From an uncultured archaeon (GTDB lineage: Archaea; Nanobdellota; Nanobdellia; Pacearchaeales; GW2011-AR1), in NCBI GenBank assembly GCA_903873955.1, contig CAIQQL010000131.1, positions 1-42,038 on the forward strand: 42,038 nt of DNA. Direction: 5' to 3'. This document shows positions 1 through 42,038 of the stretch, in pieces; position 1 is the first letter of the stretch; every line of letters starts with the position of its first letter. The notes under the pieces are model-generated. The model was not told the origin of the DNA, searched no databases, and worked only from the letters and a program-made list of their open reading frames with translations. The position numbers and the translations under genes were made by a program.

Positions 1-446
1 AACTTGTATTTTCTTACACCTTTATCCTTGAGTATCTTCTTGATGTCTTTTGCATCAATTACTGGATCCTTGGTGTTTTGTATAAAAACACTCGGGGTAG
101 AAAAGTTTTCTATCCATTCTTCAAGAGGAATTCTATTCTCTCTTGCCCAATATACTGGCAGGCTTATGATCAGACATTTTCTAGGAGCAATCCTCTCTTC
201 TTTTATCCCTTTGATAGTGAGGAGCGCACCTGTTGAGCGTCCTAAAATAATATACTCTTTTTTATTTTTCAATTCTTTTGCGAGCAAGTCTAATTCCAGA
301 TCAAGGTCAATCATCCCTCTGCCCGTTTTCCAATGCTCATACTCGTGTATCAATGTCGAAGAAAAGAGCGGGCGCATCTCGCGCTCAACTGTCTCAATCC
401 ATGCTTTGTTATGTAGGCTGTTTCCAGCAAGTAAGATCAATTCCAT
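1..446 (-). CDS. Alpha/beta-hydrolase-like protein (3' end truncated by window edge), copy 1 of a tandem pair
   Basis: Manual reverse-strand translation from ATG at 446: MELILLAGNSLHNKAWIETVEREMRPLFSSTLIHEYEHWKTG...EYIILGRSTGALLTIKG; the GRSTG motif fits a GxSxG nucleophile elbow. Confidence 0.7.
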   Translation of the reverse strand, partial: MELILLAGNSLHNKAWIETVEREMRPLFSSTLIHEYEHWKTGRGMIDLDLELDLLAKELKNKKEYIILGRSTGALLTIKGIKEERIAPRKCLIISLPVYWARENRIPLEEWIENFSTPSVFIQNTKDPVIDAKDIKKILKDKGVRKYK

Positions 447-470
447 ATACTCCCTAAGACTCCTCTCTTT

Positions 471-1013
471 TTAATGGTTCTGCTTTTTTCTAAGAAGCTT
501 TTTCATAATCTTTTTTAATTTTATTATGTCTGGATAATTGTTGTCCTCTCCTTCGAAGGTAATCACTTTTTTCTTTTTCACTTCTTGCGCTTTCAAGAGT
601 TCTTTGAGGTCATGAGCACTCAATGAGGGGTCGTGCTTATTTTGTATAAACACAGTCTGTAATGCATAAGCTTCCAGGTATTTTTCTAAAATAGCATTAT
701 TATCATTAGATTCTATCGCAGGGATTTCACAAAACATGCACTTTGCCGGGTAAATCTTTCTCTCCTTTATTCCCTTCAGGCAAAGAATCGCCCCTATTGC
801 CCTGGCAAAAAGAACATATTTTTTCTCCTTTCTTAATTCGTGAGACAGGACCTTTAGCTCTAGATCAAGGTCAATCATGCCACTGCCGTTTTTCCAATGC
901 TCATACTCGTGTATCAATGTCGAAGAAAAGAGCGGGCGCATCTCGCGCTCAACTTGTTTTATCCAGGCTTTGTTATGTATGCTATTGCCGGCAAGTAAGA
1001 CCAGCTTCATCAA
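471..1013 (-). CDS. Alpha/beta-hydrolase-like protein, copy 2, with apparently degenerate catalytic motifs
   Basis: 180 aa ORF colinear with copy 1 (LLAGNSIHNKAWIKQVEREMRPLFSSTLIHEYEHWKNG); the GxSxG position reads ARAIG. Confidence 0.7.
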   Translation of the reverse strand: MMKLVLLAGNSIHNKAWIKQVEREMRPLFSSTLIHEYEHWKNGSGMIDLDLELKVLSHELRKEKKYVLFARAIGAILCLKGIKERKIYPAKCMFCEIPAIESNDNNAILEKYLEAYALQTVFIQNKHDPSLSAHDLKELLKAQEVKKKKVITFEGEDNNYPDIIKLKKIMKKLLRKKQNH

Positions 1014-1051
1014 TATCTGGAGGGTCTTGGTCTATATATTTTTTATGTTTT

Positions 1052-2611
1052 TCACGCCTTTGCAATCTTTCCCCTATCCAGAAAACTATCTAGAGATGGG
1101 TTCTTTTTTTCCTCTGCAAGCTGAGATTTTATCTGCTCCAACGTCTTATACATCTTGCGCTCTCTTGCCCCTGAAACATAATGGGAGATTTCATCTTTAG
1201 TGCCTTTGGTGACCAAGATTATCAACTTACCCTTTACGACCCTTGCAGTTCGTCCAGCCCTCTGAATCTTCCTGATTGCGGAAGGGATAGGTTCATAGAA
1301 AAGCACGGCATTGACCTCTGGGATGTCCAATCCCTCCTCTCCAATCGATGTAGCGCACAGGACGTTAATCGCCCCCTCCTTAAACTGGCTAATAACCTCT
1401 TTCTGCTCTTTTTGTGAGAGGCCGGTTTCTTTCTTTTTTGCCTGGCCGACAAACATCGCCGAACGAACTCCCTGAATCTGATTTAACCTGCGGGTTATGC
1501 TTGCAGAAGTTTCACGAAACTGTGAAAAAATCATAATCTTTGCCAGCGGATTATCTGTCATTTCTTTACTGATAATCTTTGCAGTCTCCTCAATCTTGGG
1601 ATGTTCCATGCCTTTGCCCAAGACCTTGTCCAAGGAGATCCTTGCCGCCTGGAACTCAGGCATAGCCACAAGCTTCTGCACTCCTCTGCTTTTTTTCTCA
1701 TTGGCCTGCTGCACCAATCCTTCCAGGTAATCTTTCAATCCCGATAAGGTCTGTGTCTCGAGCAGTTCTTGGGCATGGCTGATCTTTATTGCCTGTGCCG
1801 TAAGGGACATTCCTCTCATCGCATTGAAGTCGTTGCCTTGCGCCTGGGATGCAAGGCGGTTTTGCAGCATCAGCAAGGTTATCTTATTTGCTGGACCTTG
1901 CAATAATCCTCGTTTCTTTAACTGATCGACCTGGGCATCAAATATCCGTCTAAGCAGTATTTTCATCTCGATGAACTCGGTAGGGAACTTCACCTCAACT
2001 TTCTCAAATTCTCTCTCCTGCAGATAAGGTTTGACATCAGAGGATTCCCTACTACGGATCTCGATCTCCTCCACGTCAAGATGTCTGCAGATTTCCCGCA
2101 CCAATGCCGGATCTGAGCCGGGTGAGGCTGTCAGTCCTATGATGCGCTGGTTTCTTGCCTGCCGTTTGTAAAAATCAACCACTTTTGTGTAATCATAATT
2201 CTTCAGACATCTATGGGCCTCGTCAAAGATAATCAACGAAACCTCCTCCAGATTGTACAATCCTTTCACCAGATCGTTTCCGATACATTGCGGTGTTGAA
2301 AAGATTATCTCTGCAGTCTGGAAAATCTTCTTTCTTTTTATCGCAGGTACCTCTCCGGTGAACAGTTGACGGTCAGCATACAACTCAGAGAGGTGCTTTT
2401 GGAAGTATTCATAATGCTGCTCAGCAAGAGGTCTTGTTGGCGCAAGAAAAAGGACTTTGCTTGGTGCAAAAGCTTTCAGTCTTTCTACGGTGATGAGCAG
2501 GGCAATCAGTGTCTTTCCGAGCCCGGTCGGAAGCACCACCAGGGTATTGCGGTCTTTGGCCGTCTCAAAGATCTTTTGCTGGTATTGTCTGGGAGAGATG
2601 TCAATGAGCAT
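1052..2611 (-). CDS. Superfamily 2 DEAD/DEAH helicase, Hef/FANCM-like helicase domain
   Basis: MLIDISPRQYQQKIFETAKDRNTLVVLPTGLGKTLIALL, DEAH box (IIFDEAHR), GLTASPG, and QRAGRTAR motif VI; start at 2611 preferred over 2656 because a TATA-like tract lies about 25 nt upstream. No ERCC4 nuclease domain follows. Confidence 0.88.
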   Translation of the reverse strand: MLIDISPRQYQQKIFETAKDRNTLVVLPTGLGKTLIALLITVERLKAFAPSKVLFLAPTRPLAEQHYEYFQKHLSELYADRQLFTGEVPAIKRKKIFQTAEIIFSTPQCIGNDLVKGLYNLEEVSLIIFDEAHRCLKNYDYTKVVDFYKRQARNQRIIGLTASPGSDPALVREICRHLDVEEIEIRSRESSDVKPYLQEREFEKVEVKFPTEFIEMKILLRRIFDAQVDQLKKRGLLQGPANKITLLMLQNRLASQAQGNDFNAMRGMSLTAQAIKISHAQELLETQTLSGLKDYLEGLVQQANEKKSRGVQKLVAMPEFQAARISLDKVLGKGMEHPKIEETAKIISKEMTDNPLAKIMIFSQFRETSASITRRLNQIQGVRSAMFVGQAKKKETGLSQKEQKEVISQFKEGAINVLCATSIGEEGLDIPEVNAVLFYEPIPSAIRKIQRAGRTARVVKGKLIILVTKGTKDEISHYVSGARERKMYKTLEQIKSQLAEEKKNPSLDSFLDRGKIAKA

Positions 2612-2769
2612 GTATCTTAGAAGTTTGCATAAGATTTTAAATTGTCCTTTTTTCAATTCAATTCGCTTCCTTTTTTTCTTTCTCTCTCCCCTAAACTGTG
2701 AAATTTCCCTTTTTTTCCTGAACTTTTTAGTATAGAAAGCTTTAAAATCCTAAAGTTCGTTTAATCTTC

Positions 2770-5700
2770 ATGGGTTCTTATAGGAGAATGCTTGCAACAG
2801 GGTGGTTTCTTTTAGCATTTGCAATGGCTCTTTTTTCCTCTTTTTCAGGCGGAGCCGCGGAAAATAACGAACAAGCGGATTTTAACCTAACAACTCTCAA
2901 TTGTATTTCCTCTTACACCTTTGATCATTCTATTAATTTCTGCTCGGTCGCAAACGAGAATCTTACGGGATATTATTGGAAGGAGATAAACAACTGCACT
3001 AATGATACTTTTAACTATACTTCTGGTGTTGGTTTCCCCTGCACCACTCCTACAACTCCTATCTGTGTACCTCGCTGGGGTTGTGTTGGTAATGGGTCGG
3101 ATGGAATTTGCAGGCTTGAAAAAGGGAGCAGAGAATATATGCGCTGCGGCTCACCCATTGACTTCAATAACTGTTATGCCATCAGCCATAATACTTCTGA
3201 CATCTATCATGGAGACTATACTGATCTGCTTCCCTTCCCTTGCGACTATTGTATCCCGAACTGGACTGCTCCGGTCAGCGCTTGTTTCTCCAATAATATT
3301 GCAACCTTCAATTTTACTGATGCTAATGGCTGCTATGCCAAAACTCTGCTTGCGTCTGACCTTATCGGCGAGGTACAAACCGGCAGTTGTGATTATTGCG
3401 TTCCTTCTTGGCAATGCACAAGTTATAATGCCTGTCAAGCCAGTGGTTATCAAACCTGTAAAACCGTCACGGACACCAATAGCTGCTTTGCAAAAACCGG
3501 ACAATTGAATGACCAGTTTCCAGGGAACTATGAATCTTTGCCAAGACAAAGTTGTGAGTATGACACCTGCTCTCCTAGCTGGACAGAACAAAAGTCCATA
3601 TGCCGAGCGGACAGCACTACCATTTCCTGGTTCAATGATTCCAATGACTGCTATGGAAAAACCGGGCTTTCTAAATATCTCGATATGAGGCCAGCCAATG
3701 TAACTTCTGCTTGCACGTATCTTCCTGCAGGTCCTATAAAAGTCACCAGCGGGTGTGTCGTGCCTAGTGATGGGATGGTGATTACCCAAGATACGACTCT
3801 CTGTCAGGGTTACTTTACTTCTATTCACCGCGGCATCAAGTTTGGAGCAGACCACATCACTCTTGATTGCAACGGGGCTTATCTTGATGGTGGATTGCCT
3901 TACCCTGCAAGTACATCTAATATCAATCTTTTAGACTATGGGTACCCTATGTACTATGGGCTTATCGATACTAACTCCCGAATTGATGTCACCATTAAAA
4001 ACTGTAATCTTCTTGGGCATATCAATGGTATCCTCTCCGCAAATACTAATAGCCCTTTCCCTATCAAAATTATCAACAATACTATCAAATGGAATACCTA
4101 TGGCATCAATGCGAAAGGCAATCAACTTATTTCCGGCAATACTATTGTAGATAATGCTCAAGCGGGAATCTATGCGATTCTCGCTAATAGCTCAGATTAT
4201 CACATCAACCAAAATAATATCTTCCATAACGGAAATTATATGATATATATCTATGGACAGAATCTTAATTATAACACTTTAGGGGGCTCAAATATTGATG
4301 CTACGAATAACTGGTGGAGCTTGAATTATCCAGTGGTTGCACAATCTATTTTAGGTACGGTAACTTATCTTCCTCTTTCTCCTACCTCTTTTGCTGCTAA
4401 TCCCGACTTCTGCTTGCCTTTATGGGTCAATGACACGAACTGGTCTGCCTGCGACGATTTCGGATTTAAGTACCAGACTTGGAGAGACGCGCGTTCTTGC
4501 GGAAATCTGTCAACGCAACCTGCGATGAAGAAGGCTTCGTGCAGTTCTTTTCCTGTAACTATTACTTCGCCTTATAATAAAGAAATGGTTACTTCTTCAG
4601 GTCTTAGCATCCAGATATTCAAACCCTCGGATACGAGTTGCATTGCTTCTATCTCTTCCTGTTCTGCAACCGATGTCTGTCAGAAAGTGACTCCTCTTTT
4701 ATATTATAATGATTCTTATTCCGGTCCAGGCACGGTCAGTTGGGCCAACTGGGTAATCTTTAACCAACTTCCTGAGAATATTAATGGAAGTTATTATCTT
4801 GCTAGTGTGCGATGCGTGAACCTCTCCAAGGCTGATGCAACCAGTGTCGTCACATCCATCTTTTATGTTGATGCAACCGCTTCTACATTCCTCGCTCAAG
4901 CTCCATTCAATGGTACGCTCGTCCATCCTGATGTGCAGCAACTCTTTAGTATCAATTACAGCGAGCTTAATTTAGACAGCATAACTTTGCATCTTGGAAG
5001 AGTCTACCCAGGATATACAGTTCCCTTTGACTTGACCTTAACCAATTGTCCTAGCGGCATTAATCAAACCTGCTCCGCTTTGATTGATTTATCCCTTGAA
5101 TCTGAGGGAGTTGCTTTGTCTTATTATTTTACTCTTCTTGACAAGGCAGGAAATAGTCTTGATACTCCTACTTATCAACTATCTGTCAGTGAGTGCCTTG
5201 CACGGTGGGCGCCGATGGACAGCTGTTATCCTGATGAGAGTATCTTCAGAACCTATTCTGATGCAAATTCGTGTTTTGTTAAGCATGGGTATTATGCTAA
5301 ACCTTGGGCATACGGACCAAACCTCAGTGTTTCTGCAGTATATTTCCCTGCAGGCACTGTCCGAGATTATTATTTTAGTGCGTTATCTGGAAATATTACT
5401 CTTAATCAGCTCATTAGCGCATTCACTCCTACCTTTTCAGATATTAACCTGCGTCCTACAGAAATTCTTTTCTTCGCAAACAGTTCTGCTTTGATAACTT
5501 CCAACTCGACTTATTCTTACTGGACGATTACTGGTTTCACAGGTTGGCACAGAGTAGATCGAAACGATGTTCTCTTTAATGACGTCAATGGAGATGCCCC
5601 TATAGTCACTCCTTATTTTGTCATCCGTCAAAACATAGGTTCTTTACCCCGCTCTTTAACTTTGCCTGCAGGAGTGTTATACTATGGCTCCACTGAAAAG

Positions 5701-6657
5701 AATTCTACTGCATTATTTGGCAAACCTCAAGATGTTTTTGTGCCTTATAGCTGTGATGCAAATGGAGATGGTTTTATTGGTAATCTTAATTTAGTAAACA
5801 CTAATTTGAATCTGACTTACACTCGATACGCGAATAGCATGGAATTTAGAGATGCAGGAAAACTTTTTCTGGAATTCGGCTTTAACTTCCTACTTGTACC
5901 CTTTAATTTCGCATCATTATATCTTGAAAAGCAACAGTCTGGTAGCAGCGCAGCTTATCTGATAGTTCGCGGACTGAATCTTAGTGTACAAGGAACGAAT
6001 AAGACTGTCTACATGGATCGTATTCTTGCAGGAACAGGTGTGTGCATAAAGGATGCTGAGATTTTGAACATAAGTGAAATTTCTTCAACATGCACAGGCA
6101 CTAACGAGGTTGGTGTAAGATGCCCTGGCTCTAAAGGTAATTATACTTGTAATCTGGTTGATAGTGATACTCGCTATCAAATAACTGGACTAAGCCACTC
6201 AGGCGTCAAAGAGCTCTCTGCTTTTTGCGGTGATGGCGTCTGCAACAATGGTGAATCCTGTTCAAGCTGTTCTTCAGACTGTGGAGGTTGCGGCGGAGGC
6301 GGTGGTGGAGGTGGAGGCGGCGGAGGCAGTTCGGGTGGCGGATCAGGTTCAGGAAGCATCATGCTCCAAAGCAATTCCTTGAATTTGACGGATCATGCTA
6401 ACAAGACTACAAATGTTTCATCCGTTCAAGGGCAGTCCCTCAATAACTCCACTCCTGTAAAAGTTGTCAATGTCTCTGTCCAGAGCCAGAATGCCTCTCA
6501 TCCTGTCACAGGATTTTCTATCTTGGAAAACAGTTCCTATCTAACCGGAGGAGTCATTGTTCTTGGAATACTTATCGTGCTCGGGTTAGTCTGGAAATAC
6601 ACTTCTAGAAAAAAAGATGTCGCTGTACCAGCTTCCTCTTTGGCACCTTCGCAATAA
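2770..6657 (+). CDS. Large secreted/surface protein: signal peptide, repeated Cys-rich modules, right-handed beta-helix-like segment, poly-Gly linker, C-terminal TM anchor
   Basis: 1295 aa ORF; hydrophobic N-terminus; repeated C-x-P-x-W...C...D-x-N-x-C modules; NosD-like stretch IKNCNLLGHINGILSANTNSPFPIKIINNTIKWNTYGINAKGNQLISGNTI; GGCGGGGGGGGGGGGSSGGGSGSG; C-terminal VIVLGILIVLGLVWKYTSRKK. Confidence 0.88.
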   Translation: MGSYRRMLATGWFLLAFAMALFSSFSGGAAENNEQADFNLTTLNCISSYTFDHSINFCSVANENLTGYYWKEINNCTNDTFNYTSGVGFPCTTPTTPICVPRWGCVGNGSDGICRLEKGSREYMRCGSPIDFNNCYAISHNTSDIYHGDYTDLLPFPCDYCIPNWTAPVSACFSNNIATFNFTDANGCYAKTLLASDLIGEVQTGSCDYCVPSWQCTSYNACQASGYQTCKTVTDTNSCFAKTGQLNDQFPGNYESLPRQSCEYDTCSPSWTEQKSICRADSTTISWFNDSNDCYGKTGLSKYLDMRPANVTSACTYLPAGPIKVTSGCVVPSDGMVITQDTTLCQGYFTSIHRGIKFGADHITLDCNGAYLDGGLPYPASTSNINLLDYGYPMYYGLIDTNSRIDVTIKNCNLLGHINGILSANTNSPFPIKIINNTIKWNTYGINAKGNQLISGNTIVDNAQAGIYAILANSSDYHINQNNIFHNGNYMIYIYGQNLNYNTLGGSNIDATNNWWSLNYPVVAQSILGTVTYLPLSPTSFAANPDFCLPLWVNDTNWSACDDFGFKYQTWRDARSCGNLSTQPAMKKASCSSFPVTITSPYNKEMVTSSGLSIQIFKPSDTSCIASISSCSATDVCQKVTPLLYYNDSYSGPGTVSWANWVIFNQLPENINGSYYLASVRCVNLSKADATSVVTSIFYVDATASTFLAQAPFNGTLVHPDVQQLFSINYSELNLDSITLHLGRVYPGYTVPFDLTLTNCPSGINQTCSALIDLSLESEGVALSYYFTLLDKAGNSLDTPTYQLSVSECLARWAPMDSCYPDESIFRTYSDANSCFVKHGYYAKPWAYGPNLSVSAVYFPAGTVRDYYFSALSGNITLNQLISAFTPTFSDINLRPTEILFFANSSALITSNSTYSYWTITGFTGWHRVDRNDVLFNDVNGDAPIVTPYFVIRQNIGSLPRSLTLPAGVLYYGSTEKNSTALFGKPQDVFVPYSCDANGDGFIGNLNLVNTNLNLTYTRYANSMEFRDAGKLFLEFGFNFLLVPFNFASLYLEKQQSGSSAAYLIVRGLNLSVQGTNKTVYMDRILAGTGVCIKDAEILNISEISSTCTGTNEVGVRCPGSKGNYTCNLVDSDTRYQITGLSHSGVKELSAFCGDGVCNNGESCSSCSSDCGGCGGGGGGGGGGGGSSGGGSGSGSIMLQSNSLNLTDHANKTTNVSSVQGQSLNNSTPVKVVNVSVQSQNASHPVTGFSILENSSYLTGGVIVLGILIVLGLVWKYTSRKKDVAVPASSLAPSQ

Positions 6658-6683
6658 AAACCGAACTGCCCTATTTCCAGACC

Positions 6684-7412
6684 TTACATCGTATTGGCCA
6701 AGATGAGCAAAGCATAGAATGTGAACAACAAGGTGATACATGCCAGAATTGCCCAAAGAACTCTTGAACCAAACAGGATCTGTGTCCCGTCCAATTTTGA
6801 AAGCGGGATCATATTCACGAAGGCATAGGCTGTGGCCAATAATGCATAAGGCTCAAGACTGTATGTATAGAACACAATCGTCAGGATAAGCACACCTAAA
6901 ATCCCTGCAGCACCTATCAACCCGTTATGCCATTCTGTCATTTCACTATGGCTATAATATCCGAATCTACGTGCTGCCCTGCGCAAGAGCGGACGAGATT
7001 CATATGTGAGCAGAGTTGGTGCCTTAAGCAGGCCCAGAGAAAAGAAACTAATTGCAAGAGGAGCAATTATGCCTGTGGGGACCGGATCTTTGAAATGTTC
7101 ATGCGGTTTGAATCCATAACGATCCACTTTCCAGATCTCATGTTCGACATCTGCGTCCAGCAGTCGTGCCATGATCTTTCGACAACCAACGGCTGCCAGA
7201 AGTATTATTGCGGTAAAAATCATGATCTCCGGAATGGCATCCCATTTTCCTGCGAGAGCCGCCCCAAAACCTGTGAGGGCAATAAATACCAACCATGCAA
7301 CAAAGATGTGTACCCCCTCCTCTTTTTTCATCCTTCTTTTTATCTTCTGGTTTATATAAAGATTATGTTCCTTCTCTCGTTTTCTCTTCGACATTTCCCC
7401 TATTTTTTTCAA
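6684..7412 (-). CDS. M50-like membrane protein lacking a recognisable HExxH (possible pseudoprotease)
   Basis: Multi-TM; PVPTGIIAPLAISFF, LLKAPTLL and FVNMIPLSKLDGTQIL resemble archaeal site-2-protease family motifs; no HExxH anywhere in the ORF. Confidence 0.65.
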   Translation of the reverse strand: MKKIGEMSKRKREKEHNLYINQKIKRRMKKEEGVHIFVAWLVFIALTGFGAALAGKWDAIPEIMIFTAIILLAAVGCRKIMARLLDADVEHEIWKVDRYGFKPHEHFKDPVPTGIIAPLAISFFSLGLLKAPTLLTYESRPLLRRAARRFGYYSHSEMTEWHNGLIGAAGILGVLILTIVFYTYSLEPYALLATAYAFVNMIPLSKLDGTQILFGSRVLWAILACITLLFTFYALLILANTM

Positions 7413-7440
7413 TCGAATATAGCAATTCCAAAAACATAAA

Positions 7441-7448
7441 ATATAAAT
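7441..7448 (+). promoter_or_regulatory. TATA box (ATATAAAT) for PRC-barrel gene
   Basis: Centre is 26-27 nt upstream of the ATG at 7471. Confidence 0.6.
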
Positions 7449-7470
7449 ACTGCCCCTGTGACTTTACATC

Positions 7471-7785
7471 ATGTTGAAAGTAAAAAATATAAGCGAGGTG
7501 CTTGGAAAGAGAGTGTTTACGTCCGAAGGAGACATGTTCGGTTCGATTGAAGAAGTAAACCTTGTTGATAACCGCATCGATGGCTGGAAAATCCGCATCA
7601 GCACAGGATTTGCTGGAACGCTGGGCGGGGCACGAGGAGTGGTTATACCACATCAATTCGTGAAGTCCATTGGTGATGTTTTTATAATCAATAAGGCAAT
7701 GCTTCCATCGATACGTGAAGACTCTTTTGATAGTCTCCCACAAGGGGAGCTTTCTGGCGCCGAAGGCGAAGAAGACGTTATTTAA
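7471..7785 (+). CDS. PRC-barrel domain protein
   Basis: 104 aa; KNISEVLGKRVFTSEGDMFGSIEEVNLVDNRIDGWKIRI...IPHQFVKSIGDVFIINK is typical of archaeal PRC-barrel proteins. Confidence 0.75.
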   Translation: MLKVKNISEVLGKRVFTSEGDMFGSIEEVNLVDNRIDGWKIRISTGFAGTLGGARGVVIPHQFVKSIGDVFIINKAMLPSIREDSFDSLPQGELSGAEGEEDVI

Positions 7786-8148
7786 CTCTCCTCTTCCTCT
7801 CTTTTGTGAGAACTAGTGCTGGGTTCGGGCTTAGGTTAGCCTGGTTTCTTATTCCTAGAGAGCATATTCTGTCCTTGCCCTCAGAACTTAAATCTTAATT
7901 TTATCTCCTTTGTCTTGCTGGCTCTTTATCCATTAGCGCTCTTTCCATGCTTTGCCTTCGCCAGGAGTACTCCCTTTCCAAAAATCTATATCCCCTTACT
8001 TCAATAAACAATCCTTTTTTTTGTTTTTGGCTCATTTCTATATTTTATCATTAGTTGACCTGCCGGGGCCTCCCCTAAAATCCCCTCTTAAGAACCTCCT
8101 TTTTACCCATTCATTTTATTGTTCATGCAATTTTTTCTTCTCGAAGGG

Positions 8149-8156
8149 TTTAAATA
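8149..8156 (+). promoter_or_regulatory. TATA box (TTTAAATA)
   Basis: Centre is about 25 nt upstream of the ATG at 8178. Confidence 0.55.
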
Positions 8157-8177
8157 TTTCGCCTTATAATTGTACTC

Positions 8178-8657
8178 ATGGCGGATGTGTACACGACAAT
8201 TTTTTCAAGCGCAATATCCCAAACAGTATTGGTCTTTCTTTTGGTTTTTGCCCTTGTCTTCGCGGTTCTCCAGAAGTCAAAAATCCTCGGGGATAACAAA
8301 CGACAGATTGATTCCATTGTCGCCTTGGTCATTGCTCTGCTTACCACTTCGGTAGGCTATGCGCTCCATCTTATCGCCGGTCTTGCACCTTTTCTGGCAG
8401 TAAGCCTGGTCATCGTTCTGGTATTTCTTCTCCTAGTCGGCGTGTTTGCAAAGGGTGCCTTTGAAATGCCTGAAAGCCTACGTATCACCTTTGGAGTTGT
8501 AGCCTTCCTTGCGGTCGTTGCTGCAGTACTCTATCTTCTAGGAGTATTTGACAACTTTGACTCCCTGATGACCAACTATTCCTCGATTATCGGTAACGCC
8601 GTCTTGATCGGCGCAATTGTCGTTGTTATCGTCATCGCCTGGCGTAAAGAGAGTTAG
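8178..8657 (+). CDS. Multi-TM membrane protein, family with LxFALVFxxLQKSKILG signature (paralog 1)
   Basis: 159 aa, about 4 hydrophobic helices; shares VFAVLQKSKILGDNK with the ORFs at 10701 and 11206. Confidence 0.75.
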   Translation: MADVYTTIFSSAISQTVLVFLLVFALVFAVLQKSKILGDNKRQIDSIVALVIALLTTSVGYALHLIAGLAPFLAVSLVIVLVFLLLVGVFAKGAFEMPESLRITFGVVAFLAVVAAVLYLLGVFDNFDSLMTNYSSIIGNAVLIGAIVVVIVIAWRKES

Positions 8658-8682
8658 TAACCTTTTTTAAGAGGCTTTCTTC

Positions 8683-9795
8683 ATGTTCTTTATGTACGAT
8701 AGATTAATCTCATTGCACTTCAGGTTCAGTCGTTTTGTCTATACGCATCTGGTCAAGAAGTTCTTTTTTTTATTTGATGCCGAGGCCATGCACCACTTCT
8801 TCATCAATGTCGGTAAAATACTAGGCAAGTTCTGGCTTACTCGAAGGGCCACCTCCCTTTTCTTCTCTTATCAGGACCCTGTCCTTGAACAAGACCTGCT
8901 TGGGATTCATTTTCGCAATCCTTTAGGGCTTGCCGCTGGCTTTGATAAAGACGCAGAAATCGTGCCTATCATCGATTCTGTCGGATTTGGTTTTTCCGAG
9001 GTAGGCAGCATCAGCGCCTCTCCTTGTCTCGGGAACAGCGGTGTACGCATCAAACGTATGAAAAAGGAGAACAGTCTCTGGATTAATCTCGGACTTAACA
9101 ATCTTGGAGCTAAAACCATCTCTGACAACCTGCGCAAGCAAACAATCTCCCTTCCCTTTGGCATCAATGTCGCACGTACCAACTGCAAGGCTACCGCAGA
9201 TGAGGATCTTGCTGTGCAGGATTATTGTGAGAGCCTAAAGCTCTGCAAAGATCTTGGAAAATATTATGTGCTCAACATCAGCTGCCCAAACGCATTCGGA
9301 GGGCAGCCTTTTTCTGAAAAAGGCAGGCTTGAAAAACTATTAAAAGCGGTCGCAAAGCTTAAGCTTTCCAAGCCAATTTTCATTAAACTTTCCCCTGACC
9401 TTTCTTCTGGAGAGCTTGACGCAATCATCGCACTGGCTGGAAAGTATCATATCTCGGGCTTCATCTGTTCCAATCTCACTAAAGACAAGCGTTTCTCCAG
9501 TGGGGGTATCTCTGGAAAAGTGCTAGAACCCAAGGCGGACAAAGTTCTGTCTTATGTCTATCAGAAGACCAAAGGGAAGTTCTTGCTTATCGGTCTTGGT
9601 GGAGTCTTTTCTGCAGAGGATGCCTATCGAAAAATCCGTTCAGGAGCAAATCTTGTGCAGCTAGTCACTGGCATGATCTTTGAAGGTCCAGAAGTCATCG
9701 GGGAGATCAATCTTGGACTGAAGCAACTGCTGCTTCGTGATGGATACAAAACTGTCGGTGAAGCGGTTGGAACCGGCGTAACCTTGTCGGAATAA
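8683..9795 (+). CDS. pyrD: Dihydroorotate dehydrogenase, class-2-like
   Basis: 370 aa; NPLGLAAGFDKDAEIV, GFGFSEVGSISASPCLGN, NLGLNNLGA, NISCPNAFGG, IKLSPDLS, IGLGGVFSAEDAYRKIRSGANLVQLVTGMIFEGP. Confidence 0.92.
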   Translation: MFFMYDRLISLHFRFSRFVYTHLVKKFFFLFDAEAMHHFFINVGKILGKFWLTRRATSLFFSYQDPVLEQDLLGIHFRNPLGLAAGFDKDAEIVPIIDSVGFGFSEVGSISASPCLGNSGVRIKRMKKENSLWINLGLNNLGAKTISDNLRKQTISLPFGINVARTNCKATADEDLAVQDYCESLKLCKDLGKYYVLNISCPNAFGGQPFSEKGRLEKLLKAVAKLKLSKPIFIKLSPDLSSGELDAIIALAGKYHISGFICSNLTKDKRFSSGGISGKVLEPKADKVLSYVYQKTKGKFLLIGLGGVFSAEDAYRKIRSGANLVQLVTGMIFEGPEVIGEINLGLKQLLLRDGYKTVGEAVGTGVTLSE

Positions 9796-9823
9796 TTATA
9801 TAGTTCTTTTTCATTCTGTTTTT

Positions 9824-10651
9824 ATGAAGATTCGGGGTGATGAAATATTCTTTCAAAGAGGTTTAGCAAAGCATCTTTATCTTTATTTTTTCATTTTCCT
9901 ATTTGCCATCCTTCTGGTCCTTTCCCTTTGGTACTTTTTCCCCTATTTCTCTTTCACGGGGCATTCTGTCCTCAGTTCGCATTTTCGTTGTGTCGACAGC
10001 AACCGCGGTCTCCTGAGCCTCTCCAAAAACACCTCTTTGTATTCAGCAGAATTTCCCGAAAGCCCTTCCCAGGTTTATTTTGACCGATGCAGCTCGGATG
10101 GTCGTTATCTCTACTCCTATCAATGTGCTGCTGATGCCCCTGAAGGGTATCGCACCACAAAAACATTCTGCTCCTTTGGCTGCGCGGACCTTGCCTGTCT
10201 GTCTGGAAATTCGCTCGAAGGATGCTTTGTTTCCCTGGATCATCTCCAGGCTCTTGCTAGTACCTACTCTTTCAATCTCTCTTCTTTTTATGGCCTAAAA
10301 CCCGTCTTGCAAGGTGAACGGGCCCAAGAATCCCTTCTTTTGTTTGATACTTCAGGTAATCTTATCTCCACTATCCCTCTTTATCTTTCTTCTGGCTCGC
10401 TGTCTACTACGTTCTCTTTCGATTCCCGTATAACCTCCTTGGCCTTAAACCTGACTACAAGAATAGTCCCCTTAGCGTTTTCAGCAGCCGCTCTTGGTTG
10501 CAAGAAGTCCTGTGCAGGCCTGGGCTCATCCTTCACTGCATTTGAAGGAAAGGTCTGCTGTACCGGACTAACTCCCATCAAGCACGTGAACGCGCCCCAA
10601 ATCTCGGGTGCTGTTGGAATCACTACTACAAACATCACCTGCAGCCTTTAA
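9824..10651 (+). CDS. Single-TM-anchored Cys-rich exported protein
   Basis: 275 aa; N-terminal TM (LYLYFFIFLFAILLVLSLWYFF) then CVDSNRG...KNTSLYS...DRCSSDGRYLYSYQC...FCSFGCADLACL. Confidence 0.75.
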   Translation: MKIRGDEIFFQRGLAKHLYLYFFIFLFAILLVLSLWYFFPYFSFTGHSVLSSHFRCVDSNRGLLSLSKNTSLYSAEFPESPSQVYFDRCSSDGRYLYSYQCAADAPEGYRTTKTFCSFGCADLACLSGNSLEGCFVSLDHLQALASTYSFNLSSFYGLKPVLQGERAQESLLLFDTSGNLISTIPLYLSSGSLSTTFSFDSRITSLALNLTTRIVPLAFSAAALGCKKSCAGLGSSFTAFEGKVCCTGLTPIKHVNAPQISGAVGITTTNITCSL

Positions 10652-10700
10652 CGAAAAATTTCTGCGAAACATATTTAAAGAGCATTTGGAATATACGGAT

Positions 10701-11183
10701 ATGCCATTTAGTATTGGTGATGTATTGAATAGTTGGCAACAAGGAGGCGTATTTGATTATCTTCTACCCTTTCTTCTTATCTTTGCTTTAGTCTTTGGTA
10801 TCCTCCAGAAATCTAAAATTCTTGGGGAAAACAAGGGCATCCATATCATTATCTCCATTGTCCTAGGCTTGATGGCCTTGCAGGGAGGGATTGTCCAGCG
10901 CTTTTTCCAGCCTCTTTTCCCTCGTCTTGCCATGGGGCTTGGCGTCATCTTAACTGTTATTATCCTCGTGGGTCTTTTTATCAATGACACCGACAAGAAG
11001 TATTGGTTCTGGGGTCTTGGTGCGTTAGGCGCGGTAGTTGCAATTATCGTTATCAGCAATGCTTTCACTGAGTATGGCTGGTATTCTTCCGCTAGCTATT
11101 ATTCTGATAATGCGGGATGGATTATTGGGGGAGTTCTTCTAATCGGCGTCATCATCGCTGTTGCTGCGAGTAGCAACAAATAA
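10701..11183 (+). CDS. Multi-TM membrane protein (paralog 2 of LQKSKILG family)
   Basis: Start chosen at MPFSIGDVLNSW...; LLPFLLIFALVFGILQKSKILGENK matches the paralogs at 8178 and 11206. Confidence 0.75.
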   Translation: MPFSIGDVLNSWQQGGVFDYLLPFLLIFALVFGILQKSKILGENKGIHIIISIVLGLMALQGGIVQRFFQPLFPRLAMGLGVILTVIILVGLFINDTDKKYWFWGLGALGAVVAIIVISNAFTEYGWYSSASYYSDNAGWIIGGVLLIGVIIAVAASSNK

Positions 11184-11205
11184 CGCTTTTTAATAGAACA
11201 CTAAA

Positions 11206-11727
11206 ATGGTAGCTGAACAAATCGATCTTGGTTCTTTGAGTTATTTCATTCCCCTCATCAGTTTTCTCGTCGTATTCATCATCGTCTTTGCAGTATTGCA
11301 GAAGACCAAAGTCCTTGAGAATAAATGGGTCCAACTGTTCGTCTCTTTCCTCTTTGCAACAGTCTTTGTTACTTCAGTTGGTGCGCGGGGCTTTGTCTCT
11401 AGCATCATCCCCTGGTTTGCAATATTGATGGTCTGCTTATTTCTCATCTTCATTGTCTTGGCCTTTGTCGGGAAAGACCTGGACTCCATGAAAAAAGGGA
11501 TAGGCATCACTTTTGTCGTGCTTTTGATCGTCGTCTTTTTGGTAGCCGCCATCTTCTTCTTTTCTTCGGTCGTCAGCCCTTATCTTCCTGGTGGTGCGAC
11601 CTCTCCTGATGCCAATCCTGATCTTATGCGATTAAGTGAGTGGATAACTTCCTCACGTATTGGTGGAGGCATCATTCTAATCATCGTTAGCGCTGTCGTC
11701 TCTTGGGTCCTTGTCAGGGCTAAATAA
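11206..11727 (+). CDS. Multi-TM membrane protein (paralog 3 of LQKSKILG family)
   Basis: 173 aa; FIPLISFLVVFIIVFAVLQKTKVLENK, about 4 TM segments. Confidence 0.75.
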   Translation: MVAEQIDLGSLSYFIPLISFLVVFIIVFAVLQKTKVLENKWVQLFVSFLFATVFVTSVGARGFVSSIIPWFAILMVCLFLIFIVLAFVGKDLDSMKKGIGITFVVLLIVVFLVAAIFFFSSVVSPYLPGGATSPDANPDLMRLSEWITSSRIGGGIILIIVSAVVSWVLVRAK

Positions 11728-11750
11728 TCCTCGAATCTTGTTCTAGAATT

Positions 11751-12617
11751 CTACTTCTTCTGTGCCACTGGAGGCAAACGATTTGTATTTATGGTCTGAG
11801 GGGGGGATTGCGGATGTGGCATCGGTTGCTGATTGAATACTCCGGCTTTTACAGCCATTGCCTTGAAAGTCTGCTGTGTTTCTGCAAGCTCGTGTTTTAT
11901 ATCTTCGATATTGGTGATATAATCTCCCACTTTTTGGAGCACTGAGAGTTGCAACCTATCAATGGTCTTCTCGATTCTTTTGATACGCTCATCCATGAAA
12001 TCAACCCGTGATTCCATCATATTCTTGAAGCTCAGTGCCTCTTCAATCTTCTTTTGCAGAGGCCCTAGTTTTTCAGCCATGATCTGATCGGAGATTTCAT
12101 TCAAAGTGTCCGTACTCACTCCGCCTGCTCCGTATGACCCTGAGTTGTATCCTCCTGAACTTTCAGCTTGATAACTCTGCTCAGGATAGGTACTTGGTTG
12201 CGGAGGCGCATATTCTCCCTGCATCTGGTTATATCCTGCATTAGCAAGGTAATCTGGTTGCGGAGGGTAGGCTTGCTGGTCCAGGGCAGGATAAGGCTGT
12301 TGAGGGGGTTGCTGGTAGTTCTCTTCTGGAGAAGGTATCGGTGCCTGTAGGGGTGTCTGTGGAGCAGGAGGGGCCTGGGTTGCAGGGTTTCGGTTTGGTA
12401 CGTCTAACATTGAAGGTTGCATAGACTCTGTCGCAGGTGTTGCTTGCACGTCTGATGGATCCTGTTGAGGGCTGTTCACAGCCTGTTTTATTTTTGCCTG
12501 TGCCAGTGCATCTCGGATTTCTCCAACAGGCGTTCCCTGCGTTTGCAGAGAGAAGATAATCTCCTGATCTGTCCTTCCCTCTTGTTGCATCCTCTTGATT
12601 GTTTCAATTGTCCCCAT
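11751..12617 (-). CDS. Cytoplasmic protein with N-terminal helical module, Pro/Gln-rich linker and C-terminal coiled coil
   Basis: 288 aa; TIETIKRMQQEGRTDQEIIFSLQTQGTPVGEIRDALAQAKIK, long P/Q/Y-rich linker, coiled coil EKLGPLQKKIEEALSFKNMMESRVDFMDERIKRIEKTIDRLQ. Confidence 0.7.
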   Translation of the reverse strand: MGTIETIKRMQQEGRTDQEIIFSLQTQGTPVGEIRDALAQAKIKQAVNSPQQDPSDVQATPATESMQPSMLDVPNRNPATQAPPAPQTPLQAPIPSPEENYQQPPQQPYPALDQQAYPPQPDYLANAGYNQMQGEYAPPQPSTYPEQSYQAESSGGYNSGSYGAGGVSTDTLNEISDQIMAEKLGPLQKKIEEALSFKNMMESRVDFMDERIKRIEKTIDRLQLSVLQKVGDYITNIEDIKHELAETQQTFKAMAVKAGVFNQQPMPHPQSPPQTINTNRLPPVAQKK

Positions 12618-12656
12618 CTTTTTTATGTTGTTTTAAGCGTTGTTTGGTTTAAATCT

Positions 12657-12962
12657 TTATTCTTTTCTAAGCAAATCTATCTGCCTTTGGATTATCATCA
12701 GCTCTTCTTTTCTCGCCACTCCTGAGAGCTGTTCGGTAACCCTCTGTATGAACTCCTTCATACGTCTCATCTCTTCTTTGAGCAGCGTTACTTCTTTTTG
12801 CAGTGTCTGTTTCTCTTTGAAATTGCTTTCACGCTCTTCAATTAATGTTTGCCCTAATAACAGGACCCGATCCTTGAGCAGCCTTTGTTTTTCCTCCAAG
12901 TCTCGAATTTGTGTGGCAAGATCAACATTTACTTGCGAAACTTCCGGATAGTCTTCAGCCAT
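12657..12962 (-). CDS. Small coiled-coil protein
   Basis: 101 aa, heptad-rich: VNVDLATQIRDLEEKQRLLKDRVLLLGQTLIEERESNFKEKQTLQKEVTLLKEEMRRMKEFIQ. Confidence 0.65.
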   Translation of the reverse strand: MAEDYPEVSQVNVDLATQIRDLEEKQRLLKDRVLLLGQTLIEERESNFKEKQTLQKEVTLLKEEMRRMKEFIQRVTEQLSGVARKEELMIIQRQIDLLRKE

Positions 12963-13131
12963 TTCTATTAATAACCTCCTCGAGTTTAAAATAGTTTGGT
13001 TATGGTTTTTTACGGGCCGGTTTCTTTCTTGCGTGCCTGTTTTCTTAGGGTATCTGCTCTCCTTTTTGCCGATTATCTACGAAATCTATTTAATCCTCTC
13101 TTGGTTCTTCGCCTGAGGGAGAGATGAGCTT

Positions 13132-15402
13132 ATGATGTTTAAACCGGATGCACCACTTTATGCTACAGAAGTCGAGCGTAAGCAAGGTGAAGACACTCTC
13201 TATATCAATTTCCTCTCAGCTCCCTTCGTCCCGAGTCTTGCAGAGAATGCAATGGTCATGGAACGTGTCCTTGATTTGATGCTTGAACATCCCCAGGTGT
13301 CCCATCTCGTCTTTGTCCAGCAGCGTAATTATCATTATCCCTCTGAGCAAGTCCTTCTTTTGAGTGAGATTGCAAATATCTACAATTACATCACCAAACA
13401 AGAAAATCTGCTCTCCCTTGCCAAACTCAACTTTTTTGGAGATATCCAGCAAGCATACACTGAAGTGAGTGCGCTCACTCTTTTTTTGAGGGAGGACCCT
13501 CTAGGATGTTATACCCATCTTAAAAAGAGAATCCTCACCATCCGTAATGAACTTTCCTACCCCGGTTCTGACAACGAGGGAAGAAGAAACCTTGTGCTAT
13601 TTCTAGAGCGCCTTCTTACCATGCTTGAACAAACTACCTTAATCCGTAAATTTGCCCCCCGTCTCTCGGATTTTCCTTCTGGCAGCCGTGAAATCTATGG
13701 CCTGATCTTTCGTCCTGACATCCTTCCTAACTTCACCTTTACGCGTCTCGTCTCCCAACTCCCTCTCAATGCCGAACTTATCGACCAGTATATGCTAACC
13801 TCTGAGGGTGACGACATCACCGTCACCATCCTCCGAAGACGTGGAGATGTCAAGCATTTCTATCATATCATGCCTCCCGAATATTCCCTTTCTGAAGAGC
13901 AGCACATGCTTCTTACCCTTGCAAGAAATGTCATCATCGAACATCGTCCTAAAGCGGAAGAATTTACTGACCCTGAAAAGACCCGTCAAGTCTTTTTCAA
14001 CGTGGCAAGGGACCTCATCTCAGAACTTGCCGTATCCAAGAATATCATGATCAGTCATCGTGACCTTGCGAAACTTGCCCGTATCCTTGTCCGTTATACC
14101 ATCGGTTTTGGCCTTCTTGAAATCCTGCTCATGGATACGCATCTTCAGGATATTTCTGTTAACGCCCCTATCGCCCTCAATCCAGTCTTTGTCAGGCATG
14201 AAAAATATGACGAATGCGTAACGAACATCATCCCCAGTTTTGAAGATGCAGACTCCTGGGCAGCCAAGTTGCGTCTGCAATCCGGCAGACCTCTTGATGA
14301 AGCGAATCCCGTCCTTGATACCGATCTTGTCTTTTCCCATGCGCGGGCCAGGGTCGCTGCAGTAAAGGAGCCCTTATCACCTTCAGGGCTCGCCTATTCC
14401 TTGCGTAGGCACAGGGACAATCCTTGGACGCTGCCTCTTTTCATCAAGTTAAAAACAATCAATTCTTTCGGTGCAGGGCTCCTGAGTTTCATCATTGACG
14501 GGAATCGTACGCTTCTTGTCGCCGGGACAAGAAGCTCAGGAAAGACTTCTCTTTTGGGAAGTCTGATGCTGGAGATTATGCCGAAAGTCAGGACGATCGT
14601 CATTGAAGACACACTTGAACTTCCTGTCGATGCCTTGCGCAAAGTCGGTTACGATATCCTCCGTATGAAAGTGAGGAGCGCTTTAGTCACCGGAACGACT
14701 GAAGTTGAAGCTTCAGAAGGTATCCGTACAAGCTTGCGTCTTGGTGATTCTGCGCTTATTGTTGGTGAAGTGAGAAGTTCCGAAGCCAGGGCTTTATATG
14801 AGGCCATGCGTGTCGGCGCTCTTGCCAACGTTGTCGCAGGAACCATCCATGGTGACTCCCCCTATGGTGTGTTTGACAGAGTCGTGAATGATCTTAATGT
14901 CCCTGCAACCAGCTTTAAAGCAACCGACATCATCGTGATCACCAATCCAGTAAAGACACCGGACGGGATCCATTCTTTACGACGTGTCATGAGCATCACT
15001 GAAGTCCGTAAACACTGGGATAAAGACCCTTTACAGGAAGGAGGGTTTGTCGATCTCATGCGTTACAATGTCGAGACTGATATCCTTGAGCCAACTCCCG
15101 AGCTTATCAACGGCGAGTCTGAGGTCCTGAAAAGCATTGCGGGAAGTGTGCGAGGATGGGCAGGGAACTGGAATGCCATCTATGACAATATCATACTGCG
15201 CGGGAGAATAAAACAAGAAATCGTCGATGCAGCTCTTCGCTTCAATAAACCTGACATCCTTGAAGCCGAGTTCTGTACTGCATCTAATAACATGTTCCAT
15301 ATCCTGAGCGAAAAGTTCAAGGATGAAAAGGGTGTCCCTTTGAGTGAACAAATCTTTGCAGAATGGAAAAACTGGTTATACAGTTCGGTTGAAGATTACT
15401 GA
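13132..15402 (+). CDS. Type II/IV secretion system ATPase (ArlI/PilB/TadA-like)
   Basis: 756 aa; Walker A LLVAGTRSSGKTSLLGSLMLEIMPKVRTIVIEDTLELP; GEVRSSEARALYEAMRVGALANVVAGTIHGDSPYGVFDRVVNDL. Confidence 0.93.
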   Translation: MMFKPDAPLYATEVERKQGEDTLYINFLSAPFVPSLAENAMVMERVLDLMLEHPQVSHLVFVQQRNYHYPSEQVLLLSEIANIYNYITKQENLLSLAKLNFFGDIQQAYTEVSALTLFLREDPLGCYTHLKKRILTIRNELSYPGSDNEGRRNLVLFLERLLTMLEQTTLIRKFAPRLSDFPSGSREIYGLIFRPDILPNFTFTRLVSQLPLNAELIDQYMLTSEGDDITVTILRRRGDVKHFYHIMPPEYSLSEEQHMLLTLARNVIIEHRPKAEEFTDPEKTRQVFFNVARDLISELAVSKNIMISHRDLAKLARILVRYTIGFGLLEILLMDTHLQDISVNAPIALNPVFVRHEKYDECVTNIIPSFEDADSWAAKLRLQSGRPLDEANPVLDTDLVFSHARARVAAVKEPLSPSGLAYSLRRHRDNPWTLPLFIKLKTINSFGAGLLSFIIDGNRTLLVAGTRSSGKTSLLGSLMLEIMPKVRTIVIEDTLELPVDALRKVGYDILRMKVRSALVTGTTEVEASEGIRTSLRLGDSALIVGEVRSSEARALYEAMRVGALANVVAGTIHGDSPYGVFDRVVNDLNVPATSFKATDIIVITNPVKTPDGIHSLRRVMSITEVRKHWDKDPLQEGGFVDLMRYNVETDILEPTPELINGESEVLKSIAGSVRGWAGNWNAIYDNIILRGRIKQEIVDAALRFNKPDILEAEFCTASNNMFHILSEKFKDEKGVPLSEQIFAEWKNWLYSSVEDY

Positions 15403-15411
15403 ATCTTTTTC

Positions 15412-17616
15412 TTACCCCGCCCCGCCCATCACCGTTGCTGCAATATATCCGAGCACTATCGTTGAAAGGAATGCCAAGATAAAATAGAGCAGCATGGCGG
15501 CTTTGAGGTTTCCAGCAATATCAAATTTTTCTCTTAACGCATCCTTGCCCGCGTCAATCGTCACCAATGCAACGGTGAGGATAAAAATAATCTCTATCAA
15601 ATAAATCCCTATCGATATCTGTAGGAAATAGGGGGGTATCATCCCCGTTGGATCGAACAATTTTAGGATCTGTGCAAAAGAACCTAAGGTGCTATCTCCT
15701 CCGGAAAGCAGGCTCTTAGAGTTCAAAAGCTTCCCGAGCACGGTAATGATCATCGCCGAGAGACCGACAACAATTCCTGACAATGCCGGCGCAAGGAAAG
15801 TCATATTTGACTTCATGTCTGATACGACTTCCGCCAGCAGATCCTTGAGACGTTCATTGATCTTCTGGATATTCTTTACATATTCAGAGATTGACATCAA
15901 GGAGTTTGCCGCAACCTGCAATCCTTTCTTTACTGACTCAACAAGGATGCGCATGGATGTTGCAATCAATGCAGAAGGGAAGTAAATAATTGCACCCCTC
16001 TTCTTATCGAAAATCGCTTTTTCAACTGGCATGCCCAATTGCTGTATATTCTGATTGATGATCACAAAAAACTGGTTGGTAGTCTGTCCCGTAGTCGATT
16101 CTGCAACCCTTGCGAATGCAATCTCTGCAGGGATACCGTCACCTAATCTGTTCCCTAGCTGGAAGAGGGAGCTGGTAAACTCATTCTCCAAAAGCTTTGT
16201 CTTCTCTCTTGATTTTATGAGATCCTTGGTCTTTTCTTTGTATGCAATAATAAAAAATACAGCGACTGCCAGCGGAATGAACAGGCTCAGGAGCACACCT
16301 AAAATTCCAAACGGTCCTGTCTTTTCAGGAGTTGCAAGGACAGTTCCATCTGAACTCACATTATTGATCTTGAAATCAAAGAGTTGTCCTTGACCAAGAA
16401 AAGTCAATCCTACGTCTTGATAAGTATAATCGCTCTGCAGATGAACTGCTGTCATCAGGGGTCCAATCTGGAAAATAAAAGGAATAAGCCCAATCAGCAA
16501 CAGCGGGAATGCAATAGCAAACGCTTTGTAATACGGCTTTTTGGAAATATATTTCGGATAGTCGGGATTGAGTTCCAGTATAGTCGAGTCTCCATATCCG
16601 CCAGGTCTTTTGAGAAGGACTTCTGATGTCAGGAAGAATACCATGAACGGGATGATGATATTAAACAGAATGACAATATGATATGCCTTTATCACTCCTC
16701 CAAGAAGAGTGGATGCTAAAGGAATCAGGGCGAGCCCTAAAGTCGGGAGGATGATGCCCAACATATAGATGGTCGATATTGGTCCGCGGATCTCCCGTGA
16801 ATACTTGAGCATCTTTTCATAGACCCCGTCAAGAATGACCTGCAGTGACTTCTCCAGAATCTGTACTCTTCGTTGTTCTGAGGGTTCATAGAGTGAAGAC
16901 TCTATCAAATGAAACGCTTCCACAAATTCAGGGGCGTACTCAACCCAGTGGTCGAGATAGGCATCAAGAGACTGTTTAATCGTAGAGTACTTTCCTGTTT
17001 CCACATCATAGAATATCTTCTTGAAATCCAGCGCCAATGCGCCTTCCAGATGCGCCGATGCAAATTCCACTGCGCGTTCGAGATTGGATGTATGTTTCAT
17101 ATAAATGACCACATACAGCACCGCCGGAACCATCTGTGAGGATGCTTTCAATTTCCAGCTATTTGCCAAACGCTGGGGCATCGTATATGCGTAATAGAAA
17201 ACAAACAAGCTGGTGATGACTCCTAAAAAAACAAACGCCAGCAGTGAACCTGGAACGGTATGTAGATTATATACCAGATAAATCCCTGTTGCAGAAAGAA
17301 GTGTCCCCAGGAATATCGCAAGCATCGAAAGTGCGGCAAGTGAGAGTGCCTGGCTTGGAGTCACATCAACATGCGCTTCGTCAAGATACTTCTGTATCTT
17401 GACCCTATCTTTTTCAGCAACCTTGATAGAAAACATGCTTCCCAATGACTTCGTCCATCGTTCATACCCGCTGATTTCCGGGACCATGTCCCGTTTGAAT
17501 TGTGAATAATCTGCAGATTCCCCCCCAGAACCTGCTGAAGCCTCATTCCCTCCTCCACCTATCTCTGATTCAATCCGTGCACTATATTTTTTTAAGATAT
17601 CGTCTGCGCTAACCAT
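15412..17616 (-). CDS. Type II secretion system F-domain membrane platform protein (ArlJ/TadC-like, two T2SSF halves)
   Basis: 734 aa with two helical T2SSF-like cytoplasmic regions separated by multiple TM segments (QMVPAVLYVVIYMKHTSNLERAVEFA; LENEFTSSLFQLGNRLGDGIPAEIAFARVAESTTG). Confidence 0.88.
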   Translation of the reverse strand: MVSADDILKKYSARIESEIGGGGNEASAGSGGESADYSQFKRDMVPEISGYERWTKSLGSMFSIKVAEKDRVKIQKYLDEAHVDVTPSQALSLAALSMLAIFLGTLLSATGIYLVYNLHTVPGSLLAFVFLGVITSLFVFYYAYTMPQRLANSWKLKASSQMVPAVLYVVIYMKHTSNLERAVEFASAHLEGALALDFKKIFYDVETGKYSTIKQSLDAYLDHWVEYAPEFVEAFHLIESSLYEPSEQRRVQILEKSLQVILDGVYEKMLKYSREIRGPISTIYMLGIILPTLGLALIPLASTLLGGVIKAYHIVILFNIIIPFMVFFLTSEVLLKRPGGYGDSTILELNPDYPKYISKKPYYKAFAIAFPLLLIGLIPFIFQIGPLMTAVHLQSDYTYQDVGLTFLGQGQLFDFKINNVSSDGTVLATPEKTGPFGILGVLLSLFIPLAVAVFFIIAYKEKTKDLIKSREKTKLLENEFTSSLFQLGNRLGDGIPAEIAFARVAESTTGQTTNQFFVIINQNIQQLGMPVEKAIFDKKRGAIIYFPSALIATSMRILVESVKKGLQVAANSLMSISEYVKNIQKINERLKDLLAEVVSDMKSNMTFLAPALSGIVVGLSAMIITVLGKLLNSKSLLSGGDSTLGSFAQILKLFDPTGMIPPYFLQISIGIYLIEIIFILTVALVTIDAGKDALREKFDIAGNLKAAMLLYFILAFLSTIVLGYIAATVMGGAG

Positions 17617-17690
17617 GTCCTCTTTTACCTTTTTTTCTATGGGAAAAGAGTATTATAAACTGTGCGGTGGCGTTGCTGATATGCCATAGG

Positions 17691-17700
17691 ATTTAATAAG
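17691..17700 (+). promoter_or_regulatory. TATA-like box (ATTTAATAAG) of pilin-like unit A
   Basis: Centre is about 25 nt upstream of the ATG at 17721. Confidence 0.55.
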
Positions 17701-17720
17701 AGCTGTCGCATTGATTTTTT

Positions 17721-17897
17721 ATGTATCGGGTCACAAAAAGGGGGCAGATGAGCGCCATTGGATGGAATTATTTTGTCCCACTCATCATTGCAGTGGTAGT
17801 GCTTGCGTTAGTGCTTATCTCTTATTTTGCCTTGCGTGACAGTGGAAACGGCGCCCTTGATTTTTTTAAAAATCTGTTCCGATTAGGCAAACCATGA
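17721..17897 (+). CDS. Small pilin-like membrane protein (58 aa; below the ORF-track cutoff)
   Basis: MYRVTKKGQMSAIGWNYFVPLIIAVVVLALVLISYFALRDSGNGALDFFKNLFRLGKP*; KKG plus TM; stop overlaps next start as ATGA; TATA box properly spaced. Confidence 0.75.
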   Translation: MYRVTKRGQMSAIGWNYFVPLIIAVVVLALVLISYFALRDSGNGALDFFKNLFRLGKP

Positions 17898-19018
17898 ACA
17901 AAAAAGGAATGACCGAAACTGAGGTGGTAGTGGCAGTTGTCGCAGTCTCAATCATGGTTATCGTTCTCCTTTTTTTCGGGCCTTACTTCATTAAAGTCAT
18001 CATCCCGATCATACGGGGCACGGCGATCAATGGTTCTGTGCAGATGACTACCGGGCCAGAGATTTTACGTTATAGACTTCTGACTGGGGAAGTGCAATGG
18101 TATGATGGGACCAATTGGCAAGTATTTCCCTCTGATCCAATCATTCTCGGGACTAAGTTTCTTAAACAGAACGATGTAAAATCCGCATTTGAGCAACGCC
18201 TAGGGTCCACCTTTTCACAATCCACTTCGTTTACTCTTGGAGGATCCTCTTATGTTTTCAGCGGGCTAATGACCGGGGCCTACACCCTTGAGAAAGATAT
18301 CTTGATTGCGACTCCTAACATGCGTTCCTATCCTTTAACCTCTTTTTATGTATTCAATGAGGGAGAGGTCATTATCACCACCGATGGTTCGGTCTACCAG
18401 CGTACTTCTCCCGCAGATTCCCTTTCTGTCGGGTCGCTCAGCTTTAACAATGATCAGGCAACGTTTAGCGTCAAACTCTCTGATTCTTTGTCTCCTGCCC
18501 AAAAAGCCTTCCTTACCCCGCTAGATGGCCTGACTTTTTCACTTTCAAAACCCCTTCCTGCACGTCTAAGCCTAGACTCTTCCACATCTCTTCTTTTTTC
18601 CTCTGAGAAGAGCTATACTGATGGTGCGTTGTTCAATCCCACCAATTTTCATGAAACAGTATACACTTTCAGAAGCAGTGCCAAAGCGGTGCCAGGGGCA
18701 GAGCTGACCATTGTTCAATCAGGCCCTAATGATGATCCTAAGACCATGACTTTTATCAGAGGTACGCTCACCTTCCATCCCGCACTAGGGGGGAAGTTTA
18801 CCTTGCAGAGCACTCCTACGGGTAATGCCGCTGCCTTATTGTCCCAGACCAATAAACTAATTGATCAGTCTTTCTCTCGGCCTCTCTCAATCCCTTACCA
18901 GCCCGTGAAGGATGGCAAACCCTTTGGTCCGGTCCAATCAGTATCTGTTTGCACGAAAAAAGTAAATGGGGCCGATCTTGTTGTCGATTTGACTGCTCCT
19001 GCAGTAAGCTGTTCATGA
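17894..19018 (+). CDS. Pilin-like exported protein with class III-type signal peptide
   Basis: 374 aa; MNKKG|MTETEVVVAVVAVSIMVIVLLFF with Glu at +5 after KKG; ATGA overlap with upstream ORF. Confidence 0.8.
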   Translation: MNKKGMTETEVVVAVVAVSIMVIVLLFFGPYFIKVIIPIIRGTAINGSVQMTTGPEILRYRLLTGEVQWYDGTNWQVFPSDPIILGTKFLKQNDVKSAFEQRLGSTFSQSTSFTLGGSSYVFSGLMTGAYTLEKDILIATPNMRSYPLTSFYVFNEGEVIITTDGSVYQRTSPADSLSVGSLSFNNDQATFSVKLSDSLSPAQKAFLTPLDGLTFSLSKPLPARLSLDSSTSLLFSSEKSYTDGALFNPTNFHETVYTFRSSAKAVPGAELTIVQSGPNDDPKTMTFIRGTLTFHPALGGKFTLQSTPTGNAAALLSQTNKLIDQSFSRPLSIPYQPVKDGKPFGPVQSVSVCTKKVNGADLVVDLTAPAVSCS

Positions 19019-19143
19019 ACCTCTGGTCAAAAAAAGGTGAAAAGCTGGAGAGCGAAGGGATGCTGGGGACACTTATCTGGGTGATTGTGCTCATCCTTTT
19101 TCTTGGGGCCGCTTACTATATCTTCAAACGACTAACTTCGTAA
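19015..19143 (+). CDS. Small pilin-like membrane protein (42 aa)
   Basis: MNLWSKKGEKLESEGMLGTLIWVIVLILFLGAAYYIFKRLTS*; ATGA overlap with upstream ORF (an in-frame upstream Met at 18949 was rejected as start). Confidence 0.7.
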   Translation: MNLWSKKGEKLESEGMLGTLIWVIVLILFLGAAYYIFKRLTS

Positions 19144-19146
19144 TTG

Positions 19147-19154
19147 TTTTAAAC
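19147..19154 (+). promoter_or_regulatory. TATA-like box (TTTTAAAC) of pilin-like unit B
   Basis: Centre is about 24-25 nt upstream of the ATG at 19175. Confidence 0.5.
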
Positions 19155-19174
19155 TTCATTTTCATTGGTACCAT

Positions 19175-20290
19175 ATGAGTTTTAGAGTAAAAAAAGGGGA
19201 GCTTACTTCCGAGCAGATTGTAATCTGGGTGATTGTCATAGCTTCGTTCATCATCATCATCGCATTCATAGCCGGTCTTAATCTTACAGGCATGACTGAT
19301 GAAGAGCAATGCAAGCTTTCTGTCGTCAGCCGAGCGACCATGCCCCTTGATGTCGCTAAAAGCTTTATTCCTCTCAACTGCAACACGAAAAAGATCTGTA
19401 TCACCAGCGGCAAAGGCAACTGCGGAGATGTTTTTGGAGGAGAGTCGCCACAAATCATCTCTCTCCCGGGTGACCCTAAAGCGGCAATAAAACTCATCGA
19501 AAAGACAAGCGCAGACGAAATGTACTCTTGCTGGAATGTGATGGGAAAAGGAAAGCTAGACCTTTTTAACAATGCGAAAGCAAAGTTTGGAGTAAACAGC
19601 GCAAAACGCGTTTGTGTTATGTGCTCGAGAATAGCCATCGACCCGAGCGTTAATGCCTCCCTGCTTGAGCAGGTCGATATTAATACCTATATGCAACTCA
19701 ATCAGATTTCATCTAACAGTGAGCAGACCTATCTGCAGGCTATGACTGATAATCAGTTCAATGCCTATGCGAAATCCATCAATGATTTCAAGTACAGGGA
19801 AGAACTCAATACGACCTCTTCTGGTCAAACTGCCATTGGAACGACAAGCAAAGAAAAAGTAACCCTCAATGGTCAAACCGAAATAATCAACCGCCAGATG
19901 GCTTTTATCTTCACTCAAATAAAATCTCCTTCCGTTTCAACTGTTCTAGCTAACCAATTTGAGACTGCTGCAGCTGTGGGGGCAGGTTTCGCCCTCGCTC
20001 CTGGAAAAGGCCTGGTGACGAAAACCGCTGGTTGGGCCCTTCAGCTTGTCGCAGGCAAATATATCAAGATTGTAAAGGTAGCCGTTGCTGTTGCTGCCGT
20101 GGCTGGAGCCGCCACCGTTGCAGGTTATGGTGTATACAATTCCCGTCAGGGTCAACTTATCGCTGCATCTTACTGTGGCAATTTCACTTCAAATGAGCAA
20201 GTCAAAACGGGATGTTCCATCGTCCAAGGCGTCAATTATGATGTTCCGGACATTAATTCATTTTGTGATTATTTTGATGGCAACTTATGA
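19175..20290 (+). CDS. Pilin-like exported protein, Cys-containing ectodomain
   Basis: 371 aa; MSFRVKKG|ELTSEQIVIWVIVIASFIIIIAF (Glu +5); ADEMYSCWNVMGKGKLDLFNNAKAKFG...CVMCSRIAID; second hydrophobic stretch VAVAVAAVAGAATVAGYGV. Confidence 0.8.
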   Translation: MSFRVKKGELTSEQIVIWVIVIASFIIIIAFIAGLNLTGMTDEEQCKLSVVSRATMPLDVAKSFIPLNCNTKKICITSGKGNCGDVFGGESPQIISLPGDPKAAIKLIEKTSADEMYSCWNVMGKGKLDLFNNAKAKFGVNSAKRVCVMCSRIAIDPSVNASLLEQVDINTYMQLNQISSNSEQTYLQAMTDNQFNAYAKSINDFKYREELNTTSSGQTAIGTTSKEKVTLNGQTEIINRQMAFIFTQIKSPSVSTVLANQFETAAAVGAGFALAPGKGLVTKTAGWALQLVAGKYIKIVKVAVAVAAVAGAATVAGYGVYNSRQGQLIAASYCGNFTSNEQVKTGCSIVQGVNYDVPDINSFCDYFDGNL

Positions 20291-22485
20291 AGTTACGAAA
20301 GAGAGGCATGCTAGAGAAAGAAGTTTTGGGGTTAATTATTGCAGTCCTTGCGCTCAGTCTTTTTATCTATGCGGGTTTCAAACTCTACAGCCTCTGGATT
20401 AACCAAGAGGACCAAAATGCGCAAAAGATTATTGACCTTGTCAATGCCAAAGCCAAGTCATTAAGTGAAGGCCAAACAAAGGATTTTCCCATCCGAGGTC
20501 TCGATGACTGGATGCTTACCGGCTGGGGTGTGAACGAGGTGGGAAGGCCTGACCAATGCTATTTCAAGAGTTGTGTCTGTATCTGCAAATACGCTTCCTC
20601 TCGCGCCGATCAGGCCGCGAGCTGCAAGAGCAAAAGCCATTGTTTTTTTACTGATGACAAAGCAATCTATACCTATAACGACCAGCGCGGGATAAAACTT
20701 GCTCAGACACCTGCACTGATGGAAATTGAAATCTCCCGCAAAGGAGGTGTCTTCTCCATGAAAAACACTGCAGGAGAAGGGGATGTGTGGACCGCATATG
20801 ATTATCTTAAGGCCATGTGCTTTATGCGTGATATCGATAATCCCGACATGGACAAGGCTGTCTCTGCAGTGGTTGACCGCTCCGCTCAAAGCGCAGGACT
20901 TATTGTTGCAGACGCCAGGACTCTTTCTGCCGCTGACTCGCTCCAGGCAGCAATAAATGCCGGCGCAGATGTCATGATCCAAGATGGAACCAGGGTCAGC
21001 GGTCTTGACTCTTACCTGAATTCTCTCAAGGGTTTTTCTGAAAGCACACTTGAACTAAAATCTGCCGCGGAGAATGCAGTCATAAAAAACTTTCCTGAAC
21101 AAGGAATCTACAATATCGTGTGGGATCCAGTAAACAAGAAAGTCATCGGTCAAGTCACTCAGGGAGGTATGATAAAAAAAGTCTCTCAGTCAACTTTAGA
21201 TGTCTTACTTAAATCCAAGGACATTACAGGTGTGGCCGGACTTTATGGCCAAACCGGTGGAAGCATCATAAAAGCCAGTCCAAAAATTGCCGAAGATGCT
21301 GTTGTCCTTGCCAAAGATGGCACAACCTTGGGGAAATTTAGTGACGCTGTTTTGCAGTCCAAGAATGGAGTGCTCAAATTTATCCCTAAAAGCACGACGG
21401 TGGGAAAAACTCTTGCAAAGCTTGGAGGAAAAGTGTTTGCAGTCTGGGGTCTCGCGTGTGATATCACCACCATAGGCATTGCAGGGGTTGAATTTGCGAA
21501 GATGATCAATGCCCAAACGCAGGAGACGGTCGCAGGTCAGGCACTTGACCAACTCATCACGCAAACCATGCCTGAAACAGCTTCCAGAGTTGTTGATCAA
21601 GAAAAAAATACCCTTACTGATTTTGAAAGTGTAAACACACAGACTCTTTCAACTTTGCCTCAAGCTCGTACTCTTATCTTCCAAATGCATGCCTTCTTGG
21701 ATGATGCGACAAGTGAAGTTTCCTATCTCGCGAATCGTACGCGTCGCTTCTCAACTAACTATGACCAAGAGGGGAGCTCGACTATAACCTATGCTGAACA
21801 GAAAATTCTTCAATTGCAACTTGGGCATTTGAGGGAGCAACTCGCCCTTTATGATGCCCAATTCCAAATCCTAAATGAATCGGTCTTAAGAAACTCTGAT
21901 GTAAGCTCTGCCTCTCCTTTCATATTCGAGAAAACTCCACAAACTCCTTTTGACCTGACTATGGACTATGCCCGTTTTTCAACTGACCCTAAGAGCTACT
22001 TCTCAGATGTCATACGAGACAACACCCCTAACCCCAATGTTCCCGTAAGCATTTATAGCTCCGCAAACACTCTTTTTTCCTTTGATAAAACCGATACTTC
22101 CCCGCCTTTTCTTGCCTTCAGTCATCAAAAGATCGGAACTGTCGCTGGCGATGGAACCATCACTATCGATCCGACCCTTCGGTCCAATCTTCTGCAACAA
22201 AATGCCAACAATGCTCCGGTCCTTGCGCAGTTAAGTCATTATCTTCCCCTATTAGACCATGCAAAAGTAAGCCGTTATGAGATCTTCCCTTATATTCCTG
22301 CCCAAGACACGAAAGACAATGCGGACCAGAATTCTTTTCTGAATGATCTGCAGACCCTTCCTGATCCCAATACTGATCTTGAGGTGTATACTTCCTCAGC
22401 TCCACCTGAAGGGTCACTTCCTCAGGACCTCACGAGCTCATCTGACAGCATTTCCTCTTCAATCACTCAGGAGGCAGTTAGTTAA
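20287..22485 (+). CDS. Large pilin-like exported protein
   Basis: 732 aa; MKLRKRG|MLEKEVLGLIIAVLALSLFIYAGF (Glu +5); Cys cluster CYFKSCVCICKYASSRADQAASCKSKSHCFF; ATGA overlap with upstream ORF. Confidence 0.8.
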   Translation: MKLRKRGMLEKEVLGLIIAVLALSLFIYAGFKLYSLWINQEDQNAQKIIDLVNAKAKSLSEGQTKDFPIRGLDDWMLTGWGVNEVGRPDQCYFKSCVCICKYASSRADQAASCKSKSHCFFTDDKAIYTYNDQRGIKLAQTPALMEIEISRKGGVFSMKNTAGEGDVWTAYDYLKAMCFMRDIDNPDMDKAVSAVVDRSAQSAGLIVADARTLSAADSLQAAINAGADVMIQDGTRVSGLDSYLNSLKGFSESTLELKSAAENAVIKNFPEQGIYNIVWDPVNKKVIGQVTQGGMIKKVSQSTLDVLLKSKDITGVAGLYGQTGGSIIKASPKIAEDAVVLAKDGTTLGKFSDAVLQSKNGVLKFIPKSTTVGKTLAKLGGKVFAVWGLACDITTIGIAGVEFAKMINAQTQETVAGQALDQLITQTMPETASRVVDQEKNTLTDFESVNTQTLSTLPQARTLIFQMHAFLDDATSEVSYLANRTRRFSTNYDQEGSSTITYAEQKILQLQLGHLREQLALYDAQFQILNESVLRNSDVSSASPFIFEKTPQTPFDLTMDYARFSTDPKSYFSDVIRDNTPNPNVPVSIYSSANTLFSFDKTDTSPPFLAFSHQKIGTVAGDGTITIDPTLRSNLLQQNANNAPVLAQLSHYLPLLDHAKVSRYEIFPYIPAQDTKDNADQNSFLNDLQTLPDPNTDLEVYTSSAPPEGSLPQDLTSSSDSISSSITQEAVS

Positions 22486-22487
22486 CC

Positions 22488-22931
22488 ATGCTTTCGCTAG
22501 GGCGCAGAGGGGGAGTTGGAGACATGCTTTGGGACAATATCGTCTACATCCTTTTCATTCTTGCATTTACGACAATCATGGCATTTTATGTCTATGCCCA
22601 GCAAGATGCCTCAGCGGTTTGGGCAGACTATTATGCAAAGGAGATTGTCAAGGTTGTCGATACCTCTCAACCTGGAGAGGCGATCACCCTGGATGTGCAT
22701 CGTGCGACCATCATCGCAAAGGACCATCAAATACCTTACAATCAAATCTTCTCTTTTGACAATCTCCACCATGCTGTCTGTGTGCAATTAAGCAGGGGTA
22801 GAGCGACCTGTTATGGTTATTTTACCGATGTCCTCCTTACTGAGCCTACTATTGAATTGGGAGTGCCCATCAATGTTTTGCATTTTAATGTCACGGAAAC
22901 CTCCTATGCTCCTGGCAAGGTGTCTTCATGA
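22488..22931 (+). CDS. Pilin-like membrane-anchored protein
   Basis: 147 aa; MLSLGRRGGVGDMLWDNIVYILFILAFTTIMAFYVY; starts 3 nt after preceding stop. Confidence 0.72.
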   Translation: MLSLGRRGGVGDMLWDNIVYILFILAFTTIMAFYVYAQQDASAVWADYYAKEIVKVVDTSQPGEAITLDVHRATIIAKDHQIPYNQIFSFDNLHHAVCVQLSRGRATCYGYFTDVLLTEPTIELGVPINVLHFNVTETSYAPGKVSS

Positions 22932-23407
22932 ACCTGCGAGCCCAGTTAGGGGATCAGGTCATGGTCTTCACCTATCTTTTTATCATGGTCATGGTTGCAG
23001 GATCCATCGTAGGCGGGGTTGTTCTTTTTTATGGAACGGAAATTGACTTTCGTCCAACTGAAGTGCAGCTTTTAACCCGTGCAGTCGACCATTGTTTAAC
23101 TTTAGACACCTTTAACTGGGACAAGGCGCAAAACGATTCTTCATATTTTTTCACCGTCTGCAATCTAAACAAATCAGCTTTGGAATCCCATACCAATCAA
23201 TTGAAAGTTTGCGTGAACTCAAAGGGCTGTATCTCTGAACCTCATCCCCTTATCGCTGTTGGATCCGATTTCCTTTTTTGCGGACTTTCCGGTGTACAAG
23301 CAAATGAAAAGCTTCCCCGTTGTCTTGTTAGTTCCTTAGTCATCTCCGGAAAGAATGTGCAGATCATTGCAAGCAGCAACCAAAAAGCAACACAGGGGGT
23401 CGCCTGA
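22928..23407 (+). CDS. Pilin-like membrane-anchored protein
   Basis: 159 aa; N-terminal TM; ATGA overlap upstream; Shine-Dalgarno-like AAGGTG before ATG. Confidence 0.72.
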   Translation: MNLRAQLGDQVMVFTYLFIMVMVAGSIVGGVVLFYGTEIDFRPTEVQLLTRAVDHCLTLDTFNWDKAQNDSSYFFTVCNLNKSALESHTNQLKVCVNSKGCISEPHPLIAVGSDFLFCGLSGVQANEKLPRCLVSSLVISGKNVQIIASSNQKATQGVA

Positions 23408-24009
23408 TGCGCCTCTTGAACAAACGAGGAATTATGGGGAAGCTCTTAAGTGCTATCCCTGTCCTTTTTATCCTCTTTTTTGTCATTATCATCTTCTTTG
23501 TCCTTACTGCCTCGATGAGTGGCACTCTTTTTTCCAGCGGTTCAGGGAATTCTCTCACCCTCTCTCCTGTCCTTTTACCTCCTAGTCCCCTTCTTTTCCA
23601 AGAAATTGCGTTTCCTGTCCAAGAAAAGGGCCAGACCCTACTAGTCTCGGATAGCCTCATCCTTTGGGACAAGGGGCAAATCACTCCGGAGCAACTTTCT
23701 TCAGCATTAGAGAAATTACCTGTTCCTGATGGTACCTGTCTTGCCCTTGCTGCCGCATTGGACTCAAATCCTAGCGATGTTAGCTTTTCGATCGATGGTG
23801 CGCCTGGGAACAAACTGGTTCTCTTTCTCGAATTCCATAATGGAAAGGTCACCAATAGATGGTGGGTCTATTCTTATCTGAGTGATTATAAGAAAGCCAA
23901 TCTGCTCTATCCTCTCCAGCTCACCTATCTCTCTGGTGGAAAATCCCGAACCGTGTTTGCTGAATCCTATCTCGGTCCGTGCCTGTCTGCCGCAGGAGGA
24001 TCATCATGA
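23407..24009 (+). CDS. Pilin-like membrane-anchored protein
   Basis: 200 aa; MRLLNKRGIMGKLLSAIPVLFILFFVIIIFFVLTASM; shares one base with the upstream stop. Confidence 0.72.
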   Translation: MRLLNKRGIMGKLLSAIPVLFILFFVIIIFFVLTASMSGTLFSSGSGNSLTLSPVLLPPSPLLFQEIAFPVQEKGQTLLVSDSLILWDKGQITPEQLSSALEKLPVPDGTCLALAAALDSNPSDVSFSIDGAPGNKLVLFLEFHNGKVTNRWWVYSYLSDYKKANLLYPLQLTYLSGGKSRTVFAESYLGPCLSAAGGSS

Positions 24010-24443
24010 ATCGGAGAGCAAACCTTCCTATGACCCTTCTCTTTTTTGTGTGTCTGTTTTTACTTACCCTTGCGCTTTTTTCGTTCGCTACCTTCAAAAA
24101 AACCCAGGACCAAACCCTGTCAGACAGTTCTATGCTCACCTCTCAGTTGGAGTTCAAAGAGCAGTACGTCCGAGCGACAGCAAGGTCTTTATTCACCGAG
24201 GCTTTGGTGCATCCCTCTTCTGATGTCTCCGCTCAATTGCAGTCTGTAGCTGTACGCAGGGATTTGGGTTTAGTCGGTATCGGCAATCTTTTTGCAAAGA
24301 TCAGGGATAAGGACTTCACCCTTGAAGACAAAGGTGATCGCTGGGTACTGACCCTGAAAGACGTTTTTGTGACCTCTCAAGTCGGTCAACACAGGCTTAC
24401 CCGGACATTCACAATTATCCTCGAATCTCGAAAAGGTTTATAA
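24006..24443 (+). CDS. Membrane-anchored protein of the pilin-like cluster
   Basis: MNRRANLPMTLLFFVCLFLLTLALFSFATF...; ATGA overlap; strong AGGAGG 6 nt upstream. Confidence 0.72.
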   Translation: MNRRANLPMTLLFFVCLFLLTLALFSFATFKKTQDQTLSDSSMLTSQLEFKEQYVRATARSLFTEALVHPSSDVSAQLQSVAVRRDLGLVGIGNLFAKIRDKDFTLEDKGDRWVLTLKDVFVTSQVGQHRLTRTFTIILESRKGL

Positions 24444-24444
24444 A
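24437..24444 (+). promoter_or_regulatory. TATA box (TTTATAAA) of pilin-like unit C, overlapping the stop codon of the preceding gene
   Basis: TTTATAAA centred 26-27 nt before the ATG at 24467; the TAA at 24441-24443 is inside the box. Confidence 0.6.
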
Positions 24445-24466
24445 TAATGAGTGTTTACGTTAGTTT

Positions 24467-25039
24467 ATGATAAGGAGGTTGAACAGAAAGAGGGCCAAAT
24501 GGCTGGGTAGCAAAGGTGCTGCTGATGAAGGGAGCATGGTCATCTGGCTTGTTGTCGCTATTGCGGCAGCGGTCATTGTTCTCCTGTTCTTCTATGGAGG
24601 TTATGATATGATCAAAGGACTTTTTCCTTCGAAAGCCCTCACTATGGAGGCAGCCGTACAAGTTTGTAAGAACATAGGGCCTTCCTTTACAACAACACTT
24701 TGCGATAACTGGAAAGCAGTCACCATTGCGGGTGGCGACCAACTTGTTAATTGTCAATATCCCGATATACAGAACAAAATGGACTTGTCTTCGCAATTGA
24801 GATGCGGAAATACTACTGACTATAAAGATTATGGTGCGCAATATTGCATGACTCTTTTTAAGGTTAACAAAGATTATACCTCTGAACTTCGCGTCAATGG
24901 CGTACTCTGTTCGAGTTTGAGTTGTGAGGGGCTTGGAGGAAGCAGTATTGCTTCCAATAGTTCTTGTGCAACAGGTTCCGTAGAAAGAACTAAAGGGTTT
25001 GCCGGGGTTTCAGGTTCCAAGTGTTGTGTCACAGCTTAA
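24467..25039 (+). CDS. Pilin-like exported protein with Cys-rich C-terminus
   Basis: 190 aa; RKRAKWLGSKG|AADEGSMVIWLVVAIAAAVIVLLFFYGG; CSSLSCEGLGGSSIASNSSCATGS...SGSKCCVTA. Confidence 0.77.
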   Translation: MIRRLNRKRAKWLGSKGAADEGSMVIWLVVAIAAAVIVLLFFYGGYDMIKGLFPSKALTMEAAVQVCKNIGPSFTTTLCDNWKAVTIAGGDQLVNCQYPDIQNKMDLSSQLRCGNTTDYKDYGAQYCMTLFKVNKDYTSELRVNGVLCSSLSCEGLGGSSIASNSSCATGSVERTKGFAGVSGSKCCVTA

Positions 25040-25048
25040 AGTAATTCT

Positions 25049-25183
25049 ATGAGCGATTATTGCGTCCCCGAACGTCGAAAGAATAAGAACGATAAACGTG
25101 CAAAGTCCCGTTTTAACAAATATAAGCGGGGCGGGGCGCAGAGGTCAACTACCATCACCCTGTCCAGCACCAAGTCTGAATAA
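25049..25183 (+). CDS. Small highly basic protein (44 aa)
   Basis: Manual translation MSDYCVPERRKNKNDKRAKSRFNKYKRGGAQRSTTITLSSTKSE*; 9 nt after the 190-aa pilin-like gene. Confidence 0.4.
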   Translation: MSDYCVPERRKNKNDKRAKSRFNKYKRGGAQRSTTITLSSTKSE

Positions 25184-25227
25184 TACTTCTCTGGACTATT
25201 AGAATCTCGGATTAAAAAAAGATTTTC

Positions 25228-26199
25228 CTATCTGGCTTTCTCTTGAATAATCTTTATCGCATAGAAAAGAATAAGCGGTCCTACTATCACTCCCACTATA
25301 CCAAAAAGAGGCACTCCGCCGACAACCCCGATCAACATGAGCAAGGGATTCATCTGGGTCCCTTCACCCATAAGCTTGCTTCGTAGAACCGTGTCTATGC
25401 CTATCATGATCACTATTGCCCCAATGACCAATATCCCTATCCCTGCAACCATATTGCCCATCGCAATATAGATGACCCCTAATGGGAGCCAGATACCCGC
25501 GGTCCCAATTCCCGGGACGAATGCAAACAAGCCGAGCAACGCGCCATAAAAGAGGGGGGCGTTAACTCCAAGGGCTGAAAACACAACTGACGCAATGATA
25601 AAGTCTACAATCGCAACAATCAATGTCCCGCGTATTATTGCATGTGTTGCTTGGTCTATCTCCTTTGCGATCTTATCCTTATTCTTGAACGGAAGATACT
25701 GCTGCAGGAACACCGTGATCTCATCCCAATGTACGAGGAAATAATACATCCCCCAGAAGATGATCAGAAGCGCGAGGATGAGAAAGGGAATATATGAGAC
25801 GAGTGAGGTGATTGTTGATATGATAAAATTCACTCCGCTTTGCCGTAAGCCATTCAAATCGAGACCTGAATTTTTCAAGAATTCATTCTGGGAAATCTTG
25901 TTTAGAAGTGCCTGAACATCATTCTGATTCAAAGACGTATATGCCTGTTGGGCTACTCCTCCAATAATGAGCAGCAGCGGGAAAAAAATAATGAATCCCA
26001 TAAATACTATACAGACCAGGGCAGAATTCCTGTCCGACATCCTCTTCCTCAATCGCAGGTACACCGGACGGAGGAGGTACGCCAGGATGAATGAAGAAAT
26101 TATCGTGATGATATATCTTTTGACAATATAGTAACTGAGCACTAAAAGCAGGGCTACTATCCCCCAGAACATGTACTTCTCAAAACCCTCTTTTTCCAT
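25228..26199 (-). CDS. AI-2E/PerM family membrane transporter
   Basis: 323 aa; about 7-8 TM; LRPVYLRLRKRMSDRNSALVCIVFMGFIIFFPLLLIIGGV; GALLGLFAFVPGIGTAGIWLPLGVIYI. Confidence 0.87.
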   Translation of the reverse strand: MEKEGFEKYMFWGIVALLLVLSYYIVKRYIITIISSFILAYLLRPVYLRLRKRMSDRNSALVCIVFMGFIIFFPLLLIIGGVAQQAYTSLNQNDVQALLNKISQNEFLKNSGLDLNGLRQSGVNFIISTITSLVSYIPFLILALLIIFWGMYYFLVHWDEITVFLQQYLPFKNKDKIAKEIDQATHAIIRGTLIVAIVDFIIASVVFSALGVNAPLFYGALLGLFAFVPGIGTAGIWLPLGVIYIAMGNMVAGIGILVIGAIVIMIGIDTVLRSKLMGEGTQMNPLLMLIGVVGGVPLFGIVGVIVGPLILFYAIKIIQEKAR

Positions 26200-26250
26200 T
26201 ATTCTATCTACGATACTAAGGTTAATAAAGATTCTTTATATTACAGGGGC

Positions 26251-27102
26251 ATGGAGGAATACTATTTTCTATTTGGGTTGGCTATCCTCTGGACTTTTTT
26301 TGCAACCATCCAGGACCTCAAGACGCGGGAAGTCGCAAATTGGATCACTTTTTCCCTGATTGGATTTGCGTTGACCTATAGAGGTTTCTATGCGCTTCTG
26401 TATCACGACTTTGCGTTTTTCTATCTCGGTGTTCTAGGCTGTCTTATCTTTGTAGCTTTGGCCTTCATGTTTTATTATGGGCGTGTTTTTGCGGGAGGTG
26501 ATGCCAAACTTCTTATGGGTATCGGGGCAATCCTGCCTTTTACCGGCGTACTGCAATTCGCTTTATGGAGTGCTTTGTTTTTGTTCCTTCTTTTCTTCTC
26601 AGGTGCCTGTTATAGTGTGTTTTATAGCCTGCTTCTTGTCACGAGAAACTATGCCTCCTTCAAACGGTCATTCAAGCAAAAGCTGCATACTTTTCGTCTA
26701 ATCCTTCTTCTCGCAGCAGTTTGCGCTATGGTCGTTCTTCTTGCCTTAGGACTGCATACCCTGGGCATAGTGTCCGCATTATTTGTCTTTGGTATTCCTA
26801 TCCTGTATGCCTATCTTAAATCTCTTGAAGAGACTTGCATGATAAAACTCACTTCCCCTGACAAGCTTACTGAAGGCGACTGGCTTGAAAAAGAAGTTCG
26901 TCTGGGGAAACGTCTCATCTCGAGGAGTGTGCATGGCCTGACCTTAGAAGAGATTGGACTTTTACGCAAAGCCAAGAAAAAAGTTTACATCAAGGAAGGA
27001 ATCCCCTTTGTTCCTGCATTTTTTATCGCGCTGGTCTTTACGGCACTCTTCTTTTTAATTTTACGACTGGATTTTCAGACGATTTTTTGGTTTCTATTTT
27101 AA
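26251..27102 (+). CDS. A24 family prepilin peptidase (FlaK/PibD-like)
   Basis: 283 aa; TIQDLKTREVANWITF and FAGGDAKLLMGIGAILPF supply the two catalytic Asp motifs (D...; GGDAK). Confidence 0.9.
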   Translation: MEEYYFLFGLAILWTFFATIQDLKTREVANWITFSLIGFALTYRGFYALLYHDFAFFYLGVLGCLIFVALAFMFYYGRVFAGGDAKLLMGIGAILPFTGVLQFALWSALFLFLLFFSGACYSVFYSLLLVTRNYASFKRSFKQKLHTFRLILLLAAVCAMVVLLALGLHTLGIVSALFVFGIPILYAYLKSLEETCMIKLTSPDKLTEGDWLEKEVRLGKRLISRSVHGLTLEEIGLLRKAKKKVYIKEGIPFVPAFFIALVFTALFFLILRLDFQTIFWFLF

Positions 27103-27655
27103 TCACTTCTTTCTTAGGTTTTGGTTCTAGTTTCTTTGCAACACTTTCCAATTCGGTTTTTTCCGCTTTTTTTCTTGGAGAGTTCAAGGTAAGCGGACCG
27201 TTGTACACCGGGATCAGGTTCAGGATCTTTTCGCCAAACTTTACCTCAGACTGCATCTCGACTGATTTTGCAGAGAGCCCCTCCATCAGCTTGATCACCA
27301 TCTTCTGTCCAAACAGCAAAACCTTCTGAGGCATCTCTTTTTGGTCGGTTATCGCCTCTTTTGGGATAATCAGGGTGTGTCCTTCTGAGGCAGGGTTTAT
27401 CTCAAGAACCGCAATGGCGCTGTCATCTTCTCCAATGCGCACTGAATCTACCTCTTTGTCTACCAACATCCTAAAAATCGTTTTACTGCCTGCTCTCCCC
27501 TGAGTGCGCTGTTCATTGACCAACTCTTCTATGGCCTCTGGAGTTAGTTCATTGATCTGCTTTTCCGCCTTGGCACGCTGGTCTGGGTGTAAATGAGCAA
27601 CCTGGGCATAGAGCTGTTTTTTTACTTCATTGATCTCTTCAGAGGTAAGGGCCAT
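27038..27655 (-). CDS. HIT-like protein with degenerate histidine triad
   Basis: 205 aa; IFRMLVDKEVDSVRIGEDDSAIAVLEINPASEGHTLIIPKE resembles the HIT core; the expected HxHxH is replaced by ILNLIPVYNG. Confidence 0.7.
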   Translation of the reverse strand: MALTSEEINEVKKQLYAQVAHLHPDQRAKAEKQINELTPEAIEELVNEQRTQGRAGSKTIFRMLVDKEVDSVRIGEDDSAIAVLEINPASEGHTLIIPKEAITDQKEMPQKVLLFGQKMVIKLMEGLSAKSVEMQSEVKFGEKILNLIPVYNGPLTLNSPRKKAEKTELESVAKKLEPKPKKEVIKIETKKSSENPVVKLKRRVP

Positions 27656-27692
27656 ATTCTAGTGAACAAAGAATAGTTTAAAGATTTTAGGT

Positions 27693-27965
27693 TTAGCCAA
27701 ACGCTCTGCGGTAATCTTCAATGGTTGCTGAGGAGACGTGTTCGATGGCTGCTAGTTTGTCTTCAACTATGCTCGTATCCTTCTCTTCCTGCCAAGCCAT
27801 CTTCATCATGACGGCTATCAAACCAAATGCGATAGGCCTTTCTTCAAAAGAGATATTCTTTGCGCCTTCTTGCTCAAGCAGAGCCTTGGCTGACTTCTTG
27901 ATTGCTTCAAGGTTAGCCTGAGGAGAATCAGGCATTATTTTCACAATTATTGCTGCAATTGCCAT
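27693..27965 (-). CDS. Translation elongation factor aEF-1 beta
   Basis: 90 aa; MAIAAIIVKIMPDSPQANLEAI...FEERPIAFGLIAVMMKMAWQ...DKLAAIEHVSSATIEDYRRAFG. Confidence 0.9.
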   Translation of the reverse strand: MAIAAIIVKIMPDSPQANLEAIKKSAKALLEQEGAKNISFEERPIAFGLIAVMMKMAWQEEKDTSIVEDKLAAIEHVSSATIEDYRRAFG

Positions 27966-27991
27966 AGTAAATAGGAAATGCTCTTGAAGGT

Positions 27992-28543
27992 TTATAAATC
28001 TACCCGTCCCTTAATCTGATTTTTTTCTACTAAACCGTAGGTAGTACTGTCAATGCTAACTTTTCGATTATCCCCCAACAAGAGATACTCTCCTGATGGG
28101 ATGACATTGTGGTAGTATCGAAGTTGGGTCTCAATTATCTGATTTGAGGTATTATAAAACGATTTTTCTAGAACATAAGTCTCATTAACCTGTTGTCCAT
28201 TACGATAAAGCTCTCCCTGATCTCCAAAGCTAATACTGTCTCCAGGTATTGCAATCACTCTCTTTACTACCTCTCCTTCCTTAGGATCTATTAACGCCGC
28301 TACGACATCTCCTTGCTGGATGGAATGAGAGAGATAATATCCATATCTTTCCGTCACAACCTGGCCATCATTTAACGTCGGTTCCATGGATGTCCCGGCT
28401 ATCATTTTCTTTACACCAGGAATCTCCTTTTGTGGTATGGGCTCTTTTTTCTGTAAAAAGGCAAACGAAAGCACACAGCACAGTATCAGGATTGTCCCGA
28501 CCAAAAAGAAGAGACTTCTATCTTTTTTTCTCATGACTCTCAC
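27992..28543 (-). CDS. Signal peptidase I (S26), Ser/Lys dyad type
   Basis: 183 aa; N-terminal TM; AGTSMEPTLNDGQVV; GEVVKRVIAIPGD; YLLLGDNRKVSIDSTTYG. Confidence 0.88.
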   Translation of the reverse strand: MRVMRKKDRSLFFLVGTILILCCVLSFAFLQKKEPIPQKEIPGVKKMIAGTSMEPTLNDGQVVTERYGYYLSHSIQQGDVVAALIDPKEGEVVKRVIAIPGDSISFGDQGELYRNGQQVNETYVLEKSFYNTSNQIIETQLRYYHNVIPSGEYLLLGDNRKVSIDSTTYGLVEKNQIKGRVDL

Positions 28544-28597
28544 AGGTTTTTTTGCTTTATGTAGTCTTCGCCTTTTTGTTTTTCATCAACACAATAC

Positions 28598-28605
28598 TTT
28601 TAAAT
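28598..28605 (+). promoter_or_regulatory. TATA box (TTTTAAAT) for RPA-like gene
   Basis: Centre is about 24-25 nt upstream of the ATG at 28626. Confidence 0.55.
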
Positions 28606-28625
28606 GACCCTCGCTTCGATAGTTT

Positions 28626-29576
28626 ATGAATGATAACTATCTGCAACTGGTCGAACGTATTGCAAAGGCATCTGGACTTGAGACCGGCGAGATAGAACGA
28701 AAAGTTGAGGGGAAAAGAGCAAAGCTATCCGGTCTTGTTTCTAAAGAAGGGGCAGCGCAGATTGTAGCTGCTGAGCTAGGTATCAACTTTGACAAAGAAC
28801 GGATGAAAATCTCTGAGATTGTCTCTGGCATGAAACGTGTTAATGTCATTGGCAAGATCATCAATATCTCTCCTGTGCGTACTTTCTCAAAGAACGGGCG
28901 GGAAGGAAAGGTCTGTAATATTGTCCTTGCTGATGAGAGTTCCAATATCAAGCTAGTTCTCTGGGACACAAATCATATCTCTCTTTTTGAGAACAATACC
29001 TTCAAACTTGGTGATGTCATAGAAGTCTCCAATGGTCAGATGCGCACGGGTGAAATCCATCTTTCCTCTTTTGGAGATATCAAACTCAGTAACGAAAAGC
29101 TAAATGTTGTGGTGTCGGAGAGGGTTTTCAATACAGTCAAGCTTTTAGACGCAAAGAGCGGGCAGAGCCTGAAAGTTAGAGCCGTGATAGTGCAAGTCTT
29201 TGATCCCCGTTATTTCGAAGTATGCCCTGAATGTGGCAAGCGTGCCCTTGAAGGAGAATGCAAAGTGCATGGGAAAATTGAGCCTCGGAAACGTGCATTG
29301 CTTAATGTTGTGCTTGATGATGGCTCAGAGACCATCCGTTCTGTCCTTTTCAATGAAGGCATTTCCCTTTTAGGCTTTACCGACGAGGAAGTCTACTCCC
29401 TTGAAAAGTTCCTTGAGAAAAAGAACAGCATCCTTGGCGAAGAAAAGTATTTTTATGGTGCCGTACGTACCAATGCCCTCTATAATACCACTGAACTGTC
29501 TATTGAAAAAGTTGAACCTGTCGATCCAACCATCCTTATCACGGAATTAGAGCAGACCATCGCGAAAAAATCCTAG
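28626..29576 (+). CDS. RPA-like OB-fold ssDNA-binding protein with zinc finger
   Basis: 316 aa; MKRVNVIGKIINISPVRTFSKNGREGKVCNIVLADESSNIKLVLWD; CPECGKRALEGECKVHGKIEP. Confidence 0.87.
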   Translation: MNDNYLQLVERIAKASGLETGEIERKVEGKRAKLSGLVSKEGAAQIVAAELGINFDKERMKISEIVSGMKRVNVIGKIINISPVRTFSKNGREGKVCNIVLADESSNIKLVLWDTNHISLFENNTFKLGDVIEVSNGQMRTGEIHLSSFGDIKLSNEKLNVVVSERVFNTVKLLDAKSGQSLKVRAVIVQVFDPRYFEVCPECGKRALEGECKVHGKIEPRKRALLNVVLDDGSETIRSVLFNEGISLLGFTDEEVYSLEKFLEKKNSILGEEKYFYGAVRTNALYNTTELSIEKVEPVDPTILITELEQTIAKKS

Positions 29577-29613
29577 GCATTACCTTTATATCTTTCTTTA
29601 CTCTTTTTAGTCC

Positions 29614-30072
29614 ATGCTGATGCGCACCCATCTTGCCCTTACCCTTGTTTTTTGTTTAGTCCTTGCTCCCTATCTCGTCCATCCCCTCATTGTTACTGCT
29701 TTAGCCGCAGGATTCACCTCCTTGCCAGATATCGACAGTGCACATTCTTTTTTTGGAAAGCGCTGGTTCTTACGTCCTTTACAACTTATCACCAAGCATC
29801 GAGGGATGCTGCATAGCTTCACTCTTTGCATCCTTCTTTCTTTCTTGTTCGCATTTATCCTGCCTATTTTGTCTCTCCCTCTCTTTGTAGGATATTCAAG
29901 CCATCTTCTAGCAGACAGCACAACTATTGAAGGTATTACTCCTTTTTGGCCATCCCAAAAAAAGATTACAGGCGCTTTACGGACTGGTGGGAAACGTGAG
30001 ATTTTCCTTTTTTATGGCTTGCTTGGCGTAAGTTTGGTCCTTTTCCTCCGTTATCTTTACCTTTTTTCATAA
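29614..30072 (+). CDS. Membrane-bound metal-dependent hydrolase, YdjM/DUF457-like
   Basis: 152 aa; MLMRTHLALT, SLPDIDSAHSFFGKR, KHRGMLHSFTL, YSSHLLADSTT. Confidence 0.78.
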   Translation: MLMRTHLALTLVFCLVLAPYLVHPLIVTALAAGFTSLPDIDSAHSFFGKRWFLRPLQLITKHRGMLHSFTLCILLSFLFAFILPILSLPLFVGYSSHLLADSTTIEGITPFWPSQKKITGALRTGGKREIFLFYGLLGVSLVLFLRYLYLFS

Positions 30073-30106
30073 TTTTCCTCGAAGGTTGTTTTTGAGTGTT
30101 ATAAAG

Positions 30107-30114
30107 TTTATAAA
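30107..30114 (+). promoter_or_regulatory. TATA box (TTTATAAA) for radA
   Basis: Centre is about 25 nt upstream of the ATG at 30136. Confidence 0.6.
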
Positions 30115-30135
30115 GCGGTCCGCTTTCTGTTCACT

Positions 30136-31167
30136 ATGGTCAAATCCGACGAAGAGAAGAAAGTAAAAGAGGTCAAGGAAAAAGAAGAGAAGCCCAAAGA
30201 AGAGGAAAAAGAAAAAGAAGTCAGTATCACAGACGTCCCTGGTATCGGCCCGGGCATAGCCGCAAAACTTGAGGCTGCAGGAGTGTATGATCTCATGGGC
30301 CTTGCCGTCATGAGTCCCGTTAACCTTGCAAACATGGCCGGGATTGGAGAGGCTGTTGCCCGAAAGGCTATCCAGGCAGCACGAGGTATGTTACAGCTTG
30401 GTTTTATCGACGGCGTAGAATTTTCCAAAAAACGTGAAGATATCATCTATATCACCTCAGGCTCACAGAATTTGAATAATCTTCTGGGTGGAAGAGGAGT
30501 GGAAACGAAGTCCCTGACAGAGGCGTATGGTGCCTTTGGCAGTGGCAAAACGCAGCTAGGTTTAACCCTAGCTGTGAATGTTCAATTACCCAAGGACAAA
30601 GGGGGGGCGAATGCCAAAGCAGTCTTTATCGATACTGAAGGAACCTTCAGACCTGAAAGAATCCGTCAAATTGCTGAAGGCGTAGGTGCAAATCCCGAAA
30701 AAGTCCTTAAAAATATTCTCGTAGCCCGTGCATTCAATTCCGATCATCAAATCCTTCTTGTTGACAAAATCAGTGAGATGATCAAAAATGGTGAACCTAT
30801 AAAACTAGTGGTCATCGACTCCCTGACCGCACATTTCCGTGCAGAGTTTACAGGGAGAGGAGAACTTGCAGACCGTCAGCATAAACTCAATCGATATCTG
30901 CATACGCTTATCACCCTTTCTGAAAAGCATAACCTTGCTGTTTATGTCACCAATCAGGTCATGGCAAACCCTGCAATGATGTTTGGAGACCCTACAACCG
31001 CTGTTGGAGGGAATATTGTCGGGCATGCGTCTACTTATCGCCTTTATCTCAGAAAGGGTAAGCAAGGGAGCAGAGTCGCAAAACTGATTGACTCCCCAAA
31101 TCTTCCAGACAATGAATGCCAGTTCTTTGTCACCATGGCTGGTGTCCGTGACGGAGACACTTCCTAA
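30136..31167 (+). CDS. radA: DNA repair and recombination protein RadA
   Basis: 343 aa; HhH N-domain (DVPGIGPGIAAKLEAAG), Walker A GAFGSGKTQ, VFIDTEGTFRPERI, VTNQVMANPAMMFGDPTTAVGGNIVGHASTYRLYLRKGK; acidic/basic-rich N-terminal extension. Confidence 0.97.
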   Translation: MVKSDEEKKVKEVKEKEEKPKEEEKEKEVSITDVPGIGPGIAAKLEAAGVYDLMGLAVMSPVNLANMAGIGEAVARKAIQAARGMLQLGFIDGVEFSKKREDIIYITSGSQNLNNLLGGRGVETKSLTEAYGAFGSGKTQLGLTLAVNVQLPKDKGGANAKAVFIDTEGTFRPERIRQIAEGVGANPEKVLKNILVARAFNSDHQILLVDKISEMIKNGEPIKLVVIDSLTAHFRAEFTGRGELADRQHKLNRYLHTLITLSEKHNLAVYVTNQVMANPAMMFGDPTTAVGGNIVGHASTYRLYLRKGKQGSRVAKLIDSPNLPDNECQFFVTMAGVRDGDTS

Positions 31168-31172
31168 TTTCT

Positions 31173-31877
31173 TTAGAGTTTTCTCACTCTGAACTTCACA
31201 GGCGCAACAGCCATACCTGCCAATGGACTGAGTCTCTGGGTGATGAGCACCTGACTTGGAAGGGAATCTTGCATGTAAAGCTCGATCTTCTCCCTTATCT
31301 TTCCTTCTGCTGATTCCTGGAAAGTCACATTTTGACGAATAAACTGTCTTGGTGCGTCATTGGTAGTTCCTTGGTATTGAAATTGCGGATGATACGGGGC
31401 ATCTTTAGGCCGAAGATAAACCAAACTGACTCGAATCATATTGTCGACAATCTCTGCCTGTGCGCTTTCAGTTTCGACCTCAAACCAAGGTACTTCTTCA
31501 GAAATATCACTTTCGATTCTTGCATTAGGAGGTTTACCTTTATAAGCCGTGACGGCAAAATAAAATGCGGTGGCTAAGGGGAATCCGTTGGTAAACTGGA
31601 GGATATTGGTATATCCTACGTCTGTTGTATTAGTATACTGTCTTCTTTCTCCGCCAAAAAACACCTGAAATCCATCTATCATATCGGGTTGGTTATTATG
31701 GTCCCACTTCAAAGAAATCTTTGTTTTTCCCATGTATCTTGCGATAGGCACTTCCGGAGAGCTTTGGGCCAAGGAATTAGCTGCAACATTCCCGGCAGCA
31801 AGAGCACATACTAAAGATACCAATCCTTTCAATTTACTTATTTTGAAATTATTTTCTTTTTTCATTTTCTCTGACAC
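31173..31877 (-). CDS. Secreted Fn3-like protein (paralog 1), C-terminus FRVRKL
   Basis: 234 aa; signal peptide ending near SLAQ; KTKISLKWDHNNQPDMIDGFQVFFGG...DVGYTNILQF...FYFAVTAYKG; ends AVAPVKFRVRKL. Confidence 0.75.
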   Translation of the reverse strand: MSEKMKKENNFKISKLKGLVSLVCALAAGNVAANSLAQSSPEVPIARYMGKTKISLKWDHNNQPDMIDGFQVFFGGERRQYTNTTDVGYTNILQFTNGFPLATAFYFAVTAYKGKPPNARIESDISEEVPWFEVETESAQAEIVDNMIRVSLVYLRPKDAPYHPQFQYQGTTNDAPRQFIRQNVTFQESAEGKIREKIELYMQDSLPSQVLITQRLSPLAGMAVAPVKFRVRKL

Positions 31878-31900
31878 AACGTTTTCAAAGATTTATTCAT

Positions 31901-32566
31901 TTAGAGTTTTCTTACTCTAAACTTCGAAGGTGCAACGGCTTTTGGTCCTTGAGAGGCATATGCCTGACTTACCAATATCTGGTCCAGATTTTCCTGCAAA
32001 ACAAGTTCGACTGTCTCGCGTACGTATTGAGCATTCACTGGAGTTTGAGAGATTACCCTTTCACTGAGAAATGGTTTGTATGCACTATTTGTCGAAGCTC
32101 GGTAATTAAACCTCATAGTGTATGACGCATCCCTTTGTCTTTGATAGGTCATCGTCACCTTGACACCATTGCTGATTATCTGACTGAATATGCTTTCGCC
32201 TTCTATTTCATACCAACTGATCTGATTTGAATGCGCGCTTTTATTTTTATAGGCATCATAAGCATCAACCACAAAAAAATGCTCTAACTTTAATGGGAAG
32301 CTTTCGGGGAAGGAATACACGGTCACGTTTCCTACATCTCTATTGGTGACATAGTTGCCGCTTTTGAACCCCCATAAAATCTCATATCCTGCAACTCTCT
32401 GATCGCGGCTAGCATCCCATCCTACTCCCAGCGTTGTTCGTATCTCATAGTTGACGGGTGGAGGGAGCTGTACGTTCTGGGCAGGAGCATGTGAAGTGAT
32501 GGAGGTCATTGCCAGAGCACCAATCGAGGTCGTTAGACTCTTTATTTTTTTAAATTTCCTCTTCAT
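31901..32566 (-). CDS. Secreted Fn3-like protein (paralog 2), C-terminus FRVRKL
   Basis: 221 aa; signal peptide ending near APAQ; TLGVGWDASRDQRVAGYEILWGFKSGNYVTNRDVGNVT...FFVVDAYDAYKNKS; ends AVAPSKFRVRKL. Confidence 0.75.
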   Translation of the reverse strand: MKRKFKKIKSLTTSIGALAMTSITSHAPAQNVQLPPPVNYEIRTTLGVGWDASRDQRVAGYEILWGFKSGNYVTNRDVGNVTVYSFPESFPLKLEHFFVVDAYDAYKNKSAHSNQISWYEIEGESIFSQIISNGVKVTMTYQRQRDASYTMRFNYRASTNSAYKPFLSERVISQTPVNAQYVRETVELVLQENLDQILVSQAYASQGPKAVAPSKFRVRKL

Positions 32567-32676
32567 TTGGTTAGATATCCCCTCTTCATTATATTCTTTT
32601 CTCTTCTTGGGAACTTTTAAACTATATTGTGCTCTTGTTTCATAATCCTTTAAAAGTACCTTCTTTTCTTTTTCTC

Positions 32677-33135
32677 ATGTCCTTAGACCCTTCTTTTCGC
32701 TTAACCTCTTCTTTAGTCATCCCTCAAGCCTCCGACTCCCTGTTTTGGTACGTCCTTAACAAGAAAGATGGCAAATGGGGTCTTCCTGGCGGAAAAGTTG
32801 AATTGTTTGAACACTTACCTAATGCAGGCGCAAGAGAAGCACAAGAAGAGCTGGGCTGTATGGCTCTTACCCAATATCATATCGGAACTTATTACTTCAG
32901 AAGCGAGCATGGAAATCCCGTTATCAATTTTGTTTATGCAGCCACTCTCTCTGGTGGAGCGCCTCATGCAGATCTTCAAAGCAATATCTTGGAAGTAAAA
33001 GCATTTTCCCTTTCTGAACTTGAAGATCTCTTGCGCAGGGGCAGTTTGCGTGCCAACGAGGCAAATCTTGCGCCGGTGCAAGATTATCTTAGGGGGAACA
33101 AGTTCCCTCTTGATTTTATCAAGACTTTTTTTTAA
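32677..33135 (+). CDS. NUDIX hydrolase
   Basis: Nudix box GKVELFEHLPNAGAREAQEELGC matches Gx5Ex7REUxEExGU; start at MSLDPSF (32677) preferred over 32629. Confidence 0.9.
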   Translation: MSLDPSFRLTSSLVIPQASDSLFWYVLNKKDGKWGLPGGKVELFEHLPNAGAREAQEELGCMALTQYHIGTYYFRSEHGNPVINFVYAATLSGGAPHADLQSNILEVKAFSLSELEDLLRRGSLRANEANLAPVQDYLRGNKFPLDFIKTFF

Positions 33136-34284
33136 TCATTTGCCGCGGGCTAGAAATGGTTTGGGAACTTTCTCAAAAGCTCTTTTGTCCTCTTCTAGCA
33201 CCCTTTGCACACTGTCTATATCCACATCGTTCAGTTTTATCCCACATGCAAGCTTTGCTAAAATAGAAGGGATATAAAATCTTGTATCATCTGCCAGTCT
33301 CCAAACCTGCATAAACATGTCGGGATGACCTGAAGGTATAAACACATCACAGATATTATCTGTCCCTAGCTGTACGGGGATTTTCTTTGCTACAAAATCC
33401 CAGACTCTTGCAATACTATTATGGGTAGGCGTATCAACACATCGGTATTGCCTCATACCGATTGCTGCTGAAGGACAGCAAACGAATCCGATATTATATT
33501 TTTTCATGCCGTCTGCCACTTTCTGGAATCTTTCTTCAGTATAGCATGAGGGGGATATTGCATGAATTGCCCAGACCATAGGCTCTGTTTTTTCAGCTCC
33601 CCTAAAGTTCTCCGGCCAAATCCATCTCACTGCATCAATGAGCGTTTCCGTTCCATTTTCCCAAGGCACATTTCCCTGATCCACATGCACATGTACCTGT
33701 TTACCAAGTTTTTTCCCTAAACTCAGGATTCTTTTTAAGTGCTCATCGTACCCTACCCTTCCATCTCCCTCATCCCTCTCAGGAAGGGCTGCCAGAAAGT
33801 CCGCTTTTTGGGCTGCCGCCTCAAATGTTTCCCATCTCTCCGGAATACTATCCTTAAATCCAAAGATGGGATAGGCTGCAAGCTTCAAATCAATTCTTTC
33901 TTTGTATTTCTCCTTCATCTCCAATGCAATCGCGAACGCATCCCTTGCTTCATCATTGGTTGTGTCTATAAGACTCCAGATCTGACGGGTGTTGAACGCT
34001 ATTGATGCATTAAGCACTTCTCTAAGCCTTCTCTCCAAGTCTTTTCTTGCGTACGCTGGACCTTTATGCAAATCCCCTGTCAGCGACTGTTTAACGGCTA
34101 ATGGATAGGCCGAGGCCTGCAAAGGGTTTAGTCCTACATGACTCAAGTAAGCTTTATCTGTCGTGTTTGCCCGATCAAGATGCGCATGGGCATTGACATA
34201 CCCCCCATAAGAAGCAACGGCCTCTTTTAGTATCCCCTCCCAATGTGTGGCATACTCTCTTGGACTGACCCGGCCTTTTCCCAT
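33136..34284 (-). CDS. Amidohydrolase, cytosine-deaminase-like
   Basis: 382 aa; GGYVNAHAHLDRA, QVHVHVDQGN, WAIHAIS, VQLGTDNICD: metal-ligand motifs of the superfamily in order. Confidence 0.85.
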   Translation of the reverse strand: MGKGRVSPREYATHWEGILKEAVASYGGYVNAHAHLDRANTTDKAYLSHVGLNPLQASAYPLAVKQSLTGDLHKGPAYARKDLERRLREVLNASIAFNTRQIWSLIDTTNDEARDAFAIALEMKEKYKERIDLKLAAYPIFGFKDSIPERWETFEAAAQKADFLAALPERDEGDGRVGYDEHLKRILSLGKKLGKQVHVHVDQGNVPWENGTETLIDAVRWIWPENFRGAEKTEPMVWAIHAISPSCYTEERFQKVADGMKKYNIGFVCCPSAAIGMRQYRCVDTPTHNSIARVWDFVAKKIPVQLGTDNICDVFIPSGHPDMFMQVWRLADDTRFYIPSILAKLACGIKLNDVDIDSVQRVLEEDKRAFEKVPKPFLARGK

Positions 34285-34453
34285 TACGGTTTGTGAGGCA
34301 GTCAGAACTTATAAACAAATAAGATTCTGCAATACAGCTTTTACATCGCATAAACCTTATAAACTCCGCGACTCTTTTTGATTTATATTCTTCTCTCTTG
34401 ACCAACAAATGCCTTTTATCTTCTTTTTTGATCGATCTTAAAGAAATAGTTAT

Positions 34454-34870
34454 CTAGACTATCTGCCGCAAATCCTGATTGATGATCTTCGGTCTGAATG
34501 CGCAGATTTCATCTTTTAACATTCCTTCAGGTATAGGATTATACAAAAAGATCTTTTTCTCCAGTCTCCACGCCTGAAACATCTCTAAAAATGTCGCTCC
34601 TCCAATATAATTCGGAATCTTCTTTTTCTCCATGTTCAGTACGAGAATCGCATCATTCTCCCTGACTTTCTGTTCCTGCCTGCGGATCATGTTTGATTTC
34701 CATTCGGCATGCAGTTCATCTCCCTCTTTCTTCACTTCTTCTTCTTTCATGGGAGCATCGAAACTATTCGGGAGCGTGATGATATGGCCCTGGCTTTCAA
34801 GCAACGCTTTAATCTTGGGAATCTTATTATAGATATGCTTGCTGCAGCAGATAAATATCTTCATCTTCAA
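34454..34870 (-). CDS. Nucleoside 2-deoxyribosyltransferase-like protein
   Basis: 138 aa; MKIFICCSKHIYNKIPKIKALLESQGHIITLPNSF...ENDAILVLNMEKKKIPNYIGGATFLEMFQAWRLEKKIFLYNPIPEG. Confidence 0.7.
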   Translation of the reverse strand: MKMKIFICCSKHIYNKIPKIKALLESQGHIITLPNSFDAPMKEEEVKKEGDELHAEWKSNMIRRQEQKVRENDAILVLNMEKKKIPNYIGGATFLEMFQAWRLEKKIFLYNPIPEGMLKDEICAFRPKIINQDLRQIV

Positions 34871-34904
34871 AGATACCCTCTTTTTATTATAAATCTTTTC
34901 AGGA

Positions 34905-34978
34905 CGCCCCTACTAGGATTTGAACCTAGGTTTTAACCTCCGCAAGGTCACGTTCTATCCAGGCTGAACTATAAGGGC
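34905..34978 (-). tRNA. tRNA-Arg (anticodon GCG), no intron, CCA not encoded
   Basis: Minus-strand cloverleaf: acceptor GCCCTTA/TAGGGGC, D stem GTTC/GAAC, anticodon arm TGACC-TTGCGGA-GGTTA, T arm CTAGG-TTCAAAT-CCTAG, discriminator G; TATA-like CCTTTTAAACC about 27 nt upstream. Confidence 0.93.
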
Positions 34979-35032
34979 TTGCACCCTAGTGAGTAATTCA
35001 GGGTTTAAAAGGTTAATAGTAACTGCTTCTTA

Positions 35033-35545
35033 CTACTTCCAGAATGTCTGTTCTACTTCCACTTTCAATTTTTCAGTTGGATAGAGGATTTCAGCCAGTT
35101 CACTCGGTTGAAACCATAACTTAATCTCTTTTTCAGCATTTTCTGTGGAATCTGAAGCATGGATCACATTCTCAAAGACTCCTGTTTTCGAGTGGATTCT
35201 ACCATATCTCCCTCTGATTGACACCGGGTCTGCATCTTCAGGATTGGTTGAACCGCAAATCCTTCTTATCTTCTCAATCGCATCCTCTCCCTGATAGACG
35301 AGCACGAGCACACGGTCTGTATGATATTTACCCGTGATATAGTCCACCGTTCCTACGAAGACATGCGGTTTTCTCTCTTTCAGTTCCGCATAATGCCGTT
35401 CGGCAAGTTCTCTCGGAACTTTAAGCACCTTTGCGCCTACAATCTTCAGTTTTGTTTCAGATAACGCAGTAATAATATTTCCCGTAAGGCTTTTTATGAG
35501 CCCATCGGGTTTAATGATGACCAGACATTGCTGTTGTTCTACCAT
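35033..35545 (-). CDS. ndk: Nucleoside diphosphate kinase
   Basis: 170 aa; CLVIIKPDGLIK, active-site NVIHASDSTENAEKEIKLWF, GSTNPEDADPVSIRGRYG. Confidence 0.95.
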   Translation of the reverse strand: MVEQQQCLVIIKPDGLIKSLTGNIITALSETKLKIVGAKVLKVPRELAERHYAELKERKPHVFVGTVDYITGKYHTDRVLVLVYQGEDAIEKIRRICGSTNPEDADPVSIRGRYGRIHSKTGVFENVIHASDSTENAEKEIKLWFQPSELAEILYPTEKLKVEVEQTFWK

Positions 35546-35606
35546 TGCTTTGCATATTCCACGGTCAATTTAAAGCTTGCTATTTTTCAGGTTTTGTCCT
35601 GGTTTA

Positions 35607-36605
35607 TCAAGAAGTGCACGCGTATTTGCAAGCATAACTCTCGCAAGTAGTCGTAACTTTTCCATTTGCACATGCATTCTTACTTGGGGCCGGGCAATCC
35701 CTAAATGTGCAACAAGGTGTGCCACTTGAAGGTTTTGAGACAATCTGATCACCGCAACAAAGACTTGTCGACTCGCTATATCCTTTCTTGTACAAAGAAC
35801 CACAACACGACAATCCTGCAGGAGAAGACACGTCTCCTGTTTTAAACGCACCTACACAGCAGGTCTGTGTCTTTGGATCAAATACATTTACTGGGCTACT
35901 TGTACCGCAACAGGAGGATCCCTTAGGCCCTATCACTCCTCCAAGGGAGCCTTCATCTTGGAGACAACAGACCTGTGTGGCCGGATCATAAAAATCAACC
36001 GCAGATTTCCCAGTACCGCAACAGGACATACCTGCAGAACCACCAACATACCCGTTATTATCTGAGTCCTGACAACATTTTTGCGACTTAGGGTCATATA
36101 CCTTCACTGAATTTTTGCCACAGCATGACAACCCTGATGATTCCCCTCCGACAAATCCCTCCCCCAACCAATTTTTGCAGCAGGTCTGTGTTTTCGAATT
36201 ATATGCGACCTGTGAATTAGCACTTCCACAACAGGCTCCTCCTGAACTATCTGCTACGCTGCCCTTTCCATCCTTAACACAGCATATTTGTTTTGCCGGA
36301 TCATAGGTTGTATCTCCACATTGCGCCAAAATAGGCGCTGGTTTAGGCCCTGTCTCTGGAGAAACAGAAGGGTTTGCATTCCCCTGTCCATATCCCATCT
36401 CTGGAGAAACAGAAGGGTTTGCATTCCCATGTCCTGGTCCGGTCTCCGAAGAGTCATTTCCATATCCATAGCCATAACCCGTCTCCGGAGAAAAAACAGG
36501 GTTCATCTTCTTTTCAAAAGAGATATTTTTCGCCAATATAAGAACTAGACCTATAAGCACACATAAAAAGCCCAGCATTATCGCCTGCCTCTTTGTTAGA
36601 CCCAT
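35607..36605 (-). CDS. Membrane-anchored di-cysteine repeat (galaxin-like) protein
   Basis: 332 aa; N-terminal TM, (GYG)/(GNANPSVSPE) spacer, then about 6 repeats of CCG...Y/F-(D/N)-x-K/A-(T/S)-Q-x-CC. Confidence 0.82.
   Translation of the reverse strand: MGLTKRQAIMLGFLCVLIGLVLILAKNISFEKKMNPVFSPETGYGYGYGNDSSETGPGHGNANPSVSPEMGYGQGNANPSVSPETGPKPAPILAQCGDTTYDPAKQICCVKDGKGSVADSSGGACCGSANSQVAYNSKTQTCCKNWLGEGFVGGESSGLSCCGKNSVKVYDPKSQKCCQDSDNNGYVGGSAGMSCCGTGKSAVDFYDPATQVCCLQDEGSLGGVIGPKGSSCCGTSSPVNVFDPKTQTCCVGAFKTGDVSSPAGLSCCGSLYKKGYSESTSLCCGDQIVSKPSSGTPCCTFRDCPAPSKNACANGKVTTTCESYACKYACTS
36353..36445 (-). repeat. Short tandem repeat (about 45-bp unit) encoding GNANPSVSPE(T/M)G linker
   Basis: TCTCTGGAGAAACAGAAGGGTTTGCATTCCC occurs twice, about 45 nt apart, within the linker of the di-Cys protein. 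Confidence 0.75.
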
Positions 36606-36681
36606 AAAGAGGTCAACGTTTATTTTTATTTAAACTTATGTTTTTTGCCAGGTTATTCTTTCTTCTTTTATGAAGAAACCC

Positions 36682-36689
36682 TTAAAAAG
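36682..36689 (+). promoter_or_regulatory. TATA-like box (TTAAAAAG) for UDG gene
   Basis: Centre is about 24-25 nt upstream of the ATG at 36710. Confidence 0.5.
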
Positions 36690-36709
36690 CCGATGATGAT
36701 AGAAGAGGT

Positions 36710-37294
36710 ATGGCTGATGTTGACCCTGTTCTTCTTGCGAAAGAAACTCAGATTTGCAAGGATTGCAAAAACATAGTTGTTGGAAAGGGAAATTTACAGG
36801 CAAGTATTCTTTTTGTTGGAGAGGCCCCTGGAGCAAATGAGGATGAACAGGGTCTGCCCTTTGTTGGTGCTGCCGGCAAGAACTTAGATGCTCTGCTCTC
36901 TGCTGTAGGTCTTAGTCTGCAGGATATCTATGTAACCAATATCCTAAAATGCCGGCCTCCACAGAATCGGGCACCTCTGCCTGATGAAATAAAAGCACAT
37001 ACTCCCTGGTTAATCTCCCAAATAAGGGAAATGCGGCCAAGAGTGGTGTGCAGCCTGGGCAATTATGCCACCAAGTTCTTTTTATCCGGGCTCAATCCCG
37101 ACTTAATGGACAAACAACCCGGTATAACCAGTGTTCATGGCAAGGTGAGGAAAATCACCTTTGAGGGCATGACTTTCACTCTTATCCCTTTGTTTCATCC
37201 TGCTGCAATCATCTACAATCGCGCCCTTTTGCCATTATGGGAAAAAGATATGGGTATTGTCAAATCAGAAATCGCGCAGAAAACGCTCGGGTAA
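36710..37294 (+). CDS. Family 4 uracil-DNA glycosylase
   Basis: 194 aa; CKDCKN, FVGEAPGANEDEQGLPFVGAAGKNLD, YVTNILKCRPPQNR, LIPLFHPAAIIYNRAL. Confidence 0.92.
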   Translation: MADVDPVLLAKETQICKDCKNIVVGKGNLQASILFVGEAPGANEDEQGLPFVGAAGKNLDALLSAVGLSLQDIYVTNILKCRPPQNRAPLPDEIKAHTPWLISQIREMRPRVVCSLGNYATKFFLSGLNPDLMDKQPGITSVHGKVRKITFEGMTFTLIPLFHPAAIIYNRALLPLWEKDMGIVKSEIAQKTLG

Positions 37295-37430
37295 CTTTTT
37301 CGGCTCCTCTTCTCCCTTCTTGAGGTCATCACATGGTTTTTAAGAGTTGTGAATCTACTTTCCCGATTTAGTTTTCCTAACCTCCTAATATATCCTAACC
37401 TTATCTTTCTCATAAAGGAGGAAAAATCCT

Positions 37431-37574
37431 ATGAAGACCAAACAAAAAACAATGATGCTTCGAAGGGCAAGAGCGCAGAAAGCATGGAGGGCCTATGCAT
37501 TCTCCTCTCTTTTTAGTACCCGTCACCCTGCTGAGCAGATTGCCGTTACCTCTCCTTTTATTTTTAAACGCTGA
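37431..37574 (+). CDS. Small basic ORF (47 aa) with strong Shine-Dalgarno
   Basis: Manual translation MKTKQKTMMLRRARAQKAWRAYAFSSLFSTRHPAEQIAVTSPFIFKR*; AAAGGAGG 9 nt upstream of ATG. Confidence 0.5.
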   Translation: MKTKQKTMMLRRARAQKAWRAYAFSSLFSTRHPAEQIAVTSPFIFKR

Positions 37575-37645
37575 ATCAGTCCGGGTTTAATCGACCCGCC
37601 TCCCTTCAATGATACGGCTAATGGGAATTAACTCCTGGAACTGAT
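37575..37645 (+). ncRNA. Candidate structured RNA element (predicted three-way junction)
   Basis: Hand-folded pairings: P1 ATCAGTCC (37575-37582) with GGAACTGAT (37637-37645, one bulge); P2 GGGT/ACCC (37583-37586/37594-37597); P3 TCCC/GGGA (37601-37604/37623-37626). Confidence 0.4.
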
Positions 37646-37648
37646 GGC

Positions 37649-37671
37649 AAGCCGAGGTAGCTCGGCTTTTT
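37649..37671 (+). terminator. Bacterial-style intrinsic terminator hairpin
   Basis: AAGCCGAG-GTAG-CTCGGCTT perfect 8-bp stem, 4-nt loop, followed by T-run. Confidence 0.7.
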
Positions 37672-37690
37672 ACTCCCGCATTAAACTTTC

Positions 37691-38257
37691 CTAGTTTTGA
37701 TTATCAATATATGCAGCCTTTCCGCTCGAAACGAGTATTTCCGCGATTTCTATTTGAATATTTACCAGTTGTCCTCCTTTAAAGGGGCCCACTAAATTTC
37801 CAGAAATGTCAACAAACTGTTCGACGTCCTGATTGAACATCACCATCTTATTCTCCTCCTTTGGTTTGTCCTTCTTGCCATTCATCTGTTTTGCGAGTTG
37901 TTTGTCCCCTTCCTCAAATGCCTTCACTAGCTTGTCAAACATCTCCTTTTCAAACGGGAGCATATTCTCAAAATCCCTTTTCATCATACCTGTCTCAGTC
38001 GCGACAAACACCAGACTGAGCAGCTTCTTCTTTCTGATCCTGATCAACTCCTTGAAAATCGAGATGGAATTCTCATATTGTTTCTTTGCCTTATCTACCG
38101 CATCGGCAAACATTTCATCTTCTTTGACAACCGCCAGATTCTTCTTTTCGGCAAGGTAGTCGCAAATATCTATCAGGAAGTTCTTTGGCAACTGCTGCAG
38201 GATGTCATTATATTTCTCTTTGCGCAGGAGATCGTACAGGTCTGTGTAGCTTAACAT
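37691..38257 (-). CDS. Archaeal GINS complex subunit (Gins51-like)
   Basis: 188 aa; N-terminal YTDLYDLLRKEKYNDILQQLPKNFLIDICDYL; C-terminal B-domain VEQFVDISGNLVGPFKGGQLVNIQIEIAEILVSSGKA. Confidence 0.75.
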   Translation of the reverse strand: MLSYTDLYDLLRKEKYNDILQQLPKNFLIDICDYLAEKKNLAVVKEDEMFADAVDKAKKQYENSISIFKELIRIRKKKLLSLVFVATETGMMKRDFENMLPFEKEMFDKLVKAFEEGDKQLAKQMNGKKDKPKEENKMVMFNQDVEQFVDISGNLVGPFKGGQLVNIQIEIAEILVSSGKAAYIDNQN

Positions 38258-38355
38258 ATACTTATCTTCCCTTTGCGCTTTATAAAAATGATTATACTCT
38301 TTTGAGAGACATCATAGTAAAAAAGATTTATAATCTTCCCTATCTTGAGGCATTG

Positions 38356-39021
38356 ATGAAAAAAGAGTTGAAGATCTATCTTTTCAGGCATGGCCGGACT
38401 TTTTACAATGAACGGCATATCTTTACGGGATGGAAAGATGCCAGGCTAAGCCCCAGAGGCATTCAGGACGCTAAGGTCATTGCCCGAAAGCTTGCCCATG
38501 CCAAGATTGACCTTGCCTTCTCCTCTGATCTAAGTCGCGCGAAACTGACCTTAAAAGAAGTTCTGCGAAAACATCCTCCTGTCAAAGTGATCATCGATCG
38601 CCGCTTGCGTGAACGTTCTTATGGTTCTCTTGAAGGAAAAAGTCATCAACATTATATTTTAGATGAAGGCAAAGATAGCTACAAGACGCTCCTTCATTGG
38701 CATAAGATAGATCATCTTCATGGAAAAGAACGTGTTGCCTTTGTCAAGGCCCTTGGTGAAGCAGAACTACGCATTGTCCGGCGTAGTTATTTTGTAAGCC
38801 CTCCGAAGGGGGAATCAGTTAAGATGGTTGAAAAAAGAGTTAACTCCTTCATCAAAGACCTTCTCAGCATCATGAAGCGTGATAAAGTCAATGTGGCAAT
38901 CTCAGCACATGGTAACTCCATCAGACCCTTCAGGAAATATTTTGAGCATTTGTCCATTCAGGAGATGATGCAGCTTGAGCAACCTTTTGATTCCTATTTT
39001 GAATACACCGTAAAGGTCTGA
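38356..39021 (+). CDS. Histidine phosphatase family / 2,3-BPG-dependent phosphoglycerate mutase-like
   Basis: IYLFRHGRTFYNERHIFTGWKDARLSPRGIQDA, LRERSYGSLEGK, VAISAHGNSIRPFRKY; start at 38356 (MKKELKIYLF) preferred over 38185. Confidence 0.85.
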   Translation: MKKELKIYLFRHGRTFYNERHIFTGWKDARLSPRGIQDAKVIARKLAHAKIDLAFSSDLSRAKLTLKEVLRKHPPVKVIIDRRLRERSYGSLEGKSHQHYILDEGKDSYKTLLHWHKIDHLHGKERVAFVKALGEAELRIVRRSYFVSPPKGESVKMVEKRVNSFIKDLLSIMKRDKVNVAISAHGNSIRPFRKYFEHLSIQEMMQLEQPFDSYFEYTVKV

Positions 39022-39076
39022 ACCTTTTTTAGTCTGTTTTCGTTAGTTTAATAAACAGGGTTGGCTCTTTATTTTT

Positions 39077-40636
39077 ATGTTTGGCTTTCTGAAAAAGAAA
39101 CTTTCTGGCTGGTTAGGCAAAGAAAAAGGCGAAGAAGCTTCTTTGAACCAAGAAACTGTGCAAGAAGAGACGCCTGCAGTCCCTACCGTAAAAACTCCTT
39201 CTTCGAAGGAAACTGAACAAAATCCCTTACCTGAAGTGGAAAAAGTTCAGGTGTCCAAGATTATTCCTAAGAAGGCTTCTAAGCAGGCAAAATCGATAGA
39301 AAAAGAGGAGCCTCCTCATCTTCTTGAGCAGTCCGAAAAACCAGTTGTCTCTTCTCAAACTACCCCTGCAACTCCTCTCTTGGATTCTGAACCTGAAAAA
39401 AAGGAAGTTCTTAATGAACCTGCTTCTCAACATTCTCCTTCTATCGTTAAGAAGTCTTCTAAGAAAGATAAGGGCTTGAATAGGGACACCTCGATTCTTT
39501 ATGGAAAGACCCTTCCTACCTTGCCCAAACAAATGGAAGACCCTTCTTCAGAAAAGAAGTCCTGGTTCTCTTTTGGCAAACGAAAAAAGAAAGAGCCTTC
39601 TCAGGAATCAATAGACCAGCCTGAAAAGGTCCAAGGGACGGAACTTGAAAAAGCAAGTAGTGAGGAACAGCATCTTGAGCATATCGAAGAGCACCTTGAA
39701 AAGATTGAAGTTCCATCACAGGAAGAATCTCCTCCTTTATCTGAGGAACCTGAAGAAAGCGAGGGTTTCTTCAGTAAGCTTATCCATAAGATAACTACTT
39801 CCACGCTCACCCAAGACCAGTTTGATGAGCTTTTCTTGGAACTTGAGCTAACCCTTCTTGAGAACAATGTTGCACTGGAGGCAGTAGATGCAATCAAACT
39901 AAACCTTTCCAAGAGTCTTGTCGGACAAGATATCAAAAAAACCGATGCAGAAAAAAAGGTGTTTGATGCCCTTGCTTCTTCTATACTTTCCTTGCTCATT
40001 GATCCTCCTGCTCTACTTGACCAAATTAAAGAGAAAAAAGGCATCTTCACCATCCTTTTTTTCGGTATCAACGGCACAGGAAAAACAACAAGCATAGCCA
40101 AACTTGCCTATTTGCTCAAAAAGAACGGTATAAGCTGCGTCTTGGCTGCTGCAGATACTTTCCGTGCAGCTTCCATCGAACAACTTAAAATCCATGGTGA
40201 GCGTATCGGGGTTGAGGTTATTAGCCAGCAATATGGGTCAGATCCTGCCGCCGTTGCTTTCGATGCACGAAAGTATGCAGAGAAGAACAATATCAAAGTG
40301 GTCCTTATTGACACTGCAGGGAGAATGTACACTCGTGATAATCTTCTCAAAGAGATGGACAAGATTGTGCGTATCGCCCAGCCTGACCTGAAAATATTTG
40401 TCGGTGAGTCTATCACCGGGAATGATGCAGTTGATCAAGCCAAAGCATTCCAGGATACCATTGGCATCGATGGTTTAATTCTTTCCAAAGCAGATATTGA
40501 TGAAAAGGCGGGAACCATTCTCTCTGTAAGCTATGTGACTGGCAAACCTATCTATTTTCTTGGTGTCGGCCAGGAATATGCTGATCTTGAAGCATTCTCC
40601 AAGAAGAATGTGTTAAAGCATTTGGGCCTTGGTTAA
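39077..40636 (+). CDS. ftsY: Signal recognition particle receptor FtsY
   Basis: 519 aa; long charged N-domain; GINGTGKTTSIAKLAYLLKK, AADTFRAASIEQLK, IDTAGRMYTRDNLLKEMDKI, LSKADIDEKAGTILSVSY, FLGVGQEYADLEAF. Confidence 0.96.
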   Translation: MFGFLKKKLSGWLGKEKGEEASLNQETVQEETPAVPTVKTPSSKETEQNPLPEVEKVQVSKIIPKKASKQAKSIEKEEPPHLLEQSEKPVVSSQTTPATPLLDSEPEKKEVLNEPASQHSPSIVKKSSKKDKGLNRDTSILYGKTLPTLPKQMEDPSSEKKSWFSFGKRKKKEPSQESIDQPEKVQGTELEKASSEEQHLEHIEEHLEKIEVPSQEESPPLSEEPEESEGFFSKLIHKITTSTLTQDQFDELFLELELTLLENNVALEAVDAIKLNLSKSLVGQDIKKTDAEKKVFDALASSILSLLIDPPALLDQIKEKKGIFTILFFGINGTGKTTSIAKLAYLLKKNGISCVLAAADTFRAASIEQLKIHGERIGVEVISQQYGSDPAAVAFDARKYAEKNNIKVVLIDTAGRMYTRDNLLKEMDKIVRIAQPDLKIFVGESITGNDAVDQAKAFQDTIGIDGLILSKADIDEKAGTILSVSYVTGKPIYFLGVGQEYADLEAFSKKNVLKHLGLG

Positions 40637-40870
40637 TTCCTATTCCTGAACTTCTGTGCGCATACTTGCCTTTTCTTCTTAAAAAGTCTTGAAAATCCCT
40701 TGATTAGCTACTGGCTCTCTTCGCATTGCGTTCAATCAAACACGAAACGTATCTTTTTACACTCGCTTTCTTTTCAAATAACCTCTTCCCTAATTTTCTA
40801 CTTGCACTCTTTTCATTAAGGAAATTTAGCCAACCATAACCTTATTAACCTTTTGGGGGCTCTTTTTTTC

Positions 40871-42038
40871 ATGCTTGATAAGCTCTCTGGTGTGCTCAAG
40901 AAGACGACAGATAAGATAGCGAATGCCATCTTTCTTGATAAAACCCTTGTGGATCAAATCATCAAAGACCTTCAACGTGCCCTTATTGAGGCTGATGTTA
41001 ATGTTCGTCTTGTACTGGAGATCACCCAACGTATAAAAAAGGAGGCTCTAGATGAGCGTATCAAAGGAATTGAGAAGAAAGAGCATGTCATAAAGCTTCT
41101 TCATGATGAGCTTTTAAACCTCCTTGGTCAAAAACGCGAGATCATCCTAGGCGAGCATAACATCTTTCTCATGCTTGGCCTTTACGGTGCCGGAAAGACC
41201 ACTACCATCTCCAAACTCGCCTCCTATTATGCGAAAAGGGGGAACAAGGTTTGTGCAGTGGGATTAGACGTTCATCGTCCTGCTGCCAGTGAGCAACTTA
41301 AGCAGCTTTGCGATAAACTCAACATTCCAGTGTTTATCAAACCCGAAGAAAAAGACCCTAAGAAAATCTGGAAACTCTATGAGAACGAAATTAAAAAACA
41401 CACCTTGGTCTTGGTCGATACTGCCGGCAGAGATTCTTTAAGCGAGGACCTTGTTAAGGAGATCAAGGAGATAAGCGCGTTTACAAAACCAACCGAAACT
41501 TTCTTGGTCATGACTGCGGATATTGGCCAAACGGCAAAGAAACAAGCGCAAACCTTCAAGGAAGCCGTCCAGATAACCGGCGTCATTATCACCAAGATGG
41601 ACTCCACTGCAAAGGCAGGAGGCGCCTTGACAGCCTGTGCCGAAGTTAAGGCCCCAGTAGTCTTCATTGGCACCGGTGAGAAACCTGCAGACCTTGAAAG
41701 TTTTGACCCTGATTCCTTTCTTTCACGTTTGCTGGGCATGGGTGACCTGAAAACTCTACTTGAAAAGATTCAATCCGTAGTCGACAAAGACAAAATAGAA
41801 GAAACCCAAAAGAAACTGCAGGAAGGAAAGTTTACCTTGCGCGATCTTCAGTCCCAGCTTGAATCCATGGAATCTCTAGGGTCTTTTGATAAGATCATGG
41901 GAATGATTCCCGGCCTTGGAAAAGCAAAGATCCCTGATGAAGCAATGCAAATGCAACAAGCCAAGGTAAAAAGCTGGAAACATGCCATCAATTCTATGTC
42001 TTATTCCATTGCTACCACGAACTGCAAAAGGCAAATTG
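40871..42038 (+). CDS. srp54: Signal recognition particle protein SRP54 (3' truncated by window edge)
   Basis: Manual translation: MLDKLSGVLKKTTDKIANAIFLDKTLVDQIIKDLQRALIEADVN...GLYGAGKTTTISKLASYYAKRGNKVCAVGLDVHRPAASEQLKQL...VDTAGRDSL...ITKMDSTAKAGGAL; M-domain begins GKFTLRDLQSQLESM. Confidence 0.96.
   Translation, partial: MLDKLSGVLKKTTDKIANAIFLDKTLVDQIIKDLQRALIEADVNVRLVLEITQRIKKEALDERIKGIEKKEHVIKLLHDELLNLLGQKREIILGEHNIFLMLGLYGAGKTTTISKLASYYAKRGNKVCAVGLDVHRPAASEQLKQLCDKLNIPVFIKPEEKDPKKIWKLYENEIKKHTLVLVDTAGRDSLSEDLVKEIKEISAFTKPTETFLVMTADIGQTAKKQAQTFKEAVQITGVIITKMDSTAKAGGALTACAEVKAPVVFIGTGEKPADLESFDPDSFLSRLLGMGDLKTLLEKIQSVVDKDKIEETQKKLQEGKFTLRDLQSQLESMESLGSFDKIMGMIPGLGKAKIPDEAMQMQQAKVKSWKHAINSMSYSIATTNCKRQI

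Follow-up and report, generated by a model that had tools for sequence, protein, structure and literature searches.

A candidate lineage-specific small protein gene with a terminator-like hairpin ahead of a convergent GINS gene in an archaeon

The spacer at positions 37295-37690 of a 42-kb stretch of DNA from an uncultured archaeon raises the question of whether it holds a small gene, a functional RNA or only a set of chance features. The window, by which we mean the whole 42-kb stretch analyzed here, is contig C131 of a genome of 1.23 Mb in 154 contigs, and the spacer lies between a uracil-DNA glycosylase (UDG) gene on one side and a convergent GINS gene on the other. The initial annotation had proposed a small basic ORF, a three-way-junction RNA and an intrinsic terminator, far from the next plus-strand gene, and its coordinates proved correct when read off the sequence. 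That gene starts at 38356, about 685 nt on, as had been said; the GINS gene, absent from that description, ends on the minus strand 20 nt beyond the T-run. The features of the locus are the following:

36710..37294, plus strand: family 4 uracil-DNA glycosylase gene, upstream (Pfam UDG 4e-35; TIGR00758 above cut-off)
37337..37344, plus strand: best TATA-like box upstream of the ORF, TTTTTAAG, weak (5.2 bits; predicted start near 37366)
37381..37386, plus strand: CCTCCT, potential 6-bp pairing with the Shine-Dalgarno sequence across a 29-nt loop (leader fold z = 0.03)
37416..37421, plus strand: Shine-Dalgarno (SD) sequence AGGAGG, 9 nt to the ATG
37431..37574, plus strand: basic ORF of 47 aa, probable lineage-specific small protein gene (SD and codon use)
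37575..37645, plus strand: 3' UTR stem closed by ATCAGTCC/GGAACTGAT, predicted single interrupted rod (folding; z -2.2)
37649..37671, plus strand: 8-bp hairpin AAGCCGAG-GTAG-CTCGGCTT followed by a T-run, intrinsic-terminator-like (sequence; single copy in the genome)
37691..38257, minus strand: convergent gene for a GINS replication complex protein, Gins51-like (Pfam Gins51_C 4.3e-06, 26.8 bits against a cut-off of 27)

The ORF and its strong SD are directly visible in the DNA, and the basic character noted at the outset is borne out by a computed pI of 12.0 and a net charge of +9.6. Two marks of a small gene, a ribosome binding site and gene-like codon use, are present. In the genome, AGGAGG stands in front of 3 genes out of 141, and not one of 389 spurious ORFs has it (our genome statistics cover 456 kb of the 1.23 Mb). 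The coding score of 0.10 per codon corresponds to the 33rd percentile of chunks of real genes and is exceeded by 9% of the spurious ORFs; codon use is thus gene-like but not decisive. Structure prediction gave a single long helix comprising residues 2-31 (pLDDT 71), a single-sequence result to which we attach little weight. Sequestration of the SD by the CCTCCT stretch was rejected, the leader fold being not significant. We regard the ORF as a probable genuine gene of this lineage, which would be translated from AGGAGG.

Protein conservation, a third mark of a small gene, was not found, all matches being at chance level. No homolog of the ORF was detected in 181 genomes of the family or 371 genomes of the phylum, nor in phages, plasmids, viral contigs, Pfam, NCBIfam, PHROGs or the PDB. 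Matches in six genomes (G001, G011, G047, G137, G192 and G330) had E values of 0.009-0.25; the genomic context in G001 does not look orthologous, and the match in G330 is located within a 1064-codon frame. In the only other genome of the genus there is a homolog of neither the ORF nor the RNA, and its GINS gene has neither such an ORF nor the hairpin beside it; the RNA element has no sequence relative among 200 genomes of the order. GINS homologs, by comparison, occur in 36 of 37 genomes (own genome counted), the relatives mostly carrying the label Candidatus Pacearchaeota, and no such ORF lies downstream in the GINS loci read. A repeat element was discarded, as the hairpin is single-copy in the genome and the region has no second copy. 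Two short direct repeats with equal 157-nt spacing hint at an internal tandem duplication, which we rejected because 73 of 500 shuffles score equally well.

Does an SD-led small ORF make sense in this genome? A second AGGAGG-led small ORF is found on contig C42 of the same genome (21293-21490, minus strand; L056 1293-1493). Its 66-aa product represents a family of conserved small membrane proteins with a C-terminal CxxC and a Lys/Arg tail. Relatives of this gene occur in 12 further family genomes, and nearly all copies read carry a strong SD. It follows that standalone small genes led by an SD truly exist as a class in this archaeal family, although a minority one. Separately, small SD-led zinc-ribbon-like proteins (CxxC...CEVPFKPTEGKPVYCxxC) recur near GINS or UDG in relatives, at L094 17819 (minus strand), at L080 after UDG, and downstream of GINS at L047 5068-5274 and at L048.

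Leaderless starts seem to dominate among the genes of this genome, with a TTTATA-like box peaking sharply 29 nt ahead of the ATG (the window and contigs L055-L127). We scored the region upstream of the ORF with a position weight matrix (PWM) built from these leaderless promoters. The scan revealed no strong TATA box and none good enough to show a standalone unit: the score of the best box compares with a median of 2.0 bits and a 90th percentile of 7.0 bits for random 136-nt stretches. This box is positioned at -93/-94 and there is none near -41, the position of a TATA-like box in most of the SD-led genes used for comparison. Given this weak promoter, co-transcription with the upstream glycosylase gene is possible. 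The ORF would then be a second cistron, translated from its SD on a UDG-ORF mRNA ending at the hairpin, which is compatible with the reading as a lineage-specific gene. Both genes are on the same strand, 136 nt apart, and a promoter-like CTTAAAAA box stands about 30 nt ahead of the glycosylase ATG, whereas the ORF has no strong box. Archaeal genes in internal positions commonly have an SD. On the other hand, a T5 directly past the glycosylase stop (37296-37300) could already terminate transcription, and of the flanks of two UDG relatives that were read, one carries a zinc-ribbon gene that is SD-led but unrelated, and the other lacks an ORF of this kind. Taken together, we consider a second cistron rather unlikely. 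The glycosylase gene itself is patchily distributed (8 of 37 genomes including its own, with no match in the second genome of the genus), and relatives with 58-70% identity exist.

The P1 pairing described in the initial annotation is indeed located immediately past the TGA of the ORF: ATCAGTCC at 37575-37582 pairs with GGAACTGAT at 37637-37645, with pair probabilities mostly near 1.0. The three-way junction that P1 was thought to close is, however, not the favored fold. The MFE structure is a rod of -22.4 kcal/mol in which P1 persists and the inner pairs differ, and the named junction fold, at -16.3 kcal/mol, is 6 kcal/mol worse. With probabilities of 0.02 and 0.004 for the inner hairpins GGGT/ACCC and TCCC/GGGA, respectively, we rejected a three-way-junction RNA on energy and pair probabilities. 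Shuffling gave z-scores of -2.2 for the P1 element alone, -3.0 for the element with the terminator (500 shuffles), -3.5 for the hairpin alone and -0.8 for the full 341-nt interval. About 1% of the 1678 windows of 100 nt in a scan of the 42 kb reach a z of -3, and the structure is unexceptional for this stretch of DNA. The strongest fold of that scan lies elsewhere, at 24251-24350 on the minus strand (-30.2 kcal/mol, z -5.2, 200 shuffles), antisense to an ORF at 23979-24443 (plus strand); it is predicted to be branched, a true multi-branch fold unlike the 3' UTR element.

That no known RNA family was recognized at first agrees with the Rfam scan, which gave no match above the gathering cut-off at the locus. 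Matches to SAM-III, sR14 and NPPA-AS1_3 were at chance level only, and inspection by eye yielded no convincing boxes of a box C/D or H/ACA RNA. These results bear on the proposal that the locus encodes a dual-function small mRNA/ncRNA or riboregulator with a three-way-junction RNA. The near-certain P1 pairs directly past the stop codon and the z-score of the element with its terminator speak for it. Yet the rod is the better fold, Rfam returned no match, no homologs were found for a covariation analysis, and no plus-strand gene lies directly downstream to be controlled. With the junction disfavored and homologs lacking in the genomes searched, we found no positive evidence for such a function and regard it as very improbable.

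The perfect 8-bp GC-rich hairpin with its T-run, by contrast with the junction, can be read in the sequence just as described. The hairpin extends over 37649-37668 and is overlapped by T5 at 37667-37671, two T pairing with AA; the GC-rich stem of about 7-8 bp with a U-run directly after it has the form of an intrinsic terminator. We defined sites strictly as a stem of at least 6 bp with 5 GC followed by 4 T in 5 positions, and this is the sole such site in 206 kb of the genome, where a Markov model predicts about 0.7. A looser definition gave 12 sites in 456 kb. Only two of these, the present site and one on C42, come shortly after an ORF in the sense orientation and do not fall within another gene; the remaining 10 are inside genes, antisense or have no convincing gene end just before them. 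Both well-placed sites follow AGGAGG-led small ORFs, the 47-aa ORF and the 66-aa gene, and about 0.1 coincidences of that kind are expected among the other sites (estimated from the site counts), but the analysis set out from one of the two, so the pairing is weak evidence. Moreover, the copies read of relatives of the C42 gene have T-rich tails and no hairpin, so that the feature is not conserved. We hold it improbable that hairpin plus U-run terminators are used specifically on SD-led standalone small-protein genes, other genes ending hairpin-free.

As hairpin-T sites are rare or misplaced in the genome, this archaeon does not generally rely on hairpins to stop transcription. T5 follows 31% of the genes and A5 27%, which is no clear enrichment. 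In archaea U-runs of 4-7 suffice for termination and a hairpin is not required (PMC8716108), so the earlier remark that hairpin terminators are unusual there holds both for the site counts of this genome and in the literature. A hairpin of Haloferax nevertheless halted 59% of transcription in a reporter (PMC7237163). At the present locus the hairpin and U-run, to judge from their form, most likely end plus-strand transcription ahead of the convergent GINS gene.

The site count also touches on the possibility that the spacer is non-genic, i.e. that ORF, SD and hairpin are chance features and at most the T-run terminates the glycosylase gene. The ORF is not conserved and lacks a strong promoter, the fold is ordinary for the window, and the strict count is near the Markov expectation. 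Against this, AGGAGG, an ATG, a gene-like ORF and the strongest hairpin-T site of the sample all fall within 260 nt, and we consider a purely non-genic spacer doubtful, though conceivable.

Instead, we think it probable that the locus is a lineage-specific, SD-led small protein gene whose end before the GINS gene is formed by the hairpin and U-run. An SD-started small gene would occupy the gap between the glycosylase and GINS genes and be transcribed either from its own weak promoter or by read-through from the glycosylase gene. At 37667-37671 the GC-rich hairpin and the U-run would halt the polymerase, keeping it from entering the GINS gene from the wrong side, and the paired stretch past the stop codon would be a 3' UTR with no separate function. 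The absence of an ORF or RNA homolog and of a strong TATA box counts against this reading, as do the unenriched T5 and a strict site number of one per 206 kb, not far from expectation.

This is an ordinary finding apart from one mild oddity, a terminator of bacterial appearance in a genome that otherwise hardly employs such signals; alone it would surprise few specialists. If the hairpin works as a terminator, it would be a clear bacterial-type stop signal in a DPANN archaeon, a group in which termination has hardly been studied. Small proteins are poorly annotated in these genomes, and the ORF is a further candidate.

With bacterial intrinsic (Rho-independent) terminators the locus shares a perfect 8-bp GC-rich stem, a 4-nt loop and a T5 at the stem end. 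It differs in that it sits in an archaeon, where hairpin-less U-runs are the rule (PMC8716108), in that such sites are very rare in this genome and in that termination is predicted here. As in the SAM-III (SMK box) riboswitch (RF01767), pairing of the SD region with a stretch upstream is conceivable, but the match to that family, at 13.6 bits against a cut-off of 45 (E 4.9), is chance. Like the dual-function sRNAs of bacteria, the locus would combine a small ORF and a structured RNA on one short transcript, though here structure, conservation and targets give that likeness no support. The locus also resembles in build the SD-led small genes of the archaeal family itself, those for the 66-aa CxxC membrane protein and the CxxC zinc-ribbon protein, which are also short, intergenic and preceded by AGGAGG; the 66-aa gene of the same genome also has a hairpin and T tail. 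Those genes show conservation between genera, with a TATA-like box near -41 in most of the copies read, whereas the 47-aa ORF is unrelated to them in sequence, an orphan, and without a strong box.
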